Origin: Phycisphaerae bacterium RAS2
Lineage (GTDB): Bacteria; Planctomycetota; Phycisphaerae; UBA1845; UTPLA1
Direction of reading: 5' to 3'
NCBI GenBank assembly: GCA_007753915.1
Contig: CP036352.1
Span: forward strand, 2,046,001-2,110,000
Length of the DNA: 64,000 nucleotides
Positions 1 to 64,000 of this stretch are shown in pieces (within the stretch, counting starts at the first letter, position 1; each line of letters starts with the position of its first letter). The notes under the pieces are model-generated. The model had not been told where the DNA came from and did no database searches. It worked only from the letters and a program-made list of their open reading frames with translations. Position numbers and translations under genes: made by a program.

Positions 1-1
1 A

Positions 2-274
2 CCTTCGCAGCCAAACAGCGCGTTTGGTCTCATCTTCCTCGACCCGCCTTATCCGTTGAGTGAGAACGTGGAAGCCGACTCGCCGATGGTCCGTGTGTTC
101 GAACGCCTTGGCGAGCAGGTCCCGATTGAATCTGACGCCACCCTCGTCTGGCGGCACGACATCCGCTTTTCCGCACCGCCTCGAATGGCCGGCCGTTGGC
201 ACACCCACGAAGTCCGCTCTTACGGTACGATGACGATTACGTTGTACCGACCGTTCGCCGCCGAGGAGTTGTAA
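2..274 (+). CDS. rsmD: 16S rRNA (guanine966-N2)-methyltransferase RsmD, C-terminal fragment
   Basis: The reading frame is open from the window edge and runs to a TAA at 272-274, so only the last 90 residues are visible. It contains GLIFLDPPYPL, the DPPY form of the (N/D)PPY catalytic motif IV of N2-guanine methyltransferases, followed by a short C-terminal region ending in a MTITLYRP strand, as RsmD proteins do. RsmD methylates G966 of 16S rRNA in the small-subunit head using S-adenosylmethionine. The start lies outside the window. A TTG inside the fragment is not the start, because DPPY lies upstream of it. The family call rests on the motif and length; another RsmD-like N2-methyltransferase remains possible. 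Confidence 0.8.
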   Translation, partial: PSQPNSAFGLIFLDPPYPLSENVEADSPMVRVFERLGEQVPIESDATLVWRHDIRFSAPPRMAGRWHTHEVRSYGTMTITLYRPFAAEEL

Positions 275-292
275 GCCGCTCGCGCTGATCCC

Positions 293-1558
293 ATGCCTTC
301 CCGCCAGACCCGGCCACCGTTGTCAACCGAACACAAGGCCCTCACGCCCCGCGGCGCAGCCTTGAAAGTCGTGCGCGTCCTGCAGGAGGCCGGTCATGTC
401 GCCTATTTCGCCGGTGGTTGCGTGCGCGACATGCTGCTGGGCAAACGGCCCGACGATTACGACGTGGCCACTTCGGCCGAGCCGCGCGAAGTGATCCGCC
501 TGTTCCGGCGAACGCAGCAGGTCGGTGCGAAGTTTGGCGTCGTGCTGGTTCGAATCGGCTCGCACGCCATCGAGACGGCGACGTTTCGCACTGACGGCGA
601 TTACGCCGATGGCCGCCGCCCCACCGCTGTCCGATTCACGGATGCGCGGCATGATGCGGAGCGGCGAGATTTCACGATTAACGGCATGTTTTACGATCCG
701 GTAACGCGAACCGTGATCGACCACGTTGGCGGCCAGACCGACCTCGAGCGCCGCGTGATCGGCGCCATCGGGGAGCCGGATCGGCGTTTTGCGGAGGATC
801 ACCTTCGCCTGCTGCGTGCCATTCGATTCGCGGCGCGATTTGATTTTGAGATCGCGCGCGGCACCTGGGCCGCGATGTGTTTGAACGCGCCGTCGATCGC
901 GCGAATCAGTCCCGAGCGAATCTGGACCGAACTCGCAGCGATGTTCGAGCATCCGCGCCGGGCAAAGGCGTTTTCACACCTCCACCGAAGCAACCTGTTA
1001 TTTCACCTGTGGCCGGTGGCGCGTGTCTTGCGCGGGCATGAGGCGCTGGTTGAAGCCTGGCTCGCTGAATTGCCCGTGCGCAGCAGTGCCGATCTTTGCC
1101 TTGCGATCACGGTGCATGCCATGTCGCTGCCGGAGGTCGACGAAACGTGCGACGCGCTGCGGTGCAGCAATCAAACTCGGCGGACTGTTCGATGGTTGCA
1201 CGAGAAGCAAGCCGCGCTAAATGAGCCTGACCGGTTGACGCTTGCGGACCTGAAGCTGCTCATGGCCCACGATGCGTTCAGTGACTTGCTTTCCATGTTC
1301 GCGGCAAGACTCCGCGCGACGGGGAAACCGGCGTCGCCATTTCGCCGGGTTCAAAGTCGCGTCCGCTCCATTGCCCCGCAGGACGTCGCGCCCAAACCCC
1401 TGGTCACCGGCGACGACCTCGCACGGCTGAAAGTGCCGCGCGGCCCGATCTACAAGAAAGTTCTTGATCAAGTGTACTATGCTCAACTTAACGGAGAGCT
1501 GTCCAACCGGGAATCCGCACACCGCTATGTCCTCACACTCCTTCAGACCCAAACTTAG
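293..1558 (+). CDS. cca: CCA-adding tRNA nucleotidyltransferase / poly(A) polymerase family protein
   Basis: 421 residues. The N-terminal nucleotidyltransferase domain shows the class II signature GGCVRDMLLGKRPDDYDVAT at about residues 41-60, with the GG-x-VRD and DxD metal-binding residues. It is followed by RRDFTINGMFYDP and by EDHLRLLRAIRFAARFDFEI, the head-neck region that selects ATP/CTP. The enzyme repairs or adds the 3' CCA of tRNAs. This fits the tRNA gene at 14.6 kb, which does not encode CCA. No HD phosphohydrolase domain is recognisable in the C-terminal half. The gene lies 18 bp after rsmD on the same strand, and the downstream peptidase gene overlaps its 3' end. A poly(A) polymerase (PcnB) role cannot be excluded by sequence alone. 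Confidence 0.85.
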   Translation: MPSRQTRPPLSTEHKALTPRGAALKVVRVLQEAGHVAYFAGGCVRDMLLGKRPDDYDVATSAEPREVIRLFRRTQQVGAKFGVVLVRIGSHAIETATFRTDGDYADGRRPTAVRFTDARHDAERRDFTINGMFYDPVTRTVIDHVGGQTDLERRVIGAIGEPDRRFAEDHLRLLRAIRFAARFDFEIARGTWAAMCLNAPSIARISPERIWTELAAMFEHPRRAKAFSHLHRSNLLFHLWPVARVLRGHEALVEAWLAELPVRSSADLCLAITVHAMSLPEVDETCDALRCSNQTRRTVRWLHEKQAALNEPDRLTLADLKLLMAHDAFSDLLSMFAARLRATGKPASPFRRVQSRVRSIAPQDVAPKPLVTGDDLARLKVPRGPIYKKVLDQVYYAQLNGELSNRESAHRYVLTLLQTQT

Positions 1559-2909
1559 GCCGACAGCGACACTCGCCTGGATGCTGTTAATCGCCCTAAC
1601 AGCTGCGGCCGGCTGCGCGCCCGGCGGTCATCCGCAGGTGCGGCAGATTGTCGCTGACATTTCGCAGGACCGTCTGCGCGCCACGGTGGAGAAGCTCGCG
1701 TCGTTCGGCACGCGGCATACGTTGAGCGAGACCGAGAGCGAGTTTCGCGGCATCGGTGCGGCGCGACGCTGGATCAAGGCCGAGATGGACGGAATCGCCG
1801 CCGAGTCCAGCGGGAGATTGAGCGTCGAGGCGCAATCCTTCACCGCCAAGGCCGACGGCAATCGCGTCTTCCGCGACGTGGAGATCGTCAACATTCTCGC
1901 CACGCTGCCGGGATCAGACCCGGCCTCAAAGGATCGCGTTTATCTCATCAGCGGGCACTACGACTCGATTCCCAGCGACCCGAAGGATGCCGCGTCCGAC
2001 GCGCCGGGAGCGAACGACGATGCCAGCGGCGTCGCGCTGGTGATGGAGCTGGCGCGGATCATGTCGCGTCACACGTTTGACGCGACGCTCGTGTTCGCCT
2101 GCGTCGCCGGCGAGGAACAGGGCCTCGTCGGTTCACGGTTTCTGGCGAAGCAGTACCGCCTGCGCAACGCGAACATCGCGGGCATGATCACCAACGACAT
2201 CGTCGGTAATTCGGTCAGCACGCTGGGCGTTCGCGATGATCGCCGGGTGCGGGTCTTCAGCGAGGGCATGCCGGCCCAGGAGTCGGAGGAGGATCGCAAG
2301 ATTCGAATCGCCATCGGGGCGGAAAGCGATTCCCCTGCCCGGCAACTGGCACGGTATTTCAGTGAAGCCGCACGTTCCCACCTGCCCGCGTTTGAGACGA
2401 TGCTCGTCCATCGCAAGGATCGTTTCCTTCGCGGCGGCGATCACACTGCTTTCAGTGAGCAGGGCTACCCGGCGATCCGTATCACCGAGATGCAGGAGAA
2501 TTACGACCGTCAGCATCAGAATGTGCGCACCGAGGGCCGCCGGGCATATGGCGATGTCGTGGAACACGTGGATTTTGCTTACTTGACGCATGTCGCCCGG
2601 GTCAATGCCGCTGCCCTGGCATCGCTCGCCCTCGCGCCGGCGGCACCAGCCAACGCCCGGGTCATCACAGCCAAACTCGAAAACACGACGACGCTCGCCT
2701 GGGATCTCGGCAAGGAGCCGGACCTCGTCGGATACGAAGTGGTCTGGCGCAGAACCAGCGCACCGACCTGGGAGGCGTCACGATCCATCGGCCTCGTCGC
2801 AACGTACACGCACGAGCTTTCCAAGGATCATTTCATCTTCGGCATTCGCGCCGTGGATCGCGACGGCCATCGTAGCGTCGTCGCTTATCCATGGCCTGCG
2901 AAGGAATGA
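1527..2909 (+). CDS. Secreted M28-family metallopeptidase lipoprotein
   Basis: 460 residues from the ATG at 1527. This start is chosen because it directly precedes a lipoprotein signal peptide whose lipobox is LTAAAGC; an upstream TTG at 1464 would bury the signal. The M28 zinc-aminopeptidase core is clear: SGHYDSIPS (first zinc His), GANDDASGVAL (bridging Asp), FACVAGEEQGLVGSRF (catalytic Glu-Glu) and RGGDHTAFSEQGYPAIR (last His). The C-terminal 90 residues look like a fibronectin-III-type beta domain. The protein is probably anchored to a membrane facing the periplasm and trims N-terminal residues from peptides. The start overlaps the end of cca by 32 bp, suggesting co-transcription. The natural substrate is not predictable. 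Confidence 0.85.
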   Translation: MSSHSFRPKLRPTATLAWMLLIALTAAAGCAPGGHPQVRQIVADISQDRLRATVEKLASFGTRHTLSETESEFRGIGAARRWIKAEMDGIAAESSGRLSVEAQSFTAKADGNRVFRDVEIVNILATLPGSDPASKDRVYLISGHYDSIPSDPKDAASDAPGANDDASGVALVMELARIMSRHTFDATLVFACVAGEEQGLVGSRFLAKQYRLRNANIAGMITNDIVGNSVSTLGVRDDRRVRVFSEGMPAQESEEDRKIRIAIGAESDSPARQLARYFSEAARSHLPAFETMLVHRKDRFLRGGDHTAFSEQGYPAIRITEMQENYDRQHQNVRTEGRRAYGDVVEHVDFAYLTHVARVNAAALASLALAPAAPANARVITAKLENTTTLAWDLGKEPDLVGYEVVWRRTSAPTWEASRSIGLVATYTHELSKDHFIFGIRAVDRDGHRSVVAYPWPAKE

Positions 2910-2939
2910 CCCGCGCCGCGTTTTGAGAATGCGAAAAAA

Positions 2940-3419
2940 ATGGCATCCAGTGAGATCGGCACAACGATCATCGTCCTGCTCGTGCTGGTTGCCTCCTTTG
3001 TGTCGGCGTTGGCAGTCCTGGTGATTGTTAATCGCATCGCTCGTTCCGAGCGCAACCGCGCGTTGCTGGACTACTACGCGCGACTGGGGCGATTTGGCCC
3101 GGATGATCCGTGCGACTGCGCGTCGGGCCGCACGTATGCGGACTGTTGTCGCGCTCGGGATGTCGCCGAATTGCAAAACGACGTCATCGACTATCAGTGG
3201 AAGCCCTGGTCGCACGATTCCTACGTCGGTCGCCGACGAGTCAGCTCGATGAGGCAGCGCCTGGAAGAGCATCCGTTGCCCTGTCCGACGCTTCCGCCCT
3301 GGGTCGAAGAACCGCGCGAGCATCGTTTCCCGATTTCGGACGAAGTCCTGCGAGCCTGGCGCCCCTCCCCCGCCGTCGGCCCGGCCACGCTGAAGCAGGT
3401 TGACGATTCAATTCTTTGA
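2940..3419 (+). CDS. Membrane-anchored protein with SEC-C-like zinc motif
   Basis: 159 residues. An N-terminal transmembrane helix (about residues 8-31) is followed by a soluble part with DPCDCASGRTYADCC at about residues 55-69. This matches the SEC-C zinc knuckle (CxCxSGxKYKxCC), as found at the end of SecA and in many small proteins. The rest is charged, with no recognisable domain. It begins 30 bp after the M28 peptidase gene on the same strand. Its 3' end overlaps the convergent PGPGW-type gene by 12 bp. SEC-C motifs usually bind zinc and mediate protein or ribosome contacts; the role here is unknown. Confidence 0.65.
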   Translation: MASSEIGTTIIVLLVLVASFVSALAVLVIVNRIARSERNRALLDYYARLGRFGPDDPCDCASGRTYADCCRARDVAELQNDVIDYQWKPWSHDSYVGRRRVSSMRQRLEEHPLPCPTLPPWVEEPREHRFPISDEVLRAWRPSPAVGPATLKQVDDSIL

Positions 3420-3764
3420 CGTTCGACGGGCCTGCTCGGCATTGGCCCGGTCAGCTGTATCGGACGAAATCGGCGCGTCGCAATCGGGGCAGACATGACC
3501 CGGCTTGAGCGCCTTGCCCACAAGATCGGCTTCGCAATTCGGGCAGAAAACGACGGCTTCAAACTTGCCCAGCACAGCCCCGGTCTTGCGCTTGATGCGA
3601 TTCATCAGTCGCTTCGCCCAGAGAAACTCCGTGCCGAGAATTGCCAGCCCCGCGGGAATCACCAGGAACGCTGGCCCCGGCAGGACGATCAGCGCGATGC
3701 CGATCAACACGACCGTAAAGCCGACGATAATGATGACCAGTCGCTTCGCGGTTTTCAGCACCAT
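3408..3764 (-). CDS. PGPGW-family transmembrane protein with C-terminal zinc ribbon
   Basis: 118 residues. The N-terminal 60 residues hold two adjacent hydrophobic helices with VVLIGIALIVLPGPAF and the following AILGTEFLWAKR segment. These are typical of the small PGPGW family of putative membrane proteins; here the eponymous motif reads PGPAF. Residues about 72-98 form a CPNC-x14-CPDC ribbon likely to bind zinc. The gene starts one base past the stop of the upstream terC-like gene, so the two are almost certainly co-transcribed. Function is unknown; the TerC link suggests envelope or metal homeostasis, which is inference only. Confidence 0.65.
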   Translation of the reverse strand: MVLKTAKRLVIIIVGFTVVLIGIALIVLPGPAFLVIPAGLAILGTEFLWAKRLMNRIKRKTGAVLGKFEAVVFCPNCEADLVGKALKPGHVCPDCDAPISSDTADRANAEQARRTSKN

Positions 3765-3765
3765 G

Positions 3766-4734
3766 TCAGGCGCTCCGACTCATCTCGCGTTTGCTGCTGA
3801 TCACCGATGCAATGATGCCGACCGCGAGGATGCCGATGATGACGGCGAGTGAAAACGCAGTCGGAATATGGTAGTGATGCGAGACCAGCATCTTGACGCC
3901 AACGTACGCCAGCACGAACACAAGGCTCGGCTTGAGGTACTTAAACTTCTCCAACATGCTGGCCAGTACGAAGTAAAGCGACCGCAGGTTCAGGATCGCG
4001 AAGACGTTGGACGTGAACACGATGAACGGGTCCTTCGTGATCGCGAAGATCGCCGGGATGGAGTCCACCGCGAAAAGCAGATCGGTGCTCTCAATCACCA
4101 GCAGCACGAGAAAGAGCGGCGTGATCGCACGGCGGCCGTTCACGCGCACGAAAAACTTCTCCCCGTGGAATTCGTCCGTGACGGGATACAGCTTGCGCGC
4201 CAGCTTCACCAGCGGGTTGCGGTTCGGCTCGACGGCCTCGTCCTGCGAGCGGTACATCTTCACCGCCGTGTACAGCAGCAGGATGCCGAACACATAGATG
4301 GTCCAGGTGAAGCGCTGAATGAGCGCCGCCCCGGCGAGGATCATCGCCATGCGCATGACGAGCGCGCCGATGATGCCCCAGAAGAGCGTGCGGTGCTGGT
4401 GAATGCGCGGCACCGAGAAGTATTGGAAGATGAGCGCGATGACGAAAATGTTGTCGAGGCTCAACGATTGCTCGATCAGCCAGCCGGTGAAAAACTGCAT
4501 CGCGGCCGTCTTGCCCGAGAGCGTGCCGCCGCGCGTGGCGATATCGAACCAGTTGCGCTCATAAGCGAAGTACAGGAAGACGTTGAACAGCAGCGCGAGA
4601 AAGACGCAGAAGCCCGCCCAGATCAGCGCCTCTCGCGTCGCAACAACGTGGGCCTTGCGATTCAGCACGCCCAAGTCCAAGGCGAGCATGATCAGCACGA
4701 ACGTGACAAATCCACCCCACAGCCAGAATTCCAT
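3766..4734 (-). CDS. TerC/Alx-family integral membrane protein
   Basis: 322 residues with about nine hydrophobic segments. It carries family landmarks: an N-terminal FVLIMLALDLGVLNRKAH, the acidic EQSLSLDNIFVIALIF segment, and ESTDLLFAVDSIPAIFAIT. The acidic residues in the last two segments sit within membrane helices and are conserved in TerC/Alx proteins. The family is linked to manganese export (Alx/MntP-like behaviour), tellurite resistance and metal insertion into exported proteins. The specific role in this organism cannot be told from sequence. It forms a two-gene unit with the PGPGW-type gene just downstream; the 195-bp gap upstream probably holds its promoter. Confidence 0.85.
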   Translation of the reverse strand: MEFWLWGGFVTFVLIMLALDLGVLNRKAHVVATREALIWAGFCVFLALLFNVFLYFAYERNWFDIATRGGTLSGKTAAMQFFTGWLIEQSLSLDNIFVIALIFQYFSVPRIHQHRTLFWGIIGALVMRMAMILAGAALIQRFTWTIYVFGILLLYTAVKMYRSQDEAVEPNRNPLVKLARKLYPVTDEFHGEKFFVRVNGRRAITPLFLVLLVIESTDLLFAVDSIPAIFAITKDPFIVFTSNVFAILNLRSLYFVLASMLEKFKYLKPSLVFVLAYVGVKMLVSHHYHIPTAFSLAVIIGILAVGIIASVISSKREMSRSA

Positions 4735-4929
4735 GTTTGCTGAAAGCTCCTTCGCGGTGATCGCCGGTTTCGCCGCCGGATTTCTGTGATCGCAGCCGGC
4801 GATTCATTCCAAACGCGGTCGCCCCATCGCGCAAGGGGGAAGTTTAGGGACAATCCCCCATCGGCGTCGAGGACAGGCGGTGCGACGAGCAATTCACCTT
4901 GTATTGCGGAGCATGAGCCCGGTCTTGAA

Positions 4930-5436
4930 TCAGGGCTTGTCGGGTTGGGAACCGGCCGGGGCCGGTTGCGACGCCGGCGACGCGGCGGTTGGGGTCGTGG
5001 GCTGCGAGGCCGGCGCGTCGGCGAGCGGAACGGACTGCGGCGGTTCCGGGTTGTGACCGATCACAATTCGCCCGCAGTCGGGGCAGATCGTGTCGCCGCG
5101 CTGGTTGAGCATTTCCTTGAGAATGATGTACGTAGGCTCGGACTTGCGTTTGCCGTCGCGCGTCCAGTAGCAGCGTTCGGCGGGGTAGCCCGTTTGCTTT
5201 TTTGAAAATGGCGACGGAATCGGCCACGACTCCCCCACCTGCAACGCATAGCGAAAATGCTTGCCTGTCTCGGAGCAGACAAAGTCGCGGTCAATCGATC
5301 GAGGCGCGGCCGGCTCGGCTGACGTCAGCGTACGATAGCTCAAGAATCCGGCTGTCCCAAGAAGCAGGACGAAGACGATCAACCCCAGCGCGCCGGAAAG
5401 CGGCCCGCCTTGCTTGCCTGCTGGCTGCGTGGCCAT
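4930..5436 (-). CDS. Hypothetical membrane-anchored protein with CPDC motif
   Basis: 168 residues. One transmembrane helix lies at about residues 15-36. An exported or cytoplasmic domain follows, with single Cys-containing strands and TICPDCGRIVIGHNPEP at about residues 115-131. The C-terminal 35 residues are a low-complexity Pro/Ala/Ser/Gln tail. The domain contains GKHFRYALQVGESWPIPSPF and no known family signature. It sits downstream of the bat operon on the same strand with an 84-bp gap, so read-through is possible. I do not recognise a function. Confidence 0.55.
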   Translation of the reverse strand: MATQPAGKQGGPLSGALGLIVFVLLLGTAGFLSYRTLTSAEPAAPRSIDRDFVCSETGKHFRYALQVGESWPIPSPFSKKQTGYPAERCYWTRDGKRKSEPTYIILKEMLNQRGDTICPDCGRIVIGHNPEPPQSVPLADAPASQPTTPTAASPASQPAPAGSQPDKP

Positions 5437-5520
5437 CGGAGTCCCTCAATTCATTTGCCGCAACGCATCCGGGGCGAGCGCGTCGATGATGACGCACGTC
5501 GCGTGCGTGCTCGATACATC

Positions 5521-6402
5521 CTACCCGCTGGGCGGATCGAATCCAATGAGGCGAACCGCGTCGGCCGGAAGCCAGCCTTCCTTCCCGTCCGGCAGTTCGA
5601 TCTGGAGCCACACCGCTCCGGAAACATCTTCGCGCGACGCTAACACGCGAAATTCCACGCCCTCCGGCAGCGGCTGAACCAGCGCGGGGTCATAGTATTG
5701 ACCGTTCCCTTTGCGAAGTGTCACCTCCATGTGCATGGTGACGCCTTCGCGGCTTTGCGCCGCGTCAATCTGCTCGTAGACAACGCTGCCGCCCGATGCC
5801 AAGGCCACCAATCCCATCAGCCCGCAAAGCCAGATGACCGCGGGCCGTCGGCCTGTCCGCAATCCCACAAGCAATGTGAGCCAGAAGCAGCCGTAGGCCC
5901 CCATGGCGACGCGCAGACGCGCTGCGGGCGACGTGTGATCGTGCCAGACAAAAATCGTGTCGCGGACGGCGCTGACAGTCGGCCGGGTGAAGGTCATCCG
6001 GCACAGTTTGCGCGCGGCGTCGAGGTTGTGGCGGATCGCCGGTTCGCCGCGGGCCAGGTGCAACGCGATTCGGTAATTGAGGATCGCCTCGCCAAGCTCG
6101 CCCAATTGCATGTGTGTGTTGGCGATGTTGAAGTAGAGCCGCCCATTGCGAATGCCGCGGCGTGTCAACTCAACGAATCCTTCGCGTGCTTCTTCGAGAA
6201 GCCGCCGCGATTGCGGATTCGTGCCGCCGCCTTGTGCGATGCCCTGTTCGTAACTTCGCAGGGCTGCTTCAAAGAGGCTTTCGTTCGTTTGGGCGCCGCG
6301 CTGCGGCGCAGTCGCCGTCGGCAATGGCAACGCTTGATCCTGCGCCAACGCTGGGTGCACGCTCAACACGGCCGCTACCATGAGTAAACACTTTCGACTC
6401 AT
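5521..6402 (-). CDS. batE: BatE-like TPR/SH3 protein of the aerotolerance operon
   Basis: 293 residues. It has a signal peptide (cleavage near VHPALAQDQ), then TPR-type helices around residues 45-130 (GRLYFNIANTHMQLGELGEA). Two transmembrane helices lie at about 170-215, and a C-terminal bacterial SH3-like domain ends in WLQIELPDGKEGWLPADAVR. This arrangement is the BatE layout of the Bacteroides aerotolerance family. The ATG overlaps the batD stop in an ATGA, placing it last in the moxR-DUF58-batA-E operon. It probably binds other Bat proteins in the envelope. The biochemical role of Bat proteins is not settled. Confidence 0.75.
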   Translation of the reverse strand: MSRKCLLMVAAVLSVHPALAQDQALPLPTATAPQRGAQTNESLFEAALRSYEQGIAQGGGTNPQSRRLLEEAREGFVELTRRGIRNGRLYFNIANTHMQLGELGEAILNYRIALHLARGEPAIRHNLDAARKLCRMTFTRPTVSAVRDTIFVWHDHTSPAARLRVAMGAYGCFWLTLLVGLRTGRRPAVIWLCGLMGLVALASGGSVVYEQIDAAQSREGVTMHMEVTLRKGNGQYYDPALVQPLPEGVEFRVLASREDVSGAVWLQIELPDGKEGWLPADAVRLIGFDPPSG

Positions 6403-8198
6403 CGAATCCGTGCCGCCTCCAGGGTATCTATGGTCGCTCGAACCCGGGCCGAATCGATGGACTGCGTGTTCGCAGTCGCCGCTCCCCCGCCGTATTCCGC
6501 CGCTTCCAGCGCCTCCAGCAGTTGATCCACCTCGGAGACCAGTGCGCTATCGACGCCGCGCGCGCGGAGCAATGCCACCGCTTCGTCGCGGGTCAGGCCG
6601 GCTCCCTCACCGCCGAACCGATCAGCGACAAATGTCGTCAAAGCGCCGCGCAGCAGGGCCGGCTCGCCGTCCGCGCCCGCGGCCAGGCGACGCTTGGCCG
6701 ATGCGTACGCCCGCGACGCTCGCCGAGCCTTGTCATTGCCCGCCAACCGCTGTGAGCGCCGAGTCATCAGCCAGGCGCCCGCGTAGGCAATGGGACAGGC
6801 CGCCAGCAGGCACCAGCCGGCTGGTCCAACGGTCAGCGCCTGATTCACCAGAACGTCATCGGGGTTCGTGAAATTGGCAATCAGCCCTTCGGTGGCCTCG
6901 GTGGGCTGTGCATTCATGGGGCGCGCGCCGTTGGGCGGGCCGAGCTGTGTCGGCAAGGCGAGTTTTTCAGCCGGCTTGACGCGGATGGGCAATGCTTTGG
7001 TCCTCGCCGTCGCGAATTTCTCGACACCGGGGTCGAAGTAGCTCATCGGTATCGGCGGAATCACTTTCACGTCCTCGCGAAGCGGGCGCAGGGTGACGGA
7101 GAAGAGCTTGCGGTCACCTTCAATCTCGCCGGCAGGTGACTCCGGCGGCACGTCGAAGTCTTTTGTCAATTCGCTGACGTTCGACAACTTCGGCGCGGAC
7201 AGCCGATCCAACGGCGTGCCGCTTCCCCGAATGGCCAGCGTCAACGTGATCGGATCGCCCACGGCGACCTCCGTCGGCTTGGCGGTGGCGGCAACCGTGA
7301 AGCGGCCGATTGCACCATTGAAGTCAGCCGGTCGATCCCGCGCCGGGACCGAGAGGATCTCCAGAGCCGGAGTCTTCGCCGCCACCTGCACCACGCGATC
7401 GCGATCGATGGAGATGCGCCCGAACACATCGCGCCGCAGCGTGATGGGATAGTTCATCCCCAGCGCGATTTTCCCAAAGTCGTACGGCCCGGGCCGCTCC
7501 GGGTAAATGGTTGTCTCCAGCAGATACACGAAGTATTCGTGCGATTTGCTGGCTTCGTCCGTTCGCTGACCGGGCTTCCATTTGGGCGTTGCCACTTTCT
7601 CGAACACACCGAGTGAATTGAGCTGCTGATTGCGCATCAGCAGGGTCCACATGTCGCTCACGTCGAGGCGAAAGCCGTCTCGCTCGTACTGCTTGACCCA
7701 TACCTCCAGCGTCAGGTCGACCGGCTGGCCGACGTAGGCACGCGTGAGACGCGATTGAACTTCAGCGAGCAGCAATTCGCCGCCGATGTGCCGACTGACC
7801 TGAATGTTGATCGGGTCCGTCGCATAGACCGCCCCACCCTCGCGAAACCGAAACGGCGGCAGCACCAGTCGGCCGACTCGCTTGGGCTGCGCGGTAAAGG
7901 TGTAGGTGTACGTCACATCGGTCCAGCGTTTGTTGTTGATAATGTAGGTCGAGCTGGATTGCTGCGGCCCTGCGCCGGACATTCGGATCTCAAAGTCGTC
8001 TGTCTTCGGCGGATCGGGCGCAGTGGCCTGTTTGGGATTCTTAACCTGCACCTGAACGATCAATGTCTCGCCCATCAGCGCCTGCGTCGAGTTGATGGTC
8101 GCGCTGATTTCCTGCGCGCGGGCGCGCCCACCAGGCCACGATGCGAGCATCGCCGCGGCCAACGCGAACATCCTGAAGGAAACACTGGAACTCCGCAT
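6399..8198 (-). CDS. batD: BatD family protein
   Basis: 599 residues from the ATG at 8198, which shares one base with the batC stop; a GTG one codon upstream would give a GTGA overlap. A signal peptide (cleavage after RARAQE) is followed by several immunoglobulin-like beta domains spanning about residues 25-420. The first contains QALMGETLIVQVQVKNP, typical of BatD. A transmembrane helix lies near residue 460, and a helical cytoplasmic tail follows. BatD proteins are large periplasmic proteins encoded with VWA proteins BatA/B and linked to aerotolerance and stress resistance. The position between batC and batE supports the call. Confidence 0.8.
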   Translation of the reverse strand: MRSSSVSFRMFALAAAMLASWPGGRARAQEISATINSTQALMGETLIVQVQVKNPKQATAPDPPKTDDFEIRMSGAGPQQSSSTYIINNKRWTDVTYTYTFTAQPKRVGRLVLPPFRFREGGAVYATDPINIQVSRHIGGELLLAEVQSRLTRAYVGQPVDLTLEVWVKQYERDGFRLDVSDMWTLLMRNQQLNSLGVFEKVATPKWKPGQRTDEASKSHEYFVYLLETTIYPERPGPYDFGKIALGMNYPITLRRDVFGRISIDRDRVVQVAAKTPALEILSVPARDRPADFNGAIGRFTVAATAKPTEVAVGDPITLTLAIRGSGTPLDRLSAPKLSNVSELTKDFDVPPESPAGEIEGDRKLFSVTLRPLREDVKVIPPIPMSYFDPGVEKFATARTKALPIRVKPAEKLALPTQLGPPNGARPMNAQPTEATEGLIANFTNPDDVLVNQALTVGPAGWCLLAACPIAYAGAWLMTRRSQRLAGNDKARRASRAYASAKRRLAAGADGEPALLRGALTTFVADRFGGEGAGLTRDEAVALLRARGVDSALVSEVDQLLEALEAAEYGGGAATANTQSIDSARVRATIDTLEAARIR

Positions 8199-9256
8199 CA
8201 CCAATCCTTGGGCACCGCCGTGCGCCCGCGCTGCCGCATCATCTTCATTCGCCGCGCCTCACGCCGTGCCTTCTCCGCATCACGCGCCTCCTGAAGCATC
8301 GGCTGAATCTCCTCTTCCCGAAGTTTATCATCGCGGTCCGCCTTCTGCTCCGAACCGGCGGATGCATCCTTCTCATCCTGCTTTTCGTTCTGCTCGCCCG
8401 AAGCCTGATCGGTGCCCTCTTTTCCGTCAGCGCCACTTTGCTTCTGGGACTCCGATTCCTTCTGATCACCTTCACTCTGGGATTGTGATTCGTCCTGCTC
8501 ACCATCCTGATTTTGTTCCTGCTTCTGCCCCTCGCTGCCTTCCTGCGACTCTTGCTCGTTCTTCTCCGATTCGTCATTTGATTGGGATTCTCCCGACGTC
8601 GGCTGTGAGCCCGGCTGGCTGGTCTGTGAACGCGATGTTGTCGGCTGCGGCTCCTGATCCTGCGGCTGACTCGATGGCTGCGACGACGGCTGCTGTTGCG
8701 GAGGCTGCTGCTGTTCAAGGCGTTTTTGGAAGTATGTGCGAAGTCGCTCGGCGAGCGCCATGTTTTTTCGAGCATCGGCATCGGCCTGCTTGGGGTCGAG
8801 CCGCAGGGCGTCCTGATAGAAGTTGATCGCGCGAGAGAGATCGTCAATCGCCTGCTTGGGCTCGCTTGCGTGATCCAGCGCCTCGGCATGAGCCGTGCGA
8901 CCGAGGTTGTATTTCGCCATCGCCTCGATCTCGGGATGGCTCGGCTTGACTGCGTCCTGAAACGCCTTGCTCGCGGCATCGTATTGACCGAGCCGATACA
9001 GCGCCAGCCCCCGGTTGTAGGCCACTTGCGGCGATTGCGGCGCGTGCCGCGATGCCTCGTCATACGCCTTCAACGCTTCAGCGAACTTCTCCTCACCGAG
9101 TAAGCGATTTCCTTCCTTGACCGCGTCATACGCTTTTCGCGCGGCTTCATCCGCTTGCACGTTGGCGGTCGCCGTGGTCGCAATCAACATCGCCCACAAG
9201 ACCATTTGCCCGACTCGGCGAATGGATCTATTCGGCATGCTGTTGACATGGGTCAT
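8198..9256 (-). CDS. batC: BatC-like TPR protein with Gln/Glu/Ser-rich tail
   Basis: 352 residues. A signal sequence (AMLIATTATANVQADEA) precedes three TPR units at about residues 35-160, for example SPQVAYNRGLALYRLGQYDA. A long low-complexity stretch rich in Q, E, S and P follows (about 165-310). The tail is a charged, Arg-rich segment (EKARREARRMKMMRQRGR). BatC proteins carry TPRs and acidic low-complexity tails like this. The gene is coupled to batB by ATGA and to batD by a one-base overlap. The tail is probably disordered and a platform for protein interactions. Confidence 0.75.
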   Translation of the reverse strand: MTHVNSMPNRSIRRVGQMVLWAMLIATTATANVQADEAARKAYDAVKEGNRLLGEEKFAEALKAYDEASRHAPQSPQVAYNRGLALYRLGQYDAASKAFQDAVKPSHPEIEAMAKYNLGRTAHAEALDHASEPKQAIDDLSRAINFYQDALRLDPKQADADARKNMALAERLRTYFQKRLEQQQPPQQQPSSQPSSQPQDQEPQPTTSRSQTSQPGSQPTSGESQSNDESEKNEQESQEGSEGQKQEQNQDGEQDESQSQSEGDQKESESQKQSGADGKEGTDQASGEQNEKQDEKDASAGSEQKADRDDKLREEEIQPMLQEARDAEKARREARRMKMMRQRGRTAVPKDW

Positions 9257-10308
9257 GTTCGCGTCCCCTCGGAGTGCCCGCTGCGACGGCCCGTGTCAGC
9301 GCGCCGCTCGGATACGATGCATTCCATCAGCAGCAGCGCCAGCGCGATTGCCGCAAACCAATGCGAACGAGCATGCTGCCTCGCCACTTTGCGGTCTTCG
9401 TTCGTGCGTTCCTCTTTGGGTGCGAGCCGCTCGGCATACAGCCACTCGAGCGTTCGCTGGCGCGGCGTCACCTGCCTGCTTGGCTGATACTCGCCGCCGC
9501 CGGCCGCGACAATCTCTTTCAATCGGGAAGGGTCCAGTTTCGACCATACCTGCTCGTCTTCGTACTTGAGGTACGTGCGCTGCCCGTTGCGGTCAATCGG
9601 AATCAGCGCGCCCTTCTCGTCGTCGCCGATCCCCACCGCGTAAACCGCGATTCCTGCCTCGCTCGCCCGCCTCGCCTCGTTGACGGCTAACTCGGCATGG
9701 TCCTCGCCGTCGGTCATGAGAATGATCGCTCGCTGACGCGGTGAAGAATCGCCGAATGTCTTTATCGCCGCGCGAAGCGCCTCGCCGATGTTCGTCCCGC
9801 CGACGGTCACACTGTGAATCCCCACGTCGTCCAGTGCCAGCCGGTAGTATTCGTAGTCGTCCGTCAACGGGCAGACCAGCTCCGCCCGGCCCGCGAACGC
9901 AACGAGACCGACCATGCCTCCGCCGATCTGATCCAACAGCCGGCGAATGTCGTCCCGCGCCCGGTCCAGGCGGGACATGCCTGCGTCTTCGGCCAGCATG
10001 CTGCGGGAGACATCAAGGCAGATGACCAGGTCGAGCCGCCGCTGCTGCACTTCGTCGTAATACGTTCCCCAGCGCGGGCCGGTGAGCGCCAGGATGATCA
10101 ACGTCATCGCACCGAGCACCATTCCCGCGCGAATCCATTGCCGTGACCGGCTGACGTTTGGCGCCAGCACCGAGATGAGTCTCGCTGAAACGAAGGCCCG
10201 CAGCGAAGCGGATTTCATGGCAAAGCCGTATGCGAAGACCCCGGCGCAGGCTGCGACGAGCAACAGCCACTGCAATTGCCTCACGTTGTCCAGTTTCAGG
10301 TCGTCCAT
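9253..10308 (-). CDS. batB: BatB VWA-domain membrane protein
   Basis: 351 residues from the ATG at 10308. The longer frame upstream would run into batA, whose stop is at 10326. Two N-terminal membrane helices precede a von Willebrand factor A domain with the metal-binding MIDAS motif DLVICLDVSRSMLAEDAG (DxSxS), GGTNIGEALR (Thr) and ILMTDGEDH (TDGxD). A C-terminal helix near residue 335 gives the usual TM-VWA-TM layout of BatA/BatB. Such proteins bind partners through Mg2+ and are presumed clients of the MoxR ATPase of the same operon. The neighbour batA is a paralogue. Confidence 0.85.
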   Translation of the reverse strand: MDDLKLDNVRQLQWLLLVAACAGVFAYGFAMKSASLRAFVSARLISVLAPNVSRSRQWIRAGMVLGAMTLIILALTGPRWGTYYDEVQQRRLDLVICLDVSRSMLAEDAGMSRLDRARDDIRRLLDQIGGGMVGLVAFAGRAELVCPLTDDYEYYRLALDDVGIHSVTVGGTNIGEALRAAIKTFGDSSPRQRAIILMTDGEDHAELAVNEARRASEAGIAVYAVGIGDDEKGALIPIDRNGQRTYLKYEDEQVWSKLDPSRLKEIVAAGGGEYQPSRQVTPRQRTLEWLYAERLAPKEERTNEDRKVARQHARSHWFAAIALALLLMECIVSERRADTGRRSGHSEGTRT

Positions 10309-10325
10309 GTCGCTCGCTTCGCACT

Positions 10326-11399
10326 TCAGGGAATCGTGCGCAATCGTGTTTGCGCCAGCATGACTTCCAGCGCCAACAGCCCCAGCGCCACGAAGAGCGG
10401 CGGAGGAAATTGAAAGACGCCCCAAGTCAACCAGTTGTACGCCAGTTCCGTCATCAGGTAATAACGCGTCTCATCGATCGCGCTGCGCTCGAGTTGGTCG
10501 ATCGCGGCATACACCTGGGCGAGCGCCTCGGCGTCTTTCGCGCGGAAGTACTTGCCCCCGGTCAGCTCCGCCACTTTCTTGAGCGGCTCGTCGTTGATCT
10601 GCACGGGAACACGCATCGTCGGCCCAAAAAGGCTCTGCTGCTCGACGTAGTCGGGTAACGCGCCGATGGTGTACACCTTCACCCCGAGCGCGGCAGCCGC
10701 TTCCGCAGCCTTTTCCGGTTCGTATTTCCCCGCGTTCTGCTCGCCATCCGTCAGCAGCACGATGACCCGGCTCTTGACCTTGTAATCGTCGGTCTTTTGA
10801 AATCGCCGTTCGATGTTGCGGATGCGCTCGACCGCCAGCAGCAGCGCGTCGCCGATGGCCGTGCCGTCTTCGTCGCGCGTGGTCGGCGGCTCCACGTCGT
10901 CCAGCGCCCGCAAGACATGCTGATGATCGCGCGTGAGCGGGCATTCCGTGTCGGGAAACCTTGCGAAGACAATCAAGCCGACCAGGTCATCACGCCGGCC
11001 GGCCAGCCCCGCCTTGTTCCCCTCGACAAACTCGCGCACCACGTCCTTCACAACTTCCAAACGTGAGATGCGCCGCCCGCTGCGCTCGCCAAACGGTTCG
11101 CGCATGCTTCCCGACCGATCGACCACCAATTGAATCGCGATGCCTTCCGTCTGAACGCGCGTCTGTTCATCCGCCTTCTGTGGCCGTGCCACCGATAGCA
11201 CGAGCATCAGCACCGTCAAAGTTCGCAGCGCCGGCAGCGCCGTTCGCCAACGCGCTTTCCGTGCGGCCCCAGCCTGCACCAGCACCGATACATCAGAGAA
11301 CTGCACCATCGCGCGGCCCTTGCGCCGCAGGTAGGCCCACCAGACGACTGGCACCAAAAGGGCCAGAACCAGGTACCAGGGATGCGCCAATTGAATCAC
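10326..11399 (-). CDS. batA: BatA VWA-domain membrane protein
   Basis: 357 residues starting at a GTG that overlaps the previous stop (GTGA). It has an N-terminal aerotolerance-type membrane segment (AHPWYLVLALLVPVVWWAYL), then a second helix. The VWA domain shows MIDAS residues AIQLVVDRSGSM (DxSxS), the Thr in EDGTAIGDALLLA, and VLLTDGEQN. A final membrane helix lies near residue 335 (WLTWGVFQFPPPLFVALGLL). The HPWYL-start domain is characteristic of BatA. It acts at the cytoplasmic membrane together with BatB, BatD and MoxR. Confidence 0.88.
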   Translation of the reverse strand: MIQLAHPWYLVLALLVPVVWWAYLRRKGRAMVQFSDVSVLVQAGAARKARWRTALPALRTLTVLMLVLSVARPQKADEQTRVQTEGIAIQLVVDRSGSMREPFGERSGRRISRLEVVKDVVREFVEGNKAGLAGRRDDLVGLIVFARFPDTECPLTRDHQHVLRALDDVEPPTTRDEDGTAIGDALLLAVERIRNIERRFQKTDDYKVKSRVIVLLTDGEQNAGKYEPEKAAEAAAALGVKVYTIGALPDYVEQQSLFGPTMRVPVQINDEPLKKVAELTGGKYFRAKDAEALAQVYAAIDQLERSAIDETRYYLMTELAYNWLTWGVFQFPPPLFVALGLLALEVMLAQTRLRTIP

Positions 11400-12502
11400 G
11401 GCCCGGCCCTCCGTGCCGGCGGCTGCGCAAGGGCTGTCGTCGCGGTCGCCGCGCCGTGTGCCAGCTCGCCATTTCCCCCGGAGTCAGCCGTCTCGATGAT
11501 GACCTGCCTGGCGGTGTCCGCCACCCATTTCACGTCAACGTCGCCGGGTGTATGCCGTGCGTATTTGACCGGGTCGCACGCGTCGACAAATTGCTGAAGC
11601 ACGGCCTTGTGAGCGGATTGAAAATGGCTTGAGTCGTGAAGCGAGCGGATGAACTCCTCACTTGTCTGCTCGCCCGCCATCATGCCGAACCGCCGCTCGA
11701 TGTATTCACGCAGCAACGCGTTGATCCGAAAGTAGAACTCCTGAACCAGGCCGCGCGCGACGAGTCGCTCCGCAATCAAACGGTCCAATTCACCCAGCGC
11801 CCAGATGTGCGCGGGCACAATTCGCACCTGGCTTGCAGCAACCGATACGGGACCGGCTCGCCGCCGTGCAAGCCGCCGCGCCGCCAGCGCTACGGCCAGG
11901 GTGCCGAGCGTGACACCGATGATCCACCACCAGATCGGTGACAACCCGGCCCATGCCAGCGTCACCGGCCCCTTCGCATCCGCCAGCTGACCCTCGACGA
12001 TCACGGCAATCGGGTCAATCGTGATCGTGCCGCGCGACGCGCCGGTCGAACCGTCCAGCCGCTCACGGGCGTCTTCGTACTCAATCGAGATCGGCCCCGT
12101 AACCGCCGTGCCCGGCGATACCGGTTCGAGCACGTGCTCCTGCGCCGTGCGCACGCCATCCGCGGCCTCGGTCCGTTGCATGTCACCCGACTGCTTCACC
12201 ACAAAATCGCCGAGCACGCCCTTCACCTCGGACACGGCGATCTTCACGCCGCGCTCCGCTTCCACCGTCATCGTGAGCCGAACGGCTGTCGAAAGATCGG
12301 TCCGATCGCGGTCCAGTTCGACGCGCAGCAGAACCGGGCCGTCTCGCTTTTCGCGCCGAATCGGCTGCGATGCCGACTGGGTCGAAGCCGGCGGGGCACC
12401 ATCAGATGAGAGTGCGGCGCGCAGCACTGGCGCATCGCCGACGAGCGCCATCGAGGCGGCCGCGAGCATGGAGAGAACGAAATCGCGCCGGCATCCGTTC
12501 AC
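11396..12502 (-). CDS. Bat-operon membrane protein with Ig-like and DUF4381-like regions
   Basis: 368 residues from the GTG at 12502. That codon overlaps the DUF58 stop (GTGA), and a signal peptide starts right after it (RRDFVLSMLAAASMALVG). A beta-rich periplasmic domain with a BatD-like flavour occupies about 45-170. A transmembrane helix lies at about 180-200 (WWWIIGVTLGTLAVALAARR). A cytoplasmic helical tail follows, with FYFRINALLREYIERRFGM, as in DUF4381-type proteins encoded between DUF58 and BatA genes. A longer frame to 12733 exists but is the shadow of the DUF58 gene. The role is unknown beyond membership of the operon. Confidence 0.7.
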   Translation of the reverse strand: MNGCRRDFVLSMLAAASMALVGDAPVLRAALSSDGAPPASTQSASQPIRREKRDGPVLLRVELDRDRTDLSTAVRLTMTVEAERGVKIAVSEVKGVLGDFVVKQSGDMQRTEAADGVRTAQEHVLEPVSPGTAVTGPISIEYEDARERLDGSTGASRGTITIDPIAVIVEGQLADAKGPVTLAWAGLSPIWWWIIGVTLGTLAVALAARRLARRRAGPVSVAASQVRIVPAHIWALGELDRLIAERLVARGLVQEFYFRINALLREYIERRFGMMAGEQTSEEFIRSLHDSSHFQSAHKAVLQQFVDACDPVKYARHTPGDVDVKWVADTARQVIIETADSGGNGELAHGAATATTALAQPPARRAGP

Positions 12503-13374
12503 AGCCGCGCCTCCCGCGCTCGAAAGAACCGCGTCAACGGTTCGGCGATGGATTCGCCGGTCTGCAACTCGATGCAGTCGGCCTGCATCCGTTTGAACAT
12601 TTCGCGCCGCGCTGCCACGGCCGCCTCCGCGCGCCGTCGAATCTCTTCGCGAAACGACCGGCTCGACCCGTCCACGGTGATCCATTGGCCGGTCTCGCTG
12701 TCGATCAATTCCACAAATCGCGTCTTGGGCCATTCGCGCTCGCGCGCGTCGCTGACGGCGATGGAAATGACATCGTGCCGCCGCCGCGCCGCACGCAGGG
12801 GCTTCTCAAACGGCCCCGCCAGAAAATCACTCACCACGAACACGACGCTGCGCCGGCGCAACACGCGATTCATGTAATCCAGCGCCCCCGCGATGTCCGT
12901 CCCGCGCCCCTTCGGCTCCAACGCGAGAAGCTCGCGGATGACCCATAGGACGTGTCGCGTTCCCTTGTCCGGCTTGATGTATCGCTCAATTCGATCCGAA
13001 AAGCCGATCAGCCCGACTTTGTCGTTGTTCTTGATCGCGCTGAATGCCAGCGTCGCCCCGATCTCCGCAGCCAGTTCACGCTTCAACTGATCCCGGCTGC
13101 CGAACTCCTGCGACGCGCTCACGTCGACGAGCAACATCACCGTCAGCTCGCGCTCTTCGCGAAATCGCTTGATGAACGGCCGCCCCTGCCGCGCTGTCAC
13201 GTTCCAGTCGATGCTGCGAATCTCGTCGCCAGGCTGGTACTCGCGCACCTCCTCGAACTCCATGCCCTGCCCTTTGAAGGCGCTGTGATACTGCCCGGCG
13301 AACACGTCGTCGGCCATGTGCATCGTCCGGATATGTATCCGGCGAATCTTCTTTAATAGCTCGTTCGGCGTCAT
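12499..13374 (-). CDS. DUF58 (VWA-like) protein, partner of MoxR
   Basis: 291 residues. The DUF58 core motif FAGQYHSAFKGQGMEFEEVR, then YQPGDEIRSIDWNVTARQGR, is clear at about residues 25-65. A VWA-like fold follows, with VMLLVDVSASQEFGS (DxSxS) and VVFVVSDFLAGPF. DUF58 proteins are nearly always encoded next to MoxR AAA+ ATPases and are thought to be their substrates or adaptors. Both borders are stop-start overlaps (ATGA with moxR, GTGA with the next gene), so translation of the operon is coupled. Confidence 0.88.
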   Translation of the reverse strand: MTPNELLKKIRRIHIRTMHMADDVFAGQYHSAFKGQGMEFEEVREYQPGDEIRSIDWNVTARQGRPFIKRFREERELTVMLLVDVSASQEFGSRDQLKRELAAEIGATLAFSAIKNNDKVGLIGFSDRIERYIKPDKGTRHVLWVIRELLALEPKGRGTDIAGALDYMNRVLRRRSVVFVVSDFLAGPFEKPLRAARRRHDVISIAVSDAREREWPKTRFVELIDSETGQWITVDGSSRSFREEIRRRAEAAVAARREMFKRMQADCIELQTGESIAEPLTRFFRAREARL

Positions 13375-14363
13375 GGGACAGGAACATGATCCAGGATCTG
13401 CTTCACGATCGCATCGCTGGTCATTTCCTCCGCTTCGGCCTCATAGGTGATGATCACACGATGGCGGAGGATTCCCGGCGCGACGTCCTTCACGTCCTGC
13501 GGCGTGACGAACCCCCGCCCCGCCAGAAACGCGCGAGCCTTGGCCCCCAGCGTCAGCATGATCGTCGCGCGGGGCGACGCACCGTATTGAATCAGATGTT
13601 TGATTTTCAAGCCGTAGGCCGACGGATCGCGCGTGGCGATTACAAGGCTCACGACGTAGTCCTTGATCTTGTCATCGATGTAAATCTCGTCTACGGTCTG
13701 GCGTGCCTTGATGATGTCGCTCGGCTGCATCACGGGTTCAATCGACCACTCCGGCAACGTCGTGGCCATGCGATCCAGAATCTGCCGCTCCTGTTCGCGG
13801 CTGGGGTACGTCACCGTCACCTTGAACATGAACCGGTCGACCTGCGCCTCCGGAAGCGGGTACGTCCCCTCCTGCTCGATCGGGTTCTGCGTCGCCAGCA
13901 CGAGAAACGGCTCCGGCAGCGCGAACGTTTCGTCGCCGATCGTCACCTGCCGCTCCTGCATCGCCTCCAGCAGCGCGCTTTGCACCTTGGCCGGCGCGCG
14001 GTTGATCTCATCCGCCAGGATAATGTTCGAAAAGATCGGCCCCTTCTTGACCGTGAACGTCCCCTGCTGCGGCTGATATATCAGCGTGCCGATCACGTCC
14101 GCCGGGAGCAAGTCGGGCGTGAACTGAATGCGCGAAAAGCCCGTTTGAATCCCGCGCGCCAGGCACGTCACCGAGAGCGTCTTCGCCAGGCCCGGCACGC
14201 CCTCGAGCAGCATGTGGCCGTTGGCCAGCAGCCCGACCAGCAGGTGGTCGATCAGCGCCTCCTGCCCGACGATGACACGGTGCATGGCTTCGCGCAGCCG
14301 CGCGAACGGCTCGCTGGCTGCCTTGATCATGGGTCCGATGTGTTTGACGTCCAGTTGGGTCAC
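13371..14363 (-). CDS. moxR: MoxR-family AAA+ ATPase
   Basis: 330 residues. The AAA-3 ATPase domain has a variant Walker A region LLEGVPGLAKTLSV, Walker B IILADEINRAPAKVQSAL with ATQNPIEQEGTYPLPEAQVDRF (sensor 1 and arginine-finger region), and the C-terminal lid with YGASPRATI. MoxR ATPases act as chaperone-like machines that mature metalloenzymes or envelope complexes. It is the first gene of the minus-strand bat operon. The 263-bp region upstream holds a dispersed palindromic repeat and a promoter for the opposite-strand tRNA; no clear promoter for moxR itself was identified. Confidence 0.92.
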   Translation of the reverse strand: MTQLDVKHIGPMIKAASEPFARLREAMHRVIVGQEALIDHLLVGLLANGHMLLEGVPGLAKTLSVTCLARGIQTGFSRIQFTPDLLPADVIGTLIYQPQQGTFTVKKGPIFSNIILADEINRAPAKVQSALLEAMQERQVTIGDETFALPEPFLVLATQNPIEQEGTYPLPEAQVDRFMFKVTVTYPSREQERQILDRMATTLPEWSIEPVMQPSDIIKARQTVDEIYIDDKIKDYVVSLVIATRDPSAYGLKIKHLIQYGASPRATIMLTLGAKARAFLAGRGFVTPQDVKDVAPGILRHRVIITYEAEAEEMTSDAIVKQILDHVPVP

Positions 14364-14382
14364 GCCCGCCTCCTGATCAACA

Positions 14383-14418
14383 CCCTCTCCCTTTCAGAGA
14401 GAGGACTGGGGTGAGGGT
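14383..14418. repeat. Dispersed palindromic repeat, copy A
   Basis: An imperfect hairpin of the form CCCTCTCCC-TTTCAGA-GAGAGG is followed by a TGGGGTGAGGGT tail. The same unit recurs at 20681-20716 with a perfect hairpin. It lies between the start of moxR and the tRNA promoter. Similar CCCTCTCCC/GGGGTGAGGG elements are scattered between genes in many GC-rich genomes; that statement is general knowledge, not something shown here. It may act as a bidirectional transcription or mRNA-stability element. Confidence 0.6.
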
Positions 14419-14560
14419 CAATCTCGCCACGATAAGTCCCGGCGACGCGGCCATCGTATCCCAACACCGACGATCCGTCGGCGCGGGCCCTGTCAGCGGT
14501 TGACCTCGCCGCCGAGCGGGCTTACGAAACTGTTACAGCAGGATGAAGTTCAAGCCCCGT

Positions 14561-14590
14561 TTGGTTTGCCAGCCGCCCCGCCGTTATCAT
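14561..14590 (+). promoter_or_regulatory. Sigma70-like promoter of the tRNA gene
   Basis: TTGGTT (14561-14566), an 18-base spacer, and TATCAT (14585-14590) resemble sigma70 -35/-10 boxes. Transcription would start near 14597, about 30 bases before the tRNA. Assigned by eye. Confidence 0.5.
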
Positions 14591-14626
14591 TCGCCCGGTC
14601 GCCGCGGCACATGCCAACGCGCCGCC

Positions 14627-14699
14627 GGGCCTGTAGCTCAATGGTTAGAGCAGGGGACTCATAATCTCCGGGTTCTCGGTTCGAGTCCGAGCAGGCCCA
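14627..14699 (+). tRNA. tRNA with CAU anticodon, probably tRNA-Ile2 (alternatively elongator tRNA-Met)
   Basis: A 73-base cloverleaf. The acceptor stem GGGCCTG (14627-14633) pairs with CAGGCCC (14692-14698), with discriminator A at 14699. The anticodon stem is GGGGA/TCTCC (14653-14657, 14665-14669) around loop CTCATAA with anticodon CAT at 14660-14662. The T stem is CTCGG/CCGAG with loop TTCGAGT. The 3' CCA is not encoded, so the CCA-adding enzyme must supply it. The segment GTTAGAGCAGGGGACTCATAATC resembles bacterial tRNA-Ile2 genes, whose C34 becomes lysidine to read AUA. Elongator tRNA-Met shares the anticodon, so the identity is not proven. Confidence 0.92.
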
Positions 14700-14705
14700 G
14701 TAGTC

Positions 14706-15875
14706 TTATGAAACAACCTTAATCGCGACCACTTCTCGACCAGGTTGATGGTGGCTGCGCCTTCGTTCACACCGCCATTGACCATACGGCCCGATTTCGC
14801 GCTTGTCTCCATCCTGCCAATCGCAACCGTGCGCGAAAAAAGTCTCTGCGAGGTGATACAGCACCCGCGCGACGCGTTCGTCCGGGTCGCCCGGCGTGAT
14901 GATCTCAATGTCCGGCAGTCCGAATGCGTGGAGGCCGCACGTATCAGACACGATGCCTGCGTCCTCGGCTCCCTCCAGCGGCGTTACGCGAAAATTGATG
15001 CACGTCTCCATGGCATCGTGCACGGTATCCCGTGCCGAGCCCTGGCCCCCTGGCGATTGCCGCGCATGATCCCCGCGGCTCACCCCCCGCGCGACCGGCC
15101 GCAGCAGCCGCGCCGCTTCCCACATCGCCCCACAGACCGGGGCGAACTCGGCGATGGCTGCATGGGCCAGGCAATGGGCTGCCACCACATCGGCGCGCGA
15201 AGCCGTTGCCGGAGCGCGCGTCACGAGACGGACCTGCCCGGCATGGCTGCGACAGGAATCCATCGCTTCAGCCCAGTCGAAAGTCTGCGCAGCCGCCTCC
15301 GACAAATCGTCCGGTGCAAGCGGAGATCGATGGCTGGACCCTTCCAGCGTGATGTCTCCGATTCGCACCTGCCAGGTCGCGGCGGCGCCCGCAGAGGTAA
15401 GTCGGGCTTCGCGGTGGCCTGCGCGGCGCAAAGATGCCACAAACACGTCACCCGTCACTTGATGTGCCTCGCTTAGCAGAACAACGGTCGCCAGCGGCGG
15501 AGGAGGCACGGCAGGTGCAACCGTTGCCCGTTCAGAATCTGTTGCAATCGAATTGTCCGTGTTCGCGCGGCGCTCCCTGACGGTCGCGGCTCTGATGGCC
15601 TCCGCATCGCGCGCGGCTTGCTGCTCCGCCATCCTGCGCTCGATCTCGCGCGATCGCATCCGCAGGCCGATCTCCATTGCCGCCGCAACCGCCAGGCAGC
15701 CCCACCCGATGCCGGTCAGGTGCCCCGTCACCCATGCGCCGATCAACAACATTGCCGCGATGCTGTGCATCAGGCGGCCGGGCTGATCGCGCCCGTTTTC
15801 CGTGACGGCGGTCAGCGCGCCGTGGACCGCGCTGGCGAACGCGAGCATGCCGATCGTGACAAAGATCCAGATCAC
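14706..15875 (-). CDS. DUF4261-like protein with N-terminal membrane helices
   Basis: 389 residues from a GTG start. Two hydrophobic helices (about residues 1-22 and 38-70) precede a charged linker. The soluble domain begins near residue 125 (LATVVLLSEAHQVTGDVF) and ends with METCINFRVTPL, HAFGLPDIEIITPGDPDERV and VLYHLAETFFAHG. The C-terminal pattern of a strand, then [AF]-G-x-P-[DE]-[IV]-E and a helix matches my recollection of DUF4261 domains. The gene ends seven bases after the tRNA on the opposite strand. The function is unknown. Confidence 0.5.
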   Translation of the reverse strand: MIWIFVTIGMLAFASAVHGALTAVTENGRDQPGRLMHSIAAMLLIGAWVTGHLTGIGWGCLAVAAAMEIGLRMRSREIERRMAEQQAARDAEAIRAATVRERRANTDNSIATDSERATVAPAVPPPPLATVVLLSEAHQVTGDVFVASLRRAGHREARLTSAGAAATWQVRIGDITLEGSSHRSPLAPDDLSEAAAQTFDWAEAMDSCRSHAGQVRLVTRAPATASRADVVAAHCLAHAAIAEFAPVCGAMWEAARLLRPVARGVSRGDHARQSPGGQGSARDTVHDAMETCINFRVTPLEGAEDAGIVSDTCGLHAFGLPDIEIITPGDPDERVARVLYHLAETFFAHGCDWQDGDKREIGPYGQWRCERRRSHHQPGREVVAIKVVS

Positions 15876-15894
15876 GCGGGGACCGCCGTTCGGC

Positions 15895-16311
15895 TCATGG
15901 TTCGGAGTGAATGAAGATTTCGTCGGGGATGGGGATCAACTTGCCCGATCGGTCGATGCACGCGAGCACCGAATTCGCTTCGCACAGCACTGCCCCATCC
16001 CGCTTCAGCAGATAGGAATGATCGATCCGGGCCCGCGTCATCCGCTCGATCTTCGTGGTCAGCGTCAGTTTATCATCGTAATACGCCGGGGCCTTGAAAC
16101 GGCACTCGATCCGCGCCACCGCGAACAACACGCCGGCCGCCTCCAGATCGCGATAGCGAAAGCCCGCCAGCCGCAGCAACTCCGTCCGCCCCATCTCGAA
16201 ATACTCGAAGTACTTCGAGTGATGCAAGTAACCCATCGGGTCGCTCTCGGCATAGCGCACGCGGATGATCAATTCGCAAGTCGTCGGCGGTCGTTCGGAC
16301 ATGGTCGCCAT
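15895..16311 (-). CDS. Acyl-CoA thioesterase, 4HBT/YbgC-like hotdog family
   Basis: 138 residues, the usual length for a single hotdog domain. RVRYAESDPMGYLHHSKYFEYFE carries the catalytic Asp and the helix-start residues of the 4-hydroxybenzoyl-CoA thioesterase/YbgC group. The later strands (FKAPAYYDDKLTLTTKIERM) fit the fold. It hydrolyses acyl-CoA thioesters; the chain preference cannot be told. It lies 20 bp upstream of the DUF4261-like gene and 23 bp downstream of murQ, all on the minus strand, so it may sit in a run starting with anmK. Confidence 0.85.
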   Translation of the reverse strand: MATMSERPPTTCELIIRVRYAESDPMGYLHHSKYFEYFEMGRTELLRLAGFRYRDLEAAGVLFAVARIECRFKAPAYYDDKLTLTTKIERMTRARIDHSYLLKRDGAVLCEANSVLACIDRSGKLIPIPDEIFIHSEP

Positions 16312-16333
16312 TGTCGATGAATCCGCGGTGCTT

Positions 16334-17395
16334 TCAAGCGCGCGATCGTGCCCTCGCGGGTCGCGCCCTGCGTCGGGGGCCGCCGGTCGAGTGCATTACT
16401 TCACGCACCCGGCCGCCGTGCTCCTTTAGCAGTTTCTCCGCCGCGTCGCGATCGAGCCCATGCAGGCCCATCACGATCGCCGTCTTGGCACTGCCGCGCG
16501 CCGCATGGAGGAGTTGCCCGGACACATCGTACGAACCCCGGATCACTTCGCTGACGACGCGCGTGGCGCGGTCGACCAGCTTGCGACAGGCATAGCTGTT
16601 CAAATCGACCATCAGGTTGCCGTAGGTCTTGCCGAGCCGGACCATGGACAGCGTCGTGATCGTGTTCAATACGAGCTTGGTCGCGGTGCCGGCCTTCAAG
16701 CGCGTCGAACCGGTTAAGACTTCCGGGCCGACAAGAACGCGAATATCCACGTCACAGGCTGCGCGGACCTGCCGCATCGGCACGCAAGCAAAGAATATCG
16801 TCTTGGCCCCCCGCCGCCTCGCTTCAGCCAGCGCCGCATGAACATAAGGCGTCGTGCCGCCGGTCGCGATGCCCATAAGCACGTCGCGACGGGTCAGTCC
16901 AATGTCTCGAATCGCCGCCACCGCCGCGCTCGCTTCGTCCTCGGCTCCTTCCACGCTCCGCCAGAGCGCCTTCTTTCCGCCGGCAATGATGCCCCGCACC
17001 ATCTTCGGATCGCTGCGAAAGGTCGGCGGGCATTCCGACGCATCCAGCACACCGAGCCGCCCGCTTGTTCCCGCGCCGATGTAGATCAGCCGGCCGCCGC
17101 GCTGCCATGCAGAGGAAACGATCTCAATCGCGCGAACGATCTCGCGCTTCGCCTTCGCGACGGCACCGGGCACGCGCGCGTCCTCGGCGTTCATCACGTC
17201 AAACGCGGCGGAAATGGTCAGTGCATCGAGCTTCATGGATCGCGCATTGCGCTGTTCGGTCATGAGGTGGCCGCGCTGTGGATGCTTTACTGCGCCAAGT
17301 CGGTGCGTTGCGCTGCGGTTCAGCGGAGCTCGGCGCTCCTTTACGGTCGCGGCACGCTTGCGCGAAGCGCCTTGGGTCGGCTTTCGTCGAGTCAT
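16334..17395 (-). CDS. murQ: N-acetylmuramic acid 6-phosphate etherase
   Basis: 353 residues. The SIS-domain etherase signature is clear: HLMTEQRNARSMKLDAL at the start, then RLIYIGAGTSGRLGVLDASECPPTF, IAGGKKALWRSVEGAEDE and MGIATGGTTPYV. The final region KTAIVMGLHGLDRDAAEKLL also fits. MurQ cleaves the lactyl ether of MurNAc-6-phosphate to GlcNAc-6-phosphate plus D-lactate. The ATG overlaps the anmK stop (ATGA), so kinase and etherase are made together. About 40 N-terminal residues are basic and extra compared with the usual roughly 300-residue MurQ, and a later start is possible. Confidence 0.92.
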   Translation of the reverse strand: MTRRKPTQGASRKRAATVKERRAPLNRSATHRLGAVKHPQRGHLMTEQRNARSMKLDALTISAAFDVMNAEDARVPGAVAKAKREIVRAIEIVSSAWQRGGRLIYIGAGTSGRLGVLDASECPPTFRSDPKMVRGIIAGGKKALWRSVEGAEDEASAAVAAIRDIGLTRRDVLMGIATGGTTPYVHAALAEARRRGAKTIFFACVPMRQVRAACDVDIRVLVGPEVLTGSTRLKAGTATKLVLNTITTLSMVRLGKTYGNLMVDLNSYACRKLVDRATRVVSEVIRGSYDVSGQLLHAARGSAKTAIVMGLHGLDRDAAEKLLKEHGGRVREVMHSTGGPRRRARPARARSRA

Positions 17396-18597
17396 CGCGC
17401 GCCCCCTGGTTCATAAACCTGTCCCAGAAGCACGCGGCGGCCGGCCCCGGTCACGCGCCGCAAGTTCGCCGGCACGCCGTCCATCCGTGCTGTCGCCAGC
17501 ATCGCGAACGACACGCTTTCTTTCGCAGCGTCGGAGATGCCGTATTCCGAGATATCGCAGACCCGCGCGCCGGCCAGCCGGTCATCCATCGACAAATACC
17601 GCTTCAGCATGTTTACCAGTGTCGCGTTTCTCGCGCCGCCGCCGCACAGGATGATTTCATCCACGCTCGGCCCACGTCGTTTGAGCGGCAGGTGCATGAT
17701 GTAACTCAACCAGATGGTCGCGGCCGTCGCGTCCGTGGCGGTTGCGATCCAATCGGCCGCTCGCAGCCCGCGCCGCGCGTGTTGCTTCAACAGTCGCTCG
17801 ACATAGACCACGCCGAACTCCTCACGCCCGAAACTTCGCGGCGGGGTTCGAATCAACTCCTCGTGCGGCGTCATGTCCAGCGCGAGCTTCGAATCGATTC
17901 GCCCGGATGCCGCCAGTCGGCCGTGCGCGTCGAATGATTTGCGTCCGCGAGAAAAGTGTCGCATCAGCGCGTCGATCACCATCATGCCCGGCCCGGTATC
18001 GAACGCGATCACGCGATCCGATCCACGGCCTGCCGGGAGGAACGTAAGATTGGCGATGCCGCCGATGTTCTGAACAATGCGCGTCCGCCGCATGTCGTGA
18101 AAGAGAACCCAATCGGTCCACGGCACCAGCGGCGCGCCCTGCCCCCCCACTGCGATGTCCGCCGATCGAAAATCGCTCACAACCGGCGCGCCCAGTGCGT
18201 GCGCGATGGTCGCGGCGTCACCGATCTGAAACGTCGCGCTTGGTCCGCCGCGCGTGACCCCGCTCCCCGGCGGCAGATGGCAAATCGTCTGGCCGTGCGA
18301 GCCGATCAGGTCGATCCGGCGTAGCCCCATTCGTCGTACGACCGCCCGCCCCGCCTCGGCAAACACAAGTCCGACCTCGCGGTGCAGACGGCACAACTCC
18401 TCTGTCCGTGTTGCCGCAGGCGCCATCGCGGCCAGCAATCGCCGGCGCAGCGCGGGCCGATACGTCCGATGAAGATGGCCCAGAAGTCGGACCTTCATCC
18501 CTTCGCCGCGGCCCGATACTTCGCAGACCACGGCGTCCACGCCGTCGGCGCTCGTGCCGCTGTTCAGACCGAGAATCCGTCGCGTTCGCTGGTTCAA
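17392..18597 (-). CDS. anmK: Anhydro-N-acetylmuramic acid kinase
   Basis: 401 residues from a TTG start; no better start lies before the conserved ATP-binding loop ILGLNSGTSADGVDAV at about residues 8-23. Other family blocks are LIGSHGQTICHLPPG, ATFQIGDAATIAHALGAPVVSDFRS, RIVQNIGGIANLTFLP and DTGPGMMVIDALM. AnmK opens and phosphorylates 1,6-anhydro-MurNAc released from murein, giving MurNAc-6-phosphate, the substrate of the coupled murQ product. The pair implies that peptidoglycan fragments are recycled or scavenged. The 223-bp region upstream is shared with the divergent HD-GYP gene. Confidence 0.93.
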   Translation of the reverse strand: MNQRTRRILGLNSGTSADGVDAVVCEVSGRGEGMKVRLLGHLHRTYRPALRRRLLAAMAPAATRTEELCRLHREVGLVFAEAGRAVVRRMGLRRIDLIGSHGQTICHLPPGSGVTRGGPSATFQIGDAATIAHALGAPVVSDFRSADIAVGGQGAPLVPWTDWVLFHDMRRTRIVQNIGGIANLTFLPAGRGSDRVIAFDTGPGMMVIDALMRHFSRGRKSFDAHGRLAASGRIDSKLALDMTPHEELIRTPPRSFGREEFGVVYVERLLKQHARRGLRAADWIATATDATAATIWLSYIMHLPLKRRGPSVDEIILCGGGARNATLVNMLKRYLSMDDRLAGARVCDISEYGISDAAKESVSFAMLATARMDGVPANLRRVTGAGRRVLLGQVYEPGGAR

Positions 18598-18820
18598 GCC
18601 GGATTAGCCCCGCTCCCGGCCGCGCGGACCGTCCCGAAAGCCACATCTCTACACTTGTATGATATCCGTCGCGTTTCGGGGCGGACCGTTCCCTTTATCG
18701 CACCGGACGTTCTCCCCATTCGCTTGCTAAAGGCCATATCGCGCTCAATCCGATCTGTGACCCGTCGTCGCCCTGCGCGACGCAAAAGTGGGAAGCCGCA
18801 ATCGTGCGACAGGATAACCG

Positions 18821-19621
18821 ATGACCTTGCCGGATGCCGATTCCGTGTTGACCGCCCCCGGCCGACGCTGGCGACCCGCGCTGCTTCGCGGCCAAACGCC
18901 CATTCGTGCCGAGCTGAATCACTCCGGCCCGGCCGACTCGGCCCATCTCATTCACCTGCTCAACCGCCGCGTGACGCGCCTGCAGCGACGACTCCAGCAC
19001 GCACACGTGGACAGCATCATGGCCCTCGTCGGCGCGGTCGAAGCCAAAGACCCCTACACCCGGCATCACTCGCTGAACGTCTCCAGCTATGCCGAGGCGC
19101 TGGCCGAGGCGATCGGCCTCTCCGACAAGGATCGCGAACTCGTCAAGATCGCCGCCATGCTCCACGATGTCGGCAAGATCGGTCTGCCGGACTCCATCCT
19201 GACCAAGCCCGGGCCGCTCACCGATGTCGAATACAGCCTCATGAAAGAGCACGCCGCCATCGGCGCTGCCATCCTCAAGCCCGTCAGCTTTCTCAACCGC
19301 GTGCGCCCGCTCGTCTTGCATCATCACGAGTGGTACAACGGCTGCGGCTACCCCGCCGGTCTTCACGGCGATCAGATTCCTCTGGGCGCGCGCATACTCC
19401 ACGTCGCCGACGCAATCGACGCCATGGCTTCGCCGCGCACATACAAAGCCGCGTACCCGGTCGAACGAACCATTGCACAGTTGATCGATGGTCGCGGCCA
19501 GCAGTTCGACCCCGACATCACCGATCACGCCGTCCGCTGGCTGCAGGCCAATTCACAGCGGCCCCAGCGCGAAGCCACGGCCCTTCTGCGCCGGCTCGCC
19601 CGCAGATCCGGTTCCGCCTGA
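18821..19621 (+). CDS. HD-GYP domain protein
   Basis: 266 residues. After about 60 residues without a recognised fold, an HD-GYP domain covers the rest. The HD pair is in AAMLHDVGKIG (H115-D116). Further landmarks are DPYTRHHSLNV, KEHAAIGAAIL, and the family-defining HHHEWYNGCGYP (HHE at 168-170, GxGYP at 174-178). HD-GYP proteins commonly hydrolyse cyclic di-GMP. No receiver domain or other sensor is present, so the regulatory input is unclear. AGGAT six bases before the ATG is a good ribosome-binding site. Confidence 0.88.
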   Translation: MTLPDADSVLTAPGRRWRPALLRGQTPIRAELNHSGPADSAHLIHLLNRRVTRLQRRLQHAHVDSIMALVGAVEAKDPYTRHHSLNVSSYAEALAEAIGLSDKDRELVKIAAMLHDVGKIGLPDSILTKPGPLTDVEYSLMKEHAAIGAAILKPVSFLNRVRPLVLHHHEWYNGCGYPAGLHGDQIPLGARILHVADAIDAMASPRTYKAAYPVERTIAQLIDGRGQQFDPDITDHAVRWLQANSQRPQREATALLRRLARRSGSA

Positions 19622-19759
19622 TTCACCCGACTCTTCCTCGCAAGCGCCTCCTGTTTGCTTCGCTTGCCAACGCCCCGCCGCCTCGATCATCATGCTCCCG
19701 CCCATCGGTCGCACGCGCGACCGGTTACGTTTCTACGCTTATCACCGGGAGACCTGCCT

Positions 19760-20575
19760 GTGAGTGCTGCACCTTCCGCACCGTCGGCCGTCGCGAGCCA
19801 GCCGCCGCCCATGAACATGAATGTCGGGCTTCAGTTTTTCCTGATCCTCGACATGATGGTTCGATTGCATTTGTGGGGGATGGCCCTTGCCATCACCTGC
19901 ACGGTTTTTTCGCGGTTCGGATTGTGGAAGAGCTTGCCGTTGCAGGGCGCATCGTTTGGCGATGCGTGGCAATGGGCGATGACGATTTCGAACTGGATCA
20001 TTCTGTTCAACATGGTCTATGTGGTCGAGCTGATCGTGCTGCGCCTGTTGATCCCCACGCCGCGCACCGGCGTCTATCCCACAAACCGCCCGCTGAAGAT
20101 GACCGACCCCCGCGCGCGGCAGCTAGTCTATGCCTGCTTCCTCGGCGTCCTGACCAAGGCGCGATACGAAGCCCCATTCCCCGCGTTTCTCGTCTATCAC
20201 TTCTCGGCGATTCCCCCGCTGCGATGGCTGTACGTTCCCCTGTTCGGTCCGAAGACGCAATCGACCAACGTCACCGATCCGCTCTGCCTCGACCCGTCCT
20301 ACGTCGAAATCGGCAAGAACGTTGTCATCGGCTCCAACGCCACGCTCGCCGGCCACATCCAGGTGCCCGACATGGTCGCGATCCGCAAGACCGTCATCGA
20401 GGATGACGTGCTGGTCGGCGCGAACTCCATCGTCTTCGGCGGCGCGCACATCAAGAAAGGCGCCATCGTCGCCGCCGGTTCCATCGTCGCCCCCTACACG
20501 GTCATCGGGCCGAACGAATACTGGTCCGGCGTCCCGGCCGTGAAGATTCGCAATTGGAGAGAATCGCCGGCGTAG
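19760..20575 (+). CDS. Membrane-anchored hexapeptide-repeat (left-handed beta-helix) acyltransferase
   Basis: 271 residues from the GTG at 19760, chosen because GGGAG sits about eight bases upstream; a longer frame exists but begins inside the previous intergenic gap. The N-terminal third has two or three membrane helices (VGLQFFLILDMMVRLHLWGM and WIILFNMVYVVELIVLRLL). The C-terminal third has hexapeptide-type repeats typical of LbH acyltransferases: VEIGKNVVIGSNATLAGHI, VIEDDVLVGANSIVFGGA and HIKKGAIVAAGSIVAP, ending with the usual YWSGVPAVKI. The substrate is unknown; surface polysaccharide or lipid modification is plausible. The last 68 bases of the gene are duplicated at 22381-22448. Confidence 0.75.
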   Translation: MSAAPSAPSAVASQPPPMNMNVGLQFFLILDMMVRLHLWGMALAITCTVFSRFGLWKSLPLQGASFGDAWQWAMTISNWIILFNMVYVVELIVLRLLIPTPRTGVYPTNRPLKMTDPRARQLVYACFLGVLTKARYEAPFPAFLVYHFSAIPPLRWLYVPLFGPKTQSTNVTDPLCLDPSYVEIGKNVVIGSNATLAGHIQVPDMVAIRKTVIEDDVLVGANSIVFGGAHIKKGAIVAAGSIVAPYTVIGPNEYWSGVPAVKIRNWRESPA

Positions 20576-20577
20576 TG
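20508..20577. repeat. 70-bp direct repeat, copy 1 (3' end of acyltransferase gene)
   Basis: This copy covers the last codons and stop of the acyltransferase gene. The same 70 bases occur at 22381-22450 with two mismatches. A weaker homologous stretch continues after each copy (GGGAGCGGGTT, then CATTCTCCGAGCCGCCGCA and a short GC hairpin) at about 20611-20657 and 22478-22525. The two copies bracket the pair of zinc-ribbon membrane genes. Confidence 0.9.
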
Positions 20578-21008
20578 CGAGCGTCGCATGCGTCTAAGCT
20601 GCGACTATGAGGGAGCGGGTTCCCGCCATTCTCCGAGCCGCCGCATTCCTCCGGCGGAAACCATGAGCGTTTTCAACGCTCCCTCTCCCTTCGAGGGAGA
20701 GGGTCGGGGTGAGGGTGAAGGGTTCAATTTGCATCCATACTTCCCTTCAATCGTCTCCTCTTCAAGTTCAGCGGCGTGGATGGGCCGTAGCACCCCTCAA
20801 GAATTGCGCGGACGGCCGTCACTCGAATTGACTGAACGGATACTGCAAAGTGGAGTCGCCGGGTGGTGAGTCGGGATAAAGCAATCCGTCGTATCGTAAC
20901 TGTTCCGTCCTCAGCTTACAATGGCCATGGCGACTTAGGAGTTGTGCCCCGAGAACAACTTCGGCGAGCCGATCTGTCTGGCCCACTCTTCGAGACTCGG
21001 AGCAAATC
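20578..21008. other. Intergenic region between acyltransferase and zinc-ribbon genes
   Basis: 431 bp with no credible gene. It contains the extension of direct repeat 1 with a CCGCCG/CGGCGG hairpin (about 20636-20657), the palindromic repeat at 20681-20716, and a small inverted repeat AGTTGT/ACAACT (20940-20945, 20955-20960) about 50 bases before the next start codon. Nothing else was seen. The frame at 20588-20869 only translates the repeat. Confidence 0.6.
20681..20716. repeat. Dispersed palindromic repeat, copy B
   Basis: A perfect 10-bp hairpin, CCCTCTCCCT (20681-20690), TCG loop, AGGGAGAGGG (20694-20703), is followed by TCGGGGTGAGGGT. It is the same unit as copy A at 14383-14418. Confidence 0.7.
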
Positions 21009-21500
21009 ATGAAGCGGCATCGCCGGTTGTTTATCGCAACATGGATATTATTAATGTTTACTTTTGTCGCCATGCCAGTTTCATTCGCCTATGGCATAGG
21101 GTATTTTGAAAGAGAATACTACTATGTTTTTGCAAGTGGGTGTTTTTATGTGACAAAGAATTCCGCCGCTCCCGCCCCCTCAGATTGGAAAGGGCGTCTT
21201 AAGTGGGTTGAAATCGTTGACGTTTCAATTGCCGACAACGTCGTTACCTATCTTTCCTTTCCTGGATTTGGCGAATCGGGAAAAAGTCTTAGATTCCCGA
21301 CGGGTATTCCTCTTATACTGATAATTGTAATTATGGGGTGGCGTATCCGGCGAAGTGCAGTCCCCAGGGTCGGTGAATGTGAGTTATGTTCTTATACGCT
21401 TGTCGGCAATGTGTCCGGAATCTGCCCCGAATGCGGCACAACGATCCCTGAAGAGCAGCGTACGCGGCTGAGTTTGGCTACGGAGCCCGCAGATGCTTGA
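21009..21500 (+). CDS. Small membrane protein with C-terminal zinc ribbon, paralogue 1
   Basis: 163 residues. An N-terminal membrane helix (about 7-30) is followed by an extracytoplasmic part of about 70 residues. A second helix (about 97-115, IPLILIIVIMGWRIRR) leads to a cytoplasmic ribbon ECELCSYTLVGNVSGICPECGT and a tail TIPEEQRTRLSLATEPADA. Many planctomycete membrane proteins end in a CxxCGYxLxxx...CPECG ribbon preceded by an LRFP-x-WIP-type helix, and this protein fits that layout. CGGAG seven bases before the ATG supports the start. Codon use looks less GC-biased than its neighbours. The second island gene is a diverged paralogue with a nearly identical tail. The function is unknown. 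Confidence 0.7.
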   Translation: MKRHRRLFIATWILLMFTFVAMPVSFAYGIGYFEREYYYVFASGCFYVTKNSAAPAPSDWKGRLKWVEIVDVSIADNVVTYLSFPGFGESGKSLRFPTGIPLILIIVIMGWRIRRSAVPRVGECELCSYTLVGNVSGICPECGTTIPEEQRTRLSLATEPADA

Positions 21501-21540
21501 CGGGCGGAAATGCCGGCTCGCCTTGGAGCGCGTGCCGAGC
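21429..21540. repeat. 112-bp direct repeat, copy 1 (zinc-ribbon gene 3' end)
   Basis: This copy encodes the last part of the ribbon and the tail of paralogue 1 and runs about 40 bases past its stop. The same segment recurs without gaps at 22243-22354, an offset of 814 bases, with roughly ten mismatches. Identity continues past the stop codon, so recent duplication rather than protein-level selection explains it. Confidence 0.8.
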
Positions 21541-21645
21541 TTCGTGATGGACGCCGCCGTCAACACCAAACTCATCCTCGGGCATCACCGGGGACATAAA
21601 GGGGACATTTTGAATTACCGACGCTAGAAAGGTGACAACACTCTT

Positions 21646-22314
21646 ATGCGAGTGAGCCTCCGAATGCGCAGAACCATTCGATTAGGATTCGCGTGCAGCG
21701 TATTGCTGCTGTTAGTCGCAATGCTGGCATTCGCCATGCTTAGCATGTTTGTTGACATGAAATATGACAGAGTTTCTGGTTCAGCAAAATGGCTTGTCTG
21801 GGGATTTGCGGAAGGAGATGCTCTGATAAGCCTTACTGAATTGCACAAATCACAATGCAAACCGACACCCAAGAACTGGACTCTGTCGGTAAATCTAATC
21901 CAAGACCTCGACAGAACGAGAACATCCGCAAGCACTCTTGCCGATAGGACCAGCCCTGCATTCGTTGCACGAACGAATCGAGCAATTGTGATTAAGGAAA
22001 AGGCGAAACGCGCCTTATTCGACGGAACTCGACATAGATCAATTCTGGGTTTGTACTTTGCACATAGTTCATACCCATACGAGCAATGGTTGCTTCGTTT
22101 CCCACTGTGGATTCCCGTTTTTGCTATGGCGATTTGGCTTTGGATAGTCTACAGACGCAGAACGACCTCATTGAATCGTTATAGGCAAGGGCTATGTCTT
22201 CGATGTGGGTATGTACTCATTGAGCAACAAGTGAGATGCCCTGAATGCGGCACAAAGATCCCTGAAGAGCAGCGTGCGCGGCTGAGTTTGGCTACGGAGC
22301 CCACAGACGCTTGA
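21646..22314 (+). CDS. Small membrane protein with C-terminal zinc ribbon, paralogue 2
   Basis: 222 residues. It has the same architecture as the gene at 21009. A first helix (about 11-32) precedes an extracytoplasmic domain of about 110 residues rich in basic residues. The LLRFPLWIPVFAMAIWLWIV helix follows, then a ribbon LCLRCGYVLIEQQVRCPECGT and a tail KIPEEQRARLSLATEPTDA almost identical to paralogue 1. AAGGTG about nine bases upstream supports the ATG. Base composition is more AT-rich than the flanking genes. The extracytoplasmic domains of the two paralogues are not recognisably alike. The function is unknown. Confidence 0.7.
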   Translation: MRVSLRMRRTIRLGFACSVLLLLVAMLAFAMLSMFVDMKYDRVSGSAKWLVWGFAEGDALISLTELHKSQCKPTPKNWTLSVNLIQDLDRTRTSASTLADRTSPAFVARTNRAIVIKEKAKRALFDGTRHRSILGLYFAHSSYPYEQWLLRFPLWIPVFAMAIWLWIVYRRRTTSLNRYRQGLCLRCGYVLIEQQVRCPECGTKIPEEQRARLSLATEPTDA

Positions 22315-22354
22315 CGCGCGGAAATGTGGGCTCGCCATGGAGCGCGTGCGAAGC
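22243..22354. repeat. 112-bp direct repeat, copy 2
   Basis: Second copy of the segment at 21429-21540. It covers the end of paralogue 2 and about 40 non-coding bases after its stop. The conserved non-coding part reads GGAAATG...GGCTCGCC...GGAGCGCGTGC in both copies. Confidence 0.8.
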
Positions 22355-22380
22355 ATCGTCGATCATGGCCAGGATTGTCA

Positions 22381-22450
22381 GGCCGAACGAATACCGGTCC
22401 GGCGTCCCGGCCGTGAAAATTCGCAATTGGAGAGAATCGCCGGCGTAGTG
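22381..22450. repeat. 70-bp direct repeat, copy 2 (duplicated acyltransferase tail)
   Basis: Matches 20508-20577 at 68 of 70 positions, including the TAG stop. No start codon or upstream gene belongs to this copy, so it is a non-functional remnant marking the right border of the two-gene island. A GCCGCCGCA/TGCGGCGG hairpin follows at about 22504-22524. Confidence 0.9.
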
Positions 22451-22619
22451 TCGCGATTATCCGAGCCACGACCGTAAGGGAGCGGGTTCCGTGCATTCTC
22501 CGAGCCGCCGCAGTCATGCGGCGGAATGCAATACGTCTCGACAATTGCCGAATCATTGTGTGAATTGTGGAAATGATTCCGGGCCATGACTGGCCCGGCT
22601 CGGTCTGTGCGACGCAAAT

Positions 22620-23774
22620 CTAATCAACCACCGTCGCCGCCGCCTTCGCATTCCCCGTCCCGATTAGCGACAGCATTCGATCCAGCGCCAGCCGCGCCAG
22701 CGTCCGCGTCTCAGCATCGACGCGAATCTGATTGGTCACGCGCCCGGCCGCCAGCTCGTCCAGCGCGAACAGCAGATGCTTCAGATCAATCCGGTACATC
22801 GTGGTGCACAGGCACTGAATCCCCGCCAGCAGCCGCACCGTCTTCACACCTTCGTATTTCTTCGCCAGCCGGTGCACGAGATGCACTTCCGTGCCCACGG
22901 CCCATTTGCTCCCCGCCGGCGCTGCGTCAATTGTCTTCAAGATAAACTCCGTGCTGCCTGCGAGGTCGGCCTTCTGCACCACCGACCAGTCGCACTCGGG
23001 ATGCACGATGACCTGATACGCCGAGTCCGCCGCGCGAATGTCGTCCACCTGTTTCGCAGTGAACAACTGATGCACGCTGCAATGGCCCTTCCAAAGCAGA
23101 AAAGTCGCCGAGCGCACCTGCTCCGCCGTCAGCCCCCCCTGCGGCTGCTTCGGGTCATACACGACCATGCTCTCCAGCGGCCAGCCCATGTCGAAGGCAG
23201 TGTTGCGGCCAAGATGCTGATCGGGCAGAAAGATCACCTTGCGGCGCGAATCGGGCCTGGCGGACGACGCGCCGGCCAGCGCCCATTCGAGCACGGCGCG
23301 CGCGTTCGAACTCGTGCAACAGGCTCCCCCATGGCCGCCCACAAAGCCCTTCACGGCTGCGGACGAGTTTACGTAGGTGATCGGGACGATCGTCGCGTCG
23401 GTCGCGGTGGCGAGCCAGTCCCATGCGTCTTCGACCTGTTCAATACCTGCCATGTCCGCCATGCTGCATCCGGCGGAAAGATCGGGCAGGATCACCTTCA
23501 CGCGCTCGTCGGTCAGGATGTCGGCCGACTCGGCCATGAAGTGCACGCCACAAAAGATGACAAACTCCGCATCCTTCTGCGCGGCCGCCAGTTGTGAGAG
23601 CTTGAAACTGTCCCCGGTGAAATCGGCGAACTCAATGACGTCGTCCTGCTGATAATGATGCCCGAGGATGACGAGCCGACGGCCTAGTTCCGCCTTGCGC
23701 TCTGCGATCCGCCTGCGCAGCTCCTCCTGCGAATAGGTTGCGTATCTCGGTGCCAGCGGGGGTTGATAGAGCAT
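22620..23774 (-). CDS. nadA: Quinolinate synthase
   Basis: 384 residues from the ATG at 23774; a longer frame to 23906 crosses the likely promoter. NadA condenses iminoaspartate with dihydroxyacetone phosphate to quinolinate, the first ring of NAD. Family blocks are VILGHHYQQDDVIEFADFTG, DSFKLSQLAA and VIFCGVHFMAESADIL (first cluster Cys). Further on come GGACCTSSNA (second), and QCLCTTMYRID (third), together ligating the [4Fe-4S] cluster that binds substrate. nadB and nadC are not nearby. The gene stands alone between the zinc-ribbon island and a divergent DUF2617-like gene. Confidence 0.95.
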   Translation of the reverse strand: MLYQPPLAPRYATYSQEELRRRIAERKAELGRRLVILGHHYQQDDVIEFADFTGDSFKLSQLAAAQKDAEFVIFCGVHFMAESADILTDERVKVILPDLSAGCSMADMAGIEQVEDAWDWLATATDATIVPITYVNSSAAVKGFVGGHGGACCTSSNARAVLEWALAGASSARPDSRRKVIFLPDQHLGRNTAFDMGWPLESMVVYDPKQPQGGLTAEQVRSATFLLWKGHCSVHQLFTAKQVDDIRAADSAYQVIVHPECDWSVVQKADLAGSTEFILKTIDAAPAGSKWAVGTEVHLVHRLAKKYEGVKTVRLLAGIQCLCTTMYRIDLKHLLFALDELAAGRVTNQIRVDAETRTLARLALDRMLSLIGTGNAKAAATVVD

Positions 23775-23800
23775 GGATCGGTTCCGGCCTCTTCTGGGGC

Positions 23801-23829
23801 ATTCTAGGAGTCTCTGCGGAGCTGTGAAA
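23801..23829 (-). promoter_or_regulatory. Sigma70-like promoter of nadA
   Basis: Read on the minus strand, TTTCAC (23829-23824), a 17-base spacer, and TAGAAT (23806-23801) form a good -35/-10 pair. Predicted initiation is near 23794, leaving a leader of about 20 bases before the nadA ATG. This supports the shorter start. Confidence 0.55.
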
Positions 23830-24028
23830 CGATCGGCGTGTGCCAGGACGAGCGCATTGGAATGCAGGTGGCCACTTGGCTCCATCCCGGCCATTGGACA
23901 GTTCAAAATTCGATCAATTCGGCCAGCGGGACTGTTACCTTAACCATGCGGGGTGATCGGCCGGTTCGTCCGGGGCAAGTCTGGTGATGGCCGAAGGTTA
24001 GGGCGAATCAATTCGCCGAACATTTTCG

Positions 24029-24058
24029 TTGCGAAAGCGTATTTCACACGGATATAAT
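24029..24058 (+). promoter_or_regulatory. Sigma70-like promoter of the DUF2617-like gene
   Basis: TTGCGA (24029-24034), an 18-base spacer, and a perfect TATAAT (24053-24058). Transcription would begin near 24065, about 63 bases upstream of the TTG start. Confidence 0.6.
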
Positions 24059-24127
24059 GGTGTCAACCATGGTTCGGCTGGATGCTAACATCATGGATCG
24101 CCCACACATAGCGCTAGGGAGACGCCC

Positions 24128-24694
24128 TTGGAACTTGGCCTCACGAAACAACGCAGCACCGATCTGAACTTCTATCTGTATCGCCGGGCGCTCCATCCCG
24201 AGCTTTTCCACATTTACCTGGACAAGCACATCAAATACGGGAACTTCCAGGCGGACATCTGGATCGTTGGTTTGAGCCACCTCGTGACGTTGCAGAGCAA
24301 CGGCACCATGGTGACGGAGCTGACCTCCCCGCCCAACGATCTCCTGACCGAGCGCAACCTTGTCACGCAGTTCCGCTTCCGCGGCGAGCGCGATTTCCAG
24401 TACCGCTTCAACGACAACATGCGGTACATTTTCAGCAGCCAGGTCGAGGAGATGACCGAGCACATCTTCCGCACGACCTACCGCGACCTGGTCCGCTACG
24501 CGAAGCAGAAGGGTCTGTACGTCCCGTACGAACAGTGGGCGAGCAACGGCCTCGAGCCGTTCAGCTTCATCGATTACGAGACGCGCGCGACCGAACTGCA
24601 CATTCACGCGTATCATGCCTTCCCCGGTGAGTGGCGCATTCTTCGCACGCAGTCGATCTTCGAGACCGGCCCGAGCGCGAAGAAGGGCGGCTGA
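24128..24694 (+). CDS. DUF2617-like protein
   Basis: 188 residues from a TTG start preceded by AGGGAG six bases upstream. The protein is soluble and has no signal peptide. Its opening STDLNFYLYRRALHPELFHI and the following strands (DIWIVGLSHLVTL) match what I recall of DUF2617 proteins of planctomycetes and actinobacteria. The mid-region has NDNMRYIFSSQVEEMTEHIF. No catalytic motif is evident. It has its own strong promoter and no operon partner; a probable 6S RNA gene follows on the same strand. Confidence 0.55.
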   Translation: MELGLTKQRSTDLNFYLYRRALHPELFHIYLDKHIKYGNFQADIWIVGLSHLVTLQSNGTMVTELTSPPNDLLTERNLVTQFRFRGERDFQYRFNDNMRYIFSSQVEEMTEHIFRTTYRDLVRYAKQKGLYVPYEQWASNGLEPFSFIDYETRATELHIHAYHAFPGEWRILRTQSIFETGPSAKKGG

Positions 24695-24806
24695 TCGGGC
24701 GGTACCCAGACTCGTGTTTTGAAAAAGTCAAGCGCGGTCGGCACAGATTTCTGTTTGTGTCCGGTTTGCGCCGCGCGAATTCTCCCGCCGCAGAAGCGGT
24801 CGACAG

Positions 24807-24835
24807 TTGCATTACGACGGCGACTGTGCTAAGAG
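24807..24835 (+). promoter_or_regulatory. Promoter of the probable 6S RNA
   Basis: TTGCAT (24807-24812), a 17-base spacer ending in TGC, and TAAGAG (24830-24835) form a -35/extended -10 pair. The predicted start, about 24842, falls at the first base of the RNA's outer stem. Confidence 0.5.
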
Positions 24836-24842
24836 TATTACA

Positions 24843-25060
24843 GCATGGTTTGTGTTTCTGTCATGTTCGAATACGGAGGCACCGTTTCCTTGAACCGATA
24901 TGCTTGAACATTGGGGGTCGCGCGATCGTGGCCTGCACCGGGCGAACTTCGCTGGATCGTATTCGACGAAGCGGCCTGGGCGGCCCGCAAGACTCCCCCC
25001 TTTTGCAAGGGGTTCAAGAGACAACGCCTTCGAACGGCATTACGACGGAGCACGCCTGCT
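24843..25060 (+). ncRNA. ssrS: Probable 6S RNA
   Basis: About 218 bases that fold as 6S RNA does. In the closing stem, GTGTTTC/GGAGCAC (24852-24858 with 25047-25053), GTC/GAC (24860-24862 with 25044-25046), GTTCGAA/TTCGAAC (24865-24871 with 25029-25035) and GGC/GCC (24878-24880 with 25026-25028) pair. The central bubble contains CCGATAT (24895-24901), as near the product-RNA start of the enterobacterial 6S, and opposite it a small hairpin followed by GGGGTTCAAG (25009-25018), another 6S hallmark. The apical arm is closed by GGGGG/CCCCC (24913-24917 with 24995-24999). 6S RNA mimics an open promoter and sequesters sigma70-RNA polymerase. A promoter precedes it and a terminator follows. No covariance search was possible. 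Confidence 0.72.
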
Positions 25061-25070
25061 TTTGATCTCA

Positions 25071-25105
25071 CCCGTGCGGTGCCATTGGCGCGGCACGGGT
25101 TTTTT
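25071..25105 (+). terminator. Rho-independent terminator
   Basis: Stem CCCGTGC (25071-25077) and GCACGGG (25093-25099) with a 15-base GC-rich loop, followed by six T (25100-25105). The orientation serves the plus strand, so it ends the 6S RNA transcript and any read-through from the DUF2617-like gene. The last T is also the last base of the convergent pgpA stop codon. Confidence 0.8.
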
Positions 25106-25662
25106 CATGCCAGGCCCAGCCAGCCCGGCGCCCACCGCGCTCCCGCGTGCAGAATCGCCAGCGTGTACAGCCCCGCCACCACGTCATCCAGCACCACGCC
25201 CCAGCCGCCGGGGACGTGCCGCTCGATCCAGTTCGCCGGCCAGACCTTCGCAATGTCGATTGCTCGTTCGAGAAAAAACGCCGCCACGATGAGCTGCCAC
25301 GTCACCGGCAACCCCACCAGCCCGATCAGGTAACCGGGCAATTCATCAATCACGTTTCGCTTGCTGTCCTGTTCGTTCAGGATGCGGTCCGTCGCGCCGG
25401 CGACCCAGATGGAAACGAGCGTGAACACCCCCACGAAACCCACATACGGCGCCCACGCCAGTTTCAGTACGCCAACCAGCAGCAGGTAGAGCGGAATCCC
25501 CACCACGGCGACGGCAACGGTGCCCGATGCGATCGGTACGAATCCAACGTATGCCAGGGATCCGACAAAGAGCAGCACGCGCTGCGCGGTCGTTCGCGGA
25601 GGGGAATGACCTGGCGCGTGTGTCGCGTCACGGCTGGACGGTGAAGGGAGTGATTCGCCCAT
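25105..25662 (-). CDS. pgpA: Phosphatidylglycerophosphatase A
   Basis: 185 residues from the ATG at 25662, four bases past the mtnP stop; a longer frame lies inside mtnP. Four membrane helices carry the PgpA blocks: GFVPIASGTVAVA at the N-terminus, KRNVIDELPGYLIGL (acidic, metal-binding), and RAIDIAKVWPANWIERHVPGGWGVVLDDVVAGLY at the C-terminus, whose DD pair is conserved. PgpA removes phosphate from phosphatidylglycerophosphate in the last step of phosphatidylglycerol synthesis. The conserved residues are mostly present, with small variations such as IDELPG for IDEVVG. It is translated with the upstream mtnP gene. Confidence 0.85.
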   Translation of the reverse strand: MGESLPSPSSRDATHAPGHSPPRTTAQRVLLFVGSLAYVGFVPIASGTVAVAVVGIPLYLLLVGVLKLAWAPYVGFVGVFTLVSIWVAGATDRILNEQDSKRNVIDELPGYLIGLVGLPVTWQLIVAAFFLERAIDIAKVWPANWIERHVPGGWGVVLDDVVAGLYTLAILHAGARWAPGWLGLA

Positions 25663-25666
25663 TGGG

Positions 25667-26563
25667 TTACTTGATGTACTTGCTGATGAGAATTCCCAAA
25701 CGATCGCGCGTGGCTTTGGTGACGCTCTCGCGGTGGGTCCAGATGGATGACTCCAGCGCGTTGTGGCATTCGCACGGCGGCACGTTGCGATGCGCCATCC
25801 CACCCAGCGCGGATCGGATCAGCGCGATGCATCGTGCCGTGGCCTCTTCAACGTTGTGTAATATCTCCTGGATCAACGCCGTCTTGCTGACATTCGGATC
25901 GTGCGGCCGCCAACAGTCGTAGTCGGTTGGCAACGCGATCAGGGCGTAGCACATCTCCGCCTCCCGCGCGAGCTTCGCTTCCGGCATGCACGTCATGCCG
26001 ATGAGGTCGCCGCCCCACGACCGGTGCATCCGGCTTTCGGCTACGGTCGAGAAGGCCGGCCCCTCCATGCAAACGTAGGTGCCGCCGTCGTGCACCGTGA
26101 CATCTGCGTCGCTGGCTGATTCAAGAATGGCCTTCCGAAGCCGCGGGCAAAACGGTTCGGAAAAATCGACGTGCGCCACGAGGCCCGGTTCATCGAAATA
26201 CGTCGACGCCCGGCGGCTCGTGCGATCAATGGCCTGGTCGACGACGACCAGATCGCGCGGGCGAATCTCCTCGCGCAGGCTCCCTGTTGCCCCGCTTGCA
26301 ATGACGTGCGTCACACCTACTGACTTGAGCGCGTAGATGTTCGCACGATAGGGCACGGCCGTCGGGGAAAAAACATGACCCGGTCCATGTCGCGCGAGAA
26401 AGGCGATCTCGGCGCCCTCCCACTGCCCCCGAACAATCGGACCGCTGGGTTTGCCGAATGGCGTCTCGACCTGAATCGATTCCCCGCGCACCTCGGCTTC
26501 CAATGCCTTACCCAGTCCCGTGCCGCCGATCAGGCCGATAATTGGCTTGGTCATCCCGCTCAC
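25667..26563 (-). CDS. mtnP: S-methyl-5'-thioadenosine phosphorylase family protein
   Basis: 298 residues. The PNP/MTAP fold is evident from IIGLIGGTGLGK (phosphate loop), FLARHGPGHVFSP, YRANIYALKSVGVTHVIAS, TYVCMEGPAFSTVAES and GMTCMPEAKLAREAEMCYA. Near the end ALPTDYDCWRPHD holds the Asp residues that favour 6-aminopurines, supporting an MTA rather than an inosine substrate. The enzyme splits methylthioadenosine with phosphate into adenine and methylthioribose-1-phosphate for methionine salvage. No other salvage genes are nearby. The pgpA gene starts four bases downstream. Confidence 0.85.
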   Translation of the reverse strand: MSGMTKPIIGLIGGTGLGKALEAEVRGESIQVETPFGKPSGPIVRGQWEGAEIAFLARHGPGHVFSPTAVPYRANIYALKSVGVTHVIASGATGSLREEIRPRDLVVVDQAIDRTSRRASTYFDEPGLVAHVDFSEPFCPRLRKAILESASDADVTVHDGGTYVCMEGPAFSTVAESRMHRSWGGDLIGMTCMPEAKLAREAEMCYALIALPTDYDCWRPHDPNVSKTALIQEILHNVEEATARCIALIRSALGGMAHRNVPPCECHNALESSIWTHRESVTKATRDRLGILISKYIK

Positions 26564-26725
26564 CTGAATTCAGGCATTGTGCAACTCGATCCGCCACCGC
26601 AAACAAGTCAATATCCGGGTTGCGCCGCACGGCGTCAAATCCGGCGCTTGGGCGCTGACGCCGCCATTCGATCCGGCGTAAACTAGGAAGGGGAGAACTG
26701 CGGGCAGTACAACCAGCCTGGAGCG

Positions 26726-27775
26726 GTGATGGCGCATCCACGCGAGACGTTCAATTCGCAGGAATTGGCCGTCGTGCTAAGTAATTACGATCTGGGCATC
26801 GTGCTGAACGTGACGGACTTTCCGCGCGGTTCGCATGCGGCCCCCAAGGCCGTGGTTCACACCGATCGCGGGCGATACCTGCTCAAGCGCCGGCCGCGAG
26901 CCGAGAAAGACCTGTTCCGCGTCGCTTTCTCGCATGAGTTGCAGGCCTACCTGGCGAGCAAGAACTTTCCCCTGCCGCACCTGATCGGCACGCGCAAAGA
27001 CAACGTGTCGATGCTCAAGGTCGGCGAGTCCATTTACGAGGTGTTCGAATTCATCGAAGGCGGCCCGTACGACGGGCAGCATGGCTCGACGTACGAAGCG
27101 GGCAAGATCCTCGGCCTCTATCACAAATTGGTGCACGAATTCGAATCGCAATACGAGCCGCCGCGCGGTCACTATCACGATGCGAAGACGGTCTACGACG
27201 CGTTCAGCCGAGTCGAGGAGATCGTGATGAAGTCGCCCTCGGCGAAGGGCCGCGGGCTGGAGGTCACGCGCACGATCCTGGAATTGAGTCAGGCTTATGC
27301 TTCGGCCGCGCAGTTCGTGAATGACCTGGGTTTGAATCAGTGGGAATTGCAGATTGTTCACTCCGACTGGCATCCAGGGAACATGATTTTTCGCGATGGG
27401 CATGTCGTCGCCGTGATTGACTACGACGCGGCGCGGATTCGACCGCGCGTCACGGACGTTGCCAATGGCTGCCTGCAATTCTCACTCATTACCGGCGGCC
27501 GGGACCTGACGACTTGGGTGGAGCGTGCGGACGACGAGCGTGCACGGCGATTTCTTGCGGGGTACGACGAAATCAACGTCCTTTCACAGGCCGAATTGAA
27601 AGCCACGCCCTATCTCATGCAGGAAGCCCTGATTGCGCAGGCGATCCCGCCGATCTTGAAGACCGGGACGTTTGCCGGGCTGGATGCCTTTGCATTCCTC
27701 GCCGTGATGTTGCGCAAGGTGCGATGGCTTCGCGCCCATGCGGATCGAATCGCGCTCGATCCATCCGCGGCTTAG
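26726..27775 (+). CDS. APH-family kinase-like phosphotransferase (CotS / homoserine kinase II-like)
   Basis: 349 residues from a GTG, with an ATG as the next codon and GGAG just upstream; either may be used. The protein-kinase-like fold includes RYLLKRRPRAE (ATP Lys), YEVFEFIEGGPY (hinge), QIVHSDWHPGNMIFRD (Brenner catalytic loop, Asp in HSDWH) and VAVIDYDAARI (metal Asp). Similar proteins phosphorylate small molecules such as homoserine, choline or aminoglycosides, or act in spore-coat-like processes. The substrate cannot be inferred from the neighbours (mtnP divergent, moaX downstream). It is not an obvious antibiotic-resistance gene. Confidence 0.7.
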   Translation: MMAHPRETFNSQELAVVLSNYDLGIVLNVTDFPRGSHAAPKAVVHTDRGRYLLKRRPRAEKDLFRVAFSHELQAYLASKNFPLPHLIGTRKDNVSMLKVGESIYEVFEFIEGGPYDGQHGSTYEAGKILGLYHKLVHEFESQYEPPRGHYHDAKTVYDAFSRVEEIVMKSPSAKGRGLEVTRTILELSQAYASAAQFVNDLGLNQWELQIVHSDWHPGNMIFRDGHVVAVIDYDAARIRPRVTDVANGCLQFSLITGGRDLTTWVERADDERARRFLAGYDEINVLSQAELKATPYLMQEALIAQAIPPILKTGTFAGLDAFAFLAVMLRKVRWLRAHADRIALDPSAA

Positions 27776-27841
27776 CGATCGCGCGACATGCGGGGCAATC
27801 TGATGCTGGACGCAGCGCGCCGTGCATGGTAAACAACCTGC

Positions 27842-28513
27842 ATGGCAACCGTTACCGTTCGATTCTTCGGACCAGCTCGCTCTCTGACCGACAAAGACGC
27901 TGACTCCATCGAACTGGCGGTCGGAGACACCGTGGGCTCGCTCGCCGGCAAGCTCGCGGTCAAGTTCCCTCGTCTCGGGCAGGCGGTTGGGCTGCGCCTC
28001 GCGGTGAATCGTCAATATGTTGCAATGGACCATCTCCTGCAGGACGGCGATGAGATCGCTGTGATTCCGCCCGTTTCAGGGGGCGCGCCGATTGAACCAG
28101 TGAGACTGATTCACGGCCCGCTGGACATCGCGGCGATCCTTCCGGAGCAAACGCCGCATGGCGCCGGCGCGGCCTGCCAGTTCGTCGGTACCGTGCGGCC
28201 AGAAAACGGCGATGGGAAAACGCTCGAAGCGCTTGACTATTCTGCCTACGAAGAAATGGCCCTCGAACAGATGAGAGCCGTTCGCCAGCGTGCGATAGCG
28301 AAGTTCGACCTGATCGACGCGGTGATTGTTCACCGGCTTGGTCGCGTCGATCTTGGTGAAGCATCAATCCTTGTGGCGACATGGTCGGGGCATCGCGCCG
28401 AGTCCTTCGAGAGCTGCCGCTGGATTGTCGATGCGGTGAAAGTGGATGTTCCCATCTGGAAAAAGGACATCTGGGCCGACGGGTCGACCTCGTGGGTGGA
28501 GCCGCAGGCATGA
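27842..28513 (+). CDS. moaX: Fused molybdopterin synthase (MoaD-MoaE, MoaX type)
   Basis: 223 residues. Residues 1-81 are a ubiquitin-like MoaD domain ending in IPPVSGG (Gly80-Gly81), the glycine pair that carries the thiocarboxylate. Residues about 86-223 are MoaE, with AACQFVGTVR, ALDYSAYEEMA and the active-site lysines in VPIWKKDIWADGSTSW. The synthase inserts two sulfurs into cyclic pyranopterin monophosphate to make molybdopterin. In the fusion Gly81 is followed by Ala-Pro instead of being the C-terminus, so activation should need cleavage there, as is known for mycobacterial MoaX. The stop overlaps the next start (ATGA). Confidence 0.9.
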   Translation: MATVTVRFFGPARSLTDKDADSIELAVGDTVGSLAGKLAVKFPRLGQAVGLRLAVNRQYVAMDHLLQDGDEIAVIPPVSGGAPIEPVRLIHGPLDIAAILPEQTPHGAGAACQFVGTVRPENGDGKTLEALDYSAYEEMALEQMRAVRQRAIAKFDLIDAVIVHRLGRVDLGEASILVATWSGHRAESFESCRWIVDAVKVDVPIWKKDIWADGSTSWVEPQA

Positions 28514-29010
28514 CCAAGTGGTTTCAGGCATTGGCGTGCGCGGCTGCGGGGACCTGGCTCGGTGGCATGATTTTGATCGCCATCGTGGCGCAGACGACCT
28601 TCTCGGTGATGCGCACGACGGGCGTCTCGCAGCCCAATGCGATCGCCGGTCGCGTGATGGCGAGCAATTTCAAGCGCTTCGACAAGGTGCAAATTGTGTG
28701 TGCCGTACCGGTCGTCGCTTGGGCCATGGCTCGTGTGATGAGTCGAACCCGGCGGCGGCGCGACTGGATTCGCGCCGGGCTGGCGGCAATAGCCTGCGCC
28801 ATTCTCGCGTACAACGCCGGCGTGATGACGCCGCGAATTGAGTCCATGCAGGGCGACGTTGCCGGCGCCGATGCGGACGCAAAGGTCAAAGCGGCGTTCG
28901 ATTCCTACCACGCGACGGCCGTCCGGCTGGCGCAGGCGAACCTGGTGATCGTGCTCGCGCTGGCGCTTGAAATCGCCGCGTACCGAGGTGGGAAGGAACT
29001 CCAGGCATGA
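28510..29010 (+). CDS. DUF4149-like four-helix membrane protein
   Basis: 166 residues from the ATG that overlaps the moaX stop (ATGA); longer frames lie inside moaX. Four membrane helices are visible: about 5-27, 61-78, 88-106 and 139-158. The opening TWLGGMILIAIVAQTTF with its Gly-Gly and the soluble loop before helix four resemble DUF4149/TMEM205-like proteins. No enzymatic motif is seen. It is coupled on both sides, to moaX and to nth, so the three genes form one transcript without an obvious shared pathway. Confidence 0.6.
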   Translation: MTKWFQALACAAAGTWLGGMILIAIVAQTTFSVMRTTGVSQPNAIAGRVMASNFKRFDKVQIVCAVPVVAWAMARVMSRTRRRRDWIRAGLAAIACAILAYNAGVMTPRIESMQGDVAGADADAKVKAAFDSYHATAVRLAQANLVIVLALALEIAAYRGGKELQA

Positions 29011-29810
29011 AATCGCACAAGAACAAGGAATCGCCGAAGGCACGATTGAAGCGAGCCGCGGAGATTACGCGCCGTTTGAACAAGTTGTACCCCCAGGCGG
29101 ACTGCGCGCTTGAGCACGATAGCGCGCTGAAGCTCCTGATCGCGACGATTCTCTCCGCGCAGTGCACCGACGAGCGCGTCAACATGGTCACGCCTGTGCT
29201 GTTCGCGCGCTATCCGACCGCTCGAGACCTTGCCGCCGCGAATCAGGCCGAAGTCGAGGCGATCATTCGTTCGACCGGGTTCTTCCGCAACAAGGCGAAG
29301 AACCTCATCGGGGCGGCTCGCGTGATCTGTGAGCGATTCGGAGGGGAAGTCCCGGCGACGATGGAGGAACTGCTCCTGCTGCCGGGCGTCGCGAGAAAAA
29401 CGGCGAATGTTGTTCTCGGCACCTGGTTCAAGCAGAACGAGGGCGTCGTCGTCGATACGCACATCGGCCGCCTGGCCCACCGGCTGGGCCTCTCGTGGCG
29501 TTCGCGCGATGACAAGGACGCCGTCAAGATCGAGCAGGACTTGATGGAGGTTCTGCCGCGTGAGAAATGGACATTTGTCGGCCATGCCCTGATCTGGCAC
29601 GGTCGCAAGGTGTGCCCCGCGCGCAAGCCGGCCTGCGACCAATGCACCCTTGCGGATGTCTGCCCGTCGGCGCATTCGTTCGGCAGCAGCCAGCCCTCGC
29701 GCACCGATCCCCCGCGCCGAATAAAGGCTGCATCCAGGCGCGGCGCCAAGCCTAAGCCGAAGCCGGCGCGTACCAGTGGTAGAGCATCAGGTAAACGAGC
29801 ACGCCGGTAA
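29007..29810 (+). CDS. nth: Endonuclease III
   Basis: 267 residues. The HhH-GPD core is intact: LLIATILSAQCTDERVN, ELLLLPGVARKTANVVLG (hairpin plus catalytic Lys), VVVDTHIGRLAHRLGL (catalytic Asp) and VCPARKPACDQCTLADVC, a C-x6-C-x2-C-x5-C [4Fe-4S] loop. The enzyme excises oxidised pyrimidines and nicks abasic sites. A basic tail of about 45 residues (RRIKAASRRGAKPKPKPART) extends beyond the usual roughly 211-residue protein. The ATG overlaps the previous stop (ATGA). The last 59 bases overlap the convergent DUF420 gene. Confidence 0.93.
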   Translation: MKSHKNKESPKARLKRAAEITRRLNKLYPQADCALEHDSALKLLIATILSAQCTDERVNMVTPVLFARYPTARDLAAANQAEVEAIIRSTGFFRNKAKNLIGAARVICERFGGEVPATMEELLLLPGVARKTANVVLGTWFKQNEGVVVDTHIGRLAHRLGLSWRSRDDKDAVKIEQDLMEVLPREKWTFVGHALIWHGRKVCPARKPACDQCTLADVCPSAHSFGSSQPSRTDPPRRIKAASRRGAKPKPKPARTSGRASGKRARR

Positions 29811-30201
29811 TCGACACATACAGCCAGATCGGAAACGTCCATCGCGCGATGCGACGATGCCGCTCGACCTCTCCGCGCAAGCCGCGTCGAAGCGTGATGA
29901 TCGCCAGAACAGGCACGGCTGCCGCCAGCACCACATGCGAAATGAGCATTCCGTAATAAACCGTCGCGGCCGCGCCCTGTCCCGCGAACTTCGTATGGCC
30001 AACGCCTTCCTTCGCCTGCCGGGCCGTGTGGTAGGTCAGGTAACACGCGAGAAAGAGCACGCTCGCGCAGAACGTCGCGATCATGCAGGCGCGATGAGCG
30101 GCGATTCGCTTGCGGCGAATGAATACAAACCCGGTAATCAGCAGAACCGTCGCGAGGGCGTTCAGCGACGCATTGACATGCGGCAAGACGTGGATGCTCA
30201 C
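29752..30201 (-). CDS. DUF420 membrane protein of the cytochrome oxidase cluster
   Basis: 149 residues with four membrane helices. Conserved-looking features are HVNASLNALATVLLITGF and FIRRKRIAAHRACMIATF near the start, a central TYHTARQAKEGVGHTKF, and the C-terminal WTFPIWLYVSITGVLVYLMLY. This matches DUF420, often found beside SCO and haem-copper oxidase genes and thought to act in oxidase assembly or haem/copper handling. The ATG overlaps the SCO stop (ATGA). It is the last gene of the respiratory block and overlaps the end of nth on the other strand. Confidence 0.8.
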   Translation of the reverse strand: MSIHVLPHVNASLNALATVLLITGFVFIRRKRIAAHRACMIATFCASVLFLACYLTYHTARQAKEGVGHTKFAGQGAAATVYYGMLISHVVLAAAVPVLAIITLRRGLRGEVERHRRIARWTFPIWLYVSITGVLVYLMLYHWYAPASA

Positions 30202-30959
30202 CGGCCCCCCTCGCGAATCAGCGATTGGATGTCGGCCAACAGGCGATTTAGTTCGTCCTTCGGCATCCCCGCATCCGGATCAACGTGCAGGAGGACTTCC
30301 TCCTCTTCGGCCGACAGCGCCCGGTAGTAGCCCCGGATGCGACCGGCGCGGTCGACCAGCACGAATCGCGACGAGTGCAAGGGTCCTTCGGCCGGCGTGC
30401 CATCTTCGACGGCCAGCTTGAAGCCGTCCAGCGCGAGGCTGCGGATGGCCTTTTCGTCACCCGTGAGGAACTGCCACCGAGTCGGCGAGGCGCTGTATTT
30501 GGCGGCGTAATCTCGCAGAACGGCCGGCGTGTCTCGCTTTGGATCGACGCTAATCGAAACGCATACCACCTTCTCCATGCGATCGCGCAGGAGGATGTCC
30601 TGCAACTGGCGCATCCGATGGGTCATGATGGGGCACGGCCCGCCGCAATAGGTGAAGACAAAGTCGGCGACCCAGACCTTGCCGCGGAGGTCTTTCAACG
30701 CGAGGGATTGGCCGCTGCGCTCGGTCAAGGTGAAATCGGGCAACTCCGACATGACCGGCAGGCGCGACGGTTCGCCCAGCGACAGACCCATGCCGCGTCG
30801 GGCACGATCCACGCGCGTGAACTGGAGATACGCCACGGCGCCGACACCCAGCAACGAAACCGCCATCAGCAGCCAGAACCGACGCGTCGGAGGCGAATCG
30901 TGCACGGAATGTGTCGCAGGGGGTGTCGTCGTTTCAGTGCTCATGGCTGAATGGCTCAT
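30198..30959 (-). CDS. SCO1/SenC-family copper chaperone
   Basis: 253 residues from the ATG that overlaps the ABC permease stop (ATGA). A membrane anchor (about residues 28-47, FWLLMAVSLLGVGAVAYLQF) is followed by a thioredoxin-like domain. The copper-binding CxxxC is VFTYCGGPCPIM (Cys105, Cys109) and the conserved His is in LHSSRFVLVD (His195). SISVDPKRDTPAVL is also typical. SCO proteins deliver or reduce copper for the CuA site of oxidase subunit II, which is encoded in the same block. Confidence 0.9.
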   Translation of the reverse strand: MSHSAMSTETTTPPATHSVHDSPPTRRFWLLMAVSLLGVGAVAYLQFTRVDRARRGMGLSLGEPSRLPVMSELPDFTLTERSGQSLALKDLRGKVWVADFVFTYCGGPCPIMTHRMRQLQDILLRDRMEKVVCVSISVDPKRDTPAVLRDYAAKYSASPTRWQFLTGDEKAIRSLALDGFKLAVEDGTPAEGPLHSSRFVLVDRAGRIRGYYRALSAEEEEVLLHVDPDAGMPKDELNRLLADIQSLIREGGR

Positions 30960-31777
30960 CAATTCACGGCTGCCGCCGCATCGCGGGACACGGCGCGCGT
31001 GAACAGGAGAAATATGATAGCGGCAAACCCGACGCATATCCCTATGGACAAGCCGACTCCTCCCGGCGGCGCGGTGTGCGGCGTGTCGCTGCCGAAATAG
31101 AGGCTCGCACGAAGCAACGCGACGCAATAGCTCAATGGGTTCGCCGCCATCGCGGCGCGCAGCCAGGTCGCGGACCCGCCCGCGGGAAAGAATCCGCCCG
31201 ACAGGACAAGCATCGGCATCAGCAGCAGATTCATGACGGCGTGAAAGCCTTGCGTGGATTCCATGCGCCAGGCCAGCCACGCCCCGAAACTGGTCAGCGC
31301 GAAGGCCGTAAGCGTCAGCGCCGCAAGCGTCGCAGCGATGCGCGGCAGGTCGAGCGCGATTCCAGCTGTGGGCGCCAGCGCGAGAAACAGAGCGGCCTGC
31401 CCCACTGCCAGCGTGACACCGCCACAAACCTTGCCCAGCGCTATGGCGTGCCGGGGCGAGGGCGACACGATCACCCCCTGCATGAACCCCGCATGGCGAT
31501 CCTCGATGATGGAAAACGTTGAGAAAATCGCCGTGAACATAAGGATTGTCAGCAAGGCCGCCGGAAACGAAAACTCCAGATACGTCATCGAATCGACGCC
31601 CGGGACGGAAAGGCTTCGACCCAGCCCTGCGCCAAGAATGATCCAGAAGACCAGCGGCGTGCCCAGCGCGCCGATCACGCGGCTGCGCTGGCGAAGAAAG
31701 CGAACCACTTCGCGGCGCCACAGCGCGGTCCATGCGAGGCCGAACGCCCCTTCGCGCGTCGTTGCCGACTTACCCAT
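30959..31777 (-). CDS. ABC-2 type transporter permease
   Basis: 272 residues from the ATG at 31777, which overlaps the ATPase gene by eight bases. Six membrane helices are visible. The sequence has ABC-2 features such as FPAALLTILMFTAIFSTFSIIEDRHAGFMQGV and the later MNLLLMPMLVLSGGFFP. Its partner ATPase is encoded immediately upstream. The pair sits between ctaB and the SCO gene. A role in oxidase biogenesis, for instance export of copper, haem or an assembly factor, is suggested only by position. Confidence 0.82.
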   Translation of the reverse strand: MGKSATTREGAFGLAWTALWRREVVRFLRQRSRVIGALGTPLVFWIILGAGLGRSLSVPGVDSMTYLEFSFPAALLTILMFTAIFSTFSIIEDRHAGFMQGVIVSPSPRHAIALGKVCGGVTLAVGQAALFLALAPTAGIALDLPRIAATLAALTLTAFALTSFGAWLAWRMESTQGFHAVMNLLLMPMLVLSGGFFPAGGSATWLRAAMAANPLSYCVALLRASLYFGSDTPHTAPPGGVGLSIGICVGFAAIIFLLFTRAVSRDAAAAVN

Positions 31778-32717
31778 CGGACCGCTCCTGCAACGCGCCG
31801 TCGTCGTTGAACAATCGTCCGGTTTCGTGAATGAACACATCCTCCAGGGTCGCCGGGCCAAGCGTGATCGACCGCGCGCTGGTGCCGCAGACTCGCGCGA
31901 TTGCGTCGAGCGCAGGCATCCCGTCGGCGATCTCGATCCGCAGGCGCGGCCCCACCAGCGCTGACTCAATCTTGAGCTGGTCACGCAGCCGGCTCGCCGT
32001 GTGCGTCGCGTCGTCGGTTTCGATGGTGATGCATGCGCGGCCGACGCGCTGCTTTAACTCGAGTGGCGTCCCCAACGCAACGACCCGCCCGCGGTCGAGG
32101 ATCACAAGACGGCCGCATCGGTCCGCTTCGTCGAGATGATGCGTGGTCAGCAGAACAGTGGTGCCCTGTTCGCACACGCGACCGAGGTAGGGCCACAGCT
32201 CACGCCGGGCTGATGGATCCAAGCCCGTACTCGGTTCGTCGAGCAATAAGACGGCCGGTGCATGCAGCAGGCATTTTGCGATTTCCACCCGTCGGCGAAG
32301 TCCGCCCGAGAGCGATTTCACCCGTTCGTCGGCCCGATCGCGAACGCCGACCCATTCCAGGCACTCGTCGATGCGCGCCGCCAGCGCCGATCCACTCATC
32401 CCGTATAGGTTGCCCGCGCAACGGAGGTTCTCACGACCCGTCAGATGCAAATCGAGACTGGGCGACTGAAATACCACGCCGATTCGCCTGCGAACAAGGG
32501 CTTGCTCGGTTGAAACATCGTGGCCGCAAACCAGCGCCCGGCCGCCACGAGGCGGAAGCAGCGTCGAAAGAATGCGAAAGAGGGTGCTCTTGCCGCTGCC
32601 GTTCGGGCCAAGCAGACCGAAGCACTCGCCGGGTTGAACGGTCAGCGAAGCGCCGGCCAGCGCCTCGCGCTCGCCGTATCGAAAGGAGAGGTCTTCAAGC
32701 TGGACAGCCGGAGTCAC
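31770..32717 (-). CDS. ABC transporter ATP-binding protein
   Basis: 315 residues from a GTG overlapping the ctaB stop (GTGA). All ABC ATPase signatures are present: Walker A GLLGPNGSGKST, Q-loop VFQSPSLDLHLTGRENL, signature SLSGGLRRRVEIAK, Walker B VLLLDEPSTGLDP and switch TTHHLDEAD. The C-terminal 80 residues are the regulatory tail typical of drug/lipid-type ABC-2 ATPases (DrrA/NodI/CcmA-like). It is coupled to its permease downstream and to haem O synthase upstream. Confidence 0.9.
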   Translation of the reverse strand: MTPAVQLEDLSFRYGEREALAGASLTVQPGECFGLLGPNGSGKSTLFRILSTLLPPRGGRALVCGHDVSTEQALVRRRIGVVFQSPSLDLHLTGRENLRCAGNLYGMSGSALAARIDECLEWVGVRDRADERVKSLSGGLRRRVEIAKCLLHAPAVLLLDEPSTGLDPSARRELWPYLGRVCEQGTTVLLTTHHLDEADRCGRLVILDRGRVVALGTPLELKQRVGRACITIETDDATHTASRLRDQLKIESALVGPRLRIEIADGMPALDAIARVCGTSARSITLGPATLEDVFIHETGRLFNDDGALQERSDG

Positions 32718-33658
32718 GTCGATCGGTACATCAGAAGCAGCAGCATCACTGCGGGGAGATAAACGACCGTCGCCAGCAGCATTCGCCGGGCCGTGACGGC
32801 GGACAACTGATCGGCCATCTGCCAGGCCACGGCGAAGAGCGCAGCGCCGAACGCGGCCGCGCCGATGGCGAACGCGGGACCGGCAAACCCACCAACCGCG
32901 GGCGCGAGGCTGACGGCGATCAGCATCGCCGTGTAGGCAAGCGTCTGTCGGCGAGTCGCTCGGCCGGTCGGATCAACCACGGACAACATTCGAAAGCCCC
33001 CACGGGCATAGTCTTCGCGGTACATCCAGGCGATGGCGAAGAAGTGCGGCAATTGCCACACAAACACAATCCCAAAGAGCATGAGCGCGACGGCATCGAC
33101 GCGTCCGGTCGCCGCGGCGTAGCCAATGACCGGCGGCAAGGCGCCCGGCACCGCTCCGATCAGGGTGTTATGCACGGTGCGGCGCTTGAGCGGTGTGTAG
33201 ACAAAAACGTACAAGACAAATGTAGCGGCCGCCAGTGCGGCGGCGAGCGGCGAAGCAAGCAATCCGAGGTACGCCGTGCCCGTTACGCAGCACGAAACGC
33301 CGAAGACCAATCCCTCCCATGGCGAAAGGCGGCCGCTGGGAATCGGCCGATTGCGCGTGCGATGCATCATTGCGTCGTAGCGCCGTTCCCAGACTTGGTT
33401 GAGTGTGTTCGCGGCGATGGCAACCAGCCCGGTGCCGAGCAGAGTATGAATGAGCTTCGCCACGTTGACCGGCCCGGGCGCGGCCACGCAATAGCCGATC
33501 GCCGTCACAAGCAGGACCAGGACGCTGATTCGCAGCTTCGCCAGTTCGCAGAAGTCCGCCACGCGCCGCCGAACCAGCGCGCCGAGCGATGCTTCCACCG
33601 GGACCGCAGCGGCCGGCCCACCGCCGGCGTGCTCGGGATGCTTCAATAGCTTCTTCAT
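32714..33658 (-). CDS. ctaB: Protohaem IX farnesyltransferase (haem O synthase)
   Basis: 314 residues from the ATG overlapping the ctaA stop (ATGA); a longer frame runs back into ctaA. The UbiA-family prenyltransferase has seven to nine membrane helices. Its aspartate motifs are NTLNQVWERRYDAMMHRTRNRP (N/DxxxD) and YREDYARGGFRML, with YTPLKRRTVHNTLIGAVPGALPP in between. It attaches a farnesyl group to haem B, giving haem O for the next enzyme, CtaA. The variant NQVWERRYD motif is within family range. Confidence 0.93.
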   Translation of the reverse strand: MKKLLKHPEHAGGGPAAAVPVEASLGALVRRRVADFCELAKLRISVLVLLVTAIGYCVAAPGPVNVAKLIHTLLGTGLVAIAANTLNQVWERRYDAMMHRTRNRPIPSGRLSPWEGLVFGVSCCVTGTAYLGLLASPLAAALAAATFVLYVFVYTPLKRRTVHNTLIGAVPGALPPVIGYAAATGRVDAVALMLFGIVFVWQLPHFFAIAWMYREDYARGGFRMLSVVDPTGRATRRQTLAYTAMLIAVSLAPAVGGFAGPAFAIGAAAFGAALFAVAWQMADQLSAVTARRMLLATVVYLPAVMLLLLMYRST

Positions 33659-34773
33659 GAACGCCCCCCCGCCACCGCGACCGGCGCGATCAAGTCTGCA
33701 TCGGACGGCGCAACGCAACGCGGCACCACTTGCAGCAATCGCCGGCTCCACAGCGTCATCACAAACGTTGTCGCCAGGGTCGCCGCGCCGACTGCCACGT
33801 GCGCGGTCGCCAGCAGCGGGTGCCGGCCCGACCAGATCGTCATTGCACCAAGCGAAATCTGAATCACCAACAGGATGGGCAGCGCCAAGGCAGGTCGGGC
33901 GATCGCGCCGACAGCACGGTGCCGGCGGATTGCCAACACGGCGGCCGAAGCCAGGGCCAGCGAAACGAGCACCGCGCCAACGCGATGCGACAAATGCCAG
34001 ACAATCTGCGATTTCGAAACGGCCGGCAACTGATAATCCCAAACGCGCGATTCGTTGTACGCGGCGATGCTGGCGTCATCCAGCGAAGGCAATGCGCGCC
34101 CGTAAGCCAGCGGAAAATCCGGCACGGCCAATCCGCTCTGCGTGTGCCGCATGATCGCGCCAATCACAAGCTGGAAAAACACGACCGCGACGCATACAAC
34201 GGCCAGCCTCGGCAGCGGCCACGAGGGCGACGTATTCACGCGTGCCAGCCGCCCGGTCGCCGCCCTGCTGACATCGCCTTCGATCCACCGGCGCGAGGTG
34301 AACACCGCCAGGGCTGTGATGACACACAAGAACGCCTGCGCGAGACAGCCGTGAAACACCGAGATCGGCGTCGGCAGCAGGAACTTCACCGTCAGCCCGC
34401 CGAGGAGGCCCTGCACAATGACCAGCGCCAGCGCGAAATACGAAAGCCTGCGCACCCAGCGACGCGTTTCGCTCCGATGCATCCACACGGCCAGACCGAT
34501 CGTGAGCAGTCCCACTGTCGAGGCGATCAGGCGATGCGTGTGTTCATAGAAGATGCCGCCCGTCCACTTCGACGGCGGGAACGTAAACATGTTGTGGCCG
34601 TAACTCGTCGGCCAGTCGGGCACGGAAAGCCCACTGCCGGTGCTGGTGACCATGCCGCCCGCGGCAATCAACCCGAGGACGCACAGCGCAAGCAGAACGC
34701 AATAGCGATGCAGACCGCGGCGAAACATCGCGACGGGCGGAGAGGATGCAACAGCCGGAGCGATCGTCATCAC
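33655..34773 (-). CDS. ctaA: COX15/CtaA-family haem A synthase
   Basis: 372 residues; a GTG at 34773 overlaps the previous stop (GTGA), and the next codon is an ATG. Eight membrane helices are arranged as two four-helix bundles. Haem-ligand histidines appear in FYEHTHRLIASTVGLL and HGCLAQAFLCVITALAVF of the first bundle, and in MRHTQSGLAVPDFPLAYG and IVWHLSHRVGAVLV of the second. GMVTSTGSGLSVPDWPTSYG is the family opening. CtaA oxidises the haem O methyl group to the formyl of haem A for cytochrome aa3. Confidence 0.92.
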   Translation of the reverse strand: MMTIAPAVASSPPVAMFRRGLHRYCVLLALCVLGLIAAGGMVTSTGSGLSVPDWPTSYGHNMFTFPPSKWTGGIFYEHTHRLIASTVGLLTIGLAVWMHRSETRRWVRRLSYFALALVIVQGLLGGLTVKFLLPTPISVFHGCLAQAFLCVITALAVFTSRRWIEGDVSRAATGRLARVNTSPSWPLPRLAVVCVAVVFFQLVIGAIMRHTQSGLAVPDFPLAYGRALPSLDDASIAAYNESRVWDYQLPAVSKSQIVWHLSHRVGAVLVSLALASAAVLAIRRHRAVGAIARPALALPILLVIQISLGAMTIWSGRHPLLATAHVAVGAATLATTFVMTLWSRRLLQVVPRCVAPSDADLIAPVAVAGGRS

Positions 34774-35039
34774 GAAGCGCCCCCTATTGGGTGATCACTC
34801 GGAGTCGATTCCTGAACGCGAAGCCGGCGGGCGCGCAAGGCCCACATCGTACAGATGCCGGCCATGCCGATGAGCAGGCCGTACGTAACGAAGACAAGCG
34901 TCAGAACGCCCGACTCGGCGCCCTTGACCAGTTGCGAATCGCGATTGCCCTGGCAGACGGCGCAGGCCAGCGCCTCATTCGCCGGGCAGGCGAGCAGGAT
35001 GCCGCCGATCATGGCCGCGAATCGTTTCATCGAACGCAC
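34770..35039 (-). CDS. Small signal-peptide membrane protein with CxxC, oxidase cluster
   Basis: 89 residues. A signal sequence (FAAMIGGILLACPANEALA) leads into CAVCQGNRDSQLVKGAE, a short CxxC-containing segment. One membrane helix (VLTLVFVTYGLLIGMAGICTMWAL) and a basic tail follow. The stop overlaps the ctaA start. The CxxC on the outer face could bind copper or exchange disulfides during oxidase assembly; this is inference from position. I do not recognise a named family. Confidence 0.6.
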   Translation of the reverse strand: MRSMKRFAAMIGGILLACPANEALACAVCQGNRDSQLVKGAESGVLTLVFVTYGLLIGMAGICTMWALRARRLRVQESTPSDHPIGGAS

Positions 35040-35051
35040 CCGTCGAATCGT

Positions 35052-35258
35052 TCAAGCCGCCGTCACGCGGCGAATCTTTCGAAGGAACCAGCTTCCGTAG
35101 ACCGCCAGCAGCACCGCGCCGCAGAACGACCCGATGGCGAGGTACAGCGATGCCCGCTCACCGGTCGCCGAGAAGTCTCGTACGCCCCATGCGCCGACAC
35201 CCAAGCCCAGCACGAGACAGACTGTGATGAAGAAAACATGAAACGCCGTCAGCGACAT
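35052..35258 (-). CDS. Tiny two-helix membrane protein, oxidase cluster
   Basis: 68 residues from the ATG at 35258, two bases after the subunit IV stop; the longer frame upstream is a shadow of that gene. It has two membrane helices (FHVFFITVCLVLGLGVGAWG and LYLAIGSFCGAVLLAVYGSWFL) separated by FSATGERAS, and a basic end. It could be an accessory oxidase subunit or assembly factor. There is no recognised family. Confidence 0.55.
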   Translation of the reverse strand: MSLTAFHVFFITVCLVLGLGVGAWGVRDFSATGERASLYLAIGSFCGAVLLAVYGSWFLRKIRRVTAA

Positions 35259-35260
35259 GA

Positions 35261-35569
35261 CTACCTCACGGTGACGTTGCCGGCCTCGGTGATCACGGGC
35301 AACAGCAGCAGAACAACGAAAAACAACGCGCAAAGCCCCAGGATCCAGAAGATCATTCCCCGTTCGGAGATCAGGTGCATGAAGTAGCACGCCACCAGCG
35401 ATGCTTTCACCGAGGCGACGATCAAAGCGACGATGATCGCCTGGGTCGTCGTCAGAAAGTGAAACTCCGCCACGCCGACGGTCACGGCCGTCAGCACCAG
35501 CAGCGCGATGAACACACCGAAGTAAACTCGAACGTGCTTTTGGATTTCTTCAACGGACGAGCCGCCCAT
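35261..35569 (-). CDS. ctaF: Cytochrome c oxidase subunit IV
   Basis: 102 residues with three membrane helices. Its pattern is that of the prokaryotic COX4 family: an N-terminal HVRVYFGVFIALLVLTAVTV, then IIVALIVASVKASLVACYFMHL in which the KxxLVxxFFMHL-type motif is present, and a last helix FWILGLCALFFVVLLLL. Subunit IV stabilises the haem-copper oxidase. It is encoded nine bases after subunit III. Confidence 0.85.
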   Translation of the reverse strand: MGGSSVEEIQKHVRVYFGVFIALLVLTAVTVGVAEFHFLTTTQAIIVALIVASVKASLVACYFMHLISERGMIFWILGLCALFFVVLLLLPVITEAGNVTVR

Positions 35570-35578
35570 GGGTCACTC

Positions 35579-36376
35579 CTAGAGCAGGTACAGAACCGGG
35601 AACAGAAAGATCCAGACCAGGTCAACAAAGTGCCAGTACAGGCCGGTGCATTCGATGCGATTGATGAACTTCTCGGAGTTCCATTGCCACTGGCTCTTGC
35701 CACGGACAATGAAATAGAGAATCACCACCATGCCGCCGACGATGTGCAGCCCGTGCAGGCCGGTCAGGGTGAAGTAAATGCCGAGGAAATTGCTGTGCCG
35801 CGGGCCGAAGTTGGTCACGCGCACGATGTTCGACCGCGGGATGGTGATCGCCTCGGCGTGGGCCGCCGCTGCGCCGTGTTCGCCCTTCTTGGCGTCGGGC
35901 GAAATCTTTACGTGTTCTTCGGTCTCTTCGGTGATGTGGCCGGCGACGCGCGTGATCCCCTCGCCGTGAACCTCCACCGGCTCCACCGTCACGATCATGT
36001 GATGGTGGAATTTGTCCTTGTACTCAAAATACTTGATGACCAGGAAGGTCCCCGCGAGCAGGAACGTGATCGTGAGATACATCAACCCTTTCGACAGGTT
36101 GTTCATTTTCAGCTGCGCCCACGAGAGCACCATCGTCACCGACGACGTAATCAGCACGACCGTGTTCACGCACGCCAGCCAGACGTTGAGGATTTCATCG
36201 CCCCGGACCGGCCATGTCCCCTCGGGCGCGCCGACGCGCAGCAGGACGTAGCTGCTGAAGAGCGCCCCGAACAGCATCACTTCGCTGGCGAGGAACAGCC
36301 ACAGGCCGAACTTGCCGTTGTACATCCCGGTTACGGGATGGGCATCCATGTCATGAGGAATCGCGACTGCGGACAA
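35579..36376 (-). CDS. ctaE: Cytochrome c oxidase subunit III
   Basis: 265 residues. Family blocks include KFGLWLFLASEVMLFGALFSSYVLL with the conserved membrane Glu, and GLHGLHIVGGMVVILYFIV and CTGLYWHFVDLVWIFLFPVLYLL at the end. Five helices are visible. Between helices three and four there is an extra charged loop of about 55 residues rich in Glu, Lys and Ala (for example ITEETEEHVKISPDAKKGEH), longer than in standard subunit III. The stop codon is nine bases before the subunit IV gene; the start is two bases after the subunit I stop. Confidence 0.92.
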   Translation of the reverse strand: MSAVAIPHDMDAHPVTGMYNGKFGLWLFLASEVMLFGALFSSYVLLRVGAPEGTWPVRGDEILNVWLACVNTVVLITSSVTMVLSWAQLKMNNLSKGLMYLTITFLLAGTFLVIKYFEYKDKFHHHMIVTVEPVEVHGEGITRVAGHITEETEEHVKISPDAKKGEHGAAAAHAEAITIPRSNIVRVTNFGPRHSNFLGIYFTLTGLHGLHIVGGMVVILYFIVRGKSQWQWNSEKFINRIECTGLYWHFVDLVWIFLFPVLYLL

Positions 36377-36378
36377 GA

Positions 36379-38160
36379 TCAGGCCTCCAGCGCCACGTGT
36401 TGTGGACAGTAGTCGGTTTTCTTTCCGGGAACGCTGTACTCATATGGACCGCAGTGAACGACCGGCACCGCCTCGAAGTTGCCGTGCGGCGGCGGAGATG
36501 GCGCGGCCCACTCGAGCGTGGTCGCCTCCCACGGATTCGCCCCAACCTTCTTCCCGGCGACGATGCTCCAGAAGAAGTTGATGATGAACGGCAGCTGCGC
36601 CAGACCCAGCATCCACGCGCCCCACGACGACATCGTCGTCAGGCCGTGCGCCAGCGAGCCGTGCAACTGCTCCGTCTGGTCGTACTGGCGGCGAAGCAGG
36701 CCGGCCATGCCCTGGAAGAACATGGGCATGAAGACCACGTTCATGAACAGGAAGCTGGGCCAGAAGTGCAGCTTGCCGAGGAACTCGTTCATCCGCCGCC
36801 CCGTTACTTTCGGGAACCAGTAATAGATACCGGCGAACATGGCGAAAATCGTTCCCGGCGCGACGACGTAGTGAAAGTGCCCGATCACGTAGTACGTATC
36901 GTGCAGGTGGATGTCCGACGCGGTCAGGCCCAGCGGCAGGCCCGTCAATCCGCCGATGGCGAACATCGGCAGGAAAGCCAGCGCAAAGAGCATCGGCACG
37001 GTGAAGCGAATGGCTGCGCCGTACAGGCTCAAGATCAGACAAGTCAGAATGACGACTGACGGCACGGAGATGATCATCGTCGTCGCCTGAAAGAACGTGC
37101 TAAGCGTCGTGCCCATGCCCGTCATGAACATGTGGTGCGCCCAGACGATGAACGACATGAAGCCGAGAAACAGCGCCGAGTAGACCAGTGAGCGATAGCC
37201 CCAGAGCGGCTTCCGCGTGTTGTTCGCAATAACCTCGGACACAATGCCCAGCGCGGGGAGGATCAGCACATAGACCTCCGGGTGCGCGAGGAACCAGAAC
37301 AGATGCTGCCAGAGCAGCGGGCTGCCGCCTCCGGCGATCTGGTTCTGCACGACGCCGGAAACGACCAGGCCCTCCGGCATGAAGAAGCTCGTACCCGCGA
37401 CGCGGTCCATGAGCTGCATCACCGCGGCGGCTTCCAGCGGCGGGAAGGCCAGCAACAGCAGGAACGACGTGACCAGCTGCGCCCAGACAAAGAACGGCAG
37501 GCGCATGAAACTCAAGCCCTTCGCCCGCAACTGAACCGTCGTCACGATGAAGTTCACCGAGCCGAGCAGCGACGACGTGATGAGAAACACCATGCCGAGC
37601 AGCCAGACGGTCTGCCCGTTGATCGCGATGACCGAGAGGGGCGCGTAGGACGTCCAGCCGTTCGCGGCCGCGCCTCCCTTCATGAAGAAGCTGGCGAGCA
37701 TGATGATGCCGCCGGGCAGATAGACCCAGTAGCTGGCCATGTTCAAGCGCGGGAAGGCCATGTCGGGCGCGCCGATTTGCAGCGGCAGCACATAGTTCCC
37801 GAATCCGCCGACGCCCAGCGGCACGATGGCGAGGAACACCATGATCGTGCCGTGCATCGCACCGAAGGCGTTGTAGCCGTCGCCGGAGAGCACACCGTTG
37901 TCTGCGATGGCCGTGCTAAGAAACTTGCCGATGATCGGGATGGGCTGGCCGGGGTAGGCGAGCTGCCAGCGCATCGCCATCATCAGGCTGAAGCCGAAGA
38001 ACAGGAACACGAGCGCGGTGACGGTGTACTGAACGCCGATGACCTTGTGGTCAATGGAGAAAATGTACTTCCGCCAGAAGGGCAGATCGTGTTCGTGGTG
38101 ATCGTGATGGTGGCCGCCGTGCGAATGACCTGCGGCGGAAGCGTGAGCGTTGGCTGCCAT
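36379..38160 (-). CDS. ctaD: Cytochrome c oxidase subunit I (aa3-type)
   Basis: 593 residues with about twelve membrane helices. The haem-copper core is complete. The low-spin haem His is in AMHGTIMVFLAIVPL, and the CuB His and cross-linked Tyr are in LAHPEVYVLILPALG. CuB His-His is in VWAHHMFMTGMG. YYVIGHFHYVVAPG holds the high-spin haem and second low-spin haem ligands. The first 25 residues are unusually His-rich (GHSHGGHHHDHHEHD), a possible metal-binding tail. It is coupled to subunits II and III in the order II-I-III-IV. Confidence 0.96.
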   Translation of the reverse strand: MAANAHASAAGHSHGGHHHDHHEHDLPFWRKYIFSIDHKVIGVQYTVTALVFLFFGFSLMMAMRWQLAYPGQPIPIIGKFLSTAIADNGVLSGDGYNAFGAMHGTIMVFLAIVPLGVGGFGNYVLPLQIGAPDMAFPRLNMASYWVYLPGGIIMLASFFMKGGAAANGWTSYAPLSVIAINGQTVWLLGMVFLITSSLLGSVNFIVTTVQLRAKGLSFMRLPFFVWAQLVTSFLLLLAFPPLEAAAVMQLMDRVAGTSFFMPEGLVVSGVVQNQIAGGGSPLLWQHLFWFLAHPEVYVLILPALGIVSEVIANNTRKPLWGYRSLVYSALFLGFMSFIVWAHHMFMTGMGTTLSTFFQATTMIISVPSVVILTCLILSLYGAAIRFTVPMLFALAFLPMFAIGGLTGLPLGLTASDIHLHDTYYVIGHFHYVVAPGTIFAMFAGIYYWFPKVTGRRMNEFLGKLHFWPSFLFMNVVFMPMFFQGMAGLLRRQYDQTEQLHGSLAHGLTTMSSWGAWMLGLAQLPFIINFFWSIVAGKKVGANPWEATTLEWAAPSPPPHGNFEAVPVVHCGPYEYSVPGKKTDYCPQHVALEA

Positions 38161-38181
38161 GGTCTGCGAGTCCTTGAGTGA

Positions 38182-39183
38182 TTAGAAATCGGGCGAGAAT
38201 TCGACCTTCTTGGACGCCTCGGCGACCCAGGCGTCGAACTCCTCGGGGGTTTGCGCCTTGATCACGGCCTTCATCTTGAAGTGACTGTTGCCGCAAAGCT
38301 GCGCACAGACCACTTCGAGCGGTTCACGCGGCTGAAGCGCCAACTCCGTGACGCCGGCCTTTGAAAGTTTGTCGATGTTCTCGGTGCCGGTCTGATGCGT
38401 CAGGCCCAGGTCGGCGCCCTTGGCGAGAACCACTTCCCCGGACTTGCTCTTGTGATCCTCGGAAGCGACGAGGTGCCGCAGCTTGTACCAGTTGGCGCCG
38501 GCGATGGGCACGCGGCGCGTCATCTGCTCGCGAAGCTTGTCGGACGTGACGCCGTCGTTCACCTTGAACCAGATCGGAATCTCCATGCCGGGGATCACGT
38601 CCTGCTTCATGCGCATCGTCGGGATGTCGAAGCTGTGAATCACGTCCTTCGACGTGAGGCGAAGATAGATGTCGCGCCCCGTCGGAATGTAAAACTCGTT
38701 CACGCGAACGATGTCGTCCGCGGCGGCCGCGTCTGCATCGTCCAGGCCGATCGGATTGCTGGCCGAGATGAGCGACGCCTTGGTCTGGCCGAATTTCCCG
38801 TCGGGACCGGGGTAGTGGAAATCCCACTGGAACTGCTCGGCGATGACGCGAACTTCGATTCGCTTGTCGGGGGCGGGCGGTGCGTTTTTGTAATCCGCCC
38901 AGACGGGGTACGAAAAGCCGACAAGCAGCACGACTTCAAACGCCGCCACGGCGACCTCGGCGTACTTCGATAATTTGGCCTTGATCGGTGTGTAGGTCGC
39001 GGAGTGCCCGCCGCGTGAGCGGTACTTCAGAAGGCAGTAGGCAAAGAACAGCGCCCACGGCACGAAGATCAGGAACATGAACACGTGCACCGTGTCGATC
39101 AGGCGATCGACATCGCCGCCGTGCCTGGCCAGCTGCGGGGGCAGCCAGTTGCCGTAATTCACCTGCGCAAGCAATCCGAACAT
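38182..39183 (-). CDS. ctaC: Cytochrome c oxidase subunit II with expanded CuA domain
   Basis: 333 residues. Two N-terminal membrane helices precede the cupredoxin domain. CuA ligands are His183 in VIHSFDIPTMRMKQDV, and Cys293, Cys297, His301 and Met304 in VVCAQLCGNSHFKMKA. The gap from His183 to Cys293 is 110 residues, compared with about 35 in canonical subunit II, so roughly 75 residues are inserted within the CuA domain. The usual Glu of CxELC is Gln. No cytochrome c domain is fused at the C-terminus. Subunit II accepts electrons from cytochrome c or a cupredoxin. Confidence 0.93.
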   Translation of the reverse strand: MFGLLAQVNYGNWLPPQLARHGGDVDRLIDTVHVFMFLIFVPWALFFAYCLLKYRSRGGHSATYTPIKAKLSKYAEVAVAAFEVVLLVGFSYPVWADYKNAPPAPDKRIEVRVIAEQFQWDFHYPGPDGKFGQTKASLISASNPIGLDDADAAAADDIVRVNEFYIPTGRDIYLRLTSKDVIHSFDIPTMRMKQDVIPGMEIPIWFKVNDGVTSDKLREQMTRRVPIAGANWYKLRHLVASEDHKSKSGEVVLAKGADLGLTHQTGTENIDKLSKAGVTELALQPREPLEVVCAQLCGNSHFKMKAVIKAQTPEEFDAWVAEASKKVEFSPDF

Positions 39184-39320
39184 CGCGTCTCCCTGAACAG
39201 GCTGGATATGGCGACTCCGTTCGCGCCCTGTGCGAATGCCGGATGCACGCCTCCACCCGATGAAATCGCGGCGGGGCCGATCATCAACCCCGCCGCGTTT
39301 GGTTCATCCATCAAACTGTC

Positions 39321-40157
39321 TTACGGCTTCTCAACCTTGTCGGCAGCCGAGGAGAGGATCACTTCGCGGGCGGCCGGCGCATCGCCGCGCTTGCCAGTCA
39401 GCTTGATCTCCACGTCCTTGGACTCGCCGTCCTTCACGCTGACCTTGACGGTCGCGCTGCCGAAGTTCTCGTGCCAGGCTTCCAGTTCGTAGTCGCCGGC
39501 CGGCAGTTCCTTGATCTCGAACGTGCCGCGCTCCGACTCGGTCTGGGTGTCTTCGTGCGACTTGGTCACCGCGAAGAACGGATTCGACACAACACCGCAA
39601 TAGCTCGACATCCATGCGTGCACGTCGCACTTGATCTTGACCATGATCTCGGGCTTGGTGAATGTGTCTTTGCCGTCGAGCTTTTTCACCATGCCGGCGT
39701 TGGCCTGCGCGAAGTTGAACTCGGTGTTCTTCTTCGGCAGCGAGTGGATGTTGTGGTTCGTCTGGTCGCTGTTCTTGATTTCAATGGCCTGGCCGGCAAC
39801 CATGCCGAACACGTGCGGGTGGTACATGCAGCCCTTCTGATCCAGGACGACCGGATCCTTCGGCGCGTCGTACTTACCCTTCAGGCCGCTCTTCACATAG
39901 ACGAACGTAAACGGGATCGTATTGCCCTGCTTTGAGTAGACAATCGTTCCTTGGTCGGGCTGCGGCTTGGCGTTCGCCTTGGCGCAGACCGGGTCGGCGT
40001 TCATCGGGGGCAGGCCCTTCGTCGCCGGCGCCGCGCCATCGAACACCACCTTACCCTTGATGACGGCCGTCCCCTTCTCGTTGTCCGCCTGCGCGCGGGC
40101 AGTCGTCAATGCGATCGCGACGCCACACGCAAGCCCCAGCAGCATGTACTTTCTCAT
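39321..40157 (-). CDS. Secreted cupredoxin with C-terminal regulatory-like beta domain
   Basis: 278 residues. The signal peptide is cleaved near TARAQADNE. A plastocyanin-like domain spans about residues 30-195, with QKGCMYHPHVFGMVAGQ, IKNSDQTNHNIHSLP (first copper His) and MVKIKCDVHAWMSSYCGV, whose Cys, His and Met complete a type 1 copper site. The C-terminal 80 residues form a carboxypeptidase regulatory-like beta sandwich (GTFEIKELPAGDYELEAWHENFG). It lies directly upstream of subunit II with its own promoter, so it may shuttle electrons to the oxidase or store copper. GAGGAG lies eight bases before the ATG. Confidence 0.78.
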   Translation of the reverse strand: MRKYMLLGLACGVAIALTTARAQADNEKGTAVIKGKVVFDGAAPATKGLPPMNADPVCAKANAKPQPDQGTIVYSKQGNTIPFTFVYVKSGLKGKYDAPKDPVVLDQKGCMYHPHVFGMVAGQAIEIKNSDQTNHNIHSLPKKNTEFNFAQANAGMVKKLDGKDTFTKPEIMVKIKCDVHAWMSSYCGVVSNPFFAVTKSHEDTQTESERGTFEIKELPAGDYELEAWHENFGSATVKVSVKDGESKDVEIKLTGKRGDAPAAREVILSSAADKVEKP

Positions 40158-40245
40158 GGTTGCAACTCCTCATGCACGGCACGGCCCACCGTCGCGGGAA
40201 ACCTACGTATCCCCATCGCAACGGCGAAGTTACGTTCCGTCCGGC

Positions 40246-40273
40246 ATTGTAGTAGACAGGTCGTTTTCCGCAA
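40246..40273 (-). promoter_or_regulatory. Sigma70-like promoter of the cupredoxin-oxidase operon
   Basis: On the minus strand, TTGCGG (40273-40268), a 16-base spacer, and TACAAT (40251-40246). Initiation near 40239 would give a leader of about 80 bases before the cupredoxin ATG. Confidence 0.55.
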
Positions 40274-40375
40274 TGATAGCCTCGTTCAGCGATGCCCTGC
40301 GCAGCGATGCGCCTATCCCTAACGGGCCGGGTTTTCCCGGTCGTCGCTGCGGGAAACCGCGCAGCCGTGCAACGC

Positions 40376-43300
40376 CTAGAAATCAAATCCCTCGTCAGCA
40401 GGCTTGCTCGTCGCCTCGCCGCCGCCGTCAAAATCGAAATCACCGCTCGGTTGCTCGGCCGGCGCGGCAGGAGTTATGCCACCCGGCTGGACGGCCGTAT
40501 AGCCTCTCGCGCCAAGGTTAAAGAGAAAATCGACCAGCAAGGTCGATTGCTCCTCGACGGTCTTACCGAATTTCGTTTCATTTTCGTTACGCTGGTCGTC
40601 TGGCATCCCCGCAAAGGCGCTGCCGCCCTGGAAGATCTGCGGCATGTTCGCGCCGGGCTGAATTGCCTGCGGATCCTGCAGCCACTTGATGACCCAGTCG
40701 TATCGCAGACGTTTGTAGGTCAGCGCGAAGTTCGGGGCCTTGATGTCCATCGTCGTACCGGGCACCGACGGATCGCCCGCGACGTGACAGGCGAGGCACT
40801 TCTGATTGTAGAGCAACTCCTCGCCAAGCTTGAATCTTGCATCGTCCACGTGATGCGTTTCGGGATCGGCGAAGGGATACTTGACGTCGAACAGGCCGGC
40901 GAGGAACTGGCCTCGCGTCACCAGTCGTTCGTACGGCGTCGCTAGCGCATCGGCAATCTCGTTGGGGTCATTGGAGTCCGGCGGTGTCAACTGGTTGGCA
41001 CGAACCTGTTTTTGATTGACGCCGTACTGCGCGATGAACGCCGCCTGATCGGCGAACTTTGCATCCATGAACCATGCATTGGCCGCGCCGCCCGACGACC
41101 CGCCGCCGTTGTGAACCGCCTGCAGGTGGCGCACCACCGAATCCAACTCGCCCTTGAGCACGGCGGACTCGTCCTGCGACAAGGCCGCGAAATACTCAAC
41201 GAGAATGGTCGCCTGCTCCTTGGTCAAATGGAAACTGGGCATGCGCACCTTCAGCCAGGGTCGGAGCATCTCGACGTTGTTCAGGAAGCTGAACAGCCAG
41301 TCGAACTGCACCTTCGCCCCTTCACCCCAGAGCAGCGGTGGCTGGAAGCGCATGCCGCGCGGGTCGGTATCGGAGAGCGACGTGTCGGTCGAGTAATACT
41401 GGTGAATCGTCGCTTCGACGTTGCTCTCAATCGTGTGGCAGCCGATGCAATTCAGCTCGCGCACCAGCGCGCGGCCCTTCGCGATTCGGCCGACGGGCGA
41501 CTGTTCGTATGGAATTCGAAGCTCGGGCGCGACGTTGCGATCCTTCATGCTTAGCAGGAAGGTGACGATGTTTCGTGATTCGTTCTCCGAGAAGTAGAAG
41601 TTCGGCATCTTCAGCTTCTCGTAGGGCTTCTTGATCTTCTCGCGATCCCAGATCCGCGGGTTGCGCATCTTGTGGTAGGCGAATGAGCCGTGGTTGTGCA
41701 GGATGTGAAGGTCTTCGTTGCCGCCGTCACGGGACAGGTGCGCAAACTCCTTGTCCTCCCGGTACAGCTTGCCGAAAACCTCCGGCTGTTTCTCAAGCTC
41801 GTGTTCGAAGGGCCGGCTGAAGAATGCAAAATCCAGCTGGCTCATGAATTTCTGCGCCCAGAGCGTCAGATCGGTGCCGGGCCGGGTCGCATCTTCGAAC
41901 CCCACAATGTTGTGGCAGGAGTAGCAGCCGTAATGGCTGATCATCTTCATGCCCAGGTACAGCTTCTGGCGATCGGCCAAGGTCGGGGATCGTGACGCGA
42001 TCATCTCGACGGATGCCTGTTTCCCCGCGTCCCCCCCGCCAAACGAGACGGCTGTCTGGGCGACAATCGCGGCGGTCAGGCGGCCGTACGGATCGGAAGA
42101 CGTCGGCGGCTCATCGGAAAGAATCCGCTGGGACACGCTCTCGGTGTTCTGGCCGGTCAGGAGCGACAAGATCAACTCATTGCGCAACTCGGCGTGGCGC
42201 GATGTCTCCGCGAACGCCTCGGGCTTGAACTCGTCGTTTCGCAAACCAAGCAGGTACGCCGCGACGTCCAGGATGTCCTGATCGGTCTTCTTCCGCTGAT
42301 CCTCCGGTTTGTCGGCCCAGTGGATGTTCTCGCGGAACAGTCGCGGCATCTTCGTGTACGACGAATAGTGGCGCGGCTCGCGCAGCCAGTTGTACAGCCA
42401 TTGCTCGGCGCGCTGCGTCTGGGCGGCATCGCCGGCCGTCGGGATCATCTTCGTGCCGAAGCCTGAAAGCTCCGGTGCGAGCCGCGTAAACTCCGGCGGG
42501 ATGTACATGCGTCGCGGATCAGGGTCGCGGCTTTCCTTGTCTGCCGCCAGTTCTTCGGCCTGCGCCGTGTGTCGCGCTGCTTCGCGTCGTTGTCGCGTAA
42601 AAGTGTCTGACGCGTACCGCGCTCGATCGTTTGGCGACATCGCGTCGAATCGCTGCTTGGCTTCCTCGTCGCTCAAGCCCTGCGCCATCTTCAGATCGGT
42701 GACGATCCAGCTCTCAGCGAAAGTGCGACCCGCGTCGTCGAGCGAGTTCTTGGCCGCAAGATTGACGTGGCAGGCGAGGCAGCCGATGGACGTGAACAGT
42801 TCTTCGCCACGCGCGGCGTCGCCGGTCATGCCCGCGGGAACCGGCAGCGCGTCGTAGGGCCGCGAGAACACATTCAAGTAATGCACCATCGCCTGAATTT
42901 CGACTTCGGAGCGCAGCACGGGGTCCGTATCGAACTCGTTGGCGCTGGACGGCAGGTTGTTCTCCTGCCGGAAGAAGTGCGGCATGCGCGTAGACGGGCG
43001 GAAGTCGGCCGGATATTCGATCCACTTCTCCATAAAACCGGGCGTCAGCTTCTCGCCGACGTGAGCCAGGTCCGGGCCGACCTTGCGGCTGTCCGTCAGT
43101 CCCTCGACGTTGTGACAGTTGATGCAGCCGACGGTCGTGAACATCTCGCGACCTTCAACGATGCGCTCGGCGGCTTCAACCTTGAACGTCTTGCTGCGTT
43201 CGAGGTCAAAGGTCTGATCGTGGCACTTGCGGCAACTGGCGGAATACTGATCCGGCAGCAGCATCGGCCGCTCCCAGAACTCTTCCACGAGGTGGAAGGT

Positions 43301-44812
43301 TGCCAGCGGCACGCCAAGCTCCTTGACGTAGTACTTCTCCGCCCATTCTTCCTGTTGCTTCTTGTTGACAGGCGTATGCGCCGCCAGTACGAAGTCGGTC
43401 TCCTGCCCGCTGCCTTCGTGGCAGACCGTGCAGCCCATGGCCTTCATCGAGTGGGCCGAGTCGGGCGAAATGTACAGATCCAAGCGCGGGTGGGCGCGCA
43501 GCTCGCTTTTCAAGTCCACTGGCGGGCGACCCTCGTGTTGCAGGTAGAGGTTCATCGCCGCGGTCAGGCTGCTGAAGTACGCGGTCTTCTGCTCGGGGCT
43601 CATGGCCTCGAAGGCTATGCGGGTCTTGCCGTCGGCGGCGGTCGGGGGCACGACGGCGAGGATCGCGCGGAACTGCGACTCCACCGCGTCCTGCACGCGG
43701 CCGCGCGTCAGTTCGGCGGCATCGCCCAGCCCGGCGAGGATCGCGTCGAGTTTCAATGACGGACGCTGGATCTCCTCAAGGTAGATGTTGGCTGCATCCA
43801 CGAAGCGGCTGACATAGCGCCGGACGCTCTCGGCATCCTTCGGCCGATCGCCCGCGGCGTATTCGCTGACATCCACGTCGGCCAGGCGGTGCACCATTTC
43901 GCGGGCGAGCTTCTCGTTCTCATCTCGCAGCACCGCCTGCACGCGCGTCGCCGCCAGCGCCGCCTCGGTGCGCTTCACGTAGCCCCCGGGCGTCAGCGTG
44001 GGATCGTCGATCCCGACGTGACAGGTGATGCACCGATCGGTCACGTAAGAATCGACAAAGTTATAATTGAACCGCACGCCCTTGCTGAAGACCTGTCGCA
44101 CTTCCTCCCGACCCGGCGTGTCCTTGGTCGGAAACGAATCGAATCCGGGAACATTGAGCGCAAACCGCACAAGGCCCGGGCCGTAAAGGTTGTCCAGTCG
44201 TTCTGCGTCGTCGCGGCCTTTTTCGTAAGCAGCCAGCGTCTTCTCGGCCTCGGTGCGCGACTTGTAAAATGCCTTTAACTCATCGCGGACCGCCCGAAGC
44301 TCGTCCTCGATTTTTTCCTGATCGGCCTTGACCTCGGCCGTGCGCGTCTTCCGCGCTTCGTAGGTCTTGATCGCGGTGATCGTTTTGGGCGACTCCGGAC
44401 CGTGCAGGGTCTTGTGCTCCTCCACGTTGAAGAGCATGACCTGCAGCTCGGCGTTCAGATTGCCGTATTCCAGCGCTGCCGCCTGCAACCGCCCGGCCAG
44501 CGCCGTTTCCTTCGATGTGAGGTCGCGCTCGCGTTCCTTGTTCTCCGGCGTGGCCAGCGAAGCCTCGGCGGCGCTCACGGCCTCGACCAGCGCGCGATGC
44601 TTTTCCTGCTCCTGCGGGTTTTCGTATTTCAGGGCGTCGAAGTGCGCCAGCGCAGAACGAAGATTGAAATAGTCCTTCTGGATGTGCCGCCAGGGCCGGT
44701 TGAAATCGTGCCACAGCATCCAGCCGGTCGTCACCAGGGCGACAAACGACACGACGGCGAACAGCACGTTCATCCGTTTCGTGTTGTAAAGTGTTTCCGT
44801 CGGTACGGGCAT
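40376..44812 (-). CDS. Giant octahaem cytochrome c of the bc-type complex
   Basis: 1478 residues. An N-terminal membrane anchor (about 14-36) is followed by a long coiled coil (about 40-215) and then eight CxxCH haem sites: CITCH 261, CTVCH 461, CRKCH 527, CINCH 563, CLACH 678, CYSCH 963, CIGCH 1122 and CLACH 1339. Several resemble single cytochrome c domains with a later Met (for example YTKMPRLFRE). The C-terminus is a disordered Gly/Pro/Asp tail. It is the distal gene of the Rieske/cytochrome b operon and so probably replaces cytochrome c1, carrying electrons from the quinol-oxidising complex. Large multihaem subunits are known beside planctomycete bc-like complexes; the electron acceptor is unknown. 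Confidence 0.88.
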   Translation of the reverse strand: MPVPTETLYNTKRMNVLFAVVSFVALVTTGWMLWHDFNRPWRHIQKDYFNLRSALAHFDALKYENPQEQEKHRALVEAVSAAEASLATPENKERERDLTSKETALAGRLQAAALEYGNLNAELQVMLFNVEEHKTLHGPESPKTITAIKTYEARKTRTAEVKADQEKIEDELRAVRDELKAFYKSRTEAEKTLAAYEKGRDDAERLDNLYGPGLVRFALNVPGFDSFPTKDTPGREEVRQVFSKGVRFNYNFVDSYVTDRCITCHVGIDDPTLTPGGYVKRTEAALAATRVQAVLRDENEKLAREMVHRLADVDVSEYAAGDRPKDAESVRRYVSRFVDAANIYLEEIQRPSLKLDAILAGLGDAAELTRGRVQDAVESQFRAILAVVPPTAADGKTRIAFEAMSPEQKTAYFSSLTAAMNLYLQHEGRPPVDLKSELRAHPRLDLYISPDSAHSMKAMGCTVCHEGSGQETDFVLAAHTPVNKKQQEEWAEKYYVKELGVPLATFHLVEEFWERPMLLPDQYSASCRKCHDQTFDLERSKTFKVEAAERIVEGREMFTTVGCINCHNVEGLTDSRKVGPDLAHVGEKLTPGFMEKWIEYPADFRPSTRMPHFFRQENNLPSSANEFDTDPVLRSEVEIQAMVHYLNVFSRPYDALPVPAGMTGDAARGEELFTSIGCLACHVNLAAKNSLDDAGRTFAESWIVTDLKMAQGLSDEEAKQRFDAMSPNDRARYASDTFTRQRREAARHTAQAEELAADKESRDPDPRRMYIPPEFTRLAPELSGFGTKMIPTAGDAAQTQRAEQWLYNWLREPRHYSSYTKMPRLFRENIHWADKPEDQRKKTDQDILDVAAYLLGLRNDEFKPEAFAETSRHAELRNELILSLLTGQNTESVSQRILSDEPPTSSDPYGRLTAAIVAQTAVSFGGGDAGKQASVEMIASRSPTLADRQKLYLGMKMISHYGCYSCHNIVGFEDATRPGTDLTLWAQKFMSQLDFAFFSRPFEHELEKQPEVFGKLYREDKEFAHLSRDGGNEDLHILHNHGSFAYHKMRNPRIWDREKIKKPYEKLKMPNFYFSENESRNIVTFLLSMKDRNVAPELRIPYEQSPVGRIAKGRALVRELNCIGCHTIESNVEATIHQYYSTDTSLSDTDPRGMRFQPPLLWGEGAKVQFDWLFSFLNNVEMLRPWLKVRMPSFHLTKEQATILVEYFAALSQDESAVLKGELDSVVRHLQAVHNGGGSSGGAANAWFMDAKFADQAAFIAQYGVNQKQVRANQLTPPDSNDPNEIADALATPYERLVTRGQFLAGLFDVKYPFADPETHHVDDARFKLGEELLYNQKCLACHVAGDPSVPGTTMDIKAPNFALTYKRLRYDWVIKWLQDPQAIQPGANMPQIFQGGSAFAGMPDDQRNENETKFGKTVEEQSTLLVDFLFNLGARGYTAVQPGGITPAAPAEQPSGDFDFDGGGEATSKPADEGFDF

Positions 44813-44845
44813 GGGCGGCTATCTACTCCGGTTGGACCGCGGGGA

Positions 44846-46039
44846 TCAAACGTTCAGGAACCATTCCGTGATGGCGACGAAATACTTCATGTTCATCGCC
44901 CATCGCAACAGCATCTTGATGGGCACGATGAACATCCAGCTCATCAGCACCCAGAACACGACAAATCGCAACAATCCGATCTGGGCGTACAACCGCTTCC
45001 AGACCGTCTTTGCAAGCAACACCGGCAACACGCAGAAATACCCGCCGAGCAGGATCAGACCCGGCGCCTCGCGAATCAGGTAGGCCGGGATAAACAGCAG
45101 GCCCTTCGTCGGCAAGCCCGGGGTCCACCAACCGGTCTTCTCGGGAATGACCACCCAGAAGATGTCGGACACGTTGACGTTCAGCAGCGCGGCTGGTCGA
45201 TGCGGGTCCCACGTCTCGTAGGGCCCGAACAAGTTCCAGTTCGGCCCGCGGAGGAACGTGCCAAGCACGATCAACACGATCCACATGATGATGAAGCCGA
45301 ACATGAAGACCGAGATCACGAAGCGGCGCTCTTTGAAGGTGTAGTAGCCGTTGCCGCGCGGGTTCTTGTCGATGTACGGCAGCGCGACGAGGCCGACGAT
45401 GATCAAACCCGGCAGCAACACGCCGGCGATCCACGGGTCGAAGTAGACCAACAATTCCTGGAGGCCAAGGAAATACCACGGTGCTTTGGAGGGATTCGGA
45501 ATGTTCGTCGGATTGGCGGGCGGCTCCAGCGGCGCCTTCAAGACAATCGCCCAGACGATCAAAAACACCGAGCAGAGAATGAGGCAGACCAGCTCGGTGT
45601 AGACCAGATCAGGCCAGACGAGCACCTTGTCGTCGGCCCCGCTTTCGATCAGCGGCTGGCCGCGCTCCATGCGCTCGTCGTTCACCGCGGCCTGCCGGAA
45701 CCCCAGCCAAGTGCAGAAGCCGGTGAAGTAGAGCATCATCGTGATCGGAACGTTGTCCGGCTTCTTGATGATGCTGAAGAAATCGGGGTCCAGCGCGCTG
45801 GCGCTGTAAAAGGCCGTGAAACCGACCGCCATGAGCAGCGCGATGCGCGGTTTGGTCCAGATCCGATAGGTCAGGAGCGCGACGATCAGCGCGACGGTCG
45901 TCAGCGTGACGAAGTACTTGGGATCGCACAGCCCATCGATGAAGCCCTTGACGCGATCCATCGCGCTGGGGGCGTGGTGTCCGCCCGGCCCACCGGTGGC
46001 GAGTATCGCCCAACCTGTATTCAGTAACCCGTTGACCAC
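44846..46039 (-). CDS. Cytochrome b C-terminal subunit (PetD/subunit IV-like)
   Basis: 397 residues with about nine membrane helices. The subunit IV hallmark is PDLVYTELVCLILCSVFLIV, then LKAPLEPPANPTNIPNPSKAPWYFLGLQELLVYF, covering the quinol-oxidation (PEWY-like, here PDLVY) loop and the P-K-[AT]-PWYF segment. Extra N-terminal and C-terminal helices make it much longer than the 160-residue PetD. It works with the cytochrome b N-terminal protein encoded just upstream; the split into two genes is as in b6f complexes. Its stop lies 33 bases from the octahaem gene. Confidence 0.88.
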   Translation of the reverse strand: MVNGLLNTGWAILATGGPGGHHAPSAMDRVKGFIDGLCDPKYFVTLTTVALIVALLTYRIWTKPRIALLMAVGFTAFYSASALDPDFFSIIKKPDNVPITMMLYFTGFCTWLGFRQAAVNDERMERGQPLIESGADDKVLVWPDLVYTELVCLILCSVFLIVWAIVLKAPLEPPANPTNIPNPSKAPWYFLGLQELLVYFDPWIAGVLLPGLIIVGLVALPYIDKNPRGNGYYTFKERRFVISVFMFGFIIMWIVLIVLGTFLRGPNWNLFGPYETWDPHRPAALLNVNVSDIFWVVIPEKTGWWTPGLPTKGLLFIPAYLIREAPGLILLGGYFCVLPVLLAKTVWKRLYAQIGLLRFVVFWVLMSWMFIVPIKMLLRWAMNMKYFVAITEWFLNV

Positions 46040-46064
46040 GTCGCGTGTCTTCCTTGGTTATGGA

Positions 46065-46850
46065 TTAGAGCGGACCCGAGATTCCGCCGTCCTTGCGGAC
46101 GCGCCAGAAATGCACGGCGATCAGAATCGTCACCACGAACGGGATGAAGATGCAGTGCAGAATGTAAAACCGCAGCAGCGCGTTGGGCCCGACGACCGTA
46201 CCGCCCAGCAACAGGAAGCGTGCGTCCGACCCGCCGTGAATGAACGGCACACCGGCGATCTGAAGCAGGGCCGCGCCGGGGCCTTCGTGCCCCGCCACCG
46301 GTGTCGCGCGGGCCATGTTCGAGCCGACGGTGATTGCCCAGATGGCAAGCTGATCCCACGGAAGCAGGTAGCCGGTGAACGACAACAGCAGCGTCAGCGT
46401 GAGCAACACGACGCCGACGCCCCAGTTGAATTCGCGCGGCGGTTTGTAACTGCCGGTGAGAAACACGCGCAGCATGTGCAGCCAGATCGCAATGACCATG
46501 GCGTGCGCCCCCCAGCGGTGAATCTCGCGCAGGAGGCCGAGCGTGACGTGCGCCCGCAAGCCCTGAATATCGACATAGGCATATTCCACCACCGGCCGGT
46601 AATAGAACATGAGCAGGATGCCGGTGATTGTCTCGGCGAGAAACAGGAAGAACGTCAGCCCGCCCATGCACCAGGTAAACGACAGGCGGATGCCGCTCTT
46701 GCGCACCGCGACCGGGTGGAGATGCAGGAAGACGTTGCTAAGGATCGCCATGGCGCGCGTGCGCCGATCCTTGGGCACGCCGTGGCGGAAAATCGAACCC
46801 CAGATCTGGCTTCCGCGGATGTAATCGCCGACTGCGTTGAATAAACTCAT
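46065..46850 (-). CDS. petB: Cytochrome b N-terminal subunit (PetB-like)
   Basis: 261 residues with four membrane helices and both haem b sites. The helix-two histidines are in [25 protein letters not shown], and the helix-four histidines are in [44 protein letters not shown] is the classic cd-loop. It oxidises quinol at the positive side and passes electrons across the membrane between two b haems. The Rieske gene lies 57 bases upstream and the subunit IV-like gene 25 bases downstream. Confidence 0.93.
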
Positions 46851-46907
46851 CGACCCTACCGTTCCACTCGCTGCGCCGGCACGGAACCGCCCGCGCCGAA
46901 ACTGACT

Positions 46908-47975
46908 CTACACCGGAATCGACGCGTCCGGATCGTTCCACGGGCCGGTGTCATTCGGCCCCATCGCCAAAAACTTGCGGGAACGATCCACGATCACTTC
47001 ATCCCCGTCAAGGTAAATCTTGAAGCGCTCCAGCGGCCGCGGCGCGGGGCCTTCGAAGTTTGTGCCGTTCGGCTTGAATCCGCTGCCGTGACAGGGGCAT
47101 TTGAACTTGCGATCATTCGGCAACCACGACGGGATGCAGCCCAGGTGCGTGCAGATGATCGACACGGCCGAGATGCGATCTTCCTCGCGGATGATCCAGA
47201 AACCGCTCGGCTTCACCGGCTTGTAGTCTTCGTTCACGTCGCCGGGAGCCATCGACAGGTATTTGCTTAGCGACCCGCACCGCACCTTCGGGTCTTCCTG
47301 TTCCAGAACGTTCGGCGCCATGAATCGATTGAAGGCCAGCGCCGGCAGCCCGCCCGCCGCAAGGCCGAATGTGCCCCACGCTGTCCAGAGCAGGAGGTTG
47401 CGCCGGGTCGGTTCTTCCGACTGTGCGGACTTGGTCTTCTCCAGCACGCGCTGGTACTTGCCATCGGGAGGAAGCTCGTCGGGCGACATCTTCGCCGCCT
47501 GTTTCACCGGGTCGGGCATGCCCTTCACGCCGCGATCAATGACCGCGTGACCGCCGCGCACCATCGTCGCGGCCAAAAGCGCCTGAATCGCCGGATCGGC
47601 CGTCTTGGGCTTCGGCGGCTCGGCCAGTTTCTTGCCGGGGGATTTGTCGGCCGAAGGACCGTGTCCTCCGCCGTCGTGCGCATCGGCCTTAGCTGCCGCG
47701 GGGGCCGGAGCGGCCATCTTCGCGGCTTCCGCCTCGGATACTTCAAACGGCGCCTTGTCAAACTTGATGACATCAACCGGGCACTCGGCCGCGGCCTGAA
47801 TGATCGACTCGGTCAGGGGTTTGGTGAATTCGACGTTCAGGGCGTCCGGCCGGATGATGCAGGTCCCGTCGTCGTGCAGGACCTGAAACACTTCGGGACA
47901 GGTCGTCTCGCATGCATCGCAGACGATGCACCCCGGCGCGATCCAGACTTTTGTAACCAGTTCCTTCGTGGGCAT
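46908..47975 (-). CDS. Ferredoxin-Rieske fusion protein
   Basis: 355 residues. Residues 1-75 are a ferredoxin domain with Cys16, Cys19, Cys22, Cys26 (GCIVCDACETTCPEVF) and Cys65 in AAAECPVDVIKF. A charged linker rich in Ala/Pro/Lys follows (about 76-190), then a membrane anchor (about 198-218). The Rieske domain carries CTHLGC (Cys275, His277, Cys280) and CPCHGSGF (Cys293, Cys295, His296), a complete [2Fe-2S] site with its disulfide. The soluble ferredoxin would lie on the opposite membrane side from the Rieske head unless exported with it. It heads the cytochrome b genes, so it is the Rieske subunit of that complex. Confidence 0.9.
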   Translation of the reverse strand: MPTKELVTKVWIAPGCIVCDACETTCPEVFQVLHDDGTCIIRPDALNVEFTKPLTESIIQAAAECPVDVIKFDKAPFEVSEAEAAKMAAPAPAAAKADAHDGGGHGPSADKSPGKKLAEPPKPKTADPAIQALLAATMVRGGHAVIDRGVKGMPDPVKQAAKMSPDELPPDGKYQRVLEKTKSAQSEEPTRRNLLLWTAWGTFGLAAGGLPALAFNRFMAPNVLEQEDPKVRCGSLSKYLSMAPGDVNEDYKPVKPSGFWIIREEDRISAVSIICTHLGCIPSWLPNDRKFKCPCHGSGFKPNGTNFEGPAPRPLERFKIYLDGDEVIVDRSRKFLAMGPNDTGPWNDPDASIPV

Positions 47976-47984
47976 GATCCGTCC

Positions 47985-49109
47985 TCAAACCCTTCGTCCG
48001 GCAGACCCGACCCGCGCGCAGCACGCCAGCAGGTCCGATTCATCGTCGCGATACCCCACGCCACCCTTCGCCATCGCGGCGCGCGCGGCCGTGCGAACGC
48101 GAACGGAGGGGTCGTCTTCCAGTTTCTTCACAAGCCCGGCCAGTTCCGCATCGTTGAGAAGCATCGCCGTTTCAATCGCCGTCTTCAAGTTGTGCTCGAT
48201 TTCGTCCGGCCCGTACTTGCGGCGAATTGTCGTGCCGCCCTGATCGTACTCAAGCTCGATTTTCTCCCAGTATCCGCGATCGAGCATATTCATCAACACA
48301 AGCCGCCCGCGGGCATCGCCCAGGCGTGCGAGCGTCATGGCGGCGTTCCATTGCACCTCGCGCGGAGCCTCAAGACGCTCGGCCAGCGCCTTCGTCGCGG
48401 TCGCCCGGGCGGTCGCGTCGGTCGGGTCAACCAGGCTGGCGATCGCGGCACACGCCACGATCTGCACAGCGGGCTGCTCATCATTCAGCAGTTTCAGAGC
48501 TTCGGGCATCGCGGCGCGCGCCTGCGCAACGCTGTGCATGCTTGCCAGGGCCGCAATGGCCGTCCGGCGAATCTCCCAGTCAGGATCGCGTGTGAGCTTT
48601 GTCAGGGTCGGGACGGCCGAGGGCGATTCCAGCATGCCCAAGGCGGCGATCAGGAACAGATGCCGCGAGTACAACTCCACGCCGCCGGCGCTTTCGCGTT
48701 GCGTGCCGCGGGGCGGCTCGCGCTCCAGCATCTTGATCAGGCGGCCCGCAGCCGGCTCGGCTTCGCCCGGTTGGAGGTATTTGTCTTTTTCTCCGAAGCG
48801 CTTGGCCAGTTCCTGCGCCGCCTGCCACGAATCCTTCGCCTGCGGCAACAACATGCCCAGCGTGCGCTCGCCTCCGCTCAACTCCACCTTGTCCAGCAGC
48901 TCGGCCACCGTCAGCGGCTTGTCCACTGTCGTGGAGCCGAACATCACGACCACGACGGCGACCCCCAGCAGCACGCACACAATCACCGCAGGAACGACAA
49001 ACAACCGCCCCATCAACGAGGGCGTCATCGGCTCGATGCCCGGCGCGCCGAGGGTCGATCCCTCGCCGTCGGGTTGTGTCGTGCTTGACTGGTGCGCGTT
49101 GTCAGTCAT
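47985..49109 (-). CDS. Membrane-anchored HEAT-repeat protein of the bc-type operon
   Basis: 374 residues from the ATG at 49109; the longer frame extends through the regulatory region. An N-terminal membrane helix (about 37-60, LFVVPAVIVCVLLGVAVVVVMFG) is followed by helical HEAT/PBS-lyase-type repeats (about 150-365), for example SAVPTLTKLTRDPDWEIRRTAIAALASM. Such repeats form a solenoid for protein contacts. It is the first gene of the Rieske/cytochrome b/octahaem run, nine bases from the Rieske gene. A scaffold or assembly role is likely but unproven. Confidence 0.75.
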   Translation of the reverse strand: MTDNAHQSSTTQPDGEGSTLGAPGIEPMTPSLMGRLFVVPAVIVCVLLGVAVVVVMFGSTTVDKPLTVAELLDKVELSGGERTLGMLLPQAKDSWQAAQELAKRFGEKDKYLQPGEAEPAAGRLIKMLEREPPRGTQRESAGGVELYSRHLFLIAALGMLESPSAVPTLTKLTRDPDWEIRRTAIAALASMHSVAQARAAMPEALKLLNDEQPAVQIVACAAIASLVDPTDATARATATKALAERLEAPREVQWNAAMTLARLGDARGRLVLMNMLDRGYWEKIELEYDQGGTTIRRKYGPDEIEHNLKTAIETAMLLNDAELAGLVKKLEDDPSVRVRTAARAAMAKGGVGYRDDESDLLACCARVGSAGRRV

Positions 49110-49146
49110 TTGTCGCAGTGCAGCGGCTGTTACCCGGCCGCTACCT

Positions 49147-49164
49147 TTGTGAAAAAAATCACAA
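49147..49164. promoter_or_regulatory. Crp/Fnr-family operator upstream of the respiratory block
   Basis: TTGTGA-AAAAAA-TCACAA is a perfect inverted repeat containing TGTGA-N6-TCACA (49148-49163), the consensus of Crp-type binding sites. Its centre is 46 bases upstream of the HEAT-repeat gene start, at the head of the bc-complex genes. The divergent aminotransferase gene begins about 400 bases away on the other side, so the respiratory genes are the likely target. Confidence 0.6.
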
Positions 49165-49571
49165 TCTCTCGCACTAAAATTCGGCGGCCATCCCTTGCCG
49201 CCGTCCATGCGCCACGTGCGAACACCTTCGCGGGCGCAAACGAGGTACGACACCGTTTATCCGAGCTATGGCAATGTCGTCCTCACTCCAGTTTCCCTGG
49301 GGGGATTATTCGGGCCTGGAATTGACCTGTCAAGGCAAATCGGCCCTCTGCGAGGGAATTCACAGGCAATCAGGCTCCATCCGTCAGGTGGACGAGGCCC
49401 CCATCCACGCCCTAACTTATCGACCGAATCGCCTGAACCAGCCGCCATGGCCTGCCCGTAAGGGAGGAAAGCCGCTACTTGAGGGGGAGCATCTTGAACC
49501 GCACTGTTGTTTGGCCGACATCTATTCCGTGGTGAATCTCCACCATTTCAAAACGAATTGAGCGCTGCTCC
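49165..49571. other. Intergenic region before the aminotransferase gene
   Basis: 407 bp without a credible gene. Short open frames in it lack family motifs and ribosome-binding sites. I see no clear promoter, only a TTGAC/GTCAA inverted repeat at 49322-49333. It may be a long 5' leader or a decayed gene. Confidence 0.4.
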
Positions 49572-50681
49572 ATGAACATTGACCTTTCCGGACCGGACAT
49601 CTCTCAGGCCGAAATCGACGCCGTCGCGGAAGTGCTGCGCAGCGGGCGGCTTTCACTCGGCCCGGCCGTCCCGAAATTTGAGGAAGCCGTCGCGCGGTAC
49701 GTCGGCGTGAAGCATGCCGTCGCCGTCTCCAGCGGGACGTGCGGGCTACACCTGCTCGTCCGGGCGATGGAAATCGGGCACGGCTGCGAAGTCATAACGA
49801 CCCCGTTTTCGTTTGTCGCGTCGTCCAATTGCGTGTTGTTCGAGCATGCGAAGATCGCATTTGTCGATATCGATCCGCACACGTGGAACATCGACGCGGC
49901 CGCCATCGAGCGCGCGATCACGCCCAAGACCCGCGCAGTCATCGCCGTCAACGTCTTTGGCCAGCCAGCCGATTTCGACGCGATCAACGCCATCGCCAAG
50001 CGGCACAGACTTCGCGTCATCGAGGACTCATGCGAATCGCTCGGCGCGAAGTATCGCGGGCGCATGTCGGGCACGCTGGCCGAGGCCGGCGTCTTTGGCT
50101 TCTATCCCAACAAACAGATCACGACCGGCGAAGGCGGCATGATCGTCACCAACGACGACGAGATTGCCCGGCTGTGCCAGTCGATGCGCAACCAGGGCCG
50201 CGACACCGGCATGGGCTGGCTGTCACACGAGCGACTGGGCTACAACTATCGGTTGAGCGATGTGGCCTGCGCGATCGGCGCGGTTCAGATGCAGCGCGTG
50301 GATGAAATCCTGGGCAAGCGCCGGCGCGTCGCGGAGTGGTACATCAAGCGGCTCGGCGGCGAGCAGCGCGTCAGTTTCCAGAAAATCAACGCGGAATGCG
50401 AGATCAGTTGGTTCGTCTTCGTGGTGAAACTGGCCGACGAGTACACGGCCGACGACCGGGCCCGGATCATCGCCGCCCTGCGCGAACGCGGCATCGGGTG
50501 CAGCAATTACTTCGCTCCGATTCACCTGCAGCGATTTTATCGAGATCAGTATGGTTTTAAACCCGGCGATTTTCCGAATTGCGAACGCATCGCCGATCGC
50601 ACCATCGCCCTGCCGTTTCATAATCACCTGACCGAGCAGCAGGTTGATCAAGTGTGCAAGACGCTGACGGGTTTGCTGTAG
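49572..50681 (+). CDS. DegT/DnrJ/EryC1/StrS-family PLP aminotransferase
   Basis: 369 residues. It has the family opening SGPDISQAEIDAVAEVLRSGRLSLGP and the cofactor region SSGTCGLHLLVRAM. Further motifs are RVIEDSCESLGAKYRGR (Asp contacting the pyridine) and FGFYPNKQITTGEGGMIVTND, whose Lys forms the Schiff base. NYRLSDVACAIGAVQM follows. These enzymes transaminate keto-sugar nucleotides (perosamine, QuiNAc4N and pseudaminic-acid types) for surface glycans. No other sugar genes are adjacent, so the exact sugar is unknown. Confidence 0.9.
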   Translation: MNIDLSGPDISQAEIDAVAEVLRSGRLSLGPAVPKFEEAVARYVGVKHAVAVSSGTCGLHLLVRAMEIGHGCEVITTPFSFVASSNCVLFEHAKIAFVDIDPHTWNIDAAAIERAITPKTRAVIAVNVFGQPADFDAINAIAKRHRLRVIEDSCESLGAKYRGRMSGTLAEAGVFGFYPNKQITTGEGGMIVTNDDEIARLCQSMRNQGRDTGMGWLSHERLGYNYRLSDVACAIGAVQMQRVDEILGKRRRVAEWYIKRLGGEQRVSFQKINAECEISWFVFVVKLADEYTADDRARIIAALRERGIGCSNYFAPIHLQRFYRDQYGFKPGDFPNCERIADRTIALPFHNHLTEQQVDQVCKTLTGLL

Positions 50682-50685
50682 CGCG

Positions 50686-51897
50686 TTACTTCCGTCCGGC
50701 GAGGATACCCCAGACGCCCATGCCGATCGCCACGACGGCCAGGCCGCCGAAGACGCTGGCATAGACCACGCCGCGCGCGATCGGCTCAAGGAACGCCGGC
50801 CACACACCCTGCACGTTCGCCGCAGCTGCCAGACCCACCAGCGCCATGGCCAACACGCCGAGCACCAGCGTGACGTTGACCTGCATGGCCCCCGCCATCG
50901 CTGCGGTGGACACACGCCGCGGCGCTGCGACGGATGCCGCCGCTGCCACCGGCTGGGCCTCGGCATCGTCGTAGGGCGCGGCGACTTCCGCACCGCTGTC
51001 TTCGACCGTCTCGGCGCCTTCGACGATCTCCACCCCGCTGCCTTCGTCGGCCGTCTCGCCGGCTTCGGGCGAGGGCGAAATGACATCGAGCAACTCGGAA
51101 CCGAGACTGGTGTCGTCGTTCTCCTGCGAAATATCGAGCAAGCCGCTGCCGCTGCCGACGGCTTCCAGTTCGTCCATGCCCGACGAAATGCGCGTCTCGC
51201 CCATCGGGTCGGTCGGAATCTCGATCTCGTCGTCGTCGAAGACACTGATGCCCTTGGAAGCCTTCGCTTCGTTCTTCGGCGGAGGCGACACGGCTGACTT
51301 CTGTCCAGCCGGCGCCATGTCGTCGAGGTCCGGCTCGAGGCTGATGATGCTCGAACCGCTCAATCCCAGGTCGGGAACTTCCAAATCCAACGGAGCGGCG
51401 GGCGTCGCACCGGGCTTGGCCACGGGTTTCGGCGGTGCGGCATCGGCCTCGTCATCCGGGAGCAGGTCGATCTCGGAAGTCATTTCCTTCGGCGCGGCGG
51501 GCAACTCTTCGGGGAACTCCTCGGCGGTCAGCTCAAGCGGCGGCGACGAATCCCCCAGCGCCGAATCGGAAGGCGACTTGGCTTCGAGTGCGCTGGGGCT
51601 GGCGTCGATCAAATCGAGCCCCGACGACGAATCGGCCAGGCTGGAAAGCGCCGAAGCGAAGGAATCCGGCTCGTCCAGCTTCAATGCATCCGCGCCCAGT
51701 TCATCGTCAGCGGCGAGGTTGACGATGCTGCTGCCTTCCTTCTCGGCGATGGAAACGACCTCGCTGCGCTTATAGAAAACCGTTCCCGCGTCGTGCAATT
51801 CTCGCAATTGGCCGTCGGCCACCAGACGCTTCACGTCGGTCGGCGTCTTTCCGAGCATTTCGCATACTTCGTCGAGCGTCAGGTAATCACTGGCCAT
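50686..51897 (-). CDS. HTH (excisionase/MerR-like) protein with acidic linker and membrane helices
   Basis: 403 residues from the ATG at 51897, with GGTGG five bases upstream; a TTG eight codons earlier is less likely. Residues about 3-55 (YLTLDEVCEMLGKTPTDVKRLVADGQL) form a winged helix of the excisionase/MerR type. About 270 residues of acidic low-complexity sequence follow, rich in Asp, Glu, Ser, Pro and Ala. The C-terminus has two membrane helices (NVTLVLGVLAMALVGLAAAA and VVYASVFGGLAVVAIGMGVWG). It looks like a membrane-tethered DNA- or partner-binding protein. The function is unknown. It is convergent with the aminotransferase gene. Confidence 0.65.
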   Translation of the reverse strand: MASDYLTLDEVCEMLGKTPTDVKRLVADGQLRELHDAGTVFYKRSEVVSIAEKEGSSIVNLAADDELGADALKLDEPDSFASALSSLADSSSGLDLIDASPSALEAKSPSDSALGDSSPPLELTAEEFPEELPAAPKEMTSEIDLLPDDEADAAPPKPVAKPGATPAAPLDLEVPDLGLSGSSIISLEPDLDDMAPAGQKSAVSPPPKNEAKASKGISVFDDDEIEIPTDPMGETRISSGMDELEAVGSGSGLLDISQENDDTSLGSELLDVISPSPEAGETADEGSGVEIVEGAETVEDSGAEVAAPYDDAEAQPVAAAASVAAPRRVSTAAMAGAMQVNVTLVLGVLAMALVGLAAAANVQGVWPAFLEPIARGVVYASVFGGLAVVAIGMGVWGILAGRK

Positions 51898-51948
51898 CGG
51901 TTCCACCCATTTCGCTGGCAATGGCCGCGGTGCTCGCCGCGGTCGGTG

Positions 51949-52482
51949 TTATTTCTCGGATCGCGCTTCGGTTCCCGCTTGATTCCCCTGCGTGGTCGGC
52001 ATGCCCGGCAGGCTGGTTGTCAACAGATCGTCCGCATCGCCGGCCGCCCCCGCGCCGCCGCGCGCATCGCGCTCCTTGCGCTCGCGCTGCATGGTGAGTA
52101 ACTGACTGATCTTGGCCGGGGCCGTCTGCTCATCCAGGCTGTAGTCTTCAAGGTAGCGGTCGAACGTAAACGAACGAGCGAAGGCCAACCGCAGCTTGCG
52201 CGTGCTGGGCAGATACTCATACGCCCAGACCGTGCTGTTATCGACATCCATCATGAACAAGCCCGTGCGGTTATTGTCGATCGGTCCGGTGAAAGCGAAG
52301 ATGCCGCGCCCGCCCATCATCGGGCTATCGCCGTAGGCCGGTCGAATGCCGAGCATCCCGCCGGACTGCATCACGAGCACGGTTGCGATGATGGCCAGGA
52401 GAATTGCGATCACCCACAAGACGGTTCCCCGTTCATGTGCGGCAGCCAGCGCAATCGCCCTCGCTCGGCGATGGGTCTTCAT
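51949..52482 (-). CDS. Hypothetical membrane-anchored protein
   Basis: 177 residues. A basic N-terminus (MKTHRRARAIALAAAHERG) precedes one membrane helix (TVLWVIAILLAIIATVLVM). A small beta-rich domain follows, with TGLFMMDVDNSTVWAYEYLPS and KLRLAFARSFTFDRYLEDY, then a disordered tail. It lies 51 bases upstream of the HTH-membrane gene on the same strand, so the two may be co-expressed. I do not recognise a family. Confidence 0.55.
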   Translation of the reverse strand: MKTHRRARAIALAAAHERGTVLWVIAILLAIIATVLVMQSGGMLGIRPAYGDSPMMGGRGIFAFTGPIDNNRTGLFMMDVDNSTVWAYEYLPSTRKLRLAFARSFTFDRYLEDYSLDEQTAPAKISQLLTMQRERKERDARGGAGAAGDADDLLTTSLPGMPTTQGNQAGTEARSEK

Positions 52483-52659
52483 AGGCGTAGTCCTTCCGAC
52501 GTTAAGTCAGGCCCCCAGGCTTGTTGGTGAAGTCCGCCGCCCCGCGCAGACTCCACAGTACATTATACGAGGCCCCCGCGCCGGCTCAAGTGTTCCGGCT
52601 GTGCCGCGTCGGCTTTGGACCGATAGGATGTTCACGGCCCCGTAGCTATACTTCCAGCC

Positions 52660-54189
52660 ATGATTCCGGCCCATAACGCCGCGACGATCCCACACAGTTC
52701 ACGGACCGTGGCCGCTCCCGTGAATCTCCATTTGCTGCGCCGCGCGTGGGCCGGGCTGACCGGCGCCGCCATGCTCGAGTCGCTCCAGCAGACTGGTTCG
52801 GGCGGGCGATTTTCGATCTTCGCTGCGGACCCGGCTCGAACAATCAGCATTTGTGCTTCGGACGGCGTCGATCCATTTGACCGGATGGAATCGCTGTGGC
52901 GCTTTGGGCGAAGCGAGCGACTCCCGAGCGACCGGCCATTTCCCGCGGCCTGGATCGGCTACATCGGCTACGAAGCCGGCTGCTTTGTCGAGCCGTCGGC
53001 CGATTGGCGGCATGTTTCGCGGTCGCAGGAACTGGCGAGATGGTCGCTTTATGACACCTTCCTTGTTTGCGATCATGCCACCGGGACCTGGTCAATCGTT
53101 GCGGCCGATCTCCCGCGCGAGTTGACGACTGGTGCGCGCCCCCCCGCTGAATCGCGATTGGCGAAGTTGGCAGCGTGGTTGAAGACCCTTGCTGACCTTG
53201 GCGCGCCTGCACTCAAAGCACCGCAATCCGTCCCCTCTTCGGACGCCGTCGGCAGCTGGGACAATTCGCCGGAGGATTACCTGAAACGATGCCGCCGCGC
53301 CCTGGAGTACATCCGAGCAGGCGATGTCTTTCAGGTGAACCTGGCGCGCCGATACTTCGCCAAGACGAGTCTTTCGCCAAGTGAACTTTACGACCGTCTG
53401 GCGGCGACCAACCCGGCCCAATACGCGGCGTACCTCGCGCCGCACGGCGACCGCCCCGCCATCGTATCGTCCTCTCCTGAATTGTTTCTGCGCAAGACCG
53501 GGCGCGACGTGACGACACGTCCGATCAAGGGCACGCGCCCTCGAACGGGTCACATCTTGCGCGACGATATGGCTCGCTCGGCGCTGTGCGACAGCGAGAA
53601 AGACCGCGCCGAATTGAATATGATCATCGACCTCGAACGGAACGATTTGAGCCGCGTCTGCGACGCCGGCACGGTTCGTGTTGCGAGCGAGGGTGAGATC
53701 GAAACGCTGCCGCACGTCTTCCATCGAACAGCGACGATTACGGGGCGATTGCGCGAAACCTGCGATGCCGTCGATCTGCTTCGCGCGACGTTTCCCGGTG
53801 GGTCGATCACCGGCGCGCCGAAGGTCCGCGCGATGCAGATCATTCACGAGCTCGAAGCCGCGCCCCGCGGGGCGTATTGCGGCGCAATCGGCTGGTTCGG
53901 CCTCGATGGCGACCTGATGCTCAATCTCGCCATTCGAACGATGACGGCTTATCAGAATGGTTCGGTTCAATTCCACGTCGGCAGCGGCATCGTCGCCGAT
54001 TCGGTGCCGCAGGAAGAACTCGCGGAGTTGGACGCGAAGGCCGTCGGCATGCTCGCGGCCATCGACTCGCGCTCATGCGATGCTGTGTCATCAATGCGTG
54101 ATCGCGATTTCGAACGTGAAGTCCACGGCCGATGCGTCGCCAATTTTACATCGATCAACGCAACAGACGGAGCCGCGGCCCATGTCTGA
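52660..54189 (+). CDS. pabB: Aminodeoxychorismate synthase component I
   Basis: 509 residues. The chorismate-binding domain shows TTRPIKGTRPR (the PabB-type Lys rather than the Ala of TrpE), KDRAELNMIIDLERNDLSRVC, LPHVFHRTATITGRL, FPGGSITGAPKVRAM and YCGAIGWFGLDGDLMLNLAIRTM. The N-terminal domain has FPAAWIGYIGYEAG. PabB makes 4-amino-4-deoxychorismate from chorismate and ammonia for folate. The next gene, overlapping by eight bases, is the matching lyase. The glutaminase subunit PabA is not in the window. Confidence 0.92.
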   Translation: MIPAHNAATIPHSSRTVAAPVNLHLLRRAWAGLTGAAMLESLQQTGSGGRFSIFAADPARTISICASDGVDPFDRMESLWRFGRSERLPSDRPFPAAWIGYIGYEAGCFVEPSADWRHVSRSQELARWSLYDTFLVCDHATGTWSIVAADLPRELTTGARPPAESRLAKLAAWLKTLADLGAPALKAPQSVPSSDAVGSWDNSPEDYLKRCRRALEYIRAGDVFQVNLARRYFAKTSLSPSELYDRLAATNPAQYAAYLAPHGDRPAIVSSSPELFLRKTGRDVTTRPIKGTRPRTGHILRDDMARSALCDSEKDRAELNMIIDLERNDLSRVCDAGTVRVASEGEIETLPHVFHRTATITGRLRETCDAVDLLRATFPGGSITGAPKVRAMQIIHELEAAPRGAYCGAIGWFGLDGDLMLNLAIRTMTAYQNGSVQFHVGSGIVADSVPQEELAELDAKAVGMLAAIDSRSCDAVSSMRDRDFEREVHGRCVANFTSINATDGAAAHV

Positions 54190-55069
54190 TCGGCGCGAAT
54201 GGGTATTCCTCAACGACGAGCTTGTGCCCGCTGATGCCGCGCGGGTCAGCGTGTTTGACGCCGGGTACACCCATGCCGCTGGCATTTTTGAGACGTTTCG
54301 GGTCTATCGGGGGAGGCCGTTTCGCCTTCGGCCGCACTTGGATCGAATGTTTGCGACGGCAGCAGCCTTGGAATTGGTCGTACCTTTCGACGCCGGCGAA
54401 CTGGCTCGCGCGGTGGATGACCTGCTGGCGGCGAACAATCTGACCGAGGCACGGATGCGCATCACCGCGACGCCGGGGAATGTACCGCGCCCGGGGCTGA
54501 TCAAACCGACCGGCGAAGTCGAACATCGCCCCACCATTTTGATTACCTCTCAACCCCTGCAACCGTATCCCCCCGAGCTGTACCGTTTTGGCATGCGGGC
54601 CTGCATTAGCCCCTATCGAACCAGCCGCCTTGACCCGCTCGCCGGGCACAAGACGCTCTCTTATCTGCCGCGGCTCCTTTCGATGCGCGATGCGCAGCAG
54701 CGCGGCTGCCAGGAATCGCTCTGGTTCAACACCGACAATCTTCTTGCGGAAGCCGCGTTTTCAAATGCGTTCGTCGTTCACGAAGGTCGCTTGCTCACGC
54801 CGCCTGCATCGACGCCCGTTCTGCCCGGCATCACGCGCCAGGCCGTCATCGAGCTTGCTCGCGGAAACGGCATCGATGTTGCCGAAGCACCGATCGACAT
54901 TAACATGCTTCTGGCCGCGAGCGAGGTGTTCCTGACGGCGAGCGTGCTGGAAATCATGCCGGTGACCGCGATCGAAAAGCACACCGTGGGTGAGGGCGCG
55001 CCCGGTCCGATGACAGGAAAGCTCTCGAAGTTGTTTGCCGATCTCGTTGCCACGGAGTGCCCCGCCTGA
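54182..55069 (+). CDS. pabC: Aminodeoxychorismate lyase (class IV aminotransferase family)
   Basis: 295 residues from the ATG at 54182, inside the end of pabB; longer frames are shadows. The fold-type IV signature is clear: ARVSVFDAGYTHAAGIFETFRVYRGRPFRL, the PLP Lys in LAGHKTLSYLPRLL, ESLWFNTDNLLAEAAFSNAFV, and VFLTASVLEIMPVTAIEKH at the end. Coupling to pabB favours 4-amino-4-deoxychorismate lyase, which releases p-aminobenzoate, over branched-chain or D-amino acid aminotransferase. The stop overlaps the next ATG (TGATG). Confidence 0.85.
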   Translation: MSDRREWVFLNDELVPADAARVSVFDAGYTHAAGIFETFRVYRGRPFRLRPHLDRMFATAAALELVVPFDAGELARAVDDLLAANNLTEARMRITATPGNVPRPGLIKPTGEVEHRPTILITSQPLQPYPPELYRFGMRACISPYRTSRLDPLAGHKTLSYLPRLLSMRDAQQRGCQESLWFNTDNLLAEAAFSNAFVVHEGRLLTPPASTPVLPGITRQAVIELARGNGIDVAEAPIDINMLLAASEVFLTASVLEIMPVTAIEKHTVGEGAPGPMTGKLSKLFADLVATECPA

Positions 55070-56205
55070 TGGCCACGGCCCAGCCGCTTTCGGTCGCTCA
55101 ACTTTGTTCCGCCATGGAGGCGATCGCCCCGACGTGGGCCGCAGCCGACTGGGACAACGTGGGGCTGTTGGCGGGCGATCCAACTTGGCCGGCGGAGTAC
55201 GTGCTGCTCACGATTGATCTGACTGCAGCCGTGCTGGATGAGGCCGTCAAGCTTGGTTGCAATTCCATCGTGAGCTATCACCCCCCGATCTTCCGCGCGG
55301 TGAAGCGATTCGGTGTTTCGCGTGGCACGGCTGAAGGCCTCGCGGCGGAAGCGCTTTCGCGTCGCATCGCCATTTACTCGCCGCACACGGCTCTGGACGC
55401 CGCCCCCGGCGGTACGAACGACACGCTTGCCGAGCTTGCAGGTCTCACAAAGGTCAGGCCGTTTTCACCCGCCGCTCCACCCGCCGCACAATGCAAGTTG
55501 GTCGTTTTCGTCCCGCACGAAAGCGCGGATGAAGTGGCGGAAGCGGTCTTTGCTGCCGGCGCGGGTCGGATCGGCGCGTACGAGCGGTGCAGCTATCGGC
55601 TCGAGGGGCAGGGGACGTTTTTCGGAACCGATTCGACCAACCCCGCTGTCGGCGAGCGCGGTCGTCTCGAGCGAGTGGACGAAACTCGACTTGAAGTGAT
55701 TCTGCCCAAGACGTGGCTGGCAACGGTCGTCGAAGCGCTTCGCGCGGCCCATCCGTACGAGGAGCCGGCGTTCGACGTGTATCCGCTGGAGCCGCTCGCG
55801 ATTCCGCACCTGGGACAAGGTCGCATGGGATCGTTCTCTTCGCCGCTGGCTCTCGGCGATCTGGCTCGCGCGGTGAAACAGGCTGCCTCGGCCGAGCAGG
55901 TCGCCATCGTCGGCGAGCCGGGTGTTTCGATTGCGCGTGGATTTGTTTGCGCTGGCGCGGCCGGATCGCTGCCGTTCGAGATTCCCGGTGTACGGCTTGG
56001 CCACGGCGACGTGGTCATCACCGGTGAGATTCGCCACCACGACGCATTGCACTATCGGCGCTGCGGGGCGTGTGCCATCGCGCTGGGGCATTGGGCGAGC
56101 GAGCGACCCGTCTTGATTCCCCTGTCTCTCAAATTGAAGCAGCACCTGCCGGGCGCCTCCATCACGATGAGCAAGGCCGATGCCGACCCGTTCGCAGCCG
56201 CTTGA
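55069..56205 (+). CDS. Nif3-like dinuclear metal-centre protein (DUF34)
   Basis: 378 residues from the ATG at 55069. Metal-binding motifs are ADWDNVGLLAGDP near the start, NSIVSYHPPIFRAVKRF (His pair), YSPHTALDAAPGGTNDTLAE, and GDVVITGEIRHHDALHY near the end. A middle insert of about 120 residues (NGG1/YqfO-type, CKLVVFVPHESADEVAEAVF) makes it the long form. The family has been annotated as GTP cyclohydrolase 1 type 2 and as a metal-handling protein; the true role is unsettled. Placement with pabB-pabC is suggestive of folate metabolism but weak evidence. Confidence 0.88.
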   Translation: MATAQPLSVAQLCSAMEAIAPTWAAADWDNVGLLAGDPTWPAEYVLLTIDLTAAVLDEAVKLGCNSIVSYHPPIFRAVKRFGVSRGTAEGLAAEALSRRIAIYSPHTALDAAPGGTNDTLAELAGLTKVRPFSPAAPPAAQCKLVVFVPHESADEVAEAVFAAGAGRIGAYERCSYRLEGQGTFFGTDSTNPAVGERGRLERVDETRLEVILPKTWLATVVEALRAAHPYEEPAFDVYPLEPLAIPHLGQGRMGSFSSPLALGDLARAVKQAASAEQVAIVGEPGVSIARGFVCAGAAGSLPFEIPGVRLGHGDVVITGEIRHHDALHYRRCGACAIALGHWASERPVLIPLSLKLKQHLPGASITMSKADADPFAAA

Positions 56206-56223
56206 GGAAGGATCGCACCGCCG

Positions 56224-57297
56224 ATGAAGCAAATCCCGTTCATTCCGTATTCATTACAAGCGACCGCATGCCTGATCGCCCTGGCGTTCGCCGGGTGTGA
56301 GCGCAACCGTTCCAACGCGGTGAGCGTGCGCGATCAACTCGCGCAACCCGCAGCCACGTCCACATCGGTCCAATCGGCCGCAACACCTCCGGTCACGCGG
56401 TCGGCCGGCAGTCGCCCCATCGCTTCGATCAATGATGAGCCCATTGATCGCGCGGAGTTCACCGCGAAATTGATGGATGCGCGCGGCCTTGCCTTCCTCC
56501 AACAGGAATTGCTGCTTCGCGTGGCGCGGCAGGAAGTTACGAGGCTTGGGATATCGGTGTCGCAAACTGATTTCGACCGGGAGTATGACCTGACACTTCA
56601 GGCCGACCGATTCAACGGCAAGGACCCCGACCCGCTCACGGGGCCTCGCAAGGAGCAGCTTATCGATGAATGGACGCGGTCGCGCGGCATCTCACGAACC
56701 GAGCTGCACGTCGCGATGCAGCGCCAGGCGTACCTGCGAAAGATCGCCGAGAGCCGGCTGATCATCACCGACGAAATGATCGAACAGGAATTCGCGCGTG
56801 TCCACGGCGAGCGCGTGGAGGTGCGACATATTCAGATTTCCGCGCCGCGTTTCTGGAAGGAAATCAAACAACGAATCGACCAGGGCGAGCGCTTTGAAGA
56901 CCTGGTCATGAAGTTCAGCCAGAACATCATCTCTCGAGAAAAGCTTGGCATGTTGCCGCCCTTCTCGCGCACCGATCCCAGCGTGCCTTCCATCTTTGTG
57001 GATGTCGCCTTCAAGCTGAAGCCCGGCGACGTTTCAAACCTGCTGGAGGCCGAAGGGTCCTACCATGTCCTGAAACTGGAGCGCCTGATCCCAGCTGACA
57101 GCCAACCGCTCGACGACGCTGAGCGACACCACTTGCGACGAACCCTGACGGCGCGGCTGGCAGCCGAGGAAATGGAACGATTGGGGCGGTCGCTACTACT
57201 TTCTGCGCGAATCTCGGTCGAAGATCGCGTACTTCGAGAGCAGTATGAGGCGCGCCATCGGGACGGTCTTCTAACCGGCCCCCCTCTGTCGCCTTAG
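56224..57297 (+). CDS. Parvulin-type peptidyl-prolyl isomerase lipoprotein (PrsA/SurA-like)
   Basis: 357 residues. A lipoprotein signal (ACLIALAFAGCERN) is followed by a Pro/Ser-rich linker and a SurA-like N-terminal helical domain (about 70-185). A PpiC/parvulin domain spans about 195-290, with VEVRHIQIS, FEDLVMKFSQNIISREKLGMLPPF, FKLKPGDVSNLLEAEGSYHVLKLE. It would fold exported proteins at the outer face of the cytoplasmic membrane. The active-site pattern is looser than in model parvulins, so chaperone activity without isomerase activity is possible. Confidence 0.8.
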   Translation: MKQIPFIPYSLQATACLIALAFAGCERNRSNAVSVRDQLAQPAATSTSVQSAATPPVTRSAGSRPIASINDEPIDRAEFTAKLMDARGLAFLQQELLLRVARQEVTRLGISVSQTDFDREYDLTLQADRFNGKDPDPLTGPRKEQLIDEWTRSRGISRTELHVAMQRQAYLRKIAESRLIITDEMIEQEFARVHGERVEVRHIQISAPRFWKEIKQRIDQGERFEDLVMKFSQNIISREKLGMLPPFSRTDPSVPSIFVDVAFKLKPGDVSNLLEAEGSYHVLKLERLIPADSQPLDDAERHHLRRTLTARLAAEEMERLGRSLLLSARISVEDRVLREQYEARHRDGLLTGPPLSP

Positions 57298-57429
57298 GGC
57301 TGGTGCGCGAAAACGCTCAAGGGTTACCGTTAAAAGGGGTCGAACCCTGCCGCACACAAGCTCAACGAAAACGGTCAAACCTCGAAGTCGAGGCGATTCG
57401 GCCCGATATTCGCGGCACAAAGTTTGCGC

Positions 57430-57459
57430 TTGGGGAATACCCCCCATCGTGCGTATGAT
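57430..57459 (+). promoter_or_regulatory. Possible promoter of the Ser/Thr kinase gene
   Basis: TTGGGG (57430-57435), an 18-base spacer, and TATGAT (57454-57459). Initiation near 57466 would leave a leader of about 80 bases before the preferred ATG at 57549. A GTG at 57468 could be used leaderless, which I consider less likely. Confidence 0.4.
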
Positions 57460-57548
57460 TAAGTAGAGTGGAGTCGTCTCGCTTTGCGAAGGCAGGCGAG
57501 GCGGTGTGTACCAAAATTGGGGTGGTGACGCTTTCGGGGCAGTGCCGT

Positions 57549-59264
57549 ATGGCAGTAGACTCCCGCGCTTCGGACGTAAACGATCCCGGTCGCCGGGTTT
57601 GCGTCACCTGTCCATCCTGCCAGGCTGCCTACAAGATCGCTCCGCGCCTCGTCGGCCGTCGTCTCGTCTGCAAGAGTTGTCGTCACGAATGGCGCGCGCA
57701 GGAAGTTGATCCGTCGAGCCTTTCCGAGATTCGCCGTCGCGGCATCCAGGATGTCGCCGCGGCCAAAACCGATCCGCCGTCGTCCGCCCAAGCGCCCCTG
57801 GAAGACAGTTCGCCGCCGCGCGCGGGCGCGCCAAGTGTGGCCATTGACACGAGCCTCATCGGTCGCACGCTGGGCCGGTATCGCATTCTGTCGATTTTGG
57901 GGCAGGGTGGAATGGGCGTCGTCTGGCGCGGGCACGATGACGTGCTTAATCGCGACGTTGCGATCAAGCTTCTATCCCGCAAGCGCCGGCCGCAGGGCGA
58001 CTCGTCCTGTCTGAACACGGAACTGTTCATGCAGGAAGCGCGCGCCGTGGCGAAGCTGCAACACCCGGCGGTCGTTTCGATCTTCGAAATCGCCGAGGAT
58101 GAAAGCCGCGTCTTCTTCGCGTTGGAACTAATGGAAGGCGGCACGTTGAAGGAGTACATCGATCAGCACGGGAAGATCTCACCTGCGCGCATCTTTGATC
58201 TGATGATCGGCCCGGCCAAGGCCCTCGCCCTGGCGCACAAGAACCGCATCATTCACCGTGACGTAAAGCCCGGAAACCTGATGTTCGATGACCATGGGCA
58301 TCTCAAGCTCATGGACTTCGGCCTGGCGGATGTGGCGCACGAGTCGGCCAGCAAGCGCATCCGCGGCAAGGCGGTCGGCTCGCTGGGCTGGATCGCTCCG
58401 GAGACCGCAAAAGGACAGGGAACGACGGGCTTGAGCGACATCTTCAGTTTCGGCCTGGTCATGCTTTATGCCATGACGGGATCGCCTCCGATCCATGCCG
58501 ACAGCCGATCGAAGTTGATTGAGTTGCACCAGAACCCGACGCTTCCAAAGCTGGAGGAAATCCCGGGCCTGACGGCAGCCGGCGCGGCGCTGCTGCGAAA
58601 ATGCCTTGACATTGATCCCGCACAGCGATTCGCCTCCGCTGATGAACTGGCGGCTGCACTCGAAAGAGTCGCGTCCGAAGACCCCCAGGCCAAGTCGCGA
58701 CAGCGTCGAACTGCGGCGTCGATTGCGATTTCGGGGTCCATCATCGGTGCACTGCTCGGCACTGCGGCGGTGCTTTGGTACTTCATCGACATGAACTCGC
58801 AAATTGACGAGTACTCGCAGCCGATGATTGAAGCCGTTGCAAAGCGCTCGGCAAGTGATGCACCCAGCACGCTCGACGATAACGCGAATCGGGCTGCATT
58901 GGCTGATGCTCCCTCGCCAGAACCAAAAACGTCGTCGGCGGAATCGGACTCAAAGAAATCGACGCCGCCCGACATGTCGACCGAGCCGGTGCGCTATGCG
59001 TCACTCGAAGAGGCAAAAGTGCCCTGGCCGCGGGTGCCCTATCTGCTGGACATTCCAAATATCCACTACGTTGCCAGCCGGTCGGGCGCTGTCTTTCATC
59101 TCGCCAGTGCCGACTGCGGCCGGAGTATTTACGCGGCCAACCTCGTCATTTTTGAAACGCCCGCCAAGGCCGTTGAAGACGGTCGCCGCCCCTGCCCGCG
59201 GTGCAAGCCGGACGCGAAGCCTCGCTCGCCGGTCGTCATGAGTCGCGAAGAACCCGAAGAATAA
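57549..59264 (+). CDS. Ser/Thr protein kinase with N-terminal zinc ribbon and C-terminal Ada-type zinc-binding domain
   Basis: 571 residues from the ATG at 57549. Residues about 17-48 form an MJ0042-type ribbon (CVTCPSC...CKSC). The kinase domain (about 105-370) has the Gly-rich loop ILGQGGMGVVW, DVAIKLL (Lys), IIHRDVKPGNLMF (catalytic Asp), LMDFGLAD and IAPETAKGQG. A membrane helix (about 400-420) follows. The last 65 residues have YVASRSGAVFHLASADCG, NLVIFETPAKAVEDGRRPCPRCKPD, the pattern of Ada-like zinc modules attached to nucleases and other proteins. The latter domain is probably extracytoplasmic and may be the sensor. Confidence 0.88.
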   Translation: MAVDSRASDVNDPGRRVCVTCPSCQAAYKIAPRLVGRRLVCKSCRHEWRAQEVDPSSLSEIRRRGIQDVAAAKTDPPSSAQAPLEDSSPPRAGAPSVAIDTSLIGRTLGRYRILSILGQGGMGVVWRGHDDVLNRDVAIKLLSRKRRPQGDSSCLNTELFMQEARAVAKLQHPAVVSIFEIAEDESRVFFALELMEGGTLKEYIDQHGKISPARIFDLMIGPAKALALAHKNRIIHRDVKPGNLMFDDHGHLKLMDFGLADVAHESASKRIRGKAVGSLGWIAPETAKGQGTTGLSDIFSFGLVMLYAMTGSPPIHADSRSKLIELHQNPTLPKLEEIPGLTAAGAALLRKCLDIDPAQRFASADELAAALERVASEDPQAKSRQRRTAASIAISGSIIGALLGTAAVLWYFIDMNSQIDEYSQPMIEAVAKRSASDAPSTLDDNANRAALADAPSPEPKTSSAESDSKKSTPPDMSTEPVRYASLEEAKVPWPRVPYLLDIPNIHYVASRSGAVFHLASADCGRSIYAANLVIFETPAKAVEDGRRPCPRCKPDAKPRSPVVMSREEPEE

Positions 59265-59309
59265 GAATTCAAATAGCGTGTGCGCCCGAACGGGCCGCCT
59301 GCAGCCGCA

Positions 59310-59936
59310 TCAGCGAAGCGGCGCGCGGATAAAGTTGGACAGAATGATCTTTCCGGCTTCTCCCGACCGCTCCGGCAGAAATTGAACGCCAAAGACCGAG
59401 CCGTCCTCCACCGCCGCCGCACGATGTGGCCTTGACGTCGTCTTCGCCAGGGTCATCTCATCGTCAAGCGGCTCTGCGAAATCGTCGCTCTCAAAATGAA
59501 ACACAGCCTCCGCGGGCACACCGTGCGCCAGCACGGAGCGATTCGTCCACCGCAACGCGAGCGATTGCGCCAGCGCCGTCCCCTTGGCGAAGGTGGCCGC
59601 TGCCCGCTCGCGCGGACTCGTGACCTTGCCGGGGATGAATCCCAGACCCGTATGCTGACCATTGTCGTAGCACACGTCGAATAAAAGATGCATGCCGCGG
59701 CCGATCCCCAGAATCGGACGGCCTTGGTCGAGCGCGCGAAAGAGAACAGGCAGGTAGCCGTTGTCGCGAATGTCACGAATCATCGCGGAGAAGGAGTCGC
59801 CATGCGGCAGGATAATCCGCGCAGCACGGTCGAGCTGGTCAAGCGAATCCACGCGCTGATGCGCCACACTCATGTTCGAAAGCGTTTCGTGCAATGCCTG
59901 CGTGTCGGAGGTGTCGTAATTGAGAATCGCGATCAT
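59310..59936 (-). CDS. HisH-like glutamine amidotransferase homologue lacking catalytic residues
   Basis: 208 residues, the length of HisH. It retains the fold and family pattern: IAILNYDTSD, ARIILPHGDSFSAMIRDIRD, GRPILGIGRGMHLLF, TGLGFIPGKV and VFGVQFLPERSG. The nucleophile site that reads GICLGM in HisH reads GIGRGM, with Gly79 in place of Cys. The catalytic HPE reads LPE (Leu187 for His, Glu189 kept). Glutaminase activity is therefore not expected. No hisF, carA or trp genes are nearby. It may be a binding or regulatory pseudoenzyme. The frame is intact, so it is not a decayed gene. Confidence 0.75.
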   Translation of the reverse strand: MIAILNYDTSDTQALHETLSNMSVAHQRVDSLDQLDRAARIILPHGDSFSAMIRDIRDNGYLPVLFRALDQGRPILGIGRGMHLLFDVCYDNGQHTGLGFIPGKVTSPRERAAATFAKGTALAQSLALRWTNRSVLAHGVPAEAVFHFESDDFAEPLDDEMTLAKTTSRPHRAAAVEDGSVFGVQFLPERSGEAGKIILSNFIRAPLR

Positions 59937-60132
59937 GCCATCCTCGCCAATGAGTTCGCAACTGGCGCGCAGGCCGACGGCGCATAAAAAAGCGACATCG
60001 GCGACTCGCTATTGTATATCTTCCGCGAGAGGCCGATGCCGCTTGATCTAATATCCTGTCGCACGTGGTCCGCGGATGGAAATCGGCGTGTTTATCGGCC
60101 GACCAACTCCGGCGGGACGCCCGACAAATCAG

Positions 60133-60837
60133 TTACTCATCGCTGGCGCCGCGAGCGGTTTTCTCGACGATGTCGCCGCCTCGCCGCGGAACCGCGTAAA
60201 ACTCCACGCGGCGATTCTGCAGGCGGTTCTTCTCACCGCTGTTGGCCACGCGCGGCCGGAACTGGCTGCAATTCGCCTGAACGAGGTATTCGTTCGCGAT
60301 GCCCGCGTCGCGCATCGCGCGAACAACCATCAGCGAGCGATGGGCGCCCAGTTCCCAATTGTCCTTCCACTTGCTCTTGCGAATCGGCTGGTCATCCGTG
60401 TGGCCGAACACGTAGATGTCCCGATCCGGGTACTTCGCGCGGATGTCCGAAGCAATCTGCTGCAATTTGGAGCGGCCGGCCGGAGTCAGGTCCGCCTTGC
60501 CCGATTCAAACAAGACCGAGCCGGGGATCGAGATCATGTCGAAGTTCTTCATGGTGACCCAGCCGTCCACGTCGCCGCCCTTGGCGCCGTCGGCACGCAT
60601 CTTGGCGAGCTGCTGATTCAATTCGTCGATGGTGGAGCGCGCCTCGTTCTCCTTGACGAGCGAGTCGTTCAATCGCCGATCGCGGTCTTCCAACTCGCCC
60701 TTGAGGCTGTTGTTTTCCGCCGTGAGGTCTTCAATCTTGCGGTCCTTGGCGTCCGGCCCGCAGCCGATGGCGGAAAAGGCGGTGACCAATCCGGCCACCA
60801 TGAGAATAGACAATTGTCCGCGTGTCATCCCTGTCAT
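60133..60837 (-). CDS. OmpA-family lipoprotein with coiled coil
   Basis: 234 residues. A lipoprotein signal ends in FSAIGCGPD. A heptad-rich coiled coil occupies about 35-85 (IEDLTAENNSLKGELEDRDRRL). The OmpA/MotB peptidoglycan-binding domain at about 95-225 includes GSVLFESGKADLTPAGRSKL, YVFGHTDDQPIRKSKWKDNWELGAHRS (the TDD-x-R-type DAP-binding motif) and NRLQNRRVEFY. AGGAGG seven bases upstream confirms the ATG. It likely tethers the outer layer to peptidoglycan, in keeping with the presence of murQ-anmK. Confidence 0.88.
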   Translation of the reverse strand: MTGMTRGQLSILMVAGLVTAFSAIGCGPDAKDRKIEDLTAENNSLKGELEDRDRRLNDSLVKENEARSTIDELNQQLAKMRADGAKGGDVDGWVTMKNFDMISIPGSVLFESGKADLTPAGRSKLQQIASDIRAKYPDRDIYVFGHTDDQPIRKSKWKDNWELGAHRSLMVVRAMRDAGIANEYLVQANCSQFRPRVANSGEKNRLQNRRVEFYAVPRRGGDIVEKTARGASDE

Positions 60838-60992
60838 GATCGTTCCTCCTGGTTGAACGGCGCGTCGTTGAGATGGGCTTTTGTGCGCCTTCGGATCTCC
60901 CAGCGCAGTTCTTGCAAAAAGTCGAGTCGGGGCGGGTTCACCCGCGCCCGGATTTCACTTACAAGAGTTTTTAGCACGCGCAGGAATTGCCG

Positions 60993-61361
60993 TCAATCAC
61001 TTTTTGAATCCTGTGAGTTCTTCTCGCCGAGCGCGCGTTGCAACTTTTCGTCAATACGCTGCTCGGCCGCGGCCAGTTCGGCTTGGCGCACTGCCTGAGC
61101 CTTGGCTGCTTCGGCGGCAGCCTTGCTTCGGCGCACTTCCGCCAGTTCGAAGAAGACGCGGCGAATCTTCGACGTCACCCAGAACACCGCCACCGATGCC
61201 ACGCTCGTCGCCAGCATCAGCCAGAGCGTGGAAACCTCCGCATCCACCGCCCACGGCCAGAAGCGAGTCCTGTACCCTCGGTTCATCCAGATCACGAGCA
61301 AGACAAAGGCCACGACGACGCAAAGGATCGCAACTTTCGCGTAAACAATGATTTGCTTCAT
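60993..61361 (-). CDS. Hypothetical two-helix membrane protein with coiled-coil tail
   Basis: 122 residues from the ATG at 61361; the longer frame upstream has no membrane-compatible start. Two membrane helices (about 7-25 and 44-64) are followed by an Ala/Glu/Arg-rich helix (about 70-115, RRSKAAAEAAKAQAVRQAE) predicted to be a coiled coil. It lies between the OmpA-type lipoprotein and the prepilin peptidase on the same strand. The function is unknown. Confidence 0.55.
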   Translation of the reverse strand: MKQIIVYAKVAILCVVVAFVLLVIWMNRGYRTRFWPWAVDAEVSTLWLMLATSVASVAVFWVTSKIRRVFFELAEVRRSKAAAEAAKAQAVRQAELAAAEQRIDEKLQRALGEKNSQDSKSD

Positions 61362-61414
61362 GGCAGTATCCTTGACCAGCGCGTCCCATCGCGCTGCTCG
61401 TGCTGTGAATTCCG

Positions 61415-62929
61415 TTACATTCTTGCCCGATTCTGGCCGCAGAGCCAACCCCAGAGCATGCCGCCCGCAGGACTGAACCAGATCGAAAGCGGGCGCTCAA
61501 GGTACAGGGCCGCCAGCGCCCCCAGCCCCAGCCAGGGGCCGAATGGGATCGCGCGCGCGGTCTTATGCATGGACGTCGCGACCACGCCGATCAACGCGAG
61601 GAGCGCCGACGCGAAGAAGGCTACCAGCATCATGAACCACCCGCCGGCGGCTGCAATGGCGGCCATCAGGTAGATGTCTCCGGTCCCAAACGCCTCCTTG
61701 CCGAAGGCCATCGTTCCGCCGATTCGAACGGCCCATCCCAGCGCGGCTGCAATCATCGCGTTCGCGATGGCTTGCAATGCGCCGACGCACCATGCAGTCG
61801 CACCCACAGGTTCGCCTTGAAGTCCAATCGATTCCTGAAGCAGCGCCGACCAATCGAGCCCGAGCCACGCCCTACTGCGAAGCACGGCAAATGCCGCGAT
61901 GCCGGCGGCAAGGGCCGGCACAAGGCACAACAACTCCCGCAACGCGACCGAGCGGGCAGAGAACCGCTCGCGTTCCAATGTCGTAACGATCTCATCGTCC
62001 GCTTCGCGCGACACCATGGATGCCAGGATCATGACGACAAGGAAAATCGCGACAACAACAAAGCCACGCACCTGTCCGGCCGTGAAGGTCGCCAGGTGAG
62101 TCGGCCAATTCGGGGCTGTCGAGGTCCAGATGATGAACGCAATTAGGGCGGCCGTGAGGAGCATGACGGGCAGCGGCTGAAATGTCGTCGGCGCATCGTG
62201 ACTTGCCGCGGCCGCTTCACAGGAAGTCGCAATGTCAGCACTTGGGGCTGCGCCCGTCGAATCACTGGCTGCGGCTTCGCCGTCGGTTGCTACCGGCGCG
62301 GACTCGGTTCGCTCCGCTGTATCGTGATCGCTCGTACGCATCGCCAGACGCCGGGTCAGCGGCCAACCCAGAAGCCATCCGACGCCGGCAGCCAGGGCGA
62401 CGCAGGTCATTCCCGGTGGAATTCCGCTGCTTCCGGATTTCAGCGGTGTGGCGACTTCTTGAATGCCCAGCAGAATCACCGAAACGGCGAGGGTAAAAAG
62501 CGGCACCCGAATGTCCAGCGAGTAGGACTCAATGTCCATCCCTGCGGTCGCGATCAATCCGGCGTACATCACGATCAGCGAAGCGACGTAGGCCCAATGA
62601 GCGGGGTCGCTGCCGGGTGCGGCGTTGACACGCCCCGTGAAGCATGCATCCCAGGTCGTGACGAATAGCAGGGCCGTGAGACACTCCACAACCGGATAGA
62701 CGACTGGAATCGACTGGGAACAGAAATGGCATCGCCCGCGCAGGAACAGCCATCCGATGATCGGGACGTTGTGCCACGGGAGAAGGTGCTTTTCGCAACT
62801 GGGGCAGAAAGACCATGCCGGCGAGCAAACGGACATCCCGCGTGGGAGTCGGAAGATGACGACATTTAGAAAGCTACCGACGAGCGCCCCGAGAATGCCC
62901 ACGGGTATGATCCACGCTCCCTCTGCCAA
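61415..62929 (-). CDS. pilD: Prepilin peptidase, A24 family, with large internal insertion
   Basis: 504 residues from a TTG at 62929, the only plausible start after the aroK stop at 62943. The N-terminal methyltransferase-like part has GSFLNVVIFRLPRGMSV and zinc pairs FCPSCEKHLLPWHN and RCHFCSQSIPVVYPVVE. The first catalytic Asp is in ATAGMDIESYSLDIR, and the second is in EAFGTGDIYLMAAIAAAGG (GxGD). Between them about 240 residues are inserted, including an acidic Ala/Ser stretch and three to four extra membrane helices; typical PilD is about 280 residues. It processes type IV pilin and pseudopilin leaders. Confidence 0.85.
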   Translation of the reverse strand: MAEGAWIIPVGILGALVGSFLNVVIFRLPRGMSVCSPAWSFCPSCEKHLLPWHNVPIIGWLFLRGRCHFCSQSIPVVYPVVECLTALLFVTTWDACFTGRVNAAPGSDPAHWAYVASLIVMYAGLIATAGMDIESYSLDIRVPLFTLAVSVILLGIQEVATPLKSGSSGIPPGMTCVALAAGVGWLLGWPLTRRLAMRTSDHDTAERTESAPVATDGEAAASDSTGAAPSADIATSCEAAAASHDAPTTFQPLPVMLLTAALIAFIIWTSTAPNWPTHLATFTAGQVRGFVVVAIFLVVMILASMVSREADDEIVTTLERERFSARSVALRELLCLVPALAAGIAAFAVLRSRAWLGLDWSALLQESIGLQGEPVGATAWCVGALQAIANAMIAAALGWAVRIGGTMAFGKEAFGTGDIYLMAAIAAAGGWFMMLVAFFASALLALIGVVATSMHKTARAIPFGPWLGLGALAALYLERPLSIWFSPAGGMLWGWLCGQNRARM

Positions 62930-62942
62930 GAATCCGTCCTCG

Positions 62943-63500
62943 TCAGAGTTTGGTCTGCGGCTCGTCCGCGGCCGCGTCGGCGTCGTTCGCGTCCAGCCAG
63001 AGTTCGATGGACTCGGCGATGTCCTCCGGCAAGGTCGCCACCGAGTCGACGATGTGATTCGCCACGGCACGGTAGAGCGGTGTCCGTTCGTTGAGCTTCT
63101 GCTCCACCTCGTGCAGCCCGCCACCGGGTAGCAGTTCCGGTCGCACTTTCCCGGCCTTCGCGTCCTTTTGCAGTCGCGAATGAAGAATCGCGGCCGGCGC
63201 CTGGAGCCATACCGCCTTGCCCATTCGCTTGACCAGGGTGCGCACTTCGGGGCTGACGATGGCACCGCCACCCAGGGCGATCACCTGCTGCTTCTGCCGG
63301 CGAATGCTCTCCAGGGTTGCACGCTCGCGCTGTCGAAAAGCCTCCTCGCCCTCCTCGCGGAAGAGGTCCACGACGGACTTACCGGCCTGCTTCTCGATCA
63401 ATTCGTCCAAATCGACAAACGTCCATCCTAAACGGCGCGCGAGAATCGCGCCGGTCGTGCTCTTGCCGGATCCGCGGTAGCCGATCAGGAAAACATTCAC
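62943..63500 (-). CDS. aroK: Shikimate kinase
   Basis: 185 residues. FLIGYRGSGKSTTG is the Walker A loop, WTFVDLDELIEKQAGKSV carries the shikimate-binding Asp, GEEAFRQRERATLE the Arg contact, and VIALGGGAIVSPE the substrate Gly triplet. LNERTPLYRAVANHIVD is the lid-end Arg region. The kinase phosphorylates shikimate in the chorismate pathway, the precursor for the pabB product encoded 10 kb away. The ATG overlaps the stop of the upstream metallophosphoesterase gene (ATGA). Confidence 0.94.
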   Translation of the reverse strand: MNVFLIGYRGSGKSTTGAILARRLGWTFVDLDELIEKQAGKSVVDLFREEGEEAFRQRERATLESIRRQKQQVIALGGGAIVSPEVRTLVKRMGKAVWLQAPAAILHSRLQKDAKAGKVRPELLPGGGLHEVEQKLNERTPLYRAVANHIVDSVATLPEDIAESIELWLDANDADAAADEPQTKL

Positions 63501-64000
63501 GCGCGTTGTCCGTGACGAACGTCGGCGACGCTGCCGTCGGCGGCGTTGAATTCAATGACGGCGAAATGCAGCACGCTCCGAGACTGGCCCGGATTGACCG
63601 CCACCGTGCGGCCGAATGCATCGCGGACCTCGCCGGATACACTGGGCGACTCGTGGATATGGCCGTGGAGCGAAAGGTTCGGCTGCAAGCGCTCAAGCGC
63701 CTCGCGAACCGCTTTCGACCCCCACGAATTGTTGCCGTGATACTGGTCCAGCTTGGAACCATGCGGCGGGCAGTGAGCCACCCAGACCCAGACGCCTTTT
63801 GGCGCTGCCAGACCCGTCAGTTCTTCCTTCATCGTGCTGCGGGTGTTGAAAAGTGTCTCGGCGCTTAACATGGATGGCCGATTGAAACGCGCATCCCACC
63901 TTGCACCTCCAAGCAAGGGCGGCACGTCGCCAGGCATGTCGAGCCGTTCGAAATCCTTCACAAACCAGGGAGTCGGGGGTGTGCTGGAATAGCCGAGAAA
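63497..64000 (-). CDS. Calcineurin-like metallophosphoesterase, C-terminal part
   Basis: The frame is open from the window's right edge, starting with FLGYSSTPPTPW in frame, so the N-terminal half with the first metal-binding motifs is missing. The visible 167 residues contain VWVWVAHCPPHGSKLDQ (His of motif IV), NSWGSKAVREALERLQPNL and SLHGHIHESPSVSG (GHxH, metal and catalytic His). These mark a calcineurin-like phosphoesterase of the UPF0046/Icc-like type. A GTG at 63961 is not the true start because the homology continues past it. The substrate is unknown. Confidence 0.8.
   Translation of the reverse strand, partial: FLGYSSTPPTPWFVKDFERLDMPGDVPPLLGGARWDARFNRPSMLSAETLFNTRSTMKEELTGLAAPKGVWVWVAHCPPHGSKLDQYHGNNSWGSKAVREALERLQPNLSLHGHIHESPSVSGEVRDAFGRTVAVNPGQSRSVLHFAVIEFNAADGSVADVRHGQRA

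Follow-up and report, generated by a model that had tools for sequence, protein, structure and literature searches.

The 6S RNA gene of Phycisphaerae bacterium RAS2 and a conserved alternative pairing in its central bubble

6S RNA imitates an open promoter and occupies the housekeeping RNA polymerase holoenzyme; its release comes about when the polymerase uses it as a template for a product RNA (PMC8876501). In E. coli, this product is AUCGGCUCAGGGGACU (PMC12005410), and release is aided by a 9-pair hairpin in which the 3' bubble side pairs with the 3' strand of helix P2 (PMC8876501). A collapse helix, which joins the P2 3' strand to the distal part of the 5' bubble, aids the release of 6S-1 in B. 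subtilis and of the 6S RNA of A. aeolicus (PMC8876501). The actinobacterial Ms1 RNA is a structural relative of 6S RNA; its binding partner is core polymerase lacking the primary sigma factor (PMC9130861). As for Planctomycetota, 6S RNA has been reported absent in Thermogutta terrifontis (PMC5673643), and a passage of the same paper, citing Wehner 2014, gives it as absent also in Pirellula and Rhodopirellula. A search of mostly open-access literature returned no paper describing a planctomycete 6S RNA.

The locus described here is the single 6S RNA (ssrS) gene of Phycisphaerae bacterium RAS2, an identification that is close to certain. It occupies positions 24841-25105 on the forward strand of the window, i.e., the whole 64,000-nucleotide stretch of DNA that was analysed.

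Covariance-model match, transcription signals, and fold

According to the Rfam 6S model (RF00013), a full-length match lies at the expected place and strand (24852-25055, model positions 1-187 of 187) with a score of 42.1 bits and an E-value of 3.1e-7 in the local stretch. Genome-wide (E 6.3e-7), it is the sole 6S match in the 4.32-Mb genome. The score is 4.3 bits below the curated cut-off of 46.4 bits, which is a detection setting and not a biological feature. Because 42.1 bits falls just short of this value, cut-off-based annotation misses the gene: a default Rfam scan of the window with gathering thresholds reports only a tRNA and no 6S RNA, an outcome that would wrongly suggest the absence of 6S RNA. 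Weak matches to the mir-12 and sR23 covariance models were also seen and were rejected as chance. The first-pass annotation, made from the sequence alone, had proposed a probable 6S RNA gene, and this is borne out by the RF00013 match, single-copy orthologues, and abundant compensating changes. The genome also encodes the housekeeping sigma factor RpoD (C-terminal model 363.9 bits, above its cut-off). The locus thus shows every testable 6S RNA feature except a score above the Rfam threshold, and is an additional member of RF00013, ordinary in kind.

The proposed TTGCAT-17-TAAGAG promoter is read directly, together with a TG extension ahead of the −10 element (Table 1). Because a generic promoter scan did not list TTGCAT-17-TAAGAG, the promoter call uses conservation: the −35 TTG and the extended −10 are kept in relatives, with the −10 consensus being TGCTAAGAAT in the family and TGnTATAnT-like in the order. 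The Rho-independent terminator of the same proposal is likewise seen directly as a stem with a T-run, at a position kept in the family. Its stem is perfect over ACCCGTGC and has a single G-G mismatch deeper inside; family terminators are of the type ACCCGn..CGGGTTTTT. Equivalents of both signals stand at matching places in much of the order, and by sequence the RNA has the promoter and terminator of its own that are expected of an independent RNA gene.

Table 1. Features of the 6S RNA locus and its neighbours (window coordinates).
Feature	Position	Strand	Basis and remarks
DUF2617 protein, upstream neighbour	24128..24694	+	Pfam PF10936; retained next to the RNA in relatives
−35 element TTGCAT	24807..24812	+	Direct reading; TTG nearly invariant in 15 family members
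Extended −10, TG C TAAGAG(T)	24828..24836	+	TAAGAG at 24830-24835, 17-base gap from −35
6S RNA body	24841..25063	+	Order-level model R2, 140.1 bits; RF00013 match 24852-25055
P2 5' strand CTTGAACC	24889..24896	+	Fold, consensus helix 4 on alignment A5; also predicted product-RNA template
CCGAT, predicted product-RNA start opposite T24899	24895..24899	+	Analogy with E. coli product RNA (pRNA); computed
Second copy CTTGAAC, putative collapse-helix partner, 5' side of central bubble	24903..24909	+	Repeat analysis, constrained folding
Apical arm, closed by GGGGGTC / GACTCCCCC	24913..25000	+	Fold, covariation alignment
Potential 3'-bubble hairpin CCCCTT-TTGC-AAGGGG	24997..25012	+	Pair probability of 0.06 in the free RNA and 0.77 after template opening
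P2 3' strand GGTTCAAG	25011..25018	+	Pairs with 24889-24896; P2 borders the central bubble
Intrinsic terminator	25070..25105	+	Stem 25070-25083 / 25087-25100, T-run 25100-25105
Phosphatidylglycerophosphatase A (PgpA), downstream convergent neighbour	25105..25803	−	Pfam PF04608; retained next to the RNA in relatives

Regarding the neighbouring genes, DUF2617 and/or PgpA adjoins the 6S RNA in 11 of 15 family loci. The DUF2617 protein next to the 6S gene is about 75-90% identical across the family genera, which is unusually high. The PgpA ORF as listed begins with a GTG at 25803 and shares 25667-25803 with the 3' end of a purine nucleoside phosphorylase-type gene (25667-26563, −); the true PgpA start is probably further inside the ORF, because the Pfam domain starts at residue 80.

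The 223-nt strand 24840-25062 folds at −94.9 kcal/mol, compared with −76.6 ± 4.8 kcal/mol for shuffled sequences (z −3.84; 0 of 200 as low). The fold is rod-like, consisting of a closing stem, central bubble, and apical arm, and is kept by compensating changes. The apical arm closed by GGGGG/CCCCC that the first-pass annotation described is present as the apical closing helix of the minimum-energy fold. The bubble that it placed at CCGATAT is also there, but ACC and GGT are paired in P2 and the bubble starts at GAU.

Covariation was computed for 44 pairs on a 55-sequence alignment that is fitted to the model, which biases the counts towards structure, and that consists of related, hence not independent, sequences (the latter bears on the repeat statistics below as well). 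Compensating changes in orthologues, which the original proposal had called for, are abundant: in 32 of the 44 pairs both sides change while the pair is kept. Standard pairs make up 89.6% of pair cells (75.8% in column shuffles), and the covariation score is 0.365, as opposed to 0.155 for shuffled columns, a value attained in 0 of 500 shuffles. When one strand is shifted by a single base, pairing falls to about 50% or less. In a plain MAFFT alignment of 15 sequences, 16 pairs likewise change on both sides.

Orthologues and alternative readings

RF00013 reports one match each in 15 of 17 genomes of the host's family, 5 of them at or above the curated cut-off. Same-family orthologues reach 46.4-49.8 bits and other members of the order up to 67.7 bits, so the homology of the RAS2 RNA to accepted members is direct. 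Model R1, built from the 15 family loci, adds a copy overlooked by RF00013 (G002, 159 bits), giving 16 of 17 family genomes with one copy each; the sole exception, G010, has no 6S match and its genome is 75% complete. The broader model R2, built from 55 loci, recovers the RNA in 212 of 298 genomes of the class; for the host's order the figure is 61 of 65 genomes sampled, about six of which are borderline (E-values from 1e-4 to 1e-3). Each matched genome has a single copy except G533, which has two.

Across the phylum, 101 of 392 genomes have an RF00013 score above the cut-off; in the order, 24 of 101 do. In comparison with the 61 of 65 sampled genomes found by the clade model, the curated cut-off overlooks most 6S RNAs of the order. 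6S RNA is therefore general in this order of Planctomycetota, though the standard cut-off reports it in about a quarter of genomes, and reports of its absence in the phylum merit rechecking with clade models. The literature agrees with the first-pass statement that 6S RNA is poorly described in Planctomycetota; since 101 phylum genomes already pass RF00013, however, it is not unknown territory for annotation.

The sub-threshold RF00013 score could also be expected of an RNA that is of 6S type by descent but whose target was lost or changed, for example to core polymerase without sigma, for which Ms1 provides a precedent (PMC9130861). The conservation of CCGAT, P2, and the flanking motifs across the order differs from what a drifting relative would show, and RpoD is present in the genome, which makes such a change of target improbable. 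Even less credit can be given to the view that there is no independent RNA gene and that the structure belongs to a neighbouring gene, as its cis-acting leader or through read-through, which might be supposed from the position of the interval between two protein genes. Not only does the RNA have its own promoter and terminator, but 4 of 15 family loci retain it with neither DUF2617 nor PgpA found within 1.5 kb. It cannot be a PgpA leader because the downstream PgpA gene is convergent.

The ready folding of G+C-rich DNA and the mechanical ORFs overlapping the interval might suggest a fold arisen by chance or a gene for a small protein. The probability of this is negligible, given a fold z of −3.84, single-copy orthologues in hundreds of genomes, and strong covariation, which already refutes it. 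Protein-coding readings of the interval are ruled out because relatives carry frame-breaking indels in it, of lengths that are not multiples of three; the earlier claim that the region holds no protein gene stands. A 6S RNA acting on the housekeeping polymerase remains the preferred reading.

Second TTGAAC copy and a possible release step

Under the proposed mechanism, transcription would start from the gene's own promoter near 24841 and end at the terminator near 25105, probably followed by trimming of the transcript to about 200-220 nt. With its rod-like shape, the RNA would mimic an open promoter, with the housekeeping-sigma polymerase binding the central bubble and, under nutrient shortage, being kept off gene promoters. 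When nucleotides return, the polymerase would use the 5' strand of the bubble as template for a short RNA, whose predicted sequence is AUCGGUUCAAGG..., and this synthesis would open helix P2. The freed P2 3' strand, GTTCAAG, would then pair with a second copy, CTTGAAC, collapsing the bubble and releasing the RNA. By analogy with E. coli, the product is predicted as 5'-AUCGGUUCAAGGAAACGG, copied from AACCGAT at the bubble edge; with its start at T24899 it would begin AUCGGUUC, and the predicted start yields AUCGGUUCAAGG, which is similar to AUCGGCUCAGGG, the product RNA of E. coli. The CCGAT start region, P2, and the flanking motifs are conserved across the order.

The second TTGAAC, absent from the first-pass annotation, lies on the 5' side of the bubble and is complementary to the 3' strand of P2, so that in the collapsed state 25012-25018 would pair with 24903-24909. 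In the window, the complementarity between the 5' bubble and the P2 3' strand exceeds chance (p 0.006-0.016). The second copy forms 7 pairs in the host's genus, fewer than in most relatives (8-10 pairs); in most family relatives it reads TTGAACCC, the complement of which is GTTCAAG/GGGTTCAA in P2. In 43 of 51 sequences the duplex is stronger than those formed with shuffled bubbles (p<0.05). Because retrieval with our own models was suspected of favouring the second TTGAAC, loci chosen by RF00013, whose consensus is without it, were examined separately, and 21 of 24 order loci outside the host's family have it (p<0.05). Elsewhere in the phylum, 5 of 30 6S loci show the pairing at p<0.05. A second copy of the P2 5' strand (TTGAACCC, 24900-24912) is conserved in loci L002-L015, L062, and L067-L105 and tracks changes of the P2 3' strand.

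The position immediately outside the near-invariant GAAC core is paired in 34 of 48 cases, compared with 20.4 expected (0 of 2000 shuffles); the next two positions outward of the core show no covariation. By inspection, both copies in L087 read TAAAACC, facing GGGTTTTA; L104, L082, and L092 have GCGAACC against GGTTCGC; and in L101 the second copy TGAAACC faces GGTTTCA, a better fit than its P2 copy. Because the core hardly varies and uses the same 3' strand as P2, most support for the collapse helix comes from the near-perfect repeat and a few compensating cases.

In silico opening of at least 9 template bases of the window RNA lowers P2 from 0.93 to 0.00 and raises the collapse helix from 0.00 to 0.90-0.99, with 0.99 at 13-14 open bases. 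Constrained folding predicts the same switch for most relatives. The potential 3'-bubble hairpin retains a short C-G/U-A core in 88% of cells (helix 8). In one family genus (L062 from G002, L003, and L008), the free RNA is predicted to favour a 10-pair collapse helix over P2, which would mean that polymerase binding requires the help of protein, or may come from limits of the folding model.

The conserved alternative pairing seems somewhat more apt to help the release of 6S RNA from polymerase than not. Being strong in the order and seen in 5 of 30 loci elsewhere in the phylum, the switch is best viewed as a feature strong in the order. The odds are tilted slightly towards a hard-wired two-state 6S RNA in this order, in which the copying of about nine bases would cause the flip and ejection, and which most 6S RNAs sampled elsewhere lack. 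If this is true, the release mechanism would differ between lineages within one phylum.

Comparison with described 6S RNAs

The RAS2 RNA is like RF00013 members in its full-length structure, with closing stem, central bubble, and apical arm, in the CCGAT and GGGTTCAAG motifs, and in being present as one copy per genome. It differs from them in the score (42.1 versus 46.4 bits), a longer apical region, and its neighbours, which are DUF2617 and PgpA instead of ygfA.

In comparison with E. coli, the predicted product AUCGGUUCAAGG resembles AUCGGCUCAGGG and the motif around the bubble is common to both RNAs, whereas in RAS2 the additional sequence complementary to the P2 3' strand sits in the 5' bubble. 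An E. coli-type release hairpin was considered and not found: in place of the extended 9-pair hairpin, the window RNA has only the 6-pair CCCCTT/AAGGGG, mostly outside P2.

As for B. subtilis, folding predicts that the RAS2 P2 3' strand can likewise pair with the distal 5' bubble after P2 opens, and by inference the switch of the order corresponds to the B. subtilis-type release step. The comparative evidence for this collapse-helix route, which earlier work has addressed in B. subtilis and A. aeolicus, is moderate and new, and the 6S loci of the order offer natural variants on which it can be tested. The RAS2 repeat is nearly perfect (7 pairs, and 8-10 in most relatives), whereas the B. subtilis helix contains three weak A-U pairs.
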